Assembly: GCA_015272395.1 (NCBI GenBank) | Contig: JACYLQ010000026.1 | Coordinates: 62,001-126,000 of the forward strand | Length of the DNA: 64,000 nt | Source: Calothrix sp. C42_A2020_038 | Lineage (GTDB): Bacteria; Cyanobacteriota; Cyanobacteriia; Cyanobacteriales; Nostocaceae | Direction: 5' to 3' | Shown: in pieces, positions 1-64,000 of the stretch | Numbering within the stretch: position 1 is the stretch's first letter | How the letters are laid out: every line of letters begins with the position of its first letter | The notes under the pieces: model-generated | The model's input: the letters and a program-made list of their open reading frames with translations, nothing else | Told to the model about the DNA's origin: nothing | Database searches by the model: none | Made by a program: the position numbers and the translations under genes

Positions 1-881
1 TTAGCACGCCAATGGAGCAATGGAATATATTTTGATTTCATAGCCACAAACCCACCAATTGATGCTATTGCTTTGGATAAACTTGCGACAATGAAATCTA
101 TATTTTCAACCAAATTTAAATGTGAGCAGTATCCAGCACCATTTGTACCATAGATTCCAAAAGTGTGTGCTTCGTCAACGTAAATCAAAAATTTATATTT
201 TTGCTTCAGCAGAACTATTTCTTGCAGTGGCGCTAAATCACCGCTCATTGAGTATGCTGATTCAACTACAACAAAAATATTTTCGTAGTCGCCTTGATAT
301 TTACTTAATTTTTGTTCTAAATCATGTAAGTTGTTGTGTTTAAACGTTACCCATTTTTTCCCAGATAACTTTATCCCGTCAATAATTGACGCATGACATT
401 CACGGTCAAATATAATTATGTCATTTTTTCCTGGTAATGCAGAAAGACATCCTAAATTAGCAGTAAAACCAGTAGGAAATAGTAAAACGCTTTCTTTCCC
501 TATTAATTGTTGCAACTTGTGTTCTACTTGTTTATGCAAAGTTGACATTCCACCAGACAATGCAGATGTACCACTACCAGTACCATATTCTTGTACTGCT
601 TTACAAACTTTATCGATAACTTTCTGATTACGGTTTAGCCCTAAGTAATGATTAATACACCACAATATACATTCCTGGCTGGAATCGCCTAGAGCAGTAC
701 TAACTTTTGCTTTGACATCGCTTCCTCGTTCGATGTACCTACCATTAGAATATAAACCTTGATCTACTTGCTGAACATAATGTTCGTATAAATAATCACA
801 TATTTCTTCAATATCAGTTAGACCTTGACTCTCTAACTGTTTCATGTAGCTTAGAATCGGTGTAGAAATTGTTGTTCGCAT
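1..881 (-). CDS. Partial CDS (truncated by window start): 5' part of a second copy of the alpha-oxoamine-synthase-like gene
   Basis: Bases 1-890 match 1797-2686 at a fixed offset of 1796. Nested antisense ORFs 122..343/1918..2139 and 418..627/2214..2423 translate identically. The start codon complement at 881 matches the start at 2677. Confidence 0.85.
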   Translation of the reverse strand, partial: MRTTISTPILSYMKQLESQGLTDIEEICDYLYEHYVQQVDQGLYSNGRYIERGSDVKAKVSTALGDSSQECILWCINHYLGLNRNQKVIDKVCKAVQEYGTGSGTSALSGGMSTLHKQVEHKLQQLIGKESVLLFPTGFTANLGCLSALPGKNDIIIFDRECHASIIDGIKLSGKKWVTFKHNNLHDLEQKLSKYQGDYENIFVVVESAYSMSGDLAPLQEIVLLKQKYKFLIYVDEAHTFGIYGTNGAGYCSHLNLVENIDFIVASLSKAIASIGGFVAMKSKYIPLLHWRA

Positions 882-890
882 AGAAGTTTA

Positions 891-1375
891 GAGGATGTTT
901 GAAAAGTCGATAATTGAGTAAAAAAACTCTCAGGGCGTAAGCTGTTAATAAGTAAAGACAACAGCACCATGTTCGTGACTAACTATGAGTAAATCATACC
1001 CTACTAACCTCACCCAACAGCAACGGGAACTTATTGAACCCCTAATTCCACCTTCTTTAACTAGTGGGCGCCCAAGAGAAGTAGATATCTGGGATGCGCT
1101 TAACACCATTTTTTATGTTCTGTGTGAGAGGGTGTTTATAAATAAAAAAATAAAGGACACCGCAATCATTTCCCAGAACACTTACTCTACTTAATAAGCA
1201 AGTAGTTATACGACCAAAAGAACGCAAGGAGTTTGTGTTGCTACCCAAACGTTGGGTCGTCGAGCGAACCTTGGGCTGGCTGACTTGGTGTCGAAGGTTG
1301 AACAAAGATTACGAGCTACTCCCTAAAACTGTAGAGGCGATTGGCATTACCCTCCAAAACTTTTCAAACATCCTC
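891..1375 (+). mobile_element. Internally deleted, non-autonomous IS5-family-type element (485 bp)
   Basis: Perfect 17-bp TIRs GAGGATGTTTGAAAAGT (891-907) and ACTTTTCAAACATCCTC (1359-1375), flanked by TTA on both sides (888-890, 1376-1378). Contains N- and C-terminal transposase fragments. Confidence 0.88.
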
Positions 1376-1429
1376 TTAGGCGGCAACTTAGGCGGCAACC
1401 ATTTCACTTTTGATTACACCATGTTTTAA
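985..1429 (+). pseudogene. IS5-family transposase remnant: N-terminal fragment (985..1194) and C-terminal fragment (1235..1429, reading past the TIR), catalytic middle missing
   Basis: MSKSYPTNLTQQQRELIEPLIPPSLTSGRPREVDIWDALNTIFYVLCE and LLPKRWVVERTLGWLTWCRRLNKDYELLPKTVEAIGITLQNFSNIL are typical ends of IS5-type transposases. Confidence 0.8.
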
Positions 1430-2677
1430 ACCAAGTTCGTGGAGTACTTTTACGGTAGTATCAATGTGTTCTTTTGTATGTGTCGTACTTAGTGTAAAGC
1501 GAATTCTTCCTTCGTGAGGTTTTACAACAGGGTAGAAAATAGAAACTGAGAAAATACCACGAGAATACAGTTCTTTATTAAATGCTTGTAGCTTTTCTAC
1601 ATCCGGAATGAATATTGGTATGATTGGACTCTGACTAGTGCCTAAATCAAAGCCTAAGTTTTTCAAATGTTGACGCATATACTGATTATTTTTGTGTAGT
1701 GAATTGATTAGTCTTGAATTATTTTCAATTTCTTCTAGTGATGCTAAAATCGCTGCTGCATCTCCCGGAGTTAAACAAGTCTGAAATGTGTATGCATTAG
1801 CACGCCAATGGAGCAATGGAATATATTTTGATTTCATAGCCACAAACCCACCAATTGATGCTATTGCTTTGGATAAACTTGCGACAATGAAATCTATATT
1901 TTCAACCAAATTTAAATGTGAGCAGTATCCAGCACCATTTGTACCATAGATTCCAAAAGTGTGTGCTTCGTCAACGTAAATCAAAAATTTATATTTTTGC
2001 TTCAGCAGAACTATTTCTTGCAGTGGCGCTAAATCACCGCTCATTGAGTATGCTGATTCAACTACAACAAAAATATTTTCGTAGTCGCCTTGATATTTAC
2101 TTAATTTTTGTTCTAAATCATGTAAGTTGTTGTGTTTAAACGTTACCCATTTTTTCCCAGATAACTTTATCCCGTCAATAATTGACGCATGACATTCACG
2201 GTCAAATATAATTATGTCATTTTTTCCTGGTAATGCAGAAAGACATCCTAAATTAGCAGTAAAACCAGTAGGAAATAGTAAAACGCTTTCTTTCCCTATT
2301 AATTGTTGCAACTTGTGTTCTACTTGTTTATGCAAAGTTGACATTCCACCAGACAATGCAGATGTACCACTACCAGTACCATATTCTTGTACTGCTTTAC
2401 AAACTTTATCGATAACTTTCTGATTACGGTTTAGCCCTAAGTAATGATTAATACACCACAATATACATTCCTGGCTGGAATCGCCTAGAGCAGTACTAAC
2501 TTTTGCTTTGACATCGCTTCCTCGTTCGATGTACCTACCATTAGAATATAAACCTTGATCTACTTGCTGAACATAATGTTCGTATAAATAATCACATATT
2601 TCTTCAATATCAGTTAGACCTTGACTCTCTAACTGTTTCATGTAGCTTAGAATCGGTGTAGAAATTGTTGTTCGCAT
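1388..2677 (-). CDS. PLP-dependent aminotransferase class I/II, alpha-oxoamine synthase-like (KBL/AONS/SPT-type fold)
   Basis: 429 aa. Contains YGTGSGTSALSGGMSTLHKQVEHKLQQLIGKE, DEAHTFGIYGTNGAG and the SLSKAIASIGGF lysine region. Confidence 0.85.
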   Translation of the reverse strand: MRTTISTPILSYMKQLESQGLTDIEEICDYLYEHYVQQVDQGLYSNGRYIERGSDVKAKVSTALGDSSQECILWCINHYLGLNRNQKVIDKVCKAVQEYGTGSGTSALSGGMSTLHKQVEHKLQQLIGKESVLLFPTGFTANLGCLSALPGKNDIIIFDRECHASIIDGIKLSGKKWVTFKHNNLHDLEQKLSKYQGDYENIFVVVESAYSMSGDLAPLQEIVLLKQKYKFLIYVDEAHTFGIYGTNGAGYCSHLNLVENIDFIVASLSKAIASIGGFVAMKSKYIPLLHWRANAYTFQTCLTPGDAAAILASLEEIENNSRLINSLHKNNQYMRQHLKNLGFDLGTSQSPIIPIFIPDVEKLQAFNKELYSRGIFSVSIFYPVVKPHEGRIRFTLSTTHTKEHIDTTVKVLHELGLKHGVIKSEMVAA

Positions 2678-3249
2678 AGAAGTTTACGCAATTTTACTAA
2701 TTACAAAAAATGTGAACTCTAGTTGAAATTTTTCAGTTTGAATTTTTATGGCGCCCTTAAAAAAGTAGGTATATCGAAAACTTGCAGTTGAATCTGAATT
2801 AATCAAATTTGATTTTGAAAGCCTTAATTTCATGCAATCCAAAGAAGCCAAGTTTTGAAGGCTTGACCATAGCTAAAGCTTCGAGAAGCAATTATCCTAG
2901 GAGCGCTGAAAAGGTGCAAAAAAGAAATCTACAAGTTGTTCTCGCCTAGAGTCGCGCTTAATTAAAGTAAATCATCTCAGTAGTCAAAATTTTAAGCTAG
3001 AAATTACTTAATTTGATTTAAATTAATTTTAAAGACAATGCAGTTAATAACTGTATAATTGTAAACTTATCAAGATACTCAGTTTTTACAGTCTGTGAGC
3101 CTTAAGTCTCTTTTTGCAAAACTAGGCAAAAAAGCTTTACTCAAGTGGTAATTTTTTTGAGGAATTACCAATTGGTTGTGATACAAACTCAAAATTATTG
3201 GGAATAATATCTATACACATTTAGGCGATAGGCATAGGTAGCGTTGTTT

Positions 3250-6200
3250 ATGATGGGTGCCAGTATAAATCTTCCCGGTTATCAAATTGGCGAGCAAATC
3301 TACTTAGGCTCGAGGACGCTTGTCTGCCGGGCACTGCGACAATCCGATCAAAAATCAGTGATTGTCAAGCTGATGCGGAATGAATATCCGAGCTTTAGCG
3401 AACTGGCCCAGTTTCGTAACCAATATATAATTAGTAAAAACCTTAACATTGATGGAATAGTTCATCCTTTAGAATTATTGACACAAAATCATATTTATGC
3501 ATTAGTAATGGAAGATTTTGGTGGAATTTCACTTGATGAGTATTTTCATGATTCCAATGGCAAATCACTTGATGCTTTTTTTGATGTTGCGATACAGATA
3601 GTAACAGCACTATTGTTACTACACCGCGAACGTATCATCCACAAAGATATTAAACCAGCGAACATCTTAATTAATCCCGACACCAAACAAGTTAAGTTAA
3701 TCGACTTTAGCATTGCATCACTATTACCTAAAGAAACGCAACAACTCAGAAACCCAAATACTCTGGAGGGAACGCTTGCATATATATCTCCAGAACAAAC
3801 TGGAAGAATGAATCGTGGTGTTGATTACCGTACTGATTTTTACTCATTAGGTGTAACATTTTATAAATTACTTACGCAACAATTACCTTTTACCACCACT
3901 GACCCTATAGAGTTGGTGCATTGTCATATTGCCAAACAGCCTACAAGCATTGTAAATCTCAACCCAGATATACCTCAAGCACTTTCAGATATTGTCTCAA
4001 AATTGATGGCAAAAAACGCTGAGGAGCGATATCAAAGTGCAGTAGGGTTAAAATACGACCTTGAGCAATGCTATTCAGAGTGGCGAAACTTTGCTGGAAA
4101 AGTTTCATCGTTTCCATTAGGACAACGGGATATTTCTGAATCCTTTATCATTTCAGAAAAGCTGTACGGTCGCGAAGCTGAGGTTGCCAAACTACTTGCA
4201 GCATTTAAACGTGTTACTACTGGTCAATCCGAACTCATACTTGTTAAGGGAGTTTCCGGAATTGGTAAAACTGCTGTTATTAATGAAGTTCATAAACCGA
4301 TTGTTGGAGCGCGCGGTTATTTTATTAAAGGAAAGTACGACCAATTTCAGCGTCAAACACCATTTTCGGGATTTGTCCAAGCGTTGCGTGATTTAATTAC
4401 GCAGTTGCTAAGTGAAGATAATTCTCAACTCCAGTATTGGAAAAATAATATTTTGCAAGCATTGGGAGAAAATGCTCAAGTTATTATTGATGTTATACCC
4501 GAACTTGAAGCAATTATTGGGCGCCAACCTCCTGTAACTGTACTTGAAGGTAATACAGCTCAAAATCGCTTTAATTTATTGTTTCAAAATTTTATTAGAG
4601 TATTTGCAACATCTACACATCCATTAGTAATTTTTCTAGATGATTTGCAGTGGGCTGATTTAGAATCGCTGAAGTTAATACAATTACTAATGAGCCAAGG
4701 AAATGCTGGTTACATGCTATTAATTGGTGCTTACCGCGATAACGAAGTTAGCTCAACCCATCCATTAGCTTTAACTTTAAACAAAATTCATAAACTTGGT
4801 TCCACTGTTAACCAAATATCACTCACACCACTTAAACAAGATGATTTAAATTACTTAATTGCAGATACACTCAACTGCTCCCCTGAATTAGTACTAACAC
4901 TTACAGAATTAGTATATGCAAAAACTAGTGGTAACCCGTTTTTCTGTACACAGTTTTTGAAAGCTTTATATGAAGAAAAATTAATTTATTTTAATTTTGA
5001 TAAACGTTGTTGGGAATGTGAGATTTCAAAGGTCAAAGAACAGTCAACAACGGATGATATTATAGAATTAATGACTCAGCAGTTAAAAAAACTACCATCC
5101 GAAACACAGAATGCTCTAAAACTTGCAGCTTGTATAAGTAATCAATTTGATTTAAAGACTTTGGCGATAGTTTTACAAAAATCGCTGCCTGAAACAGCAA
5201 TGCATTTATGGAAAGCTTTACAAGAAGGATTTATATTACCGACAAATGAAACATATAAATTTTTCCCATTGTCAAATGAACAAAGCGATATTCAGGGATT
5301 AAACATTCTCAAAAAAGCAGAAATGTTCAGAATTGAATATAAATTTTTGCATGACAGAGTTCAACAAGCTGCTTATGGATTAATACCAAATGATCAAAAG
5401 CAAATCACACATTTAAAAATTGGTAAGCTTTTGCTTGAAAAAATTCCAAACAATCAACATGAGGAAAGAATATTTGATATTGTTAATCACTTGAATACTG
5501 GTATTGGCTTAATTACAACATTAGAAGAACGTCAAGAACTTGCGCAGTTAAATTTATTAGCTGCAAAAAAAGCTAAACAATCAACAGCATATGTAGTTGC
5601 ACAAGAATATCTAGAAAAAGGAGTTAATTTACTTGGTTCAGAGTGCTGGAATCTATATGATTTAGCTTTGCAATTGCATAGAGAAAAGGCAGAAATTGAA
5701 TACTTAAATGGCAACTTTGAAGCATGTGAATCTTTAATCAATAGAGTTTTACCAAAACTGAGAACAAATCTAGAGAAAACAGAGTTTTATAATATTTTAG
5801 TTGTTCAATATACGTTACAAGCAAAGTATGAGGAAAGCATAAAAGTCGGGATATATGCACTGAAATTATTGAACATTAATTTACCACAAGAAAATCTAGA
5901 AATAGAATTTAGAAAAGAATATGCACAAGTAAGTAAATTATTAGAAATATGGAGCATTGATAATTTATTACATTTACCATTAATGCAGTCGCAGGAAAAT
6001 ATAATGGCTGCAAAATTATTAATGAGTTTAGACCCAGTAACATATATTGGAATGCCAGAACTATACCCAATTGTCTCATTGGAACTCATCAAATTATCGC
6101 TCAAGTATGGAAATACGGCCGAATCTGCAAAAGGTTACTCAAATTATGGAGTTATTCTAAGTTCATTTTTTCAGAAATATGAATCAGCATATGAATTTGG

Positions 6201-8688
6201 TAAACTGGCAATGAATCTTAGCGATAAGTTAAATCATCCAGTTTTAAAATGTCGAACTTACTTTATCTTTGCAAGTTTTATTAGTAACTGGTATCAACAT
6301 ATTAAATTAGCAACTCATTTCAATGATGAGGCATATAAGTTTGGATTAGAAGCTGGTGAGTTACAGTTCTCTGGCTATATTTTGTTTGGTAAAGTAATTA
6401 ACGACTTTAGCCAAGGAATTAACTTAGATGATATTTTGTCTAATCTACCTATATTCATTGAGTTTCTTCAAAAAACTCAAAATCAAGCAATGATTGAAGC
6501 ATTAACAGCTTATGAAATAGTACTTCACAATTTATCTGGAATAACAGTATCTATCGAAGAATTTGCTAGTAATAAAATTACGGAAAATGAATATATATAT
6601 CAATGTCAATTACATCAAAGCTTTATTGCTATTGTTTTATACCAAATTTTAAAAATACAAGTACTATATATTTACGGTAAATTTGATGAAGCTTACGATT
6701 ATGTGATCAAAGCACAACCTCACCTTTCTTATGTAACTGGATTTTTCTTAATTGCAACATATAATTTTTATGACTCGCTTATATTAGTTATTAAATATAA
6801 TAATTCCACTCACATTGAAGAAAAAAGTCAATATTATGAACAATTACAAAAGAATCAAGCGCAGATGAAAATCTGGGCAGATAGCTGTGCAGAAAACTTT
6901 TTACATAAATACTTGCTAGTTGAGGCAGAAATTTTACGAGTAGCTGGTAAAAACTATGAAGCAATGGAGCTATATGATCAGGCAATTGAACAAGCTAAAA
7001 CTCAGGGATTTGTTCAAGAAGAAGCACTTGCTTGTGAGTTGGCAGCTAAGTTTTTCCTAGGTTGGAATAAACCAAAAATTGCACAAATTTATTTAGTTGA
7101 TGCTTATTATGCTTACGCACGTTGGGGCGCCAAAGCTAAAATTAGTCAGCTTGAGATGCAATATCCGCAATTACTTGCCTCGGTTCTAATGCGTCAAGCT
7201 ACTGAAGTCAGGACAACCGAAACTGTATTAATGAAAGCAGCACAAACTATCACTTCCAGTAGTAGCTTGATGACATCAGTGTTCGACTTAGCTACAATTA
7301 TGAAAGCATCGCAGGCAATTTCAGGTGAAATTAATCTAGAGCGTTTACTTACAGTTTTGATGCAAGTTGTCCTGGAAAACGCTGGTGCCAGCAAAAGTGT
7401 ACTAATTTTAGTCAAAAATGAACAAATGTTTCTGGAAGCAGAAGCATTAGTGGCGCCGACAGGGAAAGTCACTTGTACTCTTAATACAAATTTACCTCCT
7501 GTCGATAGTATAGTGCCAATCTCAATACTCAACTATGTCAAGAATTCATCAAAATACTTATTAATCGACGATAGTAGTAAACAAACCAACTGGTTTACCG
7601 ACAAATACATCCAACGTGAACAGCCTCAAAGCATATTATGTTTACCAATCCACCGTCAAGGCGAATTAATTGGATTACTATATTTGGAAAACCGTACTAC
7701 TGCATGTGTATTTACAATCTCGCGCATTGAGTTACTACAACTTATCTGTTCCCAAGCTGCAATATCTATCGAAAATGCTCAACTTTACGCACGGATGCAA
7801 GATTACGCAAAACAGTTAGAAACCTCACTTGAAGACCTTAAACAAATGCAACTTCAACTCGTGCAAAGTGAGAAAATGTCCGCATTAGGCGGTTTAGTTG
7901 CAGGAATAGCTCACGAAATAAATAATCCAATTGGGTGTATAACTGGGAACATTGAACCAGCACAACAGTATGTTAAAAATTTATTAGAAATTATAGACTT
8001 GTACCAAACTGAACATGTAAACCCAAGCAAGCAGCTCCTCAATTACATCAAAACTTTAGACCTAGAATATATCCGTGAGGACTTGCCAAAACTTATAGAA
8101 TCAATGAAACAAAGTATTGACAGAATCTATGATATAAGCATTAGTCTACGCACTTTTTCACGTTCAGATAATCGTAAACCGACTATTTGCAATATTCATG
8201 AGTGTATCGATAGTACTTTGTTAATTCTCAAGCACCGTCTCAAAGCATCACAAACCCGTCCGCAAATTGAGGTCGTGAAAAATTATGGGGAAATACCTGA
8301 ATTTGAGTGTTATCCTGGTCAATTAAATCAGGTATTCATGAATTTACTTGCTAACGCTATTGATGCGTTAGAAGAATCAAGTGCGGAACTTAGTCCTGAG
8401 CAAATTCAAGCTAATCCCAACTGTATTACGATTACAACGCTTATTGCTAAAGATAAACAGTCGGTTTCAATTAGCATCAAAGATAACGGACCTGGAATAC
8501 CTGATGATGTCAAAACCAAGATATTCGACCATTTATTTACAACTAAACCTGTTGGCAAAGGTACAGGACTGGGTTTAGCGATTGCTCGTCAAATTATTGT
8601 CGAAAAACATCAAGGCACAATATACGTAAATTCATCGCCTAATCAAGGCGCCGAATTTGTGATTCAGTTACCATTTAATATTGAGTAA
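3250..8688 (+). CDS. Multidomain Ser/Thr protein kinase - AAA ATPase - GAF - sensor histidine kinase
   Basis: N-terminal kinase motifs (IIHKDIKPANILIN, IDFSIAS), P-loop VKGVSGIGKTAVINE, GAF-like segment, and C-terminal H-box GGLVAGIAHEINNPIG with N/G boxes DNGPGIPDD, GKGTGLGLAIARQI. The ORF track starts at TTG 3244; ATG at 3250 or 3253 is more likely. Confidence 0.93.
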   Translation: MMGASINLPGYQIGEQIYLGSRTLVCRALRQSDQKSVIVKLMRNEYPSFSELAQFRNQYIISKNLNIDGIVHPLELLTQNHIYALVMEDFGGISLDEYFHDSNGKSLDAFFDVAIQIVTALLLLHRERIIHKDIKPANILINPDTKQVKLIDFSIASLLPKETQQLRNPNTLEGTLAYISPEQTGRMNRGVDYRTDFYSLGVTFYKLLTQQLPFTTTDPIELVHCHIAKQPTSIVNLNPDIPQALSDIVSKLMAKNAEERYQSAVGLKYDLEQCYSEWRNFAGKVSSFPLGQRDISESFIISEKLYGREAEVAKLLAAFKRVTTGQSELILVKGVSGIGKTAVINEVHKPIVGARGYFIKGKYDQFQRQTPFSGFVQALRDLITQLLSEDNSQLQYWKNNILQALGENAQVIIDVIPELEAIIGRQPPVTVLEGNTAQNRFNLLFQNFIRVFATSTHPLVIFLDDLQWADLESLKLIQLLMSQGNAGYMLLIGAYRDNEVSSTHPLALTLNKIHKLGSTVNQISLTPLKQDDLNYLIADTLNCSPELVLTLTELVYAKTSGNPFFCTQFLKALYEEKLIYFNFDKRCWECEISKVKEQSTTDDIIELMTQQLKKLPSETQNALKLAACISNQFDLKTLAIVLQKSLPETAMHLWKALQEGFILPTNETYKFFPLSNEQSDIQGLNILKKAEMFRIEYKFLHDRVQQAAYGLIPNDQKQITHLKIGKLLLEKIPNNQHEERIFDIVNHLNTGIGLITTLEERQELAQLNLLAAKKAKQSTAYVVAQEYLEKGVNLLGSECWNLYDLALQLHREKAEIEYLNGNFEACESLINRVLPKLRTNLEKTEFYNILVVQYTLQAKYEESIKVGIYALKLLNINLPQENLEIEFRKEYAQVSKLLEIWSIDNLLHLPLMQSQENIMAAKLLMSLDPVTYIGMPELYPIVSLELIKLSLKYGNTAESAKGYSNYGVILSSFFQKYESAYEFGKLAMNLSDKLNHPVLKCRTYFIFASFISNWYQHIKLATHFNDEAYKFGLEAGELQFSGYILFGKVINDFSQGINLDDILSNLPIFIEFLQKTQNQAMIEALTAYEIVLHNLSGITVSIEEFASNKITENEYIYQCQLHQSFIAIVLYQILKIQVLYIYGKFDEAYDYVIKAQPHLSYVTGFFLIATYNFYDSLILVIKYNNSTHIEEKSQYYEQLQKNQAQMKIWADSCAENFLHKYLLVEAEILRVAGKNYEAMELYDQAIEQAKTQGFVQEEALACELAAKFFLGWNKPKIAQIYLVDAYYAYARWGAKAKISQLEMQYPQLLASVLMRQATEVRTTETVLMKAAQTITSSSSLMTSVFDLATIMKASQAISGEINLERLLTVLMQVVLENAGASKSVLILVKNEQMFLEAEALVAPTGKVTCTLNTNLPPVDSIVPISILNYVKNSSKYLLIDDSSKQTNWFTDKYIQREQPQSILCLPIHRQGELIGLLYLENRTTACVFTISRIELLQLICSQAAISIENAQLYARMQDYAKQLETSLEDLKQMQLQLVQSEKMSALGGLVAGIAHEINNPIGCITGNIEPAQQYVKNLLEIIDLYQTEHVNPSKQLLNYIKTLDLEYIREDLPKLIESMKQSIDRIYDISISLRTFSRSDNRKPTICNIHECIDSTLLILKHRLKASQTRPQIEVVKNYGEIPEFECYPGQLNQVFMNLLANAIDALEESSAELSPEQIQANPNCITITTLIAKDKQSVSISIKDNGPGIPDDVKTKIFDHLFTTKPVGKGTGLGLAIARQIIVEKHQGTIYVNSSPNQGAEFVIQLPFNIE

Positions 8689-8774
8689 TTTCGATCCCCC
8701 TCACCCCCGATAATAATATGTTGTGGGTCAGACATCAAAAATGCTGACAATTAAACTCTCCACACCTTGAAAAA

Positions 8775-8893
8775 CGGCGAATGTAACAGATCAGTTATTG
8801 GTTACGAACAAAATCTTGCGATCTAAAATTACTTATCCGTTACATCCGTTCATTATCCGTTGCCAATCTTCCTACTCTCCAAAACTCATAACA
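8775..8893. repeat. MITE-like palindromic repeat, copy 1 (more diverged)
   Basis: GAATGTAACAGATCAGT...GGTTACGAACAAA...ACTTATCCGTTACATCCGTT aligns along its length with 34115-34230. Confidence 0.6.
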
Positions 8894-8900
8894 CGAACCA

Positions 8901-9635
8901 CTAATTTAAGAATGTGGCTTTACCTGTAGCAAGGTCATACATACAGCCAACTATTCTTAGTTTACCTTGGTTAACTAAGTTACTTAAAGTTGTTGAACCT
9001 TCACATAGTCTGTTGACTTGGTGACGAACATTAGCAATTGTTGCATTTTTTTCTAGGTTTCCACCTAATGATTTTATACTTTGGACAGCGGGTTTTATTT
9101 CTTCAACAAATGTTCCCATTCTTCCTGGTAGGGGTTCATTTTTAATCGCAGCAGTGACAGCACCGCATTGAGTATGTCCTAAAACTACTATAAGTTGCGA
9201 GCCTAAAACTGTGGAAGCAAATTCCAGACTACCGATAGCTGTTTGACTAGCAACGTTACCTGCAACTCTGACTACAAACAAATCACCGAAACCTTGGTCA
9301 AAAATGATTTCTGCTGGAACTCGTGAATCTGCACATCCTAAAATTGATGTATGCGGGAACTGTGCAACTGCGGTTTCAAGTAAACGTAATTTTGATTGAC
9401 GTGAAATTAAGCGTTTATCACGAATAAACCTTTGATTCCCTTCTAATAACCTTTTTAAAGCTTGCTCAGGAGATACTGGTTTAGGTTTGTTAACAAGAGT
9501 AAGATTTTTACCTGCTGAAGCTGCTTCTTGATTTAATAACCCATTAGTAATTGCGGTTGTTACAATACTAACACTTCCAGTACCGACTAGTTTTAATAAA
9601 TTACGGCGCCCAATAAAACCATTTATTTTAGCCAT
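8901..9635 (-). CDS. Beta-class carbonic anhydrase with a Tat-like signal peptide
   Basis: CADSRVPAEIIFDQGFGDLFVVRVAGN and VLGHTQCGAVTAA zinc-site motifs. N-terminus GRRNLLKLVGTGSVSIVTTA. Confidence 0.93.
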   Translation of the reverse strand: MAKINGFIGRRNLLKLVGTGSVSIVTTAITNGLLNQEAASAGKNLTLVNKPKPVSPEQALKRLLEGNQRFIRDKRLISRQSKLRLLETAVAQFPHTSILGCADSRVPAEIIFDQGFGDLFVVRVAGNVASQTAIGSLEFASTVLGSQLIVVLGHTQCGAVTAAIKNEPLPGRMGTFVEEIKPAVQSIKSLGGNLEKNATIANVRHQVNRLCEGSTTLSNLVNQGKLRIVGCMYDLATGKATFLN

Positions 9636-9772
9636 TTGATAGTTCCAAATTCAAATTGTAAACAACATCAAACAGCTATATATAGCTATATCTACACCAA
9701 AAAATCTGTGTACTATAAACTAATTTAATACCAATTCTAGGTGAAGCTGTATAGAACGAAAAACTATTATTG

Positions 9773-10393
9773 TTAAATCATCCAGGCTGCTTGAAAAAAT
9801 TCTAATTCACACAACATTGCATAACGATAAGTTGAGTGTACTAAATCATTGTTAGCTGTGTAATTATCAACATATACAGCTAATTTCTGAGAAATTTCAT
9901 CAAACTCATTGCTGCTATATGTCCGAATCCATTCACTATATTGATGTTCAGGAATACCATCGCGCGCTAACTCTTTACCTAAATAATTATATAAACGCAT
10001 ACAAGGTGACATTGCTGCTGCTGTTAACCCAGAATCTCCACTCCAAGCAGTGGCAATCAAAAAGTCAGTGTAGCGTCGAGTTGCAGCACCTGGTTGTATA
10101 GAACGCAAATCTATCCCCCAAGATGACGCATAGCTTTCATGAAGTTGCAGTTCTTGGAGTACACCATCAGCTAAAGCATGAAATGTTTCAAACCCCCCAA
10201 AATCAGGCGCCTTTGCAGCTGCAATACTATATGCACGTGCGAACGCTTCCAAGAAAAATGCATCTTGACCAACATAATAAGCAAATTTGTGTCGTGGTAA
10301 ACTACCATCACCGATACCGCGAACAAAAGAATTGTCTAAACAAGCTTGTGCCAAATCTTGATTGGCTTGCCAAAGAGTGATGGAAATAGACAT
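9773..10393 (-). CDS. tenA: TenA family protein (thiaminase II / thiamin salvage type)
   Basis: 206 aa. FVRGIGDGSLPRHKFAYYVGQDAFFLEAFARAYSIAAAKAPD and C-terminal E-rich helix. Confidence 0.85.
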   Translation of the reverse strand: MSISITLWQANQDLAQACLDNSFVRGIGDGSLPRHKFAYYVGQDAFFLEAFARAYSIAAAKAPDFGGFETFHALADGVLQELQLHESYASSWGIDLRSIQPGAATRRYTDFLIATAWSGDSGLTAAAMSPCMRLYNYLGKELARDGIPEHQYSEWIRTYSSNEFDEISQKLAVYVDNYTANNDLVHSTYRYAMLCELEFFQAAWMI

Positions 10394-10635
10394 TTGGATT
10401 TTGGATTGAGTGATATGGCGTTTTTTAGCCAGTTGAGGTATGGATTACAGCAGTTTTTAGGTTGCGCTCTTGTACATATATTAAAATTAAATTGCTGTGG
10501 AGTGGGCAGAGAGTGCCCGCTCGGCTGTATTTAACCAACCTGAAATTTGCTGTAATTCAGTATATTTCTTGTGGGGTAGGCTCTTTGCTGACTAAATAAA
10601 GAGTCAACTTTGCTACCAGAGTTTTTGTTGGGTAT

Positions 10636-13600
10636 TTAAAATAAACTTTGAATTTCTTGATCAGTGAATGGATTTATACCAGTACGTAGGGTATTAACCC
10701 AACGTTGCCGTTTTAATTTATCTTTCGGATTAGAAGTCCAAGCGATGAAAGCTTGAAAATCTAAGATCGCTCCTTCGGTATTGCCGATTAATGCTCTAGC
10801 AAGACCGCGACTATCTAAAATTTCTGCATCATTGGGAACAAGAGCTACTGCTTTTTCACAAGCATATATTACATCAGCAGGATGTTTATGTAAACTACCA
10901 TACCAACAGAGGTGACTCCAAGAACTTGGAGAAATTTCCAATGAGGGATCGAATTTTTGGGCTTGTGCGTAAGCTGCGATCGCTGCCAAAACTTTGCCAT
11001 TTGCGGCACATTTTTCCCCTTTCCTAATTAAATTTAAAGATACAAACTGACGAGCTTTTGTCTGCGGTTCAAAGCCGAGATTTGCATTTAGTTCCAATGC
11101 GGATTGAAACTTAGCACTCGCAACTTCTAAATCACACTGTTGTCCTGCATCTTCTCCTTCTTTAACCAAGATTAAAGCTTTTGCCTTGGCTGTGGGATTA
11201 AATTTCAACTTAGTAGGATTCCAACTCAGCGCAGTGCGAAACTTCGCAATTCCATCTTCAATATCACCTTTTATAATTAGTTTTTCTCCTTGAGTTACCA
11301 TTGCAGGCGCCGAAGCCGCTCTGATCGCAGGAGTTACACATTGTTCTAATTCATTAAGTGCATCAGGGTGGGTGATGAGATAATCCCCAAACCAGGTACA
11401 CCCACGCATTTGTAAATCATCAAAATCGAAATTCCATAAAATTACCGTTTTGTCATTACTAGCTGTGGCGAGGGTTTTACCATCAAGACTAAATGTAGCA
11501 TTATTGACTGCATCACTATGTCCGGTAAGGGTTTTGAGCAGCTTACCTTCCCGGTTCCATAGTTTGACTGTCTTATCTTCACTAGCTGTAGCCAAAATTT
11601 TATTATCGGGGCTAAAACTGACACTTCGAGTATGATTGCTATGTCCAATCAGGGTTTTGAGAAGTTTGCCTTCCCGGTTCCATAGTTTGACCGTCTTGTC
11701 TTCACTAGTTGTAGCGAGGGTTTGACTGTCGGAGGTAAATGTAGCGCTGTTGACCCAACTGTTATGTCCGGTAAGGGTTTTTAGCAACTGACCCTCCCGG
11801 TTCCACAGTTTAACTGTAGTATCATTACTAGTAGTGGCGAGGATTTGACCATCGGGACTGAATGTAGCGCTATTGAGTTTATCGTTATGTTGGGCGCTGA
11901 AAGTTTTTAGTAACTGACCTTCCCGATTCCACAATTTAACTATATGATCATCACTGGCAGTGGCGAAAGTTTGACCGTCGCGGCTGAATGTAATACTATT
12001 GACCCTATTGTTATGTCCAGTCAGGGTTTTTACCAGTTGACCCTGCCGATTCCACAATTTAACTGTCCTATCATTACTAGTTGTAGCCAGGATTTTACCA
12101 TCAGGGCTGAAAAGAACACTATTGACGTGATCGCTATGTCCAGTTAAGGTTTTTAAAAGTTTGCCCTCCCGTTTCCACAGTTTAGCTGTTTTATCATTAC
12201 CAATTGTGGCGAGGATTTTACCATCAGGGCTAAATGTAACGCGATTGAACCCCTCACTATTTTGGGTGAGGGTGGTAAACAGCTTTTGATCCAATTTCCA
12301 CAGGATTACAGTGTTGTCAGTACTGGAACTAGCAAGGGTTTTGCCATCAGTACTAAATGCAGCACTATGAACTACATCGCTATGGCCAACAAAGGTTTTG
12401 AGAAGCTTACCTTCGCGGTTCCAGAGTTTAACTGTCTTATCATTACTAGCTGTAGCCAGGTTTTTACCATCAGGGCTAAATGTAACGCTATTGACATTAT
12501 CTTCATGTCCAGTGAAGGTTTTGAGAAGCTGACCTTGGCGATTCCAGAGTTTAACTGTCTTGTCATTACTGGCTGTAGCCAGGGTTTTACCATCGTGGCT
12601 AAATGTAACCTTATTAACCTGCTCATTATGGCCAGTGAAGGTTTTGAGCAGCTTACCTTCCCTGTTCCATAGTTTAACTGTCTTGTCATTACTAGCTGTA
12701 GCCAGAGTTTTTGCATCGGGACTGAAACTGACGCCATGCACCTGGTCGCCATGTCCAGTAAAGGTTTTGAGAAACTGACCTTTCCGATTCCAGAGTTTAA
12801 CTGTCTTGTCACTACTCGCTGTAGCCAGGATTTTACCGTCGGGGCTAAATGCAGCGCTATTGACATTATCTTCATGTCCCACAAAAGTTGCGATTAATTT
12901 GCCTTCGCGGTTCCATAGTTTGGCTGTATCGTCATTACTATTAGTCACAATTTGACCGTCAGGACTGAAACTAATGCTATTAATCAGCCTCGCATGTGCA
13001 TCGAAACTTTTTAGCATCTGACCCTTGTGGTTCCACAATTTCACTGTCTGATCATCACTTGCAGTGGCAATAGTTTCACCATCGGGGCTAAATATAACAC
13101 TTCTTATATAACTCTGATGTCCTTGCAAGCTATTAAACTGTTTGACTTCATTTATAACTTGCCCCAATACAACTGTAATGGGAATTTTTAGCTCTATGTT
13201 TTCTCCCTGAATTTGTGTGACTTTTTTCGCTGCCTTGAGAATAGTTTTCAAAGCATCAAATTCTCGTCCTAAAGCCAGAAGTGCTTCTGAGGAGTTCGTG
13301 AGGGATATAATTTCGTTCTTTGCTGAGTTTTGTGATTGCCACCAAGCCACCCCAGTCAAACTCAAGGCTACAACCAAGCCACCAGAGAGTCCGAAGACAG
13401 TAAATTGCCGTCTGCGCTTTTGCTTCCTACTCTCACGCTCCCGAAATTCCACACTCAGTCCAATAAAACTCCTCTCGACCCCACTCAATTCTAAAAAACG
13501 TTGTCTTTCCCAATACTCTGCATCTGCCAATGGTTTTCCTCGCAACAATCCCCCTTCATCAAAACCACTACTCTCCCAAGTACGCATTGCTACACGTAAA

Positions 13601-15972
13601 TGCTCTTGCCAGTGGCGAAAATCCCTATCTTGCTGCATCCACTGATGTAATTGTCCCCAATTACGTATCAAAGCTTCATGGACAACCTCTACCGTATCTA
13701 AACCCGTTTTCTCATCCCGCCCCGTCACCACCAAACGAGAAGATGCCAAGTGAGTGACCAAATCCCAATTTTCATCACCAACCTCAGCACGGGTAGCGAT
13801 GCGACGGGTATCTTCCGTTCCTTCTCCTGGATGCACCAGTTGAATAAAAATTCGCTGTGCCCTTTCTTTTTCCTCGAAATTCAACTTGTTATATGCTTCA
13901 TCCGCATAACCAGCTAATGCTGCTTCCACCCCGCCAATTTCCTTGTAAGCAGCACGGGTTAACTGAGCATCTTGTTGTTTTGCCCATAGTTGAGTTAAGG
14001 CAAACTCTAATAAAGGTAAATTCCCCGGTTCTACACTAATACTGGCAAGGATGCGTTCCACCAGCCCCTGTTCAATTGTTACTCCCAATAACTTCGCAGG
14101 TTTTTCTACTACTGCTTGCAATTCCTCATCCGTCATCGGACCAAGTTTTAAGTCTGCATACTGTAAGGCATCGGCAAAGGGACGATAAGACAATACTTGT
14201 CCGAGAAAATCTGCCCTGAGAGTGATGACGAAGGTGAAATTACGACAATGATAGATAGCTTCGAGTAATCTATCGAGAAAAGTTTGGCGTTCTTGTGGAT
14301 CTGTGCAAAGCGTATAAAGTTCTTCAAATTGGTCAACGATGAGCAAAAAATGCTGGCTTGGGTCAAGTTTTAGGATATCATCTACCACATCCCGCAACCC
14401 ATTGGAATACTGCCCTAGGTCACTGGCAAGGTTTCTGATCTCCCGCAAGCGTTCGGTGTGGCTAAGTAATTGTTTGCGGACTTGGGACTTTTTTTGACCG
14501 GAGGCAGGAAGGCAGAAGGGAAGATGAGGTTTCCCCCTGTTCAGAGCTAATAGCTCCCCACCTTCTGAGCAATCATCTGTACTAAAACAATATTCTTGCT
14601 GATCAATCAGGGCAGTTGCCAGATTAAACAAGGGTCTGGAACCGGGACGAAAGTCAACAATATGCCAATTTCCTGCATTTCGCAGACGCTTGACCAAACC
14701 TGCAAACACCACACTGGACTTACCACTACCACTAGAACCAATCACCGCTACCAAGGGTTGATTTTGCACTGCATCCACCAACATATTGGTGAAAGTTTCC
14801 CGTCCAAAAAAAAACTGTGCATCTTCTTCGCGAAAGGCGAATAAACCACGATAGGGAATAATATCGGTGGGACGGCGACCCAAGTCTAACCAATTGGGTG
14901 GAGTGGCATCGGTATTTTGACAAATTACTGGCAACCAGGAAGCGCAGGGATATTTATCCTCTAGTCCATGCAACTTTAATCTAGCTTCCTTAACTGCTTG
15001 ATATAAGGACTTACTACTCGACGCAAAATCTGACAAAAAATGCTTTAAAAATACCTGTGCTACTTCATCTGGTACTTGTTCGCGCATGACAATAATTTGG
15101 GGGATGTGTAGCGCTTCTAAATCAGACGCTAATCCCAAACCATCACAGGAATTGAAAATTGCTACACCTAAGCCATTGCTCTTCGCTTTTTTCAAGCCAT
15201 ATTTGAGGTCATCCGTAGTTAAGCTTTCTTTGTTTTCGTTGATATATATGTGACCGCTATCTCCTACTGTTTGGCTATGACCTGCAAAAAACAGGATATC
15301 CCAATGTTTTCCCCATAATTGGTCGTTGATTTCATAACGTTGGGGCTGTACTAAAAATGTGACATCAGCATCCGGTAAACTGTTGAGCAACCTGCGGTCT
15401 GTTTCCACATCAATGCCAGTACTGTTGCCCAAAATCGCCAAAATTTTGACTTTATTTCTAATACTTGGGGTTTTGGTTGCGGGTGTTTTTTGATAATCGG
15501 TTGTACTTAAAGCTAGTTCGGCATGGGGATATTCTTCCACTAAATCCCAAAGATGCCAAGGTATTTGTCGTAACTGCTGATTAGATGTGCGAATTAGTAT
15601 CCTTACTATTTCATTTTCTTGTAATTCCTTTAACCAACTTTCTCGGATGGGGCGAAAAGGTTCCTTTTGCAGCCAGTTATTCAGTCGTTTTTGTAACTCA
15701 GTCGCTAAATTTTTACAGTCTGACTGTTTCTCAGTAATAGAACCATTATAAGTGACTTTTTTAGCTTTAAGAGCGCGATTAGGACTACCTAAACTTCGAT
15801 AGTGCGATTGCCACTGGTCAATTGTTGTCTGCAATTCTGTAGCTGCTGGTAAAAAACCAGTGACTTCTTTATGAGGACTAACACCTTCAAAAGCGATTGA
15901 AAGCGTTACCCTTACACCCTGTTGTAAATCGCCATCCAATTTTAAGACAACTAATTTTGTCATTGGTTCCAA
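10636..15972 (-). CDS. CHAT protease-like domain - nSTAND ATPase - TM - 14 WD40 repeats - TPR-like C-terminus
   Basis: CHAT His/Cys motifs FFAGHSQTVG and IFNSCDGLG. Walker A GSSGSGKSSVVFAG, Walker B FLLIVDQFEELYTL. TM segment FTVFGLSGGLVVALSLTGVAWW, WD40 units of about 41 aa, C-terminal TPR-like helices. Confidence 0.92.
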   Translation of the reverse strand: MEPMTKLVVLKLDGDLQQGVRVTLSIAFEGVSPHKEVTGFLPAATELQTTIDQWQSHYRSLGSPNRALKAKKVTYNGSITEKQSDCKNLATELQKRLNNWLQKEPFRPIRESWLKELQENEIVRILIRTSNQQLRQIPWHLWDLVEEYPHAELALSTTDYQKTPATKTPSIRNKVKILAILGNSTGIDVETDRRLLNSLPDADVTFLVQPQRYEINDQLWGKHWDILFFAGHSQTVGDSGHIYINENKESLTTDDLKYGLKKAKSNGLGVAIFNSCDGLGLASDLEALHIPQIIVMREQVPDEVAQVFLKHFLSDFASSSKSLYQAVKEARLKLHGLEDKYPCASWLPVICQNTDATPPNWLDLGRRPTDIIPYRGLFAFREEDAQFFFGRETFTNMLVDAVQNQPLVAVIGSSGSGKSSVVFAGLVKRLRNAGNWHIVDFRPGSRPLFNLATALIDQQEYCFSTDDCSEGGELLALNRGKPHLPFCLPASGQKKSQVRKQLLSHTERLREIRNLASDLGQYSNGLRDVVDDILKLDPSQHFLLIVDQFEELYTLCTDPQERQTFLDRLLEAIYHCRNFTFVITLRADFLGQVLSYRPFADALQYADLKLGPMTDEELQAVVEKPAKLLGVTIEQGLVERILASISVEPGNLPLLEFALTQLWAKQQDAQLTRAAYKEIGGVEAALAGYADEAYNKLNFEEKERAQRIFIQLVHPGEGTEDTRRIATRAEVGDENWDLVTHLASSRLVVTGRDEKTGLDTVEVVHEALIRNWGQLHQWMQQDRDFRHWQEHLRVAMRTWESSGFDEGGLLRGKPLADAEYWERQRFLELSGVERSFIGLSVEFRERESRKQKRRRQFTVFGLSGGLVVALSLTGVAWWQSQNSAKNEIISLTNSSEALLALGREFDALKTILKAAKKVTQIQGENIELKIPITVVLGQVINEVKQFNSLQGHQSYIRSVIFSPDGETIATASDDQTVKLWNHKGQMLKSFDAHARLINSISFSPDGQIVTNSNDDTAKLWNREGKLIATFVGHEDNVNSAAFSPDGKILATASSDKTVKLWNRKGQFLKTFTGHGDQVHGVSFSPDAKTLATASNDKTVKLWNREGKLLKTFTGHNEQVNKVTFSHDGKTLATASNDKTVKLWNRQGQLLKTFTGHEDNVNSVTFSPDGKNLATASNDKTVKLWNREGKLLKTFVGHSDVVHSAAFSTDGKTLASSSTDNTVILWKLDQKLFTTLTQNSEGFNRVTFSPDGKILATIGNDKTAKLWKREGKLLKTLTGHSDHVNSVLFSPDGKILATTSNDRTVKLWNRQGQLVKTLTGHNNRVNSITFSRDGQTFATASDDHIVKLWNREGQLLKTFSAQHNDKLNSATFSPDGQILATTSNDTTVKLWNREGQLLKTLTGHNSWVNSATFTSDSQTLATTSEDKTVKLWNREGKLLKTLIGHSNHTRSVSFSPDNKILATASEDKTVKLWNREGKLLKTLTGHSDAVNNATFSLDGKTLATASNDKTVILWNFDFDDLQMRGCTWFGDYLITHPDALNELEQCVTPAIRAASAPAMVTQGEKLIIKGDIEDGIAKFRTALSWNPTKLKFNPTAKAKALILVKEGEDAGQQCDLEVASAKFQSALELNANLGFEPQTKARQFVSLNLIRKGEKCAANGKVLAAIAAYAQAQKFDPSLEISPSSWSHLCWYGSLHKHPADVIYACEKAVALVPNDAEILDSRGLARALIGNTEGAILDFQAFIAWTSNPKDKLKRQRWVNTLRTGINPFTDQEIQSLF
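11400..13145 (-). repeat. Array of 14 WD40-encoding units (about 123 bp each) inside the CHAT-nSTAND gene
   Basis: Reiterated FSPDGKxLATASNDKTVKLWNREGKLLKTxTGHS counted by eye in the translation. DNA units are highly similar. Confidence 0.88.
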
Positions 15973-16287
15973 AAAAATGAGCGCTTCTATTTCAATAACA
16001 CTTTCCCTCGGAAATTTTACGCAAAAATTAAACTTGAATTTAATCTATCGCTTTCATTGATTTCAGGTTATATGATTGGTTTGTGTCATAATTAATATTT
16101 ATATACAATGCTTTTGTCTAGCAAATCGTTTCAAAACTTCATAGCAACCAAATTAAATTCTGACTAAAAAATTCCACTTTTTATAAAAGATTTATGGTAT
16201 GACAAGCCTGTATATAGTATCCTTAATTGTTTTGTATCAAGTTAATTTCTTGGGCACTAGTGGTATTTAGTAATTTAAACTATCCTA

Positions 16288-16310
16288 GAGACGCGATTGA
16301 ATCGCGTCTC
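16288..16310. repeat. Perfect palindromic hairpin GAGACGCGATT-g-AATCGCGTCTC
   Basis: Exact inverted repeat. A related half (ATCGCGTCTCTAC) occurs near 26137. Confidence 0.7.
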
Positions 16311-16376
16311 TACCGACTTATTTACGTGAAATAGTGGGCGTTACCTCTATTCGCGAGGCATGATTTTAGGAAAGGT

Positions 16377-17147
16377 TTAAAACGGTAAAAACTGAAGTAG
16401 GATGGATGCGACTCCGCTCACAAAGTCCATAAAGTTGGGTTTACCTGCACTAATCTTAGTATCCTGGGGTGTTTTTAGCTCGATGATGAAAGCTTGTGCA
16501 GTTTGGGCGCCGTTGAGATTGTTTTGAGTTTTAAACATTTTTTCTGCAATTTGTGCGTCTTGAAAAGCGCCTTGACGGTCAAATAGCTGATAACGAGCAA
16601 TGCCACGTGCTAAAAATGCTCCTGCAAAATCGGGTTTAACGCTAATCGCTTGATTAAAATAATCAATAGCTTGCTGGAGATTACCTTTTTCGGCAGCAGC
16701 AACTCCTAAACCATAAAATTCGTCCGGTGTCGCTATTTGTGAAGGAATGCCTGTTGCACCTTGTAAATTCGCACTATTAAATGTGACGTTTGTCAACTCT
16801 ACGTTGTAAAGGTACGCATTTCTCAAGTCTGTACCCGCAATTGTCGCACCACCTAATCTTGCACTGTTGAGGTTGGCGCCGAACAAACTGGCGCTCGTCA
16901 AGTTTGCACCCCGCAAATCCGCACCTGTTAAATTCGCACGGCTAAGATTGGCAAGTGCTAGGTTCGCACCACTCAAATCGGCACCAGATAAATCAGCCAT
17001 GACTAATCCGGCGCCACTAAGATCACAGTTTTGACATTTTTTAGTGGCAAGTAACTGTCTGATGTGTTCGGGATTTGCTGCTTGAACTACCGTTGTAAAG
17101 CAAATGCTTGTTACAAATATAACTGTTGCTAGAATCTGATTTTTCAT
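16377..17147 (-). CDS. Secreted pentapeptide-repeat protein with TPR-like C-terminal part
   Basis: Signal peptide MKNQILATVIFVTSICFTTVVQA, A(D/N)LSxA repeats, then GNLQQAIDYFNQAISVKPDFAGAFLARGIARY. Confidence 0.88.
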   Translation of the reverse strand: MKNQILATVIFVTSICFTTVVQAANPEHIRQLLATKKCQNCDLSGAGLVMADLSGADLSGANLALANLSRANLTGADLRGANLTSASLFGANLNSARLGGATIAGTDLRNAYLYNVELTNVTFNSANLQGATGIPSQIATPDEFYGLGVAAAEKGNLQQAIDYFNQAISVKPDFAGAFLARGIARYQLFDRQGAFQDAQIAEKMFKTQNNLNGAQTAQAFIIELKTPQDTKISAGKPNFMDFVSGVASILLQFLPF

Positions 17148-17620
17148 AGAGCCGATGGCAATATGTCTTAGTTGATACTCAACCTTAACCTATGAAAATT
17201 GAGAATGGTGAATTGCCAGACTAAACACTAGTTCAATTTTTTCTTCCCAACTTGTTGTGATATCATTTGATGCTCTACTGAGTCAAATGCTTGAACTGCC
17301 TGCTTTTGAGAAGGCAGATTGATTTTTGTGAATATGCTCAAGCTAAAGGTTAGACCGATAGCGAGTAAAAGTTTCTCCCACATGGCGACACTCCACTATC
17401 ACGTGATCATCTAATGATTAAACTTAGATTTTGACTCTTACACTATTTTCTCTACTGAGACTGTATGTATGTTTATTTTCTTGTAACCTACGTGATAGTC
17501 CGATGTCAATAAATGATCATTATCAATTACATGTGTGATTTAAACCTTGACTAACTCCGGGTGCATGAACAGACGGGGATTCTTTTTCGTTTTTTGTGCA
17601 ATAGAGAAGCTATATGTTTA

Positions 17621-17639
17621 GGTAGGCAAGAAGCCTACC
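17621..17639 (-). terminator. Candidate terminator hairpin GGTAGGC-aagaa-GCCTACC downstream of the pentapeptide gene
   Basis: Exact 7-bp inverted repeat just 3' of 17687..18253 (-). Confidence 0.5.
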
Positions 17640-17686
17640 CCAAAATTTCAAGTTAATTTAATTTTTGGAAATAATTTTGGAAATTT

Positions 17687-18253
17687 TTAAGGCAAGATAG
17701 TACCGTTGAAATTGGCTCCATCGGTATTTGCACCATCTAAGTTTGCTCCTTTAAGGTTGGCGCCACTAAGGTTAGCTCCCCTCAAATCAGCATTACTCAA
17801 ATTAGCATTTGTAAGATTCGCTTGCGCTAGATTAGCTCCGCTCATATTAGCACCACTTAAATCAACACCGCTTAAGTTCGTATTGGCAAGGTTGGCTCCA
17901 CCCATTTGCGCTTGGCGGAAATTTTTTCTTCGCAAGTCCTTACCTCTGAAATTCGCACCACCATAGTTTTTACTTGTATTATTCTGATTACTACTCGTAA
18001 CTGCTTTCGGTTGTAGAGGTTGTGTTGTCGGTACTGGAGAAAAAGGTATAGATGTATCTACAGGCGCCTCGGATGAGTCCGGGATCGAAATTGACTCAGA
18101 TAAAGCACCTTCCAGGTTGTTTGATTCGTTCGATACTGGTTTTTCAATCGATTTTAGTAGTAAATAAATACCAAATCCTGCGACTAATACTGCTCCTGTT
18201 AGCACAGTAGCCAGAATAATAAGCAAACCTTGGCGCTGATTTTGCTTATGCAT
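17687..18253 (-). CDS. Membrane-anchored pentapeptide-repeat protein
   Basis: N-terminal TM helix LIILATVLTGAVLVAGFGIYLLL, low-complexity linker, then ANLxxANLxxA repeats. Confidence 0.88.
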   Translation of the reverse strand: MHKQNQRQGLLIILATVLTGAVLVAGFGIYLLLKSIEKPVSNESNNLEGALSESISIPDSSEAPVDTSIPFSPVPTTQPLQPKAVTSSNQNNTSKNYGGANFRGKDLRRKNFRQAQMGGANLANTNLSGVDLSGANMSGANLAQANLTNANLSNADLRGANLSGANLKGANLDGANTDGANFNGTILP

Positions 18254-18323
18254 ATTGATTTAAATAGATGATAACGGGTAACTGCTTTAATTTAGCTTCT
18301 AATTTATTTTTACAGCACTGATT

Positions 18324-18773
18324 TTATTCTGGCTCGATAGGTCTGGCGCCGGAATTTCTTGATGGTGGTTGTACACGAATCGGGTTTGCAATATCTCGCA
18401 GTAACAGCAGAGGAATAGTAAAACTACCAAGCACTGCAACAACTACTGCCAAAATCCAAACCATGATACGGTTCGGTTTATAATCCTCGCGCTCGATTTG
18501 CTGATATATCCGGTTGTAACGCCATGCAGCAAATCCGATCGTCGCAATACCAAGCACGACTAAAGATATGCCTAGATTCTCAGAATTAAAAAAAGGGTGT
18601 TGTGCTGCCCTTTGTTGAGTGAATGCTGCATCTAACTGACGCAAAGCTAAACTAAAGCGAGCGATGGCAAAGCCAAAACCAATTAAACCAATCGAAGTTC
18701 GTAACCAAGCCAGGAATGTACGTTCGTTTGCTTGATGCTCGCGTATACGAGCAATTTTAGATAATCTACTCAC
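18324..18773 (-). CDS. DUF202 (YidH-type) membrane protein
   Basis: REHQANERTFLAWLRTSIGLIGFGFAIARF and further TM helices. Confidence 0.85.
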   Translation of the reverse strand: MSRLSKIARIREHQANERTFLAWLRTSIGLIGFGFAIARFSLALRQLDAAFTQQRAAQHPFFNSENLGISLVVLGIATIGFAAWRYNRIYQQIEREDYKPNRIMVWILAVVVAVLGSFTIPLLLLRDIANPIRVQPPSRNSGARPIEPE

Positions 18774-19648
18774 AGTTTACAAAAATGCATTCAGTTGCGA
18801 CAACTGAATGCTAACTCAATAACTTATACTTTTAGTTCATTCATCTCAACGCCGAATCCAAGATTATGTTGACACTCTGCCCTCGCTCATAGAGGCAGAT
18901 TCTTTAAGACTTGCTTAAAAGGGATAGTCAAATATCCCACTAGACGCTCAAAACAACTATCAAAAAGATGCTGCGATTGCGCTTACTTTTACAAACTATT
19001 TCGCTTTCCGAGTTCATCACAATGCCAGTTCAGTACGCTCAACATCCTGCCATTGCTTGCTCCAGAAAGTCGTTTCGCGCTTTTCGCGTTCGGTTCTTCG
19101 TTGCAGGGATTTCGCCTTACGCTTGAGTGTGAGGATCAAAGTTGTTCAAGCTAAGTTGTTAAAGAAGTTGGGTATTTTATATTTAGTTAACTTATATACT
19201 TTTATTTAAAATAAAAAGGCGCTTTTTTCTGCATATAAATACTTAATTAGTGTTTATTTAGTTATAAATAATACTTTTTTATTCCAAGTATTTGCATGAA
19301 AACGATTATTTCGTACCATACAATATATTTCACGAATCATTTAGGACTGCTATATCCAAGTATTTAAACAATTAAGATTTGTAAAGATGATCAGATTGGG
19401 TTTTGGAGCTAATAGTAATAATTTACACCAATAAAAGATATAAGTATTTAAATACTAGATCTATAAATCAGGTAATATAAATACTATAGCATTTATATTT
19501 TTAGTATTGCTTAATACTAAAGAAAAATATTTCTAAGTACAAGCCAAGGTTAACTGTCAGAAAGTACCCTTTGAGGGTAATCATTTCTTTCTGAAACATA
19601 AACGAACACGTTGTTAATTGTGTATAGAGGGTATAAGTTCATGAGGGA

Positions 19649-21232
19649 ATGACTATGTATGGAGTGGAGGCGTCTGCACCATCGGCGAATCGAAATTATG
19701 ACATTATTTGTTTTGGTGATGAGGTTCCGGGTGTATTAACGTTAGTTTGTGCCGCGCGAGAATATTACCGTCAGACTAATAACTATCCCCGTAGCTTGTT
19801 ACTATTCAGAGGTAATTCTAAATTAGGAGTTGGTGGTCATATAGTTCGTGGAGGTTTAGCATATTTAGAGCGTTCTTCGGTTCCTTTGGTAATTCGGCAA
19901 GAGCATAAATTAGATATATTTGGTGATCCACCTGCTATTTATAAAGAACTTCTACAACGTGCGGATGTAGAGAAGGTTGCACTTGACCCAAATAAAACAG
20001 ACTGGGTATTACGCGAGATGCTGCGTGAAGTACGTGCAGATATTCTCAGCAATGCCGAAATTAAGTCTGTTGTAAAATCGGGGCAAAAGATACTTGGAAT
20101 TGAGTTAACCAAGGATGAAACTTACTTTGCCAAGCATTTTATTGATTGCACTGTGAATGGAGAATTAGCTCAAGCAGCAGGAGTAAAAAAATTAACTATT
20201 GGTTTACCAGATTCAGAACTTGCCGTAACGTTAGTATTTGAAACCCAAGGTTTGAGTGTTGAACGACTACAAAATGTCGAGTATCAGTATCTACAACGTT
20301 TTACAAATCCCCAAGATCAAGAAGCGCAGTACTTTATAAATATCGCAGCGGGTAATGATCCCAACTATGCCGAACAGTTACGAAGAGACCTAGTTGATAA
20401 AAAGGGTTATCTCAAAACGATGGCTGTAGGCAAAGACTATATTGATATTCGTAGTAGAGCGCTATCTATTGCCTACCATGCGTTTCGTGGTACTAAATTA
20501 GACTTAAAAACCAGTCCAGGAATTTTTGATAAGGGTAATGTTGCGCTGCTGTCACGAGTACGTATGTCTTGGAATGCTTTGCTATTTGGTGTTACTGCTA
20601 ACGAAGCTGAAATCCTCGCGCGTGCAAAAGCACAACCGACACGTAAAATGTTCGATGAAATTTTATTTGTTACTAAATGGTTTCAAAGCATTGGTGCAAG
20701 TGAAGTTAAACCCGCCAAAGAATTATATATTCCTCACGCGGGTAATATTACTGATGTCCTCGCTCCGTTAACAGGCGCCAAAATGCTTGGGGGCGGTGTT
20801 GCTGCTAACGAAGCTTTAGGCACTTTCGGATATGACTTCGATGTGCGGGGTGGGATCGATGGTTTGGGTGAGCGCGCGAATAATAAGGGTTTTTGTAATC
20901 TAGCTTTTTTAACACAACCTTTGTTTAATATCGGCATTGAACATGCGTTATTGAAGTATGTTCCAAATTTGGCTGTAGTCAGTCCCTGTTCTGGATTTGA
21001 AGGTTACGCTTGTTGTGCTGGTCGAATAGTTGAATTCAACTGTGGAGTCGGTCAGGGTGTAGGTATCGCCGCAGGAATTGCTTTAGTACAAGAACGTGAA
21101 CTCAATGAGATTTCAAATAGAGAAGTACACAATATACTCAAAAACACAGGTAAACTCTCTCTAATTTACGGCAAAACTAACGAAGTTGCAGCAGCGCAAC
21201 TCAATGAGTTTGAACATTCGATGACCGCATAA
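19649..21232 (+). CDS. FAD-dependent oxidoreductase-like protein
   Basis: 527 aa. N-terminal nucleotide-binding-like YDIICFGDEVPGVLTLVCAAREY; conserved GG-rich and ALGTFGYDFDVRGGIDGLGERAN segments. Confidence 0.65.
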   Translation: MTMYGVEASAPSANRNYDIICFGDEVPGVLTLVCAAREYYRQTNNYPRSLLLFRGNSKLGVGGHIVRGGLAYLERSSVPLVIRQEHKLDIFGDPPAIYKELLQRADVEKVALDPNKTDWVLREMLREVRADILSNAEIKSVVKSGQKILGIELTKDETYFAKHFIDCTVNGELAQAAGVKKLTIGLPDSELAVTLVFETQGLSVERLQNVEYQYLQRFTNPQDQEAQYFINIAAGNDPNYAEQLRRDLVDKKGYLKTMAVGKDYIDIRSRALSIAYHAFRGTKLDLKTSPGIFDKGNVALLSRVRMSWNALLFGVTANEAEILARAKAQPTRKMFDEILFVTKWFQSIGASEVKPAKELYIPHAGNITDVLAPLTGAKMLGGGVAANEALGTFGYDFDVRGGIDGLGERANNKGFCNLAFLTQPLFNIGIEHALLKYVPNLAVVSPCSGFEGYACCAGRIVEFNCGVGQGVGIAAGIALVQERELNEISNREVHNILKNTGKLSLIYGKTNEVAAAQLNEFEHSMTA

Positions 21233-21347
21233 TATTGTGTCCAAGTGTAGACAAAAGCAAGCAAAAAGAAAAGGGAAACACTATATATTGTTTCCCATTA
21301 CTTATTATTGACTTTCCACTTTTTGATGTTCAACTATATGTGTACTA

Positions 21348-21677
21348 CTACCACCAGGTTCTTTCACCATTTTCATCTACGCGCGCTTTACGAATAACGT
21401 CAGATATTTCTTCTGCATCCTTAACGTGGTGAAGTGCTTTCTTCTCACCATCTTCATCTTCAGTAACAAAGTAAGTAGGTACGGTTATATGGTCACCTGT
21501 AATATCCGGAGAGTCTACTGCGACTTGCTGCGCTTTTTCCTCGATTGATTGAGGTACATCAGCAATTCTATCTCCTGGATTTGCTGTTAATTTTTTTTCA
21601 TTAACGTCTGGTTTATTTTTGGAGTGCCTATCTTCACTAACTGGTTGATTGATAGGTTCTTGGGTACTATTACTCAT
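21348..21677 (-). CDS. Hypothetical protein, 109 aa
   Basis: Complete ORF in an otherwise empty interval; hydrophilic composition. Confidence 0.55.
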   Translation of the reverse strand: MSNSTQEPINQPVSEDRHSKNKPDVNEKKLTANPGDRIADVPQSIEEKAQQVAVDSPDITGDHITVPTYFVTEDEDGEKKALHHVKDAEEISDVIRKARVDENGERTWW

Positions 21678-22102
21678 AAAATAGATTTAAGGAAGCTTCT
21701 AAACAATACTTTTAACAATTTAGATAATTAAATTACTAATTGAATCTTTCATCGGTAAGACCTTCATAATCGCCTAAAGCGTTATTTTTCAGCAACTCGG
21801 CAATCTCACTTTAGAGGTAGTAGTCTGTGTCCAAAATTTCGGTGGTATAAATAATATCTTGTGATTTATTGCTATATATACTTATTAGTACTAATATACC
21901 TTAAAATAAGTGAAAAATTGACTCACAAGGTGCTGTTATCTGTAATCTCAGCTTAAACTTTGTGAGCTTTTTTACGATAGCCCCCACTTTTAAAACATCC
22001 TCTAAGATGATATAATTAGAATCCCCTCGGTGCCGATTCCAGGGGAGGGTCAAGTGTAGTATACATACACAAGTACCAAACTATATATATAGTAAAACCC
22101 TA

Positions 22103-23425
22103 ATGCAACAACCAATTCAAGTTATCGGAGGTGGACTTGCTGGAACTGAGGCAGCTTGGCAAATTGCCCAAGCTGGTGTGCCAGTAATTCTGTATGAAAT
22201 GCGTCCGCAACGCTTCGGCGGCGCCCATCATACTGAACATCTTGCTGAATTGGTTTGTAGTAATTCGTTTGGAGCAATGGCTTCGGACAGAGCATCTGGT
22301 TTATTGCACGAAGAATTACGGCGCCTCGGTTCTATTATTATTGCCAAAGCTGACGAACATCAGGTTCCCGCTGGTGGTGCCTTAGCTGTTGATCGAGGAC
22401 AGTTTAGCGAAGATTTAACAAATATCCTCGCACAGCATCCCTTGATTGAACTGCGACGCAGTGAAATTACTGCTATTCCTGAAGGTATTGTTGTTATCGC
22501 GAGTGGTCCATTAACGAGTCCTGACCTCGCAGAAGATTTACGTCGCTTTACAGGAATGGAATATCTTAGTTTTTTTGATGCCGCAAGTCCCATAATTGTG
22601 GGAGAATCAATAAATCGGGATATTGCTTTTATGGCTTCGCGCTACGACAAAGGCGAAGCCGCTTACTTAAATTGCCCGATGAACAAGGAACAATACATTC
22701 GGTTTAGAGAAGAACTTTGCAAAGCTGAACAAACCGAGTTGAAAGATTTTGACAGGGAAAAAGTTAAGTTTTTTGAAGCTTGTTTGCCAATCGAAGAACT
22801 GGCACTGCGTGGGGAAGACACTATGCGTTATGGTCCTCTCAAGCCAGTCGGCTTAACTCCCCCCCTCAACGGGGAGGAGGTAAGAGAACGCCCTTATGCT
22901 GTTGTTCAATTGCGTCAAGAAGATAAGCAAGCCAAGTTATGGAATATGGTAGGGTTCCAAACTAACTTGCGCTGGGGTGAGCAAAAGCGTATTTTCCAGA
23001 TGATACCTGGTTTAGAAAACGCCGAATTTGTACGGTTAGGTGTCATGCACCGCAACACATTTATTAACGCTCCCCAGTTGATGCACTCAACGCTGCAATT
23101 CAAAGACCATACACATGTTCTAGCAGCAGGCCAAATAATTGGTACCGAAGGGTATACAGCAGCATCAGCAGGTGGTTGGCTAGCTGGAACAAATGCCGCA
23201 CGCATCGCATTAGGTAAAGAGACAGTAATGTTACCCAACACCACAATGATGGGCGCCTTATTTGAATTCATCAGTTCCGCATCACCTAAACACTTTCAAC
23301 CCATGCCACCCAATTTTGGCATATTACCAGATTTAGGCATGAAGATAAAATCCAAACCAGAACGATACGGAAAGTACCGCGATCGGTCATTACAGGATTT
23401 GGAAAATTGGAAGCAACTACTATAA
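22103..23425 (+). CDS. trmFO: Methylenetetrahydrofolate--tRNA-(uracil-5-)-methyltransferase (FADH2-oxidizing)
   Basis: [81 protein letters not shown]. Confidence 0.96.
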
Positions 23426-23440
23426 GTTAATCATTGAAAA

Positions 23441-23475
23441 GACTCCCTAGGGGCTTGGTATTTCCCCTAGGGGTC
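23441..23475 (+). terminator. Hairpin GACTCCCTAGGGG...CCCCTAGGGGTC downstream of trmFO
   Basis: Long GC-rich inverted repeat with one bulge immediately 3' of trmFO. Confidence 0.6.
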
Positions 23476-23520
23476 GTGTTGCTGATGTGATGATGTTCAA
23501 TTTTGCTGCTGAGATAATGG

Positions 23521-23856
23521 TTATTGGGCTTTCTTTTTATCTTGCTTGTTGTTGATGAAACCGAAGTCATCATCTTTCATGGTAATGATACCATGTACAC
23601 CAAGAGCTGCTATCGCGGCGCCGATAAAGCCCCAAGTGCCATTGCTAAAGGCATTGATGCGATGTGACAAGCTACGGTGGTAAGCAAAATCAAGTTGTCG
23701 GGTACTACCGTTCCCATCGCGTGCAAGTCTTTCAATGTAATCTTCAGTTCGTTCTAAAGCGTTATAATCAACATCGAAAGAGTAAAGTGATGACCCCATG
23801 ATTATTAAACCGGGAATCACTAGTGCTATTAAAAGAATTCCTCTGCCTGAATTCAT
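23521..23856 (-). CDS. Hypothetical small membrane protein, 111 aa
   Basis: Two predicted TM segments (ILLIALVIPGLIIMGSSLYSF, GFIGAAIAALGVHGIITM). Confidence 0.6.
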   Translation of the reverse strand: MNSGRGILLIALVIPGLIIMGSSLYSFDVDYNALERTEDYIERLARDGNGSTRQLDFAYHRSLSHRINAFSNGTWGFIGAAIAALGVHGIITMKDDDFGFINNKQDKKKAQ

Positions 23857-23990
23857 ACGACCTCATGTCAGGTAATATATGCAATTAATGCTGACATACC
23901 CGTATTTTTGCGTTGGTATCTGGCAAACAATTACAAAATTGCTTTTTGGTGTTAGTGAACAGTTTTTTTTGGGAACAATATTCGCAGTTG

Positions 23991-24050
23991 AATTTTAGAT
24001 TTTAGATTTTGGATTATGGATTCTGGATTGAATCTATAATCCATAATCCT
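23991..24050. repeat. TTTTAGA-type heptad repeat block with inverted right half
   Basis: AATTTTAGATTTTAGATTTTGGATTATGGATTCTGGATTGAATCTATAATCCATAATCC. Confidence 0.75.
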
Positions 24051-24065
24051 TAGTAGTTTAACAAT

Positions 24066-25286
24066 ATGAAAACCCTATATTTCCCAACAAGACGGTATAT
24101 TTTAAGATTTATTCTGAGTTTTAGCTGTATTTTATATGTTGTTTGTACATCATTCCCTGCGTTGTCAATACAAGAGCAAATCAAAAACTTATCTAAAAAC
24201 GCATCTATTAGTACCTTGCAACAACAACAGCAACAGTTGAATAAGCAACGCGCACAAGTTAGTCAAGAACGCAACCGTCTCGGCAATTTGCAAAGTATCG
24301 CACAAGATAGGTTCAATGGGTTGCAGCAAAATTTACAAACGACTACTACACAAATTCAAGATAGCGAAAACCGTTTAAAATTAGCAACTGAACATCTCGA
24401 AAAACTTCAAACTGATTTAGCAATAGCTGAACGTTCATTCAAAACGAAACAAGAAGCGACGATAGGAAGATTACGATTTTTGCAGCGTTCCACAGCTAGT
24501 CATGGCTGGGCAGTATTATTACAAAGTCGGAGCATTAATGACTTTTTAAGTCGGCGCCGACATTTAAAAATGGTATATCAAGCAGACCAGCAAATATTGG
24601 CCAAACTTACAGAAGAAGCAAATCGAATCATTGAGCAAAAGACTGCTGTTGAACAAGCCAAAAACGAGATAAACTTGATTCGCCAACAGTTACTTGTACA
24701 AAAAAGTGACTATCAATCTCAAGCCGCATCGCAAGAAGAATTAATTCAGAGATTAAATAACGACCGTTTGGCACTAGCAGCAGCAGAAACTCAACTTGAA
24801 CAAGATTCGCAGGCAATTGGTAATTTGATACAGGAAAAAATTACTGCTGCCAAAGCGCGCGAAGCTGCTGCCAAAGCACTTAGTAAACGTTTTACTGAAG
24901 GTACTGGGATATTTGGCTTTCCCAGCAATGCACCGATTAGTAGTCCTTTTGGCTATAGAAATCATCCAGTTCTTGGTTATCGGCGCCTACATACTGGTAT
25001 CGATTTTGCAGGTGCCTATGGTAGTCCGATTCGCGCGGCTGATGCTGGTACTGTGATATTTGCAGGCTGGTATGGTGGTTACGGTAACGCCATAATTATT
25101 AGTCATGGTAAAGGAATTACTACTTTATATGGTCACTGTAGTCAGTTATTTGTATCTGAAGGGCAAACAGTACAACGCGGACAACACATCGCAGCAGTAG
25201 GTTCCACTGGTTTATCAACAGGCCCACACCTACACTTTGAAGTTCGTAGAGACGGTACACCAACTGACCCAGCAGCCTATCTTTAA
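24066..25286 (+). CDS. M23 family peptidase / EnvC-like murein hydrolase activator
   Basis: Long coiled coil followed by SPFGYRNHPVLGYRRLHTGIDFAGAYGSPIRAADAGTV ... GPHLHFEVRRDG. Confidence 0.92.
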   Translation: MKTLYFPTRRYILRFILSFSCILYVVCTSFPALSIQEQIKNLSKNASISTLQQQQQQLNKQRAQVSQERNRLGNLQSIAQDRFNGLQQNLQTTTTQIQDSENRLKLATEHLEKLQTDLAIAERSFKTKQEATIGRLRFLQRSTASHGWAVLLQSRSINDFLSRRRHLKMVYQADQQILAKLTEEANRIIEQKTAVEQAKNEINLIRQQLLVQKSDYQSQAASQEELIQRLNNDRLALAAAETQLEQDSQAIGNLIQEKITAAKAREAAAKALSKRFTEGTGIFGFPSNAPISSPFGYRNHPVLGYRRLHTGIDFAGAYGSPIRAADAGTVIFAGWYGGYGNAIIISHGKGITTLYGHCSQLFVSEGQTVQRGQHIAAVGSTGLSTGPHLHFEVRRDGTPTDPAAYL

Positions 25287-25408
25287 CATCCTCCCCACCC
25301 TCAAGGACCGCAGCGCGTAGCGCAAGGCTTAGAGTCAGGAGGATGCCAAAACTCATGACTCATAACTCCAAGCAAAAAATTTAAATTGTGATATAATTTT
25401 TGAAATGA

Positions 25409-25481
25409 GGGCGTGTAGCTCAGTGGATAGAGCGTCAGATTCCGGTTCTGTAGGTCGGGGGTTCAAGTCCCTCCACGCTCG
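25409..25481 (+). tRNA. tRNA-Arg (anticodon CCG)
   Basis: Cloverleaf built by hand: acceptor GGGCGTG/CACGCTC, D arm GCTCAGTGGATAGAGC, anticodon loop TTCCGGT, T loop TTCAAGT. CCA not encoded. Confidence 0.95.
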
Positions 25482-25597
25482 TTTTGTATAAGTTATCAAA
25501 TTCTAGCCTGTGAATACAGATTGGCATCTTATTAACAGGTTGTTTCTTTACAATAGAATTACCCTGATGTTATGAATTAAAATACTCCGGTGACAAT

Positions 25598-26086
25598 ATG
25601 TCCCAATTTGAAGCAATTCAAGCAGCATATCAAACTTTTACAAATCAATTTCAAAGCGCTGTTATCAGCACTGTTAGTAAAAATGGTGTTCCTAACGCTA
25701 GCTATGCACCATTTGTCATGGACGATGTGAAAAATATCTATATATATGTTAGTGGTCTCTCAACTCACACACAAAACTTGAACGCTATACCTATAGCTAG
25801 TGTCTTGTTTATCGAAGATGAATCCAAAACTCAACAGATATTTGCTCGGCGCCGTTTAAACTACGAGTGTACAGCCACTGTCGTTCAAACTGGCACAGCA
25901 ACATGGATTCAAATCGTCTCAGATTTTGAATCAAGATTTGGCAATATTATCCAACTGATACGTGACTTACCAGACTTCCGCATTTTCAAGCTAACCCCAA
26001 CTGCTGGTAGATTTGTTGTTGGTTTCGGCGCCGCTTATGATATTGATGCGAGCGATTTGAATAAGTTGGTTCATGTAACCTCTTAA
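25598..26086 (+). CDS. HugZ-like / pyridoxamine 5'-phosphate oxidase-fold heme-utilization protein
   Basis: ISTVSKNGVPNASYAPFVMD, ASVLFIEDESKTQQIFARRRLNYEC, GRFVVGFGAAYDI. Confidence 0.8.
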   Translation: MSQFEAIQAAYQTFTNQFQSAVISTVSKNGVPNASYAPFVMDDVKNIYIYVSGLSTHTQNLNAIPIASVLFIEDESKTQQIFARRRLNYECTATVVQTGTATWIQIVSDFESRFGNIIQLIRDLPDFRIFKLTPTAGRFVVGFGAAYDIDASDLNKLVHVTS

Positions 26087-26172
26087 ACAACCTCTTATCA
26101 AAACGTTACATTATCTGGACGTGATGAATATGAACATCGCGTCTCTACTAATAATTTTTCTAGGTTATTTCT

Positions 26173-26265
26173 ACCCAATTTATTGAGGTACTACAGTTAC
26201 TTGCTTCAGGTAGTGGTAATAAAGCTATCGCTCAAAACTTACACATATCAGAACACACAAATTAA
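26173..26265 (+). pseudogene. Remnant of a LuxR/NarL-type HTH domain
   Basis: Translates as TQFIEVLQLLASGSGNKAIAQNLHISEHTN*, resembling the recognition region of a LuxR HTH. No upstream receiver domain seen. Confidence 0.65.
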
Positions 26266-26405
26266 ATGTTACTATACGTACCCAAGCGGTAGCCGTAGGT
26301 ATACGTCTAGGATTGATTATGCTGTAGTAATTGAAGGATTTCAAGGATTTTGATCATGCCTGTTGGCGTAAAATAGTAAGTCAGGTTAAATCAGGTTTGA
26401 TAACG

Positions 26406-27728
26406 ATGACTTCTTTAATACAAACCCTTCAACTAATCGCGAATCCGACACAATTTTTAGATCAAAGCGCAGCAAAATATGGTGATACCTTCACAATGCG
26501 GGTACTAGGTATAAACTCGCCACCAGTTGTATTTTTTAGTCATCCGCAAGCAATATCTGAGTGCTTTGCAATTCCAGCCCAAAAGTTAGATTTTAAAAAA
26601 GCAACCCATGTATTTAAGCCATTATTTGGTGCCAATTCAATAGTCTTACAAGAAGGAACACAACATAATCGTCAGCGTACTTTGCTGATGCCACCTTTTC
26701 ATGGCGATAGAATGAAGTCTTATGGTAAGATTATATGTGAGATTACTAACAACGTAACTAAAGACTGGCGCCCAGGTAAAGTAGTTTCGATGCAGCATAT
26801 TATGCCTGAGATTACTTTACAAATTATCTTGCAAGTGGTATTCGGTATCAGTCCAGGTCAAAGATATCAAAAGCTAAAGCAACTTCTAAGCACTTTGCTG
26901 GATGACATTACCACACCTTGGTACTCTAGCTTATTTTTCTTTCCGCCACTACAAAAAGACTTGGGAACATGGAGTCCTTGGGGAAAATACCTGAAGCGCA
27001 AGCAAGAAATAGATAATCTTATATATGCTGAAATCTCTGATAAACGATTGGCAAAAGATGAGTCGCTCACTGATATTCTTAGCTTATTGATGTCCGCGCG
27101 TGATCAGGATGGACAAGCAATGAGTGATGAAGAATTGAAAGATCAGTTGATATCACTTTTATTATTAGGATACGAAACAACTGCTGGTGTTTTACAGTGG
27201 TTATTTTACCTGATTCATTCACATCCAAATGTCAAAGGCAAAATTCTTAATGAATTGGGTAGTTTTGAAAAACTAGAACCAGATGAAATTACAAAATTAC
27301 CTTATCTTACCGCTGTCTGCCAAGAGACAATGCGACTTCACCCCATCGCCTTAATTTGCACTCCACGTATGACCAAAGAAAGCGTCGAAATAAATGGTAT
27401 AAAATACATAAGTGGTACTGTTTTAGTTCCTTGTATTTACTTAGCTCATCACCGAAGTGAAACTTATCAGGAACCAGAAAACTTTAACCCAGAAAGATTT
27501 TTAGCTAGAAAATATTCTGCAACCGAATATCTACCTTTTGGAGGTGGATATCGAGGATGTATTGGTTCAGCTTTTTCAATGTATGAAATGAAACTAGTCT
27601 TAGTAGCAATTTTATCACAATTTGAATTAGAACTAGTAGATAAGTGCCCTGTTAAACCTGTACGTCGAGGTATTACGATTGTTCCGTCTTCGGGTGTGCT
27701 AATGAAAATAAAAAATCATCAGCCCTAA
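26406..27728 (+). CDS. Cytochrome P450
   Basis: ETTAGVLQWL I-helix, ETMRLHP (ExxR), heme motif FGGGYRGCIGSAFSMYEMK. ATG at 26406 preferred over the TTG at 26331. Confidence 0.95.
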   Translation: MTSLIQTLQLIANPTQFLDQSAAKYGDTFTMRVLGINSPPVVFFSHPQAISECFAIPAQKLDFKKATHVFKPLFGANSIVLQEGTQHNRQRTLLMPPFHGDRMKSYGKIICEITNNVTKDWRPGKVVSMQHIMPEITLQIILQVVFGISPGQRYQKLKQLLSTLLDDITTPWYSSLFFFPPLQKDLGTWSPWGKYLKRKQEIDNLIYAEISDKRLAKDESLTDILSLLMSARDQDGQAMSDEELKDQLISLLLLGYETTAGVLQWLFYLIHSHPNVKGKILNELGSFEKLEPDEITKLPYLTAVCQETMRLHPIALICTPRMTKESVEINGIKYISGTVLVPCIYLAHHRSETYQEPENFNPERFLARKYSATEYLPFGGGYRGCIGSAFSMYEMKLVLVAILSQFELELVDKCPVKPVRRGITIVPSSGVLMKIKNHQP

Positions 27729-27857
27729 GATCAAAATAAGGCGCCTTCTATCAGTTGGTGGAATCATCAAAATCTAATATTACTTTCGTAATGTAGATGG
27801 ATTCTGATTTTTTCGCATTTAGATTAATTACTATTGAGAAAAATCAGGATAACAACA

Positions 27858-28595
27858 ATGCATAGTGGGCAAAAAGTGGAAGAGCAACTAGTATCACAAG
27901 CTATGGAAACAGCCATAATTAGCCAACTTGATGCTGCCGAGGAAATAGATATTGATATCCAAACTGATTTGTTCAAACTTTTTCAAGGACAAGCAGAAGG
28001 AATATCGGTAGAAGGACAAGGGTTGGTAATACAGGATGTTCGCGTTCAAGAAGTAGAAGTGCAAACCACTGGTATTGCAGTTAATCCTTTAAGCGCCATT
28101 CTTGGTAAAATAGAGCTTAATAAGCCAGTAAATGCGAATGTTCGTCTAGTTTTTACCGAAGCTGATCTAAATCGTGCCTTGACTTCTAATTTTGTCAAGA
28201 GCAAGATGCAAAAGTTTGATTTAAACATCAATGGTGAAATTATTAGCTTGATTCCGCAAGTCTTCAAAATTAATTTACTCGAATTAGGTAAATTCCGGAT
28301 TGCTGGCAAGGTATTGATTCAAAAACAAGGTACTATACAACCATTAACCTTCCAAGCTGTTGCTCGTCCCCGCACTCATGAGCAACCAATTATACTTGAA
28401 AGTTTTGTTTGTGCTGAGGATGAGGGAATTTCGTTAGAACTCGCAACTGCTTTTATGCAGAAAATGAAAGAGTTGACACAGTTGCCTTATCTAAAGTTAG
28501 AAGATTTTGCTTTTCGTATTAAAAATCTGGAGATAGAAAAAGATTATATGACATTATTGATACAAGTGCATCTACGCAAAATACCTTTGATTTGA
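27858..28595 (+). CDS. DUF2993 (LmeA-type lipid-binding) domain protein
   Basis: Size and sequence pattern of cyanobacterial DUF2993 proteins (FKLFQGQAEGISVEGQGLVIQDVRVQEVEVQTTGIAVNP). ATG 27858 preferred over TTG 27834. Confidence 0.75.
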   Translation: MHSGQKVEEQLVSQAMETAIISQLDAAEEIDIDIQTDLFKLFQGQAEGISVEGQGLVIQDVRVQEVEVQTTGIAVNPLSAILGKIELNKPVNANVRLVFTEADLNRALTSNFVKSKMQKFDLNINGEIISLIPQVFKINLLELGKFRIAGKVLIQKQGTIQPLTFQAVARPRTHEQPIILESFVCAEDEGISLELATAFMQKMKELTQLPYLKLEDFAFRIKNLEIEKDYMTLLIQVHLRKIPLI

Positions 28596-28612
28596 ACAAA
28601 GAACATATAAAC

Positions 28613-29665
28613 ATGAAAATATTTGTAAAATCATTTACCGTTAAAAAGCGATTTCCGCTGACTATAAGTTATGGTACAACAGCGCAAACAACCAATGTAT
28701 TGGTAATGATTTTACATGATGGTATTGAGGGGTGGGGTGAAGCATCACCGTTTAGTGCGGGAGGATATCCTTTCACAACTGACATGATTATAGAGGCTTT
28801 ACATACTTGTGAGCCTTTACTACAACCATTTAGCCCGTATCAACGCGACTGTATTGAACGGACTTTAATCGAAGCAAATATTATTAAACCAGCGCTCGCA
28901 GCAATAGATATAGCTTTACATGATTGGTTAGGAAAAAGTATTAATTTACCTCTATGGAAAATGTGGGGTTTAGATAGAGATGCAATTGTTCCAACTTCTG
29001 TAACCATTGGAATTAATACACCCAATGCAGCTAGAGAACGAGTTAGGAAATGGTTAGAATATACTAATATTAATGTATTAAAAGTAAAACTTGGAAGCTC
29101 TGAAGGTATTGAAGCTGATAAGGAAATGTTACTTGCTGTACGTGATGAAGCGCCAAATCAAGAAATTTTTGTTGATGCGAACGGTGGCTGGAGTTTGGAA
29201 AATGCGATCATAATGGGTAATTGGTTGGCAGCGAGAGGAATTAGGTATATTGAACAACCTTTGGCAAAAGGATGTGAGACCCAATTAGCCCAATTAAAGA
29301 CACAACAGCCATTACCAATATTTGTAGACGAAAGCTGCTTTACAAGTACAGATATTCCTGGCTTGGCAAATTTAGTCGATGGTATTAATATCAAGCTGAT
29401 GAAGTCAGGTGGCTTAACTGAGGCAATGCGGATGGTAAATGTCGCGCGCGCGCATCGATTGCAGGTCATGTTCGGATGCTATTCTGATAGCGTGTTAACA
29501 AATACTGCTGCTGCTCAAATTTCGCCCCTAGCAGACTATCTGGATTTAGATAGTCATCTTAATCTTATTAATGACCCTTTTTGCGGCGCCATCCTGCAAT
29601 CAGGGCGAGTGGTTCCTAATGACTTACCAGGTTTGGGGGTACAATACTGTGCGGCTAGCGCTTAA
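28613..29665 (+). CDS. Enolase-superfamily dipeptide epimerase-like / N-acyl amino acid racemase-like enzyme
   Basis: Contains VLKVKLGSSEGIEADKEMLLAVRDEAP, FVDANGGWS, IKLMKSGGLTEAMRM. ATG 28613 preferred over TTG 28592. Confidence 0.88.
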   Translation: MKIFVKSFTVKKRFPLTISYGTTAQTTNVLVMILHDGIEGWGEASPFSAGGYPFTTDMIIEALHTCEPLLQPFSPYQRDCIERTLIEANIIKPALAAIDIALHDWLGKSINLPLWKMWGLDRDAIVPTSVTIGINTPNAARERVRKWLEYTNINVLKVKLGSSEGIEADKEMLLAVRDEAPNQEIFVDANGGWSLENAIIMGNWLAARGIRYIEQPLAKGCETQLAQLKTQQPLPIFVDESCFTSTDIPGLANLVDGINIKLMKSGGLTEAMRMVNVARAHRLQVMFGCYSDSVLTNTAAAQISPLADYLDLDSHLNLINDPFCGAILQSGRVVPNDLPGLGVQYCAASA

Positions 29666-30689
29666 TCAAAGGGTTGCAATTCTTCTACACGGCGGAATTA
29701 CTGGAACAATTGGAAAAACTGGGTTATCTCTGTTAAGATACAGCGAAGCCCCCATAGTTGCTGCAATTGATCGAGAATGTGTAGGAAAGTCGATAGTTGA
29801 ATTAACTGGCATCAAACGAGATGTTCCAATAGTTGCTTCGGTGGCTGAGTCTTTGCAGTTTCAACCCGAAGTTTTGGTGATTGCAATTGCACCCAAAGGT
29901 GGTACTTTACCTGATGACTACTGGCATGAATTGAAAGATGCCATCAAAGCAGGAATGTCGATAGTTAACGGGTTACATACCCCTTTAGAAAATATTCCTG
30001 AACTCAAAGCATTACTAAAACCTGGGCAGCTAATCTGGGATGTTCGCAAAGAGCCATCCAATTTGGGTGTGGCAAAAGCTTTAGCGGTTAACTTAGCTTG
30101 TCGTCGTGTACTAACTGTAGGTACCGACATGGCTGTAGGTAAAATGTCCACAAGTATAGAATTACATCATGCTTCGAGATTAAGAGGATGGCGTTCTAAG
30201 TTTTTAGCAACTGGACAAACTGGGTTAATGCTCGAAGGAGATGGGGTACCTTTGGATGCCATACGAGTGGACTATGCAGCAGGCGCCGTTGAACAAATGG
30301 TGCTAAGATACGGAAAAAATTATGATATTTTGTATATCGAAGGACAAGGTTCGTTATTACACCCAGCTTCCACAGCAACGTTGCCTTTGATACGTGGCTC
30401 TCAACCTACACAAATGATTCTTGTACATCGCTCAGGTCAAACTGAGGTAACAGAAGGCGTACCCATTCCCCCTTTGAGCGAAGTTGTTAAGTTGTATGAA
30501 ATGGTCGCAAAAGCCGCTGGTGCATTCAGAGGCGCCCCAGTTGTAGGTATTGCCTTGAATACATCTCACTTAGATGAGGTAACAGCTAAAGAGGAAATAG
30601 CCAAAGTCCAAACTGAAACTGGTCTACCTTGTACTGACGTAATTCGCTTTGGTTCCGCTAAGTTGCTAGACGCAGTTATGCGAAGTTAA
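29619..30689 (+). CDS. DUF1611 family P-loop protein
   Basis: NQRVAILLHGGITGTIGKTGLSLLRYSEAPIVAAIDRE and VGTDMAVGKMSTSIELHHASRLRGWRSKFLATGQTG. The true start may be GTG 29649; either start overlaps the upstream gene. Confidence 0.85.
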   Translation: MTYQVWGYNTVRLALNQRVAILLHGGITGTIGKTGLSLLRYSEAPIVAAIDRECVGKSIVELTGIKRDVPIVASVAESLQFQPEVLVIAIAPKGGTLPDDYWHELKDAIKAGMSIVNGLHTPLENIPELKALLKPGQLIWDVRKEPSNLGVAKALAVNLACRRVLTVGTDMAVGKMSTSIELHHASRLRGWRSKFLATGQTGLMLEGDGVPLDAIRVDYAAGAVEQMVLRYGKNYDILYIEGQGSLLHPASTATLPLIRGSQPTQMILVHRSGQTEVTEGVPIPPLSEVVKLYEMVAKAAGAFRGAPVVGIALNTSHLDEVTAKEEIAKVQTETGLPCTDVIRFGSAKLLDAVMRS

Positions 30690-30851
30690 TGATTATCTAG
30701 AAAATGAGTATAATTAGTAACTAGTATTTAGATATTCAAAAACAAGTGTCAAAAGGGTTACAGCGTAAGTTAGAGCCAGTGTAGCTTTCTATTGTTTAGA
30801 ATGGCATCTATGTTCTCAAGACCCACTCCAGATAAACATAGTTGAGTTAAA

Positions 30852-31403
30852 ATGCAGATTTCTAAATTTTTCAACCGCATCAAGCAACGGCACTTGAATT
30901 TTGTACTAAACCCAATAGTAAGTTTAGGAATTAGTGCTGGTGTTTTACTTTTTAGCACTAGTGCAAATGCTGCGGAGCAAGTTATTTTAAAGTACGGTTC
31001 CTTTCAAGGAACAGTGTCTGTTAACGAATTAGATCAGTTTGTTAAAACTGGTAAAACTACACCTGTACTCAACGGTTATTTACAAGCATCTCAACAAAAT
31101 CCTGATGTCGCTCGTAAGGCACTAACAGCAGGGATAAAAGCTGATCCAGTCTTTTTAGATAGCTTGCTATCAAGCTGGGCTGGGCCAGTTTTGGTCAACC
31201 AAATTGGTTCAGTGGTTCGCCCTCCAGGACAAGAACTAGACAAACAAACACTGCGAACTGCTTTGAGCAAGTCTATTAAGCAAAGTGGTGAAGTTACTTT
31301 GCTCGGAGCTATTCGTAACTACCCAAGTGCTACCGTTGAGCTTGAGGGAGACCGACTCATCTCTGTTTATGAACGTCTGAGCGGACTTGCAAAAATTTTC
31401 TAA
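30852..31403 (+). CDS. DUF1400-like alpha/beta hydrolase-associated secreted protein
   Basis: Signal peptide ending ANAAEQVILKYGSFQGTVSVNELDQFVKTG, typical of cyanobacterial DUF1400. Confidence 0.75.
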   Translation: MQISKFFNRIKQRHLNFVLNPIVSLGISAGVLLFSTSANAAEQVILKYGSFQGTVSVNELDQFVKTGKTTPVLNGYLQASQQNPDVARKALTAGIKADPVFLDSLLSSWAGPVLVNQIGSVVRPPGQELDKQTLRTALSKSIKQSGEVTLLGAIRNYPSATVELEGDRLISVYERLSGLAKIF

Positions 31404-31453
31404 TTTATGTCTATATTGCTTAATAACGATATGACAATGATTAATATGTATTG

Positions 31454-31482
31454 CCCGATACTTTTACATGTATCGGGTTTTT
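31454..31482 (+). terminator. Rho-independent-type terminator
   Basis: CCCGATAC-ttttacat-GTATCGGG followed by TTTTT. Confidence 0.85.
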
Positions 31483-31559
31483 AAAAAGCGCTGCTAAACG
31501 CAATTGTCCTCAAATAATCTACACTCAAAAGGTAATACCGATTATTTGATGCCGTTGTT

Positions 31560-32003
31560 ATGTCGTTTACGATAGAATCATTGCCACCGTCTTTGGCGAA
31601 AATTGTTCAACGTTTTCAGCGTGCGACAGACCAGAAACGACGCTACGAACAGTTAATCTGGTATGGTACTAAGCTTAAAGAACTCCCAGAAGCAGATAAA
31701 GTACCAGAAAATAAAGTTCCTGGTTGTGTCTCACAAGTTTATATTACTGCAACGCTGGATGACGGAAAAGTTACATTTACTGGGGACTCAGACTCACAGT
31801 TAACCAAGGGTTTAGTTGGTTTGTTAATTGAAGGACTCAACGGACTAACCCCTGCGGAAATTTTTCAGATGACTCCAGATTTTATTCAAGAAACTGGTTT
31901 GAACGTTAGCCTTACTCCATCGCGAGCGAATGGTTTCTACAATATTTTCAAAACCATGCAAAAAAAAGCCAAAGCTTTGGAATCTGGGAGTAATAACCAA
32001 TGA
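31560..32003 (+). CDS. sufE: SufE family cysteine desulfurase activator
   Basis: RRYEQLIWYGTKLKELPEADKVPENKVPGCVSQVYI. Confidence 0.93.
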   Translation: MSFTIESLPPSLAKIVQRFQRATDQKRRYEQLIWYGTKLKELPEADKVPENKVPGCVSQVYITATLDDGKVTFTGDSDSQLTKGLVGLLIEGLNGLTPAEIFQMTPDFIQETGLNVSLTPSRANGFYNIFKTMQKKAKALESGSNNQ

Positions 32004-32911
32004 CTAATGTGTTATCTCACGACACCACACCCAATCTCAATATCGGCGGCGCCGTCCAAGAATATTTGTGGAACTGGCAAAATCAACAAATTCGCGTAGT
32101 TTACGAAGTACTGGGTGCAGGTACACAAGTACTGCTTTTACCTGCATTTAGCACTGTCTCGATGCGTTCAGAAATGGCAGGTATCGCCAAGGAGTTAGCA
32201 CAAGACTTCCAAGCTGTTGCCGTAGATTTTCCTGGGTTTGGTGATTCATCGCGTCCTGCTTTAGATTATCAACCTGTGATTTATCATCAATTTATTCAAG
32301 ATTTTGTGAGAAATTGCCTAAAAACTCCCGTTGCCGTCGTCGCTGCTGGACATAGTAGTGCTTATGTTCTTGAACTTGCCAAAAAGCAACCAAACTTATT
32401 CTCACGAATTGTATTAGTGGCGCCAACCTGGCGTGGACCTTTACCAACAATGGGTTTAAGTCGTGATACTGCTAATATTGGTAAAAACTTAGTCCGTTCT
32501 CCAATTGTTGGGCAATTGCTATATAAACTCAACACTGCACCATCTTTTCTGAGTTGGATGTATCGGCGCCATGTATATGTTAATGTCAATAAACTCACAC
32601 CTGATTTTATCGAACACAAGTGGCGTAATACTCAAAAACCAGGAGCGCGGTTTGCACCAGCAGCATTTGTTACAGGTAATCTCGATGCAGTTCATAATCA
32701 AGCAGAATATTTAGAACTCGCAAACAGTTTAAATATTCCCTTGATGGTAGTAGTTGGAGAATCTTCACCACCAAAATCACGCGCTGATATGGACGCACTC
32801 GCTGCACTACCTAATGTTATAAGCGTAACGTTGCCAGGTACACTAGGAATGCACGAAGAGTATTCTGAGGAAGTAGTCGAAGCAATCACTCCATTTTTAC
32901 GAACGATGTAG
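32000..32911 (+). CDS. Alpha/beta hydrolase
   Basis: VAVDFPGFGDSSRP, AAGHSSAYVLELA; ATGA overlap with sufE. Confidence 0.88.
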   Translation: MTNVLSHDTTPNLNIGGAVQEYLWNWQNQQIRVVYEVLGAGTQVLLLPAFSTVSMRSEMAGIAKELAQDFQAVAVDFPGFGDSSRPALDYQPVIYHQFIQDFVRNCLKTPVAVVAAGHSSAYVLELAKKQPNLFSRIVLVAPTWRGPLPTMGLSRDTANIGKNLVRSPIVGQLLYKLNTAPSFLSWMYRRHVYVNVNKLTPDFIEHKWRNTQKPGARFAPAAFVTGNLDAVHNQAEYLELANSLNIPLMVVVGESSPPKSRADMDALAALPNVISVTLPGTLGMHEEYSEEVVEAITPFLRTM

Positions 32912-33089
32912 TAAATAACAGCTATTATAGTTTTGAGAATGGGTACCATTCAAAAAGTAAAGATGTTTGTACATATATTATTATGTAACAAACATCTTCA
33001 GTTTTAAATTATCCAGAAATTAGCATAACGAATTGTAAATTGTATTTGACAAACAAGTAACTTTATCTAAATTTTGTCTTGAACTTACT

Positions 33090-34073
33090 ATGACAACAAT
33101 CGATATTTCAAACACAGTTCCCGTAACAGTTTTAACAGGTTATCTTGGCGCCGGTAAAACCACGCTTTTAAACCGTATTCTCACACACGAACATGGTAAA
33201 AAAGTTGCTGTGATCGTGAATGAGTTCGGAGAAGTTGGTATTGACAACCAATTAGTCATTGATGCTGATGAAGAAATATTTGAAATGAATAATGGTTGTA
33301 TTTGCTGTACAGTGCGCGGAGACTTGATACGTATTATCGGTAACTTGATGAAGCGTCGTAATAAATTTGACCACTTAGTCATAGAAACTACTGGATTAGC
33401 AGACCCGGCGCCTGTGATTCAAACTTTCTTTGTTGATGAGGACATGCGGGAGAAACTGGAACTCGATGCAGTCGTAACGGTAGTTGATGCAAAGCATATT
33501 TGGCAACATTGGGAAGCAGATGAAGCGCAAGAGCAGATAGCATTTGCCGATGTCATACTATTAAACAAAACTGATTTAGTCGAACCAGAAGAACTCGAAG
33601 AACTCGAAAAGCGAATTCGGTCGATGAACGTGATGGCAAAAATTTACCGTACCCGTAATTCTGAGTTAGAAATGGATGCACTATTAGGTGTAAAAGCTTT
33701 TGACTTGGAACGCGCGTTAGAAATTGAGCCAGAATTTTTAAACGAAGAACACGACCATGAACATGATGAAACGGTAACATCGGTTGCTTTAGTAGAAAAA
33801 GGCGCATTAGACGGGGAAAAACTCAACGCTTGGATGAGCGAATTATTACAAACTCAAGGACCTGATATTTTCCGTATGAAAGGCATTCTAAATATAGCTG
33901 GTGAAGACGAGCGTTTTGTTTTCCAAGGAGTGCATATGCTATTTGAAGGCAAACCAGACCGTCCTTGGAAAGAGACCGAAACCCGCAAAAACGAGCTAGT
34001 TTTCATCGGACGTAATTTAGACGAAGCCAAATTGAAAGAAGGCTTTTTAAATTGTATGTTCTCCTCTATCTAA
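33090..34073 (+). CDS. COG0523 (CobW/YjiA-type) GTP-binding metallochaperone-like protein
   Basis: P-loop GYLGAGKTTLLNRIL, metal motif GCICC, NKTD, histidine/acid stretch EEHDHEHDE. Confidence 0.93.
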   Translation: MTTIDISNTVPVTVLTGYLGAGKTTLLNRILTHEHGKKVAVIVNEFGEVGIDNQLVIDADEEIFEMNNGCICCTVRGDLIRIIGNLMKRRNKFDHLVIETTGLADPAPVIQTFFVDEDMREKLELDAVVTVVDAKHIWQHWEADEAQEQIAFADVILLNKTDLVEPEELEELEKRIRSMNVMAKIYRTRNSELEMDALLGVKAFDLERALEIEPEFLNEEHDHEHDETVTSVALVEKGALDGEKLNAWMSELLQTQGPDIFRMKGILNIAGEDERFVFQGVHMLFEGKPDRPWKETETRKNELVFIGRNLDEAKLKEGFLNCMFSSI

Positions 34074-34093
34074 ACGTAATAGTTCGTGACAAA

Positions 34094-34220
34094 ATTTTTG
34101 GTGGGTTAGCTTGCAGCGGATGTAACGGATGAGTCAGTTACAAACAAAGTTTAGCTATTTAAAATAACTTATCCATTGCATCCGTTGATATCTGTTGCGA
34201 ATATTTCTATCCACCAAAAT
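34094..34220. repeat. MITE-like palindromic repeat, copy 2
   Basis: Ends ATTTTTGGTGG...CCACCAAAAT are complementary. Internal inverted repeat GCGGATGTAACGGATGAGT / ACTTATCCATTGCATCCGT. Similar to 8775-8893. Confidence 0.65.
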
Positions 34221-34333
34221 TAATGACACCGTTATTCTTACCTATCAAAACTATTGACATAGAGTAATAGCTTTACATGATGTTCAGTTTAATAAATACT
34301 GAAGCTCCCGGAAACATTTAATCATATTAGTTT

Positions 34334-35392
34334 ATGAGTTCTTCAACTACTACAAAAGATTTTGAGCAAAAGTTTGTTGCAACGCTTTCAGATTATATAA
34401 CTTCTATAAGGTGGGCGCCTGTTGGTACAACTTTATCTGCCGTTTCAGGGGCTGGGGAGGTTGCAATATGGCAAGATGATAAACTGGAAATATTGCAAAC
34501 AGCAACTTCAGAGTCCGTTGATTGCATAGGGTTTTCCCATGATGGTAAATTTTTAGCTGCAGCTGGGCAAGATGGACGGGTTAAAATTTGGGATTTAAAT
34601 GAGAATCAGATAGTTACAACTTTAGAAAATGCTCCTGCATGGATTGATAAACTTGTTTGGAATCCAAAAAGTAATCAGTTAGCTTTTATTTTGAATCGTT
34701 ACGTACAAATTTGGGATGCTGCTCAAAATGAAGTGGTCGCTACACTCAACTTTGAAGACTCTACACCGTTAGGAATAGACTGGTGTAGCAATGGTAAAAA
34801 CCTTGCTGGTGGTGGAAACAAAGGAGTTAAAATTTGGAATTGTTCCAACTGGGATGAAGAACCATATATATGGGAAATGCCTACAGTTAGTGTTGCAGTT
34901 GCATGGTCATCTGATGGTAGATTCCTTGCTTCGGGTAATATGGATCGTTCAGTAGGCGTAATGGAGTGGGGTAATTCTGAACCTTGGTTAATGCGTGGTT
35001 TCCCCGGTAAGATTCGTCAAATTGCTTGGTCTAGTATTAACACCCAAATTGGCGCCCCATTGCTGGCAACATCAAGCGTCGAAGGGATGGTAGTTTGGGA
35101 AAAACTCGAAGACGAATCTCTTGGTTGGGAAGCGCGTGTTTTAACCAACCATGTCGATATTATTCGAGGTATTGAGTTTGCACCCGATAGTTTCCTGCTT
35201 GCTTCTGCTGCTACCGATGGGTGGTTATGTTTATGGAAAGGAGCAAAACAAGTTTCTCAAGTTCTCACAACTGATGGAGGTTTTTCTTGTTTAGCTTGGC
35301 ATCCCAAAGGTAAATTTATTGCCGCAGGAAGTGACGATGGTAAAATTATGATTTGGTCCAAATCTTCGCGCGGTCAAGGATTTGGAAGCTAA
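34334..35392 (+). CDS. WD40 repeat protein (beta-propeller)
   Basis: Repeated FSHDGKFLAAAGQDGRVKIWDL, WSSDGRFLASGNMDRSVGVMEW, WHPKGKFIAAGSDDGKIMIWSK. Confidence 0.9.
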   Translation: MSSSTTTKDFEQKFVATLSDYITSIRWAPVGTTLSAVSGAGEVAIWQDDKLEILQTATSESVDCIGFSHDGKFLAAAGQDGRVKIWDLNENQIVTTLENAPAWIDKLVWNPKSNQLAFILNRYVQIWDAAQNEVVATLNFEDSTPLGIDWCSNGKNLAGGGNKGVKIWNCSNWDEEPYIWEMPTVSVAVAWSSDGRFLASGNMDRSVGVMEWGNSEPWLMRGFPGKIRQIAWSSINTQIGAPLLATSSVEGMVVWEKLEDESLGWEARVLTNHVDIIRGIEFAPDSFLLASAATDGWLCLWKGAKQVSQVLTTDGGFSCLAWHPKGKFIAAGSDDGKIMIWSKSSRGQGFGS

Positions 35393-35513
35393 AAAGTAGA
35401 GAATGGGAACCAAATCATACAACACAAAAGTCTTTATACGTAGCTTGCGGCTAATGACTAATTGCTGCGAATTCGTTATGCTGTATCACAAATACCTTTT
35501 TTAGGTGTCAATT

Positions 35514-35786
35514 ATGAAGGTAGTCAAATTGATTTTATTTACTTTCCCCGTACTGCTAGCCTCGCTGCTGTTTCTCAATAGTCCAGCAACAGCGCTTAAT
35601 ATCGAACCAGAAAACCCAGTGCAACGTCTTGAACTAGTATCTGGACATCCTACTTTTGCCACAGTTACTTCCCAATTTTCACAAAAATCTAATCCGATTA
35701 ATGATGCGATGGGTTGTAGTTGTTCAACTTGCGTTAAAGCTAAACTTCAACTCGAAGGCAAATTACCGCTTTCCAGCCTTATATAA
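35514..35786 (+). CDS. Small secreted protein with Cys-rich C-terminal motif (GCSCSTC)
   Basis: Signal peptide MKVVKLILFTFPVLLASLLFLNSPATA and DAMGCSCSTCVKAKLQL. ATG 35514 preferred over GTG 35505. Confidence 0.75.
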   Translation: MKVVKLILFTFPVLLASLLFLNSPATALNIEPENPVQRLELVSGHPTFATVTSQFSQKSNPINDAMGCSCSTCVKAKLQLEGKLPLSSLI

Positions 35787-35807
35787 AAAAAACTTATATA
35801 TTTATTC

Positions 35808-35840
35808 AGAAACCCGACTTCTTCAAGAAGTCGGGTTTCT
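35808..35840 (+). terminator. Perfect palindromic hairpin AGAAACCCGACTTCTT-c-AAGAAGTCGGGTTTCT, terminator or dispersed repeat
   Basis: Exact 16-bp inverted repeat between two co-directional genes. Confidence 0.75.
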
Positions 35841-35937
35841 TGGTTTGTTAAAGATAATGCAGAACATCTTTAATAATTGTCCTCATGTCGTTAAAATACA
35901 TCGTAAATACTGATTATAAAATAATAGTTTAAAGAAT

Positions 35938-36942
35938 ATGAGAAAGTTACTGATATCTGTTTTGATAATTCCGGTGTTATTATCAGCTTGTAATAATCCA
36001 AACAATGTCAAAAATACAACCTTAACGATTAGAACAACGGCGCCACAAAAAAATTTGCAAAATAATAATCTTCCTAAAATCGTGGTGACAACAAGTGTAT
36101 TATGTGACCTAACTAGACAGATTGCAGCAAATACAGTTAATCTTAATTGTCTGATACCAGCAGATGTTAATCCCCGTAACTATAAACCTAAACAAGAAGA
36201 TGTTCAAGCGATTAACGAAGCTAAATTAGTTCTTTACAACGGTTATAATCTTGAACCTAGTTTATTCAGTATTATTAAAGCAAATAAAAACCCTGTACCA
36301 AAAATAGCAGTTGCCCAAGTCGCGGTTCCAAAACCTCGTTTAAGCATTCAACAAGGTAATAAAAAGCTAATTAATCCATACTTATGGCACGATGCCAAGT
36401 ACGCTGCTGCAATGCTAGATGTTATCAATGATAGCCTCAAAAAAGTGGCGCCGCAAAATTCCAAGTCGTATACAGCAAATACTAAGAAAATCAAAACTGA
36501 TATTGCCAAGTTAGATAAGTGGATTAAATCAAGAATTGCCAGTATTCCATCCTATCAACGTACTCTCATTACTGACCACGCCGAGCTAGGCTACTATACA
36601 ACAGCCTATGGGCTTAAATATGAAACAGCATTCCAAAGTATAAGTAAATCGGAAGACCCATCTTCCCCAAGATTAAAACCTTTAATCAAAAATATTAGAC
36701 AAGCGCGCGTGCCATCAATTTTTATCAGCAGTGCAGTAAATCCGCAATTAGTTAAAACAGTTGCGAAAGAAGCAGATGTAAGAGTTTCTGAGCGTCCACT
36801 TGTTACCAACCGTTTAAGTGATAAAAATACTCAAAATAATACATACCAAAAAATGATGATGCAAAACACACGTACTATAGTTGAAGGATTAGGAGGAACT
36901 TATTTAATATTTAGACCAGTGGAGCAAAAAACTAATGGATAA
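35938..36942 (+). CDS. Metal (Zn/Mn) ABC transporter substrate-binding lipoprotein, ZnuA-like
   Basis: Lipobox LLSACN; IVVTTSVLCDLTRQIA, NPYLWHDAKYAAAM, LITDHAELGYYTTAYGLK. Confidence 0.9.
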   Translation: MRKLLISVLIIPVLLSACNNPNNVKNTTLTIRTTAPQKNLQNNNLPKIVVTTSVLCDLTRQIAANTVNLNCLIPADVNPRNYKPKQEDVQAINEAKLVLYNGYNLEPSLFSIIKANKNPVPKIAVAQVAVPKPRLSIQQGNKKLINPYLWHDAKYAAAMLDVINDSLKKVAPQNSKSYTANTKKIKTDIAKLDKWIKSRIASIPSYQRTLITDHAELGYYTTAYGLKYETAFQSISKSEDPSSPRLKPLIKNIRQARVPSIFISSAVNPQLVKTVAKEADVRVSERPLVTNRLSDKNTQNNTYQKMMMQNTRTIVEGLGGTYLIFRPVEQKTNG

Positions 36943-36957
36943 TTCAAGTCCTAGCTC

Positions 36958-37575
36958 CTAACTTTTTTGTTGCCAGTGCAGATAATTATATATACCAACC
37001 GCGCGACTAACTATTTCTCGGTTTGGGTGCGTAAGAAGTTCTTTGAGGTAAGGCATTGCAGCAGGTATATTTGATAAAGGCGCCGCACAATCACGACAGT
37101 GTAATAAGCGTTCAGGTGAATTCCGCAATATCTCTAATATCTGATTTTGATAATCTTCTTTTGAACAATCAGTAGCTAACCCTCCTAACCTAATATCTGC
37201 TGCATTATAAGCAGGTTCCCAGGTTACAAGCATAAAAGGTTCACTAATTTGACCTGCTTTCACTTGCTTTTTGGAAGATTGGTTAAGCCACAACTTGCCT
37301 CGGCGCCGCATAAAATCTGGAATATTTTGAGAGAAGGCGCGCGAAGGCAGCATTAAACGTTTTTCAGCTTCTACAATGTTGGTGACATTGGGTTCAAAGC
37401 CGATAACAGTAGTTACTAGATATTGCCCACTATATGAGGGTAAACAGAGATGGTCACGAAGCTTGATAACCCCAGAACGAACGACACCAATTATTAAAGT
37501 CCAGTGACGGTAACTGTCTTTTCCAAAGTCGCGATGTACTTCACGGGTTGAAATGATTTCAAAAGCAAAACACAT
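36958..37575 (-). CDS. Conserved hypothetical, 205 aa
   Basis: Complete ORF. C-terminal helical segment MPYLKELLTHPNREIVSRAVGIYNYLHW is HEAT-like. Confidence 0.6.
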   Translation of the reverse strand: MCFAFEIISTREVHRDFGKDSYRHWTLIIGVVRSGVIKLRDHLCLPSYSGQYLVTTVIGFEPNVTNIVEAEKRLMLPSRAFSQNIPDFMRRRGKLWLNQSSKKQVKAGQISEPFMLVTWEPAYNAADIRLGGLATDCSKEDYQNQILEILRNSPERLLHCRDCAAPLSNIPAAMPYLKELLTHPNREIVSRAVGIYNYLHWQQKS

Positions 37576-37756
37576 ATTCTAGGTAGTAAGCCAAGCTCTA
37601 AATTAGTTTAGTCTTTAATCATTCAATATACATACTACTTTCCGCTTTCTCCACCATTTATTCTTAATATCATCTAAAAATGTTGCGTTAATTACTTCCC
37701 TGAATTTTCAACAGTTATCGGATATCTGATTTTTCACGGTATGTTTAAAACCCCGA

Positions 37757-37780
37757 CCCCTCTCCAAAGTAGGAGAGGGG
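37757..37780. repeat. Hairpin CCCCTCTCC-aaagta-GGAGAGGGG
   Basis: Perfect 9-bp inverted repeat in an intergenic region; part of a CCCC-rich repeat-like block. Confidence 0.65.
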
Positions 37781-37877
37781 AGCTAACCTGCCCTTGTGAG
37801 GTTGGGGGTGTCGGATTATCTTGGAAGCCTACACTGTACTCGTAGAGAAGCGTGTAGGAGTATGTCGCTGCTAAATC

Positions 37878-38810
37878 CTAACTATTGATTATTTCATCAT
37901 CACAAGAAAAATCAGTCTCTTGTTTGTCTCTTCCGGAAGGGATGAAATCATTCTCGTAAGCATCCTTAAGCCCCGATATTAAATCATATTCCGGTTGCCA
38001 TCCTAACTCAGTTCTAGCTTTGCTGACCGAGGCAAAAAAGTGCTGAACGCGCATAGGGAAAGCTTTGCGCTTGCCGAAATCAAATTTTTTAGGATCATAA
38101 TGGACTATTTGAATCTCATCAGCAGATTTCCCTGCTGCCACTGCACAAGCGCGCGCTAAACCATCAAAAGTTACATAACGGTCTCCAGATACGTTATAAA
38201 CTTGCCCAAATGTAATCGGATTACCCAAAACCAAACACATTGCTTTAGCTAAATCTTTAACGTGTCCTAGTTGTGTGATATGCATTCCGTTACCTGGTAT
38301 GGGAATAGGACGGTTCCTAACTATTCGGTCGAAAAACCAAGCTTCTAGGTCATTGTAGTTTTGCGGACCGTAAATATAAGTTGGGCGAATTGATGTATAC
38401 GGAACGTTTTGTTTTGCTAAATAATCTTCAGTATCAAATTTACCCTTATGACGGCTTTTTGGATCAACTGCATCACCTTCTCTATGAGGCATTTGGTCTG
38501 ATTTTAAATACACTCCAGCGGAACTCATGTATATAAAATGTTGCACACGGCCTTGAAAAATTTCCGCTAATGGTTGAGTATCGGTAAGTTCCCTACCATT
38601 GTTGTCAAAAATGGCATCGAATTTTTCGTTCGCTAGTTTTTGTTTCAATTGGTCAGGGTCAGTACGGTCGCCAGTAATTACTTCTACTCCTTGCACAGGT
38701 GCGGGACGATTACCGCGATTGAACAAAACAACTTCATGCCCTTGTTGCACTAACAATTGAGTCAGGTAAATACCGATAAAGCGGGTGCCACCCATGATTA
38801 AAATTCGCAT
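37878..38810 (-). CDS. NAD-dependent epimerase/dehydratase-like, CSP41-type SDR
   Basis: MRILIMGGTRFIGIYLTQLLVQQGHEVVLFNRGNRP, FIYMSSAGVY. Internal ATG 38810 preferred over 38849. Confidence 0.87.
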   Translation of the reverse strand: MRILIMGGTRFIGIYLTQLLVQQGHEVVLFNRGNRPAPVQGVEVITGDRTDPDQLKQKLANEKFDAIFDNNGRELTDTQPLAEIFQGRVQHFIYMSSAGVYLKSDQMPHREGDAVDPKSRHKGKFDTEDYLAKQNVPYTSIRPTYIYGPQNYNDLEAWFFDRIVRNRPIPIPGNGMHITQLGHVKDLAKAMCLVLGNPITFGQVYNVSGDRYVTFDGLARACAVAAGKSADEIQIVHYDPKKFDFGKRKAFPMRVQHFFASVSKARTELGWQPEYDLISGLKDAYENDFIPSGRDKQETDFSCDDEIINS

Positions 38811-38951
38811 AAATTCCTTAGTTTGTATATTTGGCTTACCGTTAGTCAATTTTTATCCCAACAACGAGGTTATCAGGTTGTGGTATACCTCTGGAACCAG
38901 TAAACGGAGAATCGCGTCGGAAAGCAAAAGTGGGAAATTGCCCATTTACCT

Positions 38952-40166
38952 GTGAGGAAAGAAAACTTTTCAGTTAACCTCATAAATACACGTATATTAT
39001 TTTTCACACTAAATTACAATTTTCACACTTCTGTGCCATTAAAATATGCCCTAGTACATGAATGGCTTACACCAAAAGCCACTGGCGGTTCAGAACTTGT
39101 TGTCCATGAAATTCTGAACCACGTTGATGCTGACTTGTATGCTCTAATTGATTTTGAATCTCGAAACCCTGATAGTTACTTGTATAAACGCCAAATTGGC
39201 ACAACCTTTCTCCAACATTTTCCTTATTCAGAGAAAGGCGTACAAAAATATCTGCCTTTAATGCCATTAGCAATTGAGCAACTAGACTTGCGGTCTTATG
39301 ACGTAATACTCTCTTCATCACATGCAGTTGCCAAAGGTATATTAACGAGTCCACAGCAACTACACATTTGCTATTGTCACAGTCCCATGCGTTATGCTTG
39401 GGATTTAACGTTTGATTACTTAAATGCAAGTAATCTTGGACACGGCGCCGCTGGGTGGATGTCTCGTTATTTACTGCATCGCTTGCGTCAGTGGGATGTA
39501 ATCAGCGCCAATCGCGTGGATTACTTTATTGCGAATTCCCACCATACGCGCGCACGTATCTGGCGTTGTTATCGTCGCGAAGCTTCAGTAATTTACCCAC
39601 CTGTCAATGTCGATAAATTTCCATTTTCAGCTAAAAAAGAAGACTTTTACCTAATTGTTTCCCGTTTAGTAAGCTATAAACAAGTATCTTTAATTGTTAA
39701 AGCATTTAATCAACTTCAAAAACCCTTGGTTATTATTGGCACAGGACCAGAAATGAAAAAAATACAACAGATATCAAACCCGAATATCAATATACTGGGA
39801 TGGCAGCCAGATGATGTGGTCAAAAAATATATGTCCACAGCCAAGGCTTTTGTGTATGCAGCATGTGAAGATTTTGGCATTGCTCTGGTTGAAGCTCAAG
39901 CTTGTGGTACCCCAGTCATCGCTTATGGTGCTGGTGGTGCTTTAGAAACTGTGCGGGATGTTCGCTCCTCACCACCCGGTACTGGTACGGGAGTCCTATT
40001 TAAAACTCAAACAGAAGCAGAAATGATTGAAGCAGTAAAAGAATTTGAAAGCTGTATTGGGAAGTTCGATCCCGAATATGCCAGAGAACATGCTGCTCAA
40101 TTTGACAGGAGTGTTTTCGCACGTCGCTTTGTTGAGTTTTTAAATGGGTGCGAAGAAAAAAAATAA
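38952..40166 (+). CDS. Glycosyltransferase family 4
   Basis: ALVHEWLTPKATGGSELVVHEIL, FYLIVSRLVSYKQVSLIVKAF, EDFGIALVEAQACGTPVIAYGAGGALETV. Confidence 0.92.
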   Translation: MRKENFSVNLINTRILFFTLNYNFHTSVPLKYALVHEWLTPKATGGSELVVHEILNHVDADLYALIDFESRNPDSYLYKRQIGTTFLQHFPYSEKGVQKYLPLMPLAIEQLDLRSYDVILSSSHAVAKGILTSPQQLHICYCHSPMRYAWDLTFDYLNASNLGHGAAGWMSRYLLHRLRQWDVISANRVDYFIANSHHTRARIWRCYRREASVIYPPVNVDKFPFSAKKEDFYLIVSRLVSYKQVSLIVKAFNQLQKPLVIIGTGPEMKKIQQISNPNINILGWQPDDVVKKYMSTAKAFVYAACEDFGIALVEAQACGTPVIAYGAGGALETVRDVRSSPPGTGTGVLFKTQTEAEMIEAVKEFESCIGKFDPEYAREHAAQFDRSVFARRFVEFLNGCEEKK

Positions 40167-40280
40167 GGAAACCTAGTTTATGAAGTCTTGATTGGTATGC
40201 TTTTGGTAATAAGTCCCCAGAGGCGCCAACCAAAAAGCTTTAAGATTGGGACTATGTGTGGTGTGGAATTATAAAGGAGT

Positions 40281-41033
40281 ATGATGACTGCCCAGAGCTC
40301 ACTCCTCTCCGGTAAACGAAACCAAAGGCAAACGGCTAGCGCGTCTCCTACGCGCAGTATTATAAAACGGGGTCAACCAAAAAAGATACTATCGCCTTTG
40401 CCTTTTGAGAGTATCAACGGAGAGTTTGCCAAGCGATTGTTTGACATAACGTTCTCGTTATTCATGCTGGTAGCTTTTTCCCCTGTATACCTGCTGTTAG
40501 CCTTGCTTATTGCAATTAGCTCAGAAGGTCCAATTTTTTATATTCAAGAACGAGTCGGGAAAAACTATAAAAAGTTTAATTGTATAAAATTTCGTACAAT
40601 GGTGAGCAATGCTGACGAAATTCTAATGCAAATGATGCAAACCTCACCGCAGTTACGGCAGGAGTTTGAGTCTAATTTTAAACTCAAACACGACCCTAGA
40701 ATTACGCTTATTGGTCGCTTTTTGCGAATAACTAGCCTAGATGAATTCCCTCAGTTTTGGAATGTATTGATGGGGGATATGAGTGTTGTTGGTCCACGGC
40801 CATTAGTAGAGGAAGAACTACCTAAGTATGGCTGTCACATCGAACAAATCTTAACTATCCGACCTGGCATAACAGGGTTGTGGCAGGTTTCTGGACGCAA
40901 TGACATTCCTTACCCTAGGCGAGTTCAGATCGACCTGCATTATGTAAAATTTAGGACATTCTGGCTTGATTTATGGATTGTTTTGAAGACTGTTGGAGTA
41001 GTCATTATACCCAAGGATAACGGGGCATACTAG
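40281..41033 (+). CDS. Sugar transferase (undecaprenyl-phosphate sugar phosphotransferase type)
   Basis: KRLFDITFSLFMLVAFSPVYLLLALLIAISSEGPIFYIQERVGKN, KFRTM, LDEFPQFWNVLMGDMSVVGPRP, RPGITGLWQVSGRN. Confidence 0.95.
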   Translation: MMTAQSSLLSGKRNQRQTASASPTRSIIKRGQPKKILSPLPFESINGEFAKRLFDITFSLFMLVAFSPVYLLLALLIAISSEGPIFYIQERVGKNYKKFNCIKFRTMVSNADEILMQMMQTSPQLRQEFESNFKLKHDPRITLIGRFLRITSLDEFPQFWNVLMGDMSVVGPRPLVEEELPKYGCHIEQILTIRPGITGLWQVSGRNDIPYPRRVQIDLHYVKFRTFWLDLWIVLKTVGVVIIPKDNGAY

Positions 41034-41433
41034 AAGTAAAAATGTATATTTTTGATTGTATCTGTAGAGTATATTTTTGCTTTACAGATATTTATTTTTT
41101 CGGAATAGGGAACTCTTATCATTTCTTCGCTAATACCTATGCTGAATCCCCAATATTGACTAATTCTTTACAATTACATCAGAAATATAAAGTTTTGATA
41201 AATATGAAGCAAAACTTGCTGAGTCAATTAACACTTCGTAGTTAAGCTTAGAGGGTTCAGTTACGAAAAATATAACCATAAGTGAATGTACTGAAATATT
41301 TTCGTATATGCAGCTAATAATTAGTAGCTTTCCCATTGGGAAATAAAGCTATCACTTGCTAGGTTGTATCAGGTTGTATATTGTCTATTACTTTACATTA
41401 GTAAATAACAGCAGATAACAAGGGATATAGAGC

Positions 41434-42513
41434 ATGACGCAAAGAAAGCGAGCGCTGATAACAGGTATCACAGGGCAAGATGGTTCGTACTTGAGTGAGT
41501 TTTTGCTTGAGCAAGGTTATGAAGTTCACGGTGTAATCCGTCGTACTTCAACTTTCAATACTGACCGTATCGACCACATGTACGAAGACCCTCACAAGGA
41601 GGGAGTACGTTTGTTTTTACATTATGGCGATTTGACGGATGGTACCACATTGCGTCGCATTTTAGAGGAAGTTCAACCTGTAGAAATTTACAACCTCGGC
41701 GCCCAATCCCATGTACGTGTTAGCTTTGATTCACCTGAGTATACTGTTGATTCTGTAGGTGTAGGAACTTTGCGTCTGTTAGAAGCAATTCGCGACTACC
41801 AACAGCGTACAGGCATTCAAGTACGCTTTTACCAAGCAGGATCATCAGAAATGTACGGTTTAGTGCAAGCTGTACCCCAAAGCGAAACAACTCCGTTTTA
41901 TCCCCGTAGCCCATATGCTTGTGCTAAGGTTTACGCTCACTGGCAAACAGTGAATTATCGTGAATCTTACAATATGTTCGCCTGCAACGGTATTTTATTT
42001 AATCACGAGTCACCACGTCGTGGAGAAACTTTTGTAACTCGCAAAATTACGATGGCAGTTGCCCGAATTGTAGCGGGTAAGCAGAAAAAGCTATACATGG
42101 GTAATTTGGATTCTAAGCGTGACTGGGGTTACGCAAAGGATTATGTTCGTGCGATGTGGTTAATGCTGCAAAAAGATGCTCCTGATGATTATGTAATTGC
42201 CACTGGTGAAACCCATACAGTGCGAGAGTTTTTAGAGCGTGCATTCGGTTATGTCAATTTGAATTGGGAAAATTACGTTGAATTTGACGAGCGTTACCTA
42301 CGTCCAGCAGAAGTTGATTTATTGATTGGTGATTCGACAAAAGCACGTCAACAGTTAGGATGGGAACCATCTGTAACATTTGAGGGACTTGTAGAGTTGA
42401 TGGTTGAAGCTGACCTACAAGCATTAGGCATTACTTCACCCAATAACAGCGAAGCCCAAACTACTCGTGATATAGCAACCGTTCGCCAAGAACTTGGTGC
42501 TTTACACTTTTAG
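41434..42513 (+). CDS. gmd: GDP-mannose 4,6-dehydratase
   Basis: [78 protein letters not shown]. Confidence 0.97.
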
Positions 42514-42660
42514 ATTTTAGATTTTAGATTACCATAAGCGGAAATACGAGCAGATTATAGATTTTGAAACAGCATCATATAAATGTAATCTGATTCGCTA
42601 ACAGAATCTAAAATCCCAAAATCCCAAAATCCCAAAATCCGAAAATCTAAAATCCAAAAT
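42507..42660. repeat. TTTTAGA heptad block (left) and TCCCAAAA/TCTAAAA heptads (right) between gmd and fcl
   Basis: ACTTTTAGATTTTAGATTTTAGATT ... ATCTAAAATCCCAAAATCCCAAAATCCCAAAATCCGAAAATCTAAAATCCAAAAT. Confidence 0.8.
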
Positions 42661-42663
42661 TGT

Positions 42664-43605
42664 ATGACTGGCTTAGAGTTAAATAATAAACGGATTCTCG
42701 TAACCGGTGGTGCTGGTTTTCTTGGTAAGCGGGTAATAGATCAGTTATGCAAAGCTGGTGCAAATCCTGACAAGATTACCGTAGCGCGTTCGCGAGAGTT
42801 TGATTTACGTCAAATGGAAGCCTGTAAACGCGCTGTAGACCAACAGGATATTGTCATCCATCTAGCAGCACATGTTGGTGGTATTGGTTTGAACCGCGAA
42901 AAACCAGCAGAGTTGTTTTACGACAACTTAATGATGGGAACCCAGTTAATTCATGCTGCTTACGAAACTGGTGTAGAAAAGTTTGTTTGTGTTGGTACTA
43001 TCTGTGCTTATCCAAAGTTTACGCCAGTACCATTCAAAGAAGATGATATTTGGAATGGCTACCCAGAAGAAACTAATGCACCTTACGGTATTGCTAAGAA
43101 AGCTTTACTAGTTCAACTGCAAGCCTACCGTCAACAGTACGGCTTTAATGGAATTTACTTACTTCCTGTTAACTTGTACGGTCCAGAAGATAACTTTGAC
43201 CCCAGAAGTTCACACGTTATCCCAGCTTTAATTCGTAAAGTTCAAGAAGCACAAGCAAGAGGTGACAAGCAACTTCCTGTTTGGGGTGATGGAACTCCTA
43301 CGCGCGAGTTTCTTTATTCTGAAGATGCTGCACGCGGTATCGTGATGGGAACTCAGTTTTATAATGACTCTGAACCTGTAAACTTAGGTACAGGGTATGA
43401 AATTTCCATCAAAGATTTAATCACTCTGATTTGTAAGTTGATGGAATTTGACGGCGAAATAATCTGGGAAACCGACAAACCCAATGGTCAACCTCGTCGC
43501 TGTTTAGATACCGAACGAGCTAAATCTTTTGGTTTTACTGCTCAAGTTGGGTTTGAAGAAGGCTTAAAAAATACCATCAACTGGTGGCGCCAGAACGCCC
43601 AGTAA
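42664..43605 (+). CDS. fcl: GDP-L-fucose synthase
   Basis: [69 protein letters not shown]. Confidence 0.96.
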
Positions 43606-43790
43606 ATTCACAAATTAGCTATCAATATAGATATTTTTTGAAATGTTCACAATTTGTGGACATTTTTGTCTTATTAAACTCGAACTAGATTCACTTATAG
43701 TCAACTGTCCACTTGTTTAACAAATCTTAACCTTTCTAAGATACTCCTAATAGTTAAGTAATAAGACAAAAAATTGAGGCATAGAAAACC

Positions 43791-45119
43791 GTGCGTCTAA
43801 TTAATCAAGTTATTAGTGCAATACTTTTCAGTTTATTAATTGTAGGTGGTTGTACTCCAGGAAATACTTCAGGTCAAGGCAATGTGATATTTATTCACCC
43901 CGATGGTGCAAGTGTTTCACATTGGGGCGCCGGACGTATGGTACATTACGGTCCAGATGGTAGATTAAATTGGGATAAGATGTCCAACTTAGGTGTATAC
44001 CTAGGACACATGAAAAACCAACTTACTGCCACATCGAATGGTGGTGCGGTAACTCACGCAACGGGGGTAAAAGTAAACGCTGACTCATTTGGGTTAGATG
44101 AAAATTTGAGACCAGTAATTGCAGCATCTGGGAAAGACCAAACTATCATCCAAGAAGCAATTGCTGCAGGGAAAAGCACAGCTATCATTAACTCTGGGAT
44201 GATTCACGAACCAGGTACAGCTGCCTTTGTTGCCAAGGTTCCCACTAGACGCAACTTTGCCGAAATTACCAAGCAAGTTGTTGAGTCAAATGTGGATATT
44301 ATCTTGGGAGGTGGTGAGATGTGGTATTTACCACAAGGAACCGCAGGAAGACACACCACAGCAGAACAAAGTCAGCGCGTGGATGGTGTAAATCTAATTG
44401 AAGTTGCCAAACAGAAAGGATATACAGTTGTATACACCAGCGATGAATTATTGAAATTACCGTCTAATACTCAAAAGATACTAGGTATATTTGCGGCAGA
44501 TGATACTTACAATGATGCAACTGAAGAACAATTAAAACAAGAAAATAAAAGTTTATACGTACCAACAGCGCCTACAGTTGCCCAGATGCTTGACGTAACT
44601 TTGAAAAACTTAGCTGCAAAGAATAAAAATTTTATAGTGGTGTTGGAAGAAGAAGGTACTGATAACTTTGCCAACTATAATAATGCTGTAGGCACAATAG
44701 AAGCACTCAAGCGCGCGGATGATGCGATTGGTGTTGCAATGAAGTTTGTTGAGAGTAACCCGAACACTCTCATTCTTACAGCGGCTGATAGTGATGCTGG
44801 AGGTATGGAAGTTATAGGTGTTACAGAGAATAGTTTTCCCTTTGATAAACCCGTACCAGAGAAAAGTGAAAATGGCGCACCTTGGGATGGTAAAGAAGGT
44901 ACGGGAACTCCACCTTTTGTTTCGGCGCCGGATAAACAAGGTAAGCGGTTTCCTTTTGCCGTTGGTTGGTCATCGGGGGGAGATAATGCCGGTTCGATAG
45001 TTTCTAAAGCACATGGTTTGAATGCTGATAAGTTACCCAATACCCTAGATAATACCGATATTTATCGTTTGATGTATTTGACGTTGTTCGGTAAAGAAAT
45101 ACAGCCATACACGAGTTAG
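43791..45119 (+). CDS. Alkaline phosphatase (PhoA-type), lipoprotein signal
   Basis: GTG start, lipobox IVGGCT, FIHPDGASVSHWGAGRM, LTATSNGGAVTHATGVK, AADSDAGGMEV. Confidence 0.9.
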   Translation: MRLINQVISAILFSLLIVGGCTPGNTSGQGNVIFIHPDGASVSHWGAGRMVHYGPDGRLNWDKMSNLGVYLGHMKNQLTATSNGGAVTHATGVKVNADSFGLDENLRPVIAASGKDQTIIQEAIAAGKSTAIINSGMIHEPGTAAFVAKVPTRRNFAEITKQVVESNVDIILGGGEMWYLPQGTAGRHTTAEQSQRVDGVNLIEVAKQKGYTVVYTSDELLKLPSNTQKILGIFAADDTYNDATEEQLKQENKSLYVPTAPTVAQMLDVTLKNLAAKNKNFIVVLEEEGTDNFANYNNAVGTIEALKRADDAIGVAMKFVESNPNTLILTAADSDAGGMEVIGVTENSFPFDKPVPEKSENGAPWDGKEGTGTPPFVSAPDKQGKRFPFAVGWSSGGDNAGSIVSKAHGLNADKLPNTLDNTDIYRLMYLTLFGKEIQPYTS

Positions 45120-45354
45120 AATGTGAACTACCCCACCGCTCTCGTCGGATGGGGCCGCATCTTGGATTTGCGTCCGCGAATTTAGTTAAAAGTAAAGCTG
45201 AAAGCCTGCTTTTTACAAAATATAGCTAAAAATTTCTTTTGGTTGTGTTTTGTTTATACTTTTTGGGAACTCTATATTTAGCAAAAGCTTTCGACTAATG
45301 AAATCATTTGCTTAAATGACCAATAATTCCTGATTTTTGCTTAATACTGAATTT

Positions 45355-45822
45355 ATGCCAAGACCTAGTTTCTCCAAAAATCGCAGCGCTAGTAAAGTTG
45401 CTCTCGAAACCGATGTTGCTAACGCAGTGATTGGTATTTTCTCTGCCTTTGTTGATGAAGAAGGTTTTAGTGAAGAAGAAGCTTACGCTATAGCTGAAAT
45501 GCTTGCTGCTTCTACTCAATTTGAAGACTACTCAGAAGAAGATTTGCAAGAAATTGTAGACAAAGCGATAGAAGTGTTCGACCAAGAAGGTGCTGCAGGT
45601 GCAATGGAATTAGCAATTGCATCATTCAATACCAATGCAGAACGCGAAATGGCTTACATAACAGCACTTTGTGTAGTTGCTGTCGATGGTGAAGTACCAC
45701 CCAGTGAAGAAGAATACATTGCTGACATCCAACAAGCTCTAAATATTTCAGATGCGCGCGCTGAAGAGATTATGGATGATTTATTTACTGAGTACGAAGA
45801 AGACGAAGAAGACGAAGAATAA
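45355..45822 (+). CDS. Acidic TerB-like protein
   Basis: Duplicated acidic helices, AYITALCVVAVDGEVPPSEEEYIADIQQALNIS (TerB-like), C-terminal EEDEEDEE. Confidence 0.65.
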   Translation: MPRPSFSKNRSASKVALETDVANAVIGIFSAFVDEEGFSEEEAYAIAEMLAASTQFEDYSEEDLQEIVDKAIEVFDQEGAAGAMELAIASFNTNAEREMAYITALCVVAVDGEVPPSEEEYIADIQQALNISDARAEEIMDDLFTEYEEDEEDEE

Positions 45823-45830
45823 TTACTCAT

Positions 45831-45872
45831 ATTCCCAATTTATTTAATAAATTTATTTAATAAATTGGGAAT
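45831..45872 (+). terminator. 42-bp near-perfect palindrome ATTCCCAATTTATT...AATAAATTGGGAAT
   Basis: Inverted repeat beginning 9 bp after the 45355..45822 stop. Confidence 0.6.
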
Positions 45873-46212
45873 CTAAAAATATTGCTTCAGGTGCAAAATT
45901 TATCATTTATTTACAAAAAATATTTACAAAAAAGGCAGATGAGATGGCAGAAGGAAATAAAGTATCAATAAAAACTTTAGTTCTGGAGTTTCATGCAATT
46001 TAAATCAATAATTATACTGAGATTGCTGACAACGAGGCATAAAAAATCATGGTTTCAATTGCACTATGAACACGGGTGGGTGCCTTCTGCTCTTTGCCTG
46101 AGCGCATACATAGATACCTTCTGAATTGAGATATTTTAATGTTACCTGTTAAACACAGAAACACTAAGTATCTATATATAGTCTTAACTATAGTTGAAAT
46201 CGGCTTTGATTT

Positions 46213-47043
46213 ATGAGAAAAGGCACCTTTGTATTCCCTACTTATGTCTTGGTTGGATTAATATTAACAATTTTACTAAGTATTAGTACTCCCGCAACGC
46301 CAATAGCTGATTTGAATACAAATTTTATTTACCCAGCAAAAGGAGTAATATCGCGCGGTTTTCGTAAATTCCAGCACGAGGGTATTGATATTGCTGGCGC
46401 CACTGGAACACCAATTTACGCTGCGGCTGCGGGTAAAGTTATTAAAGCTGGCTGGGATGATTGGGGATTGGGTAATGCCTTGAGCATTCAACATCCTAAC
46501 GGTAAAGTTACGGTTTATGGTCACAATCACCGTTTGTTGGTTAGTAAAGGGCAGCAAATTAACCAAGGTCAAATAATTGCAGAGATGGGGTCTACTGGTA
46601 ATAGTTCTGGACCCCATCTTCATTTTGAAATATACACTAGTCAGCGTGTAGCTGTTGACCCCATCAGCTTTTTACCTGCACAAGGTGTTACTAATGCTAG
46701 TTCTAATATGCCTCAAAAACGGCAGTTACCACTTACTAAAGTTGGTGTTTCCAATTCTAATCATCTCTGTAACGGTACAACTTTAATTTCTGGTGAAACC
46801 GAAAACGCACGTGTAAAGGTTTGTCTAGAAAACAGTCAATTGTTTTATATTGGCGAATTAAAACAAAACCCTAATCAACCTGTTAAACTACCTGCACGAA
46901 ACGTAAGCGATTCAAAATATCGTGCCGAAAATGGTAGTTTTTCTTACTTTGTCACTCCACAAGGAGTTGAAATTTGGCGTAACGGGCGCCGCTTTCGCAA
47001 CGACATATTTTATACAAATCAAAACTTTGTAAATCAACTTTGA
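46213..47043 (+). CDS. M23 family metallopeptidase
   Basis: RGFRKFQHEGIDIAGATGTPIYAAAAGKV ... GHNHRLLVSKGQQINQGQIIAEMGSTGNSSGPHLHFEIY. Confidence 0.92.
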   Translation: MRKGTFVFPTYVLVGLILTILLSISTPATPIADLNTNFIYPAKGVISRGFRKFQHEGIDIAGATGTPIYAAAAGKVIKAGWDDWGLGNALSIQHPNGKVTVYGHNHRLLVSKGQQINQGQIIAEMGSTGNSSGPHLHFEIYTSQRVAVDPISFLPAQGVTNASSNMPQKRQLPLTKVGVSNSNHLCNGTTLISGETENARVKVCLENSQLFYIGELKQNPNQPVKLPARNVSDSKYRAENGSFSYFVTPQGVEIWRNGRRFRNDIFYTNQNFVNQL

Positions 47044-47407
47044 CTACGGTTCAGTTAGAGCCGAAATCCAACCTAAAATTATACTTAATTGAAAATGTAT
47101 TTTTTATACATTTGTTTTACTAAGATTAAGTACGATTACGATTCCTAGAGGATAAACTAAATGCAAAAATATCCTCTAGGAAAATAATTCTTAAAAATAA
47201 ATTGCCTCAATGAGTAGCAACTAAAGCACAGCTTTTCTGTATGGGATAAAATTTAAGCTTTACACATCTCAACAAAGAACATGATCATAAGCTGATGTGC
47301 AGCTAAATTGTATAATGCGAAAGGTAAACCAGTGATGGAAGAAATACCCATAAAACAAAGTCCACTATACAATTTTAATCATACAGTGGACTTATTAGTT
47401 TTCCTTA

Positions 47408-47789
47408 TGGATCTGGGCAGAATCGAACTGCCGTCCGAAATAGGTATTAACTTTCGTATCGTTCACAGGTTTAGCCTATCTTACCCTCAAGGCGGGAATC
47501 GTTCATTATCCCGAACGGTAGGATGCTCTGGTAAAGTCTTTGCTAACTAGTCCACCAGAGGAAACTTGTTAGCGCATCCGTTGGGGGTTGTCCCTAGCTC
47601 TTAACGGAGTCAAACTAGGAACGCTCGAACCTGAAAGAGGCTATTAGGCAGCTACTAGGGCTTCCTTACGAGCAAATTTTACGATGTTGTTTGCATCTAT
47701 TGTTTTGAGCCTTGATTTACGAGAGACACTCCCTCTCGACCTGCATCAACGAACAGCTTTCGCTACCCCGTCGAAACCAGTACAGACCC
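47408..47789 (-). ncRNA. ssrA: Transfer-messenger RNA (tmRNA)
   Basis: 5' GGGTCTGTACTGGTTTCGACGGGG, tag reading frame GCAAACAACATCGTAAAATTTGCTCGTAAGGAAGCCCTAGTAGCTGCCTAA = ANNIVKFARKEALVAA*, and 3' GGCAGTTCGATTCTGCCCAGATCCA. Confidence 0.96.
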
Positions 47790-47841
47790 GTGTTATTTAG
47801 ATACTCTTATTGTAGTACAGGATTTCAAAAATTGCCACTGG

Positions 47842-47894
47842 CGATTTTAGATTTTAGATTTTAGATTCCAGAATCTAAAATCTAAAATCTAAAA
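47842..47894. repeat. TTTTAGA heptanucleotide repeat in inverted arrangement
   Basis: GATTTTAGATTTTAGATTTTAGATTCCAGAATCTAAAATCTAAAATCTAAAAT: near-perfect hairpin of heptamers. Confidence 0.85.
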
Positions 47895-48842
47895 TTATTT
47901 CAAAGCTTCGGCGCCACCAACAACCTCGAGAATTTCTTGGGTAATTGCAGCTTGACGAGCTTTGTTATATCCCAAAGTCAGAGTACCGATAAGTTGTGCA
48001 GCGTTATCGCTAGCGTTGCTCATCGCGGTCATGCGTGCAGCAAGTTCACTCGCTGCGGATTCTTGCAATGCGCGTAATAGCTGGTTACTGAGATATAGAG
48101 GTAGCAAAGAATCTAAAATTTGTACTGGGTCTTGCTCGAACAACATGTCACGAGGGAAAGCGCGTACCTCGGTTGTAACTTTTTCACGAGCGACTTCAAA
48201 CTGGCCACCACGAGTAGTAAGACGGAAAATTTCATCGTCTGCTGCTTCTAAACCTTGAGGGTCTAGAGGCAACAAAGTTTGTACAACTGGACGTGAACTT
48301 ACCAACGAAACAAACTTAGTGTATACCAACTCAATTCTGTCTACACTTTCGGATAAAAACAACGAAAGTAATTCATCAGCAATATTTGTAGCTTCAGTCG
48401 CAGTCGGAATTTGCTCTAAACCAGTAAAGTTAGCACTGATTGGATAGTCGCGGCGTTGGAAATATTGTGTAGCTTTACGTCCAACGATGACGAATTTATA
48501 ATTTACACCTTCTGCTTGAAGTTCTTTGGCACGGTTTTCCGCACGCTTAATAACGCTGGAATTGTAACCACCGCACAAACCTCGGTCTCCAGAAATAACT
48601 AATAACCCAACGGTTTTGACTTGGCGTTTTTTCAGCAGTGGTAGGTCTGCATCTTCAAACCGCAAGCGAGTTTGTAAACCGTAAAGTACTTGTGCTAAAC
48701 GGTCAGCAAAAGGACGTGTTGAAAGAACCTGTTCTTGCGCGCGTCGTACCCGTGCAGCAGCAACTAGACGCATCGCTTCGGTAATCTTTTTAGTATTTTT
48801 AACTGACTGAATGCGGTCGCGTATCGCCTTTAAGTTTGCCAT
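47895..48842 (-). CDS. atpG: ATP synthase F1 gamma subunit
   Basis: [58 protein letters not shown]. Confidence 0.97.
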
Positions 48843-48847
48843 AGTCT

Positions 48848-49020
48848 GATTTTAGATTTTAGATTTTAGATTTTGGATTTTAGACTTGGGATTTGAAATC
48901 CAGATTCTGGATTTTAGATTTGGGGTCTGAAATTATAGATTTGGTATTTAATCCAAAATCTCAAATTATCTAATCCAAAATCCAAAATCTAAAATCCAAA
49001 ATAGTTTAATCCAAAATTTG
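48848..49020. repeat. TTTTAGA/TTTTGGA heptad block with inverted right half
   Basis: TTTTAGATTTTAGATTTTAGATTTTGGATTTTAGA... on the left, ...AATCCAAAATCCAAAATCTAAAATCCAAAAT on the right, between atpA and atpG. Confidence 0.85.
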
Positions 49021-49021
49021 T

Positions 49022-50536
49022 TTATGCTGTAAAGGTTTTCTTGTACTCAGCAATTCCTTCCTTGAGTGCTGCTTCTTCTGCTTCACCCATCACTTTAGAG
49101 GTTTGTACTGCTTGGGAGTATGCAGGTTTGCTGTTCTTCAAATACTCACGCAAGCCTTTTGTAAAGGTGCCTACCTTGTCAACAGGAATATCATCTAAGT
49201 AACCGTTGATACCAGCGTAAAGAATCGCAACTTGTTCAGCCACAGATAGAGGCGAGTTTTGGGGTTGCTTAAGAAGTTCACGTAAACGTGTACCGCGCGC
49301 TAACTGGTCTTGGGTAGTCTTATCTAAGTCGGATGCAAACTGTGCAAACGCTTGCAAGTCATCAAACTGCGCTAGTTCAAGTTTGATTTTACCTGCCACT
49401 TTTTTCATCGCTTTAGTTTGTGCTGCCGAACCTACCCGTGATACGGAGATACCTGGGTTTACAGCAGGACGAACACCAGCGTTAAACAAGTCAGAAGATA
49501 AGAATATTTGACCGTCGGTAATCGAAATTACGTTAGTAGGAATGTAAGCAGATACGTCACCTGCTTGAGTTTCAATAATTGGTAGAGCGGTCATGCTACC
49601 TGCACCGAGTTCATCACTGAGTTTCGCCGCTCGCTCTAACAAGCGAGAGTGAATGTAAAATACGTCACCAGGGTATGCTTCACGACCGGGTGGACGGCGG
49701 AGCAGCAAGGACATTTGGCGGTATGCAGCAGCTTGCTTGGACAAATCGTCATAGATAATTAGGGTTGCTTTGCCTTGATACATAAAGTACTCAGCAATTG
49801 CAGCTCCGGTGTAAGGCGCCAAGAATTGTAGAGGTGCTGGGTCAGAGGCATTGGCAGCAACGATAACGGTATAATCGAGGGCGCCTCGTTCTTGTAGTGT
49901 TTGAACAACGTTAGCTACAGTCGAAGCTTTTTGACCGATTGCAACGTAAACACAAATTACATTTTCTTCTTTTTGGTTAATAATAGTGTCGATCGCAACC
50001 GCAGTTTTACCAGTTTGACGGTCACCGATAATCAACTCACGCTGGCCTCGGCCGATGGGAATCATCGAGTCGATAGCAGTAATACCTGTTTGCAGGGGTT
50101 CGTGTACGGAACGACGAGCGATAATACCAGGCGCCATCGACTCAATCAAACGAGAATCAGTCGTTTTGATATCACCTTTGCCGTCGATAGGACGACCCAA
50201 AGCATCAACTACACGTCCAACAATCGCTTCACCCACAGGTACTTGAGCGATACGACCCGTAGCGGTAACTGTACTACCTTCTTGGATGTTCCGACCTTCA
50301 CCCATTAATACTGCACCAACGTTGTCTTCTTCTAAGTTGAGTGCAAGACCAATTGTACCGTCTTCAAACTCAAGCAGTTCACCTGCCATCGCTTTTTCTA
50401 AACCGTAAACACGGGCAACACCGTCACCGATTTGTAGTACGGTTCCAACATTAGCAGCTTTGACTTCTTGATCATATTGCTCAATTTGCTGCTGAATAAT
50501 ACTGCTAATTTCGTCAGGTCTAATTGAAATGCTCAT
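49022..50536 (-). CDS. atpA: ATP synthase F1 alpha subunit
   Basis: [59 protein letters not shown]. Confidence 0.98.
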
Positions 50537-50562
50537 ATTTCTATAGTTTGTGTTTTTAGACG

Positions 50563-50668
50563 AAGGATTTTAGATTTTGGATTTTATTTTGACTCTAGAT
50601 AACGCTTACCCTTAACCAAATTATTAGTAGCGCTAATCCAAAATCCGCAATCCAAAACCTAAAATCTT
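50563..50668. repeat. TTTTAGA/TTTTGGA heptad block with inverted right half between atpH and atpA
   Basis: GGATTTTAGATTTTGGATTTTATTTT ... AATCCAAAATCCGCAATCCAAAACCTAAAATCT. Confidence 0.75.
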
Positions 50669-51219
50669 TATTGACTTAAACGCAAAGAAAGACGCCGTAA
50701 TTGACCGCGTAAACTTGCATCAATTACCTGCGAACCAACTTTGATGATGACACCACCAATCAAATCTTTGTCTATTTTCTTTTCGAGTTCAACTTCACGC
50801 GCGTTGGTCAAAGCAATAACTTTTTCTCTGACAGCTTGCTCTTGCGCTTCACTTAGAGGAATTGCAGAAGTGACTTCGGCTAACACCGTCTGATTTAATT
50901 CACGTAGTAGCGCTATATACTGCTTGAGAATTGGTTCAAGCAATGAAATCCGCTTACGATCAGCGAGCAACAAAAGAAAATTCCGGAAGTAAGCGTTTGT
51001 ATCGTCACTTAGTAAGCGATTAATAACAGACTTCTTAGTGTCGATTTGGATGAAAGGATTATCAAAAAAATGACGGAGTTGCTCACTTTGGTCAAGTAAA
51101 GCAATTAAACTCCGCGCATCATTACCAAACGCTTCGGTGAGGTTATTAGATTGAGCTACAGAAATCAAAGCTTGTGCGTAAGGAGCGGCAATTTCTTCGG
51201 TAGCAACAGTGCTTTTCAT
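50668..51219 (-). CDS. atpH: ATP synthase F1 delta subunit
   Basis: APYAQALISVAQ, LIGGVIIKVGSQVIDASLRGQLRRLSLRL; operon position. Confidence 0.95.
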   Translation of the reverse strand: MKSTVATEEIAAPYAQALISVAQSNNLTEAFGNDARSLIALLDQSEQLRHFFDNPFIQIDTKKSVINRLLSDDTNAYFRNFLLLLADRKRISLLEPILKQYIALLRELNQTVLAEVTSAIPLSEAQEQAVREKVIALTNAREVELEKKIDKDLIGGVIIKVGSQVIDASLRGQLRRLSLRLSQ

Positions 51220-51771
51220 TTAACTTCCTCCCAATAGCGCTACAGCGCGGTCAATTAATGCGTGCTGTGCATCATCCGCAATTCCAGACCTCAATTCTGC
51301 CTCAGCTTTATCAAGAGCCAATGCAACTACTCTCGCACGCAACTGCGCTATTGCTTTATCCCTTTCGCTATTTAAATCGGCACTAGCAACATCTTTCAGA
51401 CGTTGAATATCAACTTCCAAACGTGCCAAAATTGCATCTTTAGCTCTTTGGGCATTTTCAACAGCAGCTTGACGAATGCGTTCCGCTTCCTGCTGCGCTT
51501 GAGTTAAATTTTTTTGTGCTTCAGATAGGGCAGTAGCAGCTTCTTTGGCACGTTGTTCTGCTTCCTGAATCTCTATCTCAATTGCTGTACGTCGCGCGTT
51601 GAGAGTATCAGTTAGATATTTACGTCCAAAAACTACTAGTACCCCAACCAAAATCGCTAGGTTAATTATATTGGTTTCTAGAATGTCTAAGTTTAGACCG
51701 AAACCACCTTCCTCGGCGTGACCGGCAACCGCCTCTGTCGCCAACAATATCAAGGTGCCCATTATACCCAT
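51220..51771 (-). CDS. atpF: ATP synthase F0 subunit b
   Basis: [34 protein letters not shown] plus coiled coil; operon position. Confidence 0.94.
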
Positions 51772-51937
51772 CTACAACTGCGTACTTGACTGCTAATACG
51801 TTGAATTCTCCTAAAAGGAGAAAAGTGCTATTCACACCTTATATCTTCATATATATAAGGAGGGGCTACCTATAGCGCCCTTGTTCGCTTGGGCTTTTTT
51901 GGGACTGACGCGGCGATGAAAAAATATATCGCTTTAT

Positions 51938-52393
51938 CTAAACTGTAGTTTGTCCCAATAATTTATCTAGAATTTGCCGACTTAAAGAGTCTACTTTTTG
52001 CTCCAAAGAACGTAGCGCTTCCGCTTTTTGATTCTCGATTTCACGAGCTGCATCTTCACGCTGTTTCTGTACTTCCTGTTGAGCTTCAGCGACCTTCTGG
52101 GCATAAATTGACTGAGCATCTGCTTCCGCAGAAGCAATTGCGGCTTGCGCTTGCTTGCGCGCGTCTGCCAGTTGCTGTTCGTAATCTTTCGCTAATCGTT
52201 CGGCTTTATCTAGACGTTCGCGGGCATCAACCTTGTTAGTTCTGATGTAGTTATCCCGGTCATCCAAGGCCTTAGTTAAAGGCTTGTAGAAGATAACGTT
52301 TAATAAAGCTACCAACAGCAGGAATTGTAATGCCATCAAAGGCAGGGTTGCATCAAAATCAAACATTTCTTGCCTCTTTGGCTCAAACGGCAA
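51938..52393 (-). CDS. ATP synthase F0 subunit b'
   Basis: [43 protein letters not shown]; operon position. Confidence 0.94.
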
Positions 52394-52549
52394 TTTTTAT
52401 AGGAAGCAAAAAATCGAATCCTTTATATTCTAGATATCCCATATCCAATTAGGGATATCTGAACGAAGCAGAGCAAACTTTATACTGTAGAGACGGTGAT
52501 AGCTACAAGCTAGATATCTACCGTACCTCTACATTAATCAAAAGTTTTT

Positions 52550-52828
<279 letters not shown>

Positions 52829-52960
52829 TTAACAAGGTACTAGATTCGATTGCAAATTTTGAAGCAAATCAAAATTTTAAATGCCACTCATTTAATTACG
52901 GCGCCTAGTCAAGCAGCCTAAAAATGGCATTAAACCCAAAATCACATCAATTGATGCTTT

Positions 52961-53713
52961 TTAATGTTCCTCATGTTCTTCACCATGTCCCTCTAATGCC
53001 TCATGGATGTAGGCAGCAGCTAGGGTGGCAAATACTAACGCCTGAATCGCACTAGTAAACAAACCCAAAGCCATTACTGGCAAAGGCACAAACAAAGGAA
53101 CTAGTAAAACTAGTACTCCAACCACTAACTCATCCGCCAAAATGTTACCAAAAAGACGGAAGCTTAGGGAAAGAGGTTTTGTGAAATCTTCTAGAATTGC
53201 AATTGGCAATAAGACTGGGGTTGGTTCAATATACTTTCTGAAGTACTTCAAACCTTTTTTGCTAAAACCTGCGTAAAAATACGCCAAAGAAGTTAGCAAT
53301 GCCAATGCAACAGTTGTATTGATGTCATTAGTCGGCGCCGCTAATTCACCTGCTGGAATTTTAATTAACCTCCAAGGAACTAAAGCACCCGACCAGTTAC
53401 ACAGGAAAATAAACAAAAATAATGTGCCAATAAAAGGCACCCAAGGGCGATACTCTTTTTCACCAATCTGGTTCTTGGTTAAGTCCCGAATAAATTCTAA
53501 GGCGTATTCCATCAAATTTTGGAACCCGCTAGGAATTTTTTGGATGTTTCTTGTTGCTGCTAAACAAGCAATCACGAGAAGACCAATTACAAACCATGAG
53601 GTGAGAAACACTTGCCCATGTACTGTCAGACCACCCAAATGCCAGTAAAAATGGTGTCCCACTTCTAACTCAGCGAGGGTAAGAGAATGGAAGACGTTGA
53701 TAAAATTCACCAT
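52961..53713 (-). CDS. atpB: ATP synthase F0 subunit a
   Basis: [33 protein letters not shown]; operon position. Confidence 0.97.
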
Positions 53714-53837
53714 TTTCTTCCTATATCAATTGTTTCTCCCATCTTAAACTTAAGAACAGGGGCAAATATTACGGGTAGATATACTTAGTCTAACCGTAAA
53801 ATCTTAGGTTTTCCTTCCTAGGTTGTCCCAATTCAAG

Positions 53838-54275
53838 CTAGTCAGCGTCAAAAGCTGCCCGAATTACATAGAGTATGAGCGTGGCTTTATAAGTCAGAAA
53901 TCCCAAAAATATGGGCATTACCTGCAACTCATTCCATCGCGATGCGAGTAGAATTACTATTGCCAATAATGCGAAGCGTGTTTTACTTAGCCTCTGCTTT
54001 TCCGTTCCCAAACGCTCAACATCTTTTGCCAACATTCTAATATAAACTAAGCCGGTACATGCCCCAAGTAAATAATTTAGGGCAATGTTCAGAGAATAGA
54101 AAATCCAAACAGAGACGAAAATAATCCCTGTTATCACAAGAGTAATCGATAACAACTCCTTGTAAAGTTGATAAAACTCTTGCATAGAACTAGCTGGCTC
54201 TGAGTCCTCAAAACCGGATTGAGCATCTTGTCGCATTGTTGGTGTGGGTTCGGTTGTTTCTTCTGACAAGCTCAC
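53838..54275 (-). CDS. atpI: ATP synthase subunit I (AtpI)
   Basis: Four hydrophobic helices, [25 protein letters not shown], first gene of the atp operon. Confidence 0.85.
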
Positions 54276-54788
54276 GGGACTTAAAACCAGTAACTTCTAA
54301 TTATGTTGACTGCACACTCAGTCAGTTGAATCATATCACGATTGGGTAACATTACTTTAGAAAAAAACAATTAACTTAATTGTCACCCAATGAGTTGATC
54401 CGTAAAGCTGGAACCAAGACCGAACAGGGCAAATGGTTCACCACAAGTAAATAACACATGTTAAACAGATAGATGTCGTTTAACATCAGCACTGAGGGCG
54501 GAAGTTGAGAATTTGGTTTAAGTTGAAGCACATGCCATAATCAACTAGATTTTATCTATCTAGTTCGGCAGAAAAACCAACTGGGATGAGAACCCTGCCT
54601 GCATGAGATTCAAAGAAGCGTTCTGATCTCCTCTTCCCCTCTCACATTTTAGCTTCTAGTTTTTACTCGTTTGTGCCTTACCGAACCTAAATTCAGTACG
54701 CTTCAGCCACTTAGTCATTAATCTTATCTATTATGGTTCAGTGTTTATGCTCTCAGTCAAGGGTATAAGCTGAAATAATTAGTCCCCT

Positions 54789-55973
54789 TTATCTGCTAGT
54801 CCCTGTTAGCATAACCAGTTGCTGTTTTTGTAGGTGACGTAGCTGATCAAGGCTAAACTCTACAGTCTTCAAAATGTCATCTACAGTTTTAGTTCCATCA
54901 CATTCCTGCATAAAAGCGAACTCTGCATTCGATAAATTTACAATTTTATAGTCATAATTAAAAATTGTTTGACTTGGGAAACCATCTATGCATGGACTAA
55001 TTTCTGGGATAGCAGCGAGTAATGCACTATCTGACCAGTTGGCTTTAGTTAAAGGTGGACGGGTAAGGAAAAACTCGTAATGACTTGTTTCAGGGTTGAG
55101 TAGTTCAATCAAACGATAACGCTGACGCTCGGTTAGCTGTTCCGCACGCTGAATTAATTCGGGCGAAGACCCCAAAAGTTTTTGCAAATCCCAAAACTCA
55201 GGATTTGAAAAACCGATAAACTCTAAACCTGAAGCATCAATTAGTTCAAACAATGTATCGATGTTATAATTTATTTCCTGCGGATGAACATACATATCAG
55301 CGAAATTTTCATCACGGTGATTTTCTAGCGACCAACGTTCTTTCTCTCGCTTGAGAAGACGGTTATTTTCAGGCAGTGATGCAAAAATTTGGCGCCCAAC
55401 TTTTACTCCGTCCTCATAATCTCCGCGTTTATCACCTTGAAGTAATGCAATCGCACGTTGCATTAACTGTATTTCCCACCGTCCCAATTCTCCATACACA
55501 AATATATGTAGCAGACCACCAGGTGCTAGTTTGTTAGCTAAAGCTTGAATTCCCCGAATTGGGTCATCGGTATGATGTAAAACTCCAACACAATTGATTA
55601 AATCAAACTCTCCTGGTAACTGTTCGACATCAAATAAACTTAGCTGATGAAATTCTACACGATTGGCACCGCTACGTTGACAACGTTCTTTTGCGACTTT
55701 AAGCGTTCCTGCACTCAAATCAATCCCTACTACATAGGCTTCTGGGTTCAAATGTACCAAATACTCAGTTCCTACACCTGAACCACAACCCGCATCAAGA
55801 ATCCGAATATCTCGTTTTTGGGGCTTCATCCCAGTACAGAAATTATAAGCAGTCAACCAATTCCAGCGCCAATTGTAACCTGGAGGCGCCTCATCTAAAA
55901 TTGGGTCTGGCGGAAACGGGTATGTGTCGTAGAGTTTAGCAACTTTCTCGCTAACTTTTTGAATATCGGACAT
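54789..55973 (-). CDS. Class I SAM-dependent methyltransferase
   Basis: RILDAGCGSGVGTEYLVHLNPEAYVVGIDLSAGTLKVAKERC, INCVGVLHHTDDPIRGIQAL. Confidence 0.93.
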   Translation of the reverse strand: MSDIQKVSEKVAKLYDTYPFPPDPILDEAPPGYNWRWNWLTAYNFCTGMKPQKRDIRILDAGCGSGVGTEYLVHLNPEAYVVGIDLSAGTLKVAKERCQRSGANRVEFHQLSLFDVEQLPGEFDLINCVGVLHHTDDPIRGIQALANKLAPGGLLHIFVYGELGRWEIQLMQRAIALLQGDKRGDYEDGVKVGRQIFASLPENNRLLKREKERWSLENHRDENFADMYVHPQEINYNIDTLFELIDASGLEFIGFSNPEFWDLQKLLGSSPELIQRAEQLTERQRYRLIELLNPETSHYEFFLTRPPLTKANWSDSALLAAIPEISPCIDGFPSQTIFNYDYKIVNLSNAEFAFMQECDGTKTVDDILKTVEFSLDQLRHLQKQQLVMLTGTSR

Positions 55974-56045
55974 AGTATAAACAATTAAGCAGCAATTCTG
56001 AGTCTATCCTGTGGCTGCACACTTTGTCCCTTGATATTACTCTAT

Positions 56046-56085
56046 CTGAACTTACCCCAGCCCTTCAGGGCGGGGGTAAGTTCAG
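56046..56085. repeat. Perfect long hairpin CTGAACTTACCCC...GGGGTAAGTTCAG
   Basis: 13-bp perfect outer stem and inner GCCC-ttca-GGGC stem. Confidence 0.75.
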
Positions 56086-56396
56086 CAGCATCGAATGGTT
56101 GCTAATTCTGTACCTCCTATACTTCTGGTATATTGGGTAAATGTATAGTTGAGCAATTTTTAGCTAGTAAATATATTAATGTTAATGCAACGCGCGATTG
56201 CATTAGTAAAAGTAGATGCTATATTTTTTAAAAATAAAACTGAATATATATTAGAAACTTAATTCTAAAATATAGAAATTATTATGTAATCCTAAATCAT
56301 TAGTTGTGTGCCTGTATTAGTTAAAACGCTTATGTAAATAATGGCTAAAATATTATATATAAGTTTTATTTTGACTGTTGAATTTTGATATTTTAA

Positions 56397-56789
56397 CTAG
56401 TTATGGGTTTTCCTTACACCACGTCTGTAATCTTGACCACGAGGATTTTTGAAGCTATCAGAAGAATGAGAATCGTAAATTTTTAACATTAATTTTAAAG
56501 CTTTTTCATTATATTCACTGAATCTAACTGTCGTATCTTTGTGAGCTTTTAAGCTTTTTCGGCTATGGTTATCATCTGTGGGAATCATCGCCATGTAATT
56601 ACGCAAATCACGCTTATAACCATGTTTCGTATACACTTTGTTTTGCTTTAGGGCCACGACAGGTCTGCTGTGAACCCATCTTACAAAGGATTTAACACTT
56701 TGCCCTGATAACGCTTTTGCTGGAGTAATTGTTTGTGTAACCGCAATAGATAAAGCAGCTATGGCTAATAATTTATACTTTAAATGCAT
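56397..56789 (-). CDS. Hypothetical secreted protein, 130 aa
   Basis: Signal peptide MHLKYKLLAIAALSIAVTQTITPAKA; basic mature part. Confidence 0.6.
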   Translation of the reverse strand: MHLKYKLLAIAALSIAVTQTITPAKALSGQSVKSFVRWVHSRPVVALKQNKVYTKHGYKRDLRNYMAMIPTDDNHSRKSLKAHKDTTVRFSEYNEKALKLMLKIYDSHSSDSFKNPRGQDYRRGVRKTHN

Positions 56790-57286
56790 ATGCTATCAAA
56801 AGTTTTGCCTCTACTAACTTGTACTAATTACTAGTAGCTACAATCTTATCTCCGTATTTCCGGAACAATTAGCAATTACTGTCGCAACACAAAGGATATG
56901 AACCCTTTCACTAGATTATAGGGCATATCACATTGCGGCGACAAATCCTCAGAACACAACAATTTCTCTAAAAATCTTTATCGTCAGGTTAAATTAAGCT
57001 TAAATAGAGACTAAGTTTCTCATTCGCAAAACTTATGAATTGTATTCCTGTTACCTATCTTTACAAAACTTAGTTTATTTCTCAGATAAGATGGAGTAGT
57101 CACTGCAACGTTTTGATACATTGGGGTGACAAATTCGACATACTTCTTAATAAATCCACAGTTGAACCGCAAAACGTTCTAATCTAAAAGCTGACTGGGT
57201 TAATTTTTTTTCTGGTAACTTATAGGGAACATAGGAAGATGCATAAATCTATCATGATGTCAACCCTTGAGTTAGTCCAGACTTAA

Positions 57287-60649
<3,363 letters not shown>

Positions 60650-61195
60650 TGGTTCTTCGTGTCAAAAGTTTTGGGTTGCTGTGGAACAGGCATCCCTGCC
60701 TGTTCTTTACACCACCAAAACTCATCACATAAACCAGTAGTTTTTGTTATCCCTGGTTCCATGTTCCGATTCCTTAAAGGAGTCGGAAAATTTGTAACAA
60801 ACAGTTACTATCAAAACAGCGTGGGAGCGTGAGAGGAGATGAAACGCGACTCAACAGGTTTTAAGCTGTTGTTTTAAATTTAGGGACTACCCCGCTGTTG
60901 ATAATTCGGTGTCAGACATAAAACGTGCAAAATAGCAAACATGAAAGAAAATATTACAAAGTATTAAGAGTCGTCATAAATACTCAACATAATGCCCGAA
61001 AATATTTCCACGGGGGTAGTTGGGTTTAACGACTTGTGTATATAAGATTTACGCAAGTTGTTTGAAGTTGAGTTTGATATGGGTAGCTTTTCAAGCGATC
61101 GTATCTATAGAACTGAACAAGACTCAAAGTACCGTTTCAAAAAGTCGCACCAGTTAATTTTCTGGTTTAATTTCTTAATTGGAGGAATCCAAAAA

Positions 61196-61681
61196 ATGAG
61201 TATCGTCACGAAGTCCATCGTGAATGCAGACGCAGAAGCACGCTATCTCAGCCCTGGCGAATTGGATAGAATCAAGTCATTCGTTACAAGTGGTGAAAAG
61301 CGCTTACGCATCGCTCAAGTGCTAACCGATAACCGTGAACGTATCGTTAAGCAAGCTGGTGACCAGTTGTTCCAAAAACGTCCTGATGTAGTTTCTCCTG
61401 GTGGAAACGCATATGGTCAGGAAATGACTGCGACCTGCTTACGCGACCTAGATTACTACTTGCGCTTAATCACCTACGGAATTGTCTCTGGTGATGTAAC
61501 TCCAATCGAGGAAATCGGTATCGTTGGTGTACGCGAAATGTACAAGTCTCTCGGTACCCCTATCGATGCAGTTGTTGCTGGTGTTGCTGCAATGAAGAGC
61601 GTTGCAACCGGGCTAATTTCTGGTGAAGATGCTTCTGAAGCTAGCTCTTACTTCGATTACGTAATTGGTGCTATGTCATAG
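61196..61681 (+). CDS. apcA: Allophycocyanin alpha subunit
   Basis: [64 protein letters not shown]; 161 aa from ATG 61196. The longer ORF-track start (61058) is not needed. Confidence 0.98.
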
Positions 61682-61772
61682 TTTGATTGATTTCAAGCTT
61701 TGACTCATTTGGTTTAAATATTTGATTGGCGCCGCATTATTGCAATACGGTTGGAAATAAGGAAATAACAAC

Positions 61773-62258
61773 ATGCAAGACGCAATTACTGCTGTAATCA
61801 ACTCTTCAGATGTTCAAGGTAAATACCTTGATTCTTCTGCAATCGAAAAACTCAAAGGCTATTTTTCAACAGGTGAACTGCGCGTTCGTGCAGCTACCAC
61901 GATCAGCGCAAACGCAGCTGCAATCGTAAAGGAAGCTGTTGCTAAGTCCTTGTTGTACTCTGATATCACCCGTCCAGGTGGTAACATGTACACCACCCGT
62001 CGCTACGCAGCTTGCATCCGCGACTTAGATTACTACCTCCGTTACGCTACCTACGCAATGTTAGCTGGTGACCCATCGATTTTAGATGAGCGTGTACTCA
62101 ACGGTTTGAAAGAAACCTATAATTCCTTGGGTGTGCCCATTGGTGCTACCGTACAAGCTATTCAAGCTATCAAAGAAGTAACTGCTAGCTTGGTTGGTCC
62201 AGATGCTGGTAAAGAAATGGGCGTTTATTTGGACTACATCAGCTCTGGTTTGAGCTAA
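61773..62258 (+). CDS. apcB: Allophycocyanin beta subunit
   Basis: [96 protein letters not shown]. Confidence 0.98.
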
Positions 62259-62524
62259 TAGTAGTACTGCGCGCATGATAACTTAGATGCGTGATTAAGG
62301 GCTGGAAATCAGTTGTGAGTGCTAGAAAGCTAAAAGCTTATTAGATAAAAAATACTGAGTGCTAAGTGTTAGTCACTGAAACATTGAGTAAGTTTTGGTT
62401 AATGAGTTTCGGTTGTCTAGTATTGATGATTGATTTCCAGTCTTGCAGTGAGTAGGCAAATATTCTGCACTGATATTTTTGAAATAAAAAAGTTATTCCC
62501 CTTTATTACAGGAGACTCAGCACC

Positions 62525-62728
62525 ATGCGGACATTTAAAATTACTGCTTGTGTACCCAGCCAAACTCGTATCAGAACCCAGCGTGAACTTCAAAATACTT
62601 TCTTTACCAAGTTAGTTCCTTACGAAAACTGGTTCAAAGAACAACAGCGCATTCAAAAAATGGGTGGCAAAATCGTTAAAGTTGAACTTGCTACAGGTAA
62701 GCAAGGTTTAAATACTGGTCTTCTATAG
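62525..62728 (+). CDS. apcC: Phycobilisome core linker LC7.8
   Basis: 67 aa MRTFKITACVPSQTRIRTQRELQNTFFTKLVPYENWFKEQQRIQKMGGKIVKVELATGKQGLNTGLL. Confidence 0.97.
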   Translation: MRTFKITACVPSQTRIRTQRELQNTFFTKLVPYENWFKEQQRIQKMGGKIVKVELATGKQGLNTGLL

Positions 62729-62950
62729 TTAATATATTTACTCTCCAACACAAATTCATTATTTATAGGGAGTTGCTCCAGAGGTCGAAATTGACCTCTT
62801 TTTTGTCTATTTGTAAGCAATTAAATTAGAACAATGTATCTAAAAATACTTGTAAATAATTAATTTTTAAAATATATGGGTAAATAGGGGTGTAATCGAG
62901 TAATATCGTTTCTTGAACTTTATCCTTACTCACTTCACCTACTGTAGCCT

Positions 62951-64000
62951 GTGAAGATTATTCGTCGCCTGATACCATTTCTAGATGACTCCGTAAACAG
63001 TTGGGCACTCGAAGCGAGGTTATTGCGCTGGTTAACCATGCTTTGGCTGTTCATTGGACTAGCTGTATTATTCTCAGCGTCTTACCCAGTAGCAAGCGAG
63101 CGCTTCCAAGATGGATTGTATTACTTTAAACGTCAGTTAATTTGGGTAATTGTTGGCGTATTAGGATTCAACATTATTGTAAATACCCCTGTTAGGAAAA
63201 TAGCAGGTTTATCTCACTGGCTTATCTTCCTAATGTTAATGCTAATCTTTATTACACTAATTCCTGGGCTAGGTAAAACTGACTTAGGCGCCGCGCGTAG
63301 GTTGTTAGGACCTGTTCCCATACAACCTTCAGAATTAATCAAACCCTTTTTAGTTCTTCAAAGCGCATGGCTATTTGGACAGTGGGATAAATTAACATGG
63401 CGTGTTAGATTTACCTGGCTAGGTGTTTTTGCTCTGGTTATCTTGGGAATTCTTGCTCAACCTAACCTGAGTACAGCCGCTTTATGTGGAATGACAGTGT
63501 GGCTGATTGCCCTCGGTGCCGGACTCCCCTATAAATACTTAGGGAGTACTGCACTTGGCGGAATTGTATTAGCAACTCTAAGTATTAGCATCCGAGAATA
63601 CCAGCGTAAGCGGGTGATGTCTTTTCTCAACCCTTGGGCAGATGCAAAAGGTAATGGTTATCAACTTGTGCAAAGTTTGTTAGCTATTGGTTCGGGTGGA
63701 AAATCTGGAGCAGGGTTTGGATGGTCGCAGCAAAAATGGTTTTACCTGCCTATCCAAGATACTGACTTTATATTTTCTGTCTTTGCTGAAGAATTTGGTT
63801 TTATCGGTTGTGTAGTATTTCTATCATTACTAGCTATATACGCCACTTTAGGGCTAATTGTCGCAATGAAAGCAACAAACCCTGTTTACCGATTGATTGC
63901 AATCGGTACTACTGTAGTAATGATCGGACAATCATTACTTCATATTGGTGTGACTACTGGTGCCTTGCCCACTACTGGTTTACCTTTGCCACTATTTAGT
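62951..64000 (+). CDS. FtsW/RodA/SpoVE family protein (partial, runs off window)
   Basis: GTG start missed by the ORF track. Reads VKIIRRLIPFLDDSVNSWALEARLLRWLTMLWLFIGLAVLFSASYPVA...PIQPSELIKPFLV...GGKSGAGFGWSQQKWFYLPIQDTDFIFSVFAEEFGF. Confidence 0.93.
   Translation, partial: MKIIRRLIPFLDDSVNSWALEARLLRWLTMLWLFIGLAVLFSASYPVASERFQDGLYYFKRQLIWVIVGVLGFNIIVNTPVRKIAGLSHWLIFLMLMLIFITLIPGLGKTDLGAARRLLGPVPIQPSELIKPFLVLQSAWLFGQWDKLTWRVRFTWLGVFALVILGILAQPNLSTAALCGMTVWLIALGAGLPYKYLGSTALGGIVLATLSISIREYQRKRVMSFLNPWADAKGNGYQLVQSLLAIGSGGKSGAGFGWSQQKWFYLPIQDTDFIFSVFAEEFGFIGCVVFLSLLAIYATLGLIVAMKATNPVYRLIAIGTTVVMIGQSLLHIGVTTGALPTTGLPLPLFS

What the first reader, a model, noticed from the sequence alone, without database searches (positions are those of the whole stretch)
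10636..15972. CHAT-nSTAND-TM-WD40(14)-TPR protein: candidate signal-activated protease
The CHAT dyad motifs (AGHS around 15275-15285, NSCDG around 15140-15156 in DNA coordinates), Walker A (about 14709-14745) and Walker B are all intact. The C-terminal sensor half has 14 WD40 units, which would make two complete 7-blade propellers. CHAT proteases coupled to STAND ATPases and repeat sensors match the architecture of known defence/programmed-death effectors, but this particular combination has no assigned target.
Basis: partly seen in the sequence, partly recalled or inferred. Interest (0 to 1): 0.68.

Follow-up and report, generated by a model that had tools for sequence, protein, structure and literature searches.

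The report
Membrane-anchored, STAND-gated CHAT protease
A cyanobacterial gene encodes a caspase-like protease joined through an ATP-driven switch and a membrane anchor to two propeller-shaped sensors; its relatives usually travel with a sigma factor and a partner protein (DUF1822), which suggests a cut-to-activate gene switch rather than simply a suicide enzyme.

Summary
Window 10636-15963 (-) encodes a 1775-aa CHAT-nSTAND1-TM-WD40(14)-TPR protein. The His/Cys dyad is invariant in 38 aligned homologues. AlphaFold2 gives a CHAT fold close to separase and Csx29. The architecture is widespread in Nostocales and belongs to the published EACC2-caspase class (Kaur et al. 2021), so the type is not new.

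New here: (1) The closest CHAT relatives sit in sigma-DUF1822-CHAT operons, and one relative fuses DUF1822 to CHAT-nSTAND1. (2) The window gene has lost its operon. In two congeners its flanks are 68 bp apart. A cognate sigma-DUF1822 pair survives on contig C24; its history mirrors this CHAT (r=0.90) and no other tested CHAT of the genome. (3) The TM is conserved with a positive N-flank, so the propellers are probably outside the cytoplasm. (4) The propeller turned over while the protease-switch half stayed 82-86% identical.

Best explanation: a membrane receptor whose CHAT cuts DUF1822 and frees a sigma factor, as Csx29 cuts Csx30 in Craspase. The cleavage step is inferred, not shown. Score moderate.

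The parts
10636..15963 (-). CHAT-nSTAND1-TM-WD40(14)-TPR gene (1775 aa from ATG 15963; TTG at 15972 also possible)
15619..15963 (-). N-terminal alpha+beta domain (residues 1-115) preceding CHAT, shared with CHAT-CHASE2 proteins; probably the EACC2 domain of Kaur et al. 2021
   Evidence: AF2 secondary structure; alignments reach residue 1 in CHAT-CHASE2 relatives; the identification as EACC2 is inference
14935..15678 (-). CHAT caspase-like protease domain (residues 96-343)
   Evidence: PF12770 46 bits; AF2 pLDDT 86.8 and Foldseek to separase/Csx29/caspases
15277..15279 (-). predicted catalytic His229 (AGHS)
   Evidence: invariant in 38 sequences
15145..15147 (-). predicted catalytic Cys273 (NSCDG)
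   Evidence: invariant in 38 sequences
13558..14856 (-). nSTAND1 NTPase domain
   Evidence: PF20703 E 4e-120
14713..14739 (-). Walker A GSSGSGKSS
   Evidence: conserved in full-length relatives
14314..14340 (-). Walker B-like IVDQFEELY
   Evidence: conserved in full-length relatives
14498..14592 (-). variable in-frame loop of nSTAND1, about 26 codons longer than in NIES-3974
   Evidence: no DNA match in any relative; single copy in own genome
13348..13404 (-). predicted transmembrane helix (residues 854-872), N-flank +5, C-flank 0
11404..13128 (-). 14 WD40 blades, predicted two seven-bladed propellers
10636..11403 (-). C-terminal tail with TPR repeats (lineage-specific)
10407..16375 (.). segment absent from the same site in two congeners (inserted here); flanks are TENA (9773-10393) and pentapeptide (16377-17147)

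Best explanation
This is a single-pass membrane receptor protease. The nSTAND1 NTPase and CHAT protease face the cytoplasm; the WD40 propellers and TPR tail lie outside. Ligand binding to the propellers lets nSTAND1 exchange nucleotide and oligomerise in the membrane, bringing CHAT domains together and activating them. The most likely substrate is a DUF1822 protein that holds an ECF-like sigma factor; cutting it frees the sigma factor and changes transcription. In this genome the gene has left its ancestral operon, so it would act in trans on the sigma-DUF1822 pair at contig C24:373874-375504. Shown by sequence: architecture, intact motifs, predicted CHAT fold, operon in relatives, gene relocation, cognate pair. 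Inferred: topology, oligomerisation, cleavage of DUF1822, sigma release.
For: CHAT fold and invariant dyad. Order sigma-DUF1822-CHAT: 26 of 30 DUF1822 loci have this CHAT directly downstream and about 19 a sigma upstream; at least 38 of 55 DUF1822 hits in 80 family genomes. Natural fusion CHAT-nSTAND1-DUF1822 in Oscillatoria PCC 10802. CHAT and DUF1822 trees mirror each other, r=0.949, 0 of 2000 permutations; the own C24 DUF1822 mirrors the window CHAT (r=0.90) and none of six other own CHATs (r<=0.01). In congener G030 the sigma-DUF1822 pair and CHAT-nSTAND lie in one locus whose downstream LysM and AraC genes are, in the own genome, beside the C24 pair. Empty insertion site in two congeners. 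DUF1822 is predicted as two domains joined by a disordered linker, like Csx30, which Csx29 cleaves to relieve sigma inhibition (PMC10028731). TM with positive N-flank in nearly all relatives, also when the N-terminal effector is a kinase, cyclase, HTH or BTAD domain, i.e. cytoplasmic. Nearest CHAT relatives carry CHASE2, an extracytoplasmic sensor.
Against: No proteolysis, sigma binding or topology has been measured. Only 8 of 43 listed nSTAND-type CHAT genes have a listed DUF1822 gene directly upstream, so many may act otherwise. DUF1822 is not homologous to Csx30 by any search made here. Operon mates share history anyway, so tree mirroring alone does not prove contact. The sigma factors match Pfam sigma models only weakly (20-22 bits, below cut-off). 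Kaur et al. proposed autoproteolysis instead. The hydrophobic helix could be a peripheral anchor.
Confidence: 0.48

Rival explanations
1. Abortive-infection or programmed-death protease: the propellers sense an invader or damage, and CHAT cleaves many proteins or a death substrate and kills the cell.
For: NLR-like effector-NTPase-repeat layout; the same nSTAND1-TM-WD40 chassis carries C14 caspase, trypsin, kinase and cyclase effectors; the propeller turned over between close orthologues (WD40 46% against CHAT 86%), as in immune receptors; WRAP relatives have been linked to innate immunity (PMC9218822).
Against: No specific PADLOC match; window neighbours are housekeeping genes; no defence island seen; the operon partner of relatives is a sigma factor.
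Confidence: 0.25
2. Autoproteolysis: CHAT cuts its own chain to release the cytoplasmic or sensor part, as Kaur et al. propose for EACC2 systems; DUF1822 and sigma act downstream.
For: Published proposal for this class (PMC8195603).
Against: Does not by itself explain the tight DUF1822-CHAT co-evolution or the fusion; the variable nSTAND1 loop is not conserved as a cleavage site.
Confidence: 0.15
3. Regulator of, or immunity to, lanthipeptide production: in this clade the module controls a lanthipeptide cluster or processes its precursor.
For: LanM synthetase plus precursor-like peptide and MFS exporter or papain-type peptidase lie beside CHAT-nSTAND in four clade members, with two LanM types 46% identical.
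Against: No LanM found in the own genome (no positive control rang); absent beside other clade members.
Confidence: 0.07

Closest known systems
EACC2-caspase systems (Kaur, Iyer, Burroughs, Aravind, eLife 2021, PMC8195603)
   Same: Constant N-terminal alpha+beta domain then caspase-superfamily domain, variable C-terminus (CHASE2, STAND and others), neighbours ECF sigma factor and DUF1822
   Different: Window gene stands alone after moving; nSTAND1-TM-14-blade sensor and TPR tail; the paper proposes autoproteolysis and gives no test
Craspase/CASP: Csx29 (TPR-CHAT) - Csx30 - CASP-sigma (PMC10028731)
   Same: CHAT fold (Foldseek 8eey_B E 1.6e-10); three-part set of CHAT protease, two-domain linker protein and ECF-like sigma
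   Different: Gated by STAND/WD40 rather than guide RNA; DUF1822 is not detectably related to Csx30; membrane-anchored
WRAP, Npun_R6612 of Nostoc punctiforme (PDB 2ymu; PMC6805158, PMC9218822)
   Same: STAND ATPase followed by 14 WD40 blades forming two seven-bladed propellers
   Different: No CHAT domain described for WRAP; it is coupled to a TIR(/caspase)-STAND gene; WRAP blades are near identical, these are 60% identical
Apaf-1 and NLR-like STAND proteins (Avs, bNACHT)
   Same: Effector/adaptor - STAND NTPase - repeat sensor order; double WD40 propeller in Apaf-1
   Different: The well-studied ones are cytosolic (own knowledge); here a conserved TM lies between switch and sensor, and the protease is in the same chain
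HetF (cyanobacterial CHAT protein)
   Same: Weak CHAT-region similarity (40.9 bits)
   Different: Far below the family cut-off of 1200; different architecture

Membership tests
EACC2-caspase system | Caspase-superfamily (CHAT) domain preceded by a constant alpha+beta domain | tested here: inconclusive
   CHAT met; an N-terminal alpha+beta domain is present and shared with CHAT-CHASE2; no EACC2 profile was available for a direct comparison
EACC2-caspase system | Variable C-terminus, including CHASE2 or STAND | tested here: met
EACC2-caspase system | Neighbouring ECF sigma and DUF1822 genes in relatives (majority feature) | tested here: met
EACC2-caspase system | Sigma and DUF1822 adjacent to the window gene itself | tested here: not met
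   absent from the window; cognate pair on contig C24. Not a strict requirement of the class
Craspase/CASP | Csx30 homologue as substrate | tested here: not met
   DUF1822 profile and model do not match Csx30 structures
Craspase/CASP | Partner Cas7-11 with guide RNA | not tested
   no CRISPR search was made
WRAP-type STAND protein | STAND domain plus 14-blade double WD40 propeller | tested here: met
WRAP-type STAND protein | Operon with a TIR-STAND gene | tested here: not met
   window neighbours
HetF | NCBIfam NF045509 score above cut-off | tested here: not met
   40.9 bits against 1200
Functional CHAT protease | His-Cys dyad in a caspase-like fold | tested here: met
   invariant H229/C273; fold matches; dyad distance not measured, no coordinates available
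Functional CHAT protease | Proteolytic activity | not testable with these tools
   needs biochemistry

The most novel reading that the evidence does not exclude
Cyanobacterial CHAT receptors (nSTAND1-TM-WD40 and CHASE2 types) are transmembrane, non-CRISPR analogues of Craspase: they sense outside the cytoplasmic membrane and cut DUF1822, an unrecognised anti-sigma factor, to release a dedicated sigma factor. The window protein does this in trans after leaving its operon.
Probability: 0.4. Interest if true: 0.78.

Novelty: new member of a known kind. Interest (0 to 1): 0.52.

Why it matters
It turns a 'CHAT protease without a target' into a concrete test with three named genes in one genome. 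If right, regulated proteolysis of a DUF1822 anti-sigma would be a common outside-to-inside signalling route in multicellular cyanobacteria (CHAT/nSTAND1 relatives in 71 of 80 and DUF1822 in 64 of 80 sampled family genomes), and the Csx29-Csx30-sigma arrangement would be one instance of a wider protease-inhibitor-sigma theme.

Tried and rejected
Classical anti-phage system: no specific PADLOC hit; the HEAT-ARM_XIII match covers WD40 repeats only. HetF orthologue: score far below cut-off. PDB sequence match for the CHAT part alone: none, so a fold comparison was used. Very recent blade amplification as in WRAP: rejected, blades are 60% identical at protein and 68% at DNA level, with 58% identical codons where residues agree. 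nSTAND1 loop as a dispersed repeat: single copy in the genome. Transposase or clear terminal inverted repeats at the insertion: none found. DUF1822 as a Csx30 relative: no support. The own CHAT-CHASE2 gene at C8 as cognate of the C24 DUF1822: rejected by tree comparison (L016, r=-0.21). The genome may be incomplete (50 contigs).

Full report
1. Observation. The ORF at 10636-15972 (-) is real and uninterrupted. An ATG at codon 4 (15963) is the likelier start; numbering below is from that Met. CHAT (46 bits, cut-off 24), nSTAND1 (E 4e-120), one hydrophobic helix (854-872), 14 WD40 blades and a TPR tail are all present.

2. Protease. Across 38 homologous CHAT sequences, G228-H229 and N271, C273, D274 are invariant. 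AlphaFold2 on that alignment gives mean pLDDT 86.8 and pTM 0.88, with H229 and C273 just after two strands (223-227 and 267-271), as expected for the caspase fold. The nearest solved folds are separase (E 2.5e-11), Csx29 (E 1.6e-10, TM 0.60), SAVED-CHAT, gingipain and caspases. The dyad distance was not measured because no coordinates were available. The fold and residues fit an active CHAT protease; activity is not shown.

3. Switch, membrane and sensor. Walker A and B are conserved in relatives. A hydrophobic helix between nSTAND1 and the first blade is found in nearly all relatives that reach it, with net charge +1 to +7 before it and mostly -1 to +2 after it. The same holds for most nSTAND1 proteins whose N-terminal domain is trypsin, kinase, cyclase, BTAD, HTH or C14 caspase; DNA-binding, cyclase and kinase domains are cytoplasmic, which supports N-in and propellers outside. 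Cysteine is half as frequent on the C-side (0.52 against 1.00 per 100 aa). The topology remains inference. Fourteen blades is the commonest number, though NIES-3974 has 13. The best PDB match is 2ymu, described as two seven-bladed propellers (PMC9218822).

4. The sensor turns over. Against Scytonematopsis (L047) the CHAT domain is 86% and nSTAND1 82% identical, but the WD40 region only 46%, below the 56-60% identity among the window's own blades, and blades do not match by position. Against NIES-3974 the blades do match by position, with one blade missing there. So the propeller was re-amplified or replaced on one of these lineages while the protease-switch half was kept.

5. Neighbours. Next to relatives, a DUF1822 gene and an ECF-like sigma gene recur directly upstream. 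In 30 DUF1822 loci from family genomes, 26 have this CHAT subfamily directly downstream and about 19 a sigma gene upstream; the four without CHAT are all in the window's clade, in genomes that carry the CHAT-nSTAND gene elsewhere. From the printed tables, at least 38 of 55 DUF1822 hits have CHAT within 500 bp; of listed nSTAND-type CHAT genes 8 of 43 have DUF1822 directly upstream, of CHASE2-type 28 of 39 (tables were truncated, so these are lower bounds). One relative is a fusion, CHAT-nSTAND1-HEAT-DUF1822. Kaur et al. 2021 already reported the EACC2-caspase/ECF sigma/DUF1822 association and proposed autoproteolysis.

6. The window gene moved. In congeners G030 and G076 the TENA and pentapeptide genes that flank it here are 68 bp apart; DNA similarity stops at 10406-10410 and resumes at 16376. 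In G030 the CHAT-nSTAND gene lies in the sigma-DUF1822 locus, followed by LysM and AraC genes; in the own genome the homologues of those genes lie beside an orphan sigma-DUF1822 pair on contig C24. In NIES-3974 the pair is 10.8 kb upstream on the same strand. The CHAT and DUF1822 trees agree (r=0.949; 0 of 2000 permutations), and the C24 DUF1822 mirrors only the window CHAT among seven own CHATs (r=0.90 against <=0.01). That the C24 pair is the cognate partner is therefore well supported.

7. Mechanism. Craspase provides the model: Csx29 cuts Csx30, a two-domain protein with a linker that inhibits an ECF sigma factor (PMC10028731). DUF1822 is also predicted as two domains with a disordered linker (pLDDT 71.7), without detectable homology to Csx30. 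I infer that the CHAT receptor cuts DUF1822 and frees sigma. This is the leading hypothesis, about even odds. Death/defence and autoproteolysis remain open.

8. Lanthipeptide link. In four clade members a LanM synthetase with precursor-like peptide and exporter or peptidase lies beside CHAT-nSTAND, twice between it and sigma-DUF1822. The two LanM types are 46% identical, suggesting separate arrivals. No LanM was detected in the own genome (no control rang).

9. Novelty. The class is known; this is a new member with a relocated gene, a probable trans partner, conserved membrane anchoring and a turned-over propeller. The testable substrate proposal is the main value.

Noticed in passing
window 10407-16375; L182, L183: The window gene sits in a segment of about 6 kb absent from the same TENA/pentapeptide junction in two congeners; two intergenic repeats (10472-10555 and 16286-16379), both also found on contig C24 (L137), border it; no transposase.
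   Followed up: yes
L137:7872-9505 (own contig C24:373874-375504): Orphan sigma-DUF1822 pair, 81% and 76% identical to the pair upstream of a CHAT-nSTAND orthologue; probable partner of the window protein.
   Followed up: yes
L175:4211-9552; L174:7635-14419; L047:7689-13082; L051:483-5820: Lanthipeptide clusters (precursor-like peptide, LanM, MFS exporter or papain-type peptidase) next to CHAT-nSTAND genes, of two LanM types.
   Followed up: partly
L058:9965-13144: Natural fusion CHAT-nSTAND1-HEAT-DUF1822 without TM or WD40 (Oscillatoria PCC 10802).
   Followed up: partly
L040:4995-10010: Own-genome paralogue C14 caspase-nSTAND1-TM-WD40(14): the same chassis with another protease.
   Followed up: partly
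own genome (L001-L024): 24 CHAT matches in one 6.5-Mb genome, several CHAT-CHASE2, one CHAT-FHA.
   Followed up: partly
window 14498-14592: In-frame loop of nSTAND1, about 26 codons longer than in NIES-3974, with no DNA match in any relative.
   Followed up: partly
L084:10001-14442; L049:9653-14204: Two relatives have the CHAT-nSTAND-WD40 reading frame split in two, as reported for WRAP-type genes.
   Followed up: no
L177:11758-12629: A second, shortened sigma-DUF1822 pair close to the intact operon in G018.
   Followed up: no
window 3244-8688 (+): 1814-aa Ser/Thr kinase-AAA_16-GAF-histidine kinase hybrid near the finding.
   Followed up: no
L060: Contig labelled Epsilonproteobacteria MAG carries this cyanobacterial-type gene with a DUF1822 end upstream; possibly mis-binned.
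   Followed up: no
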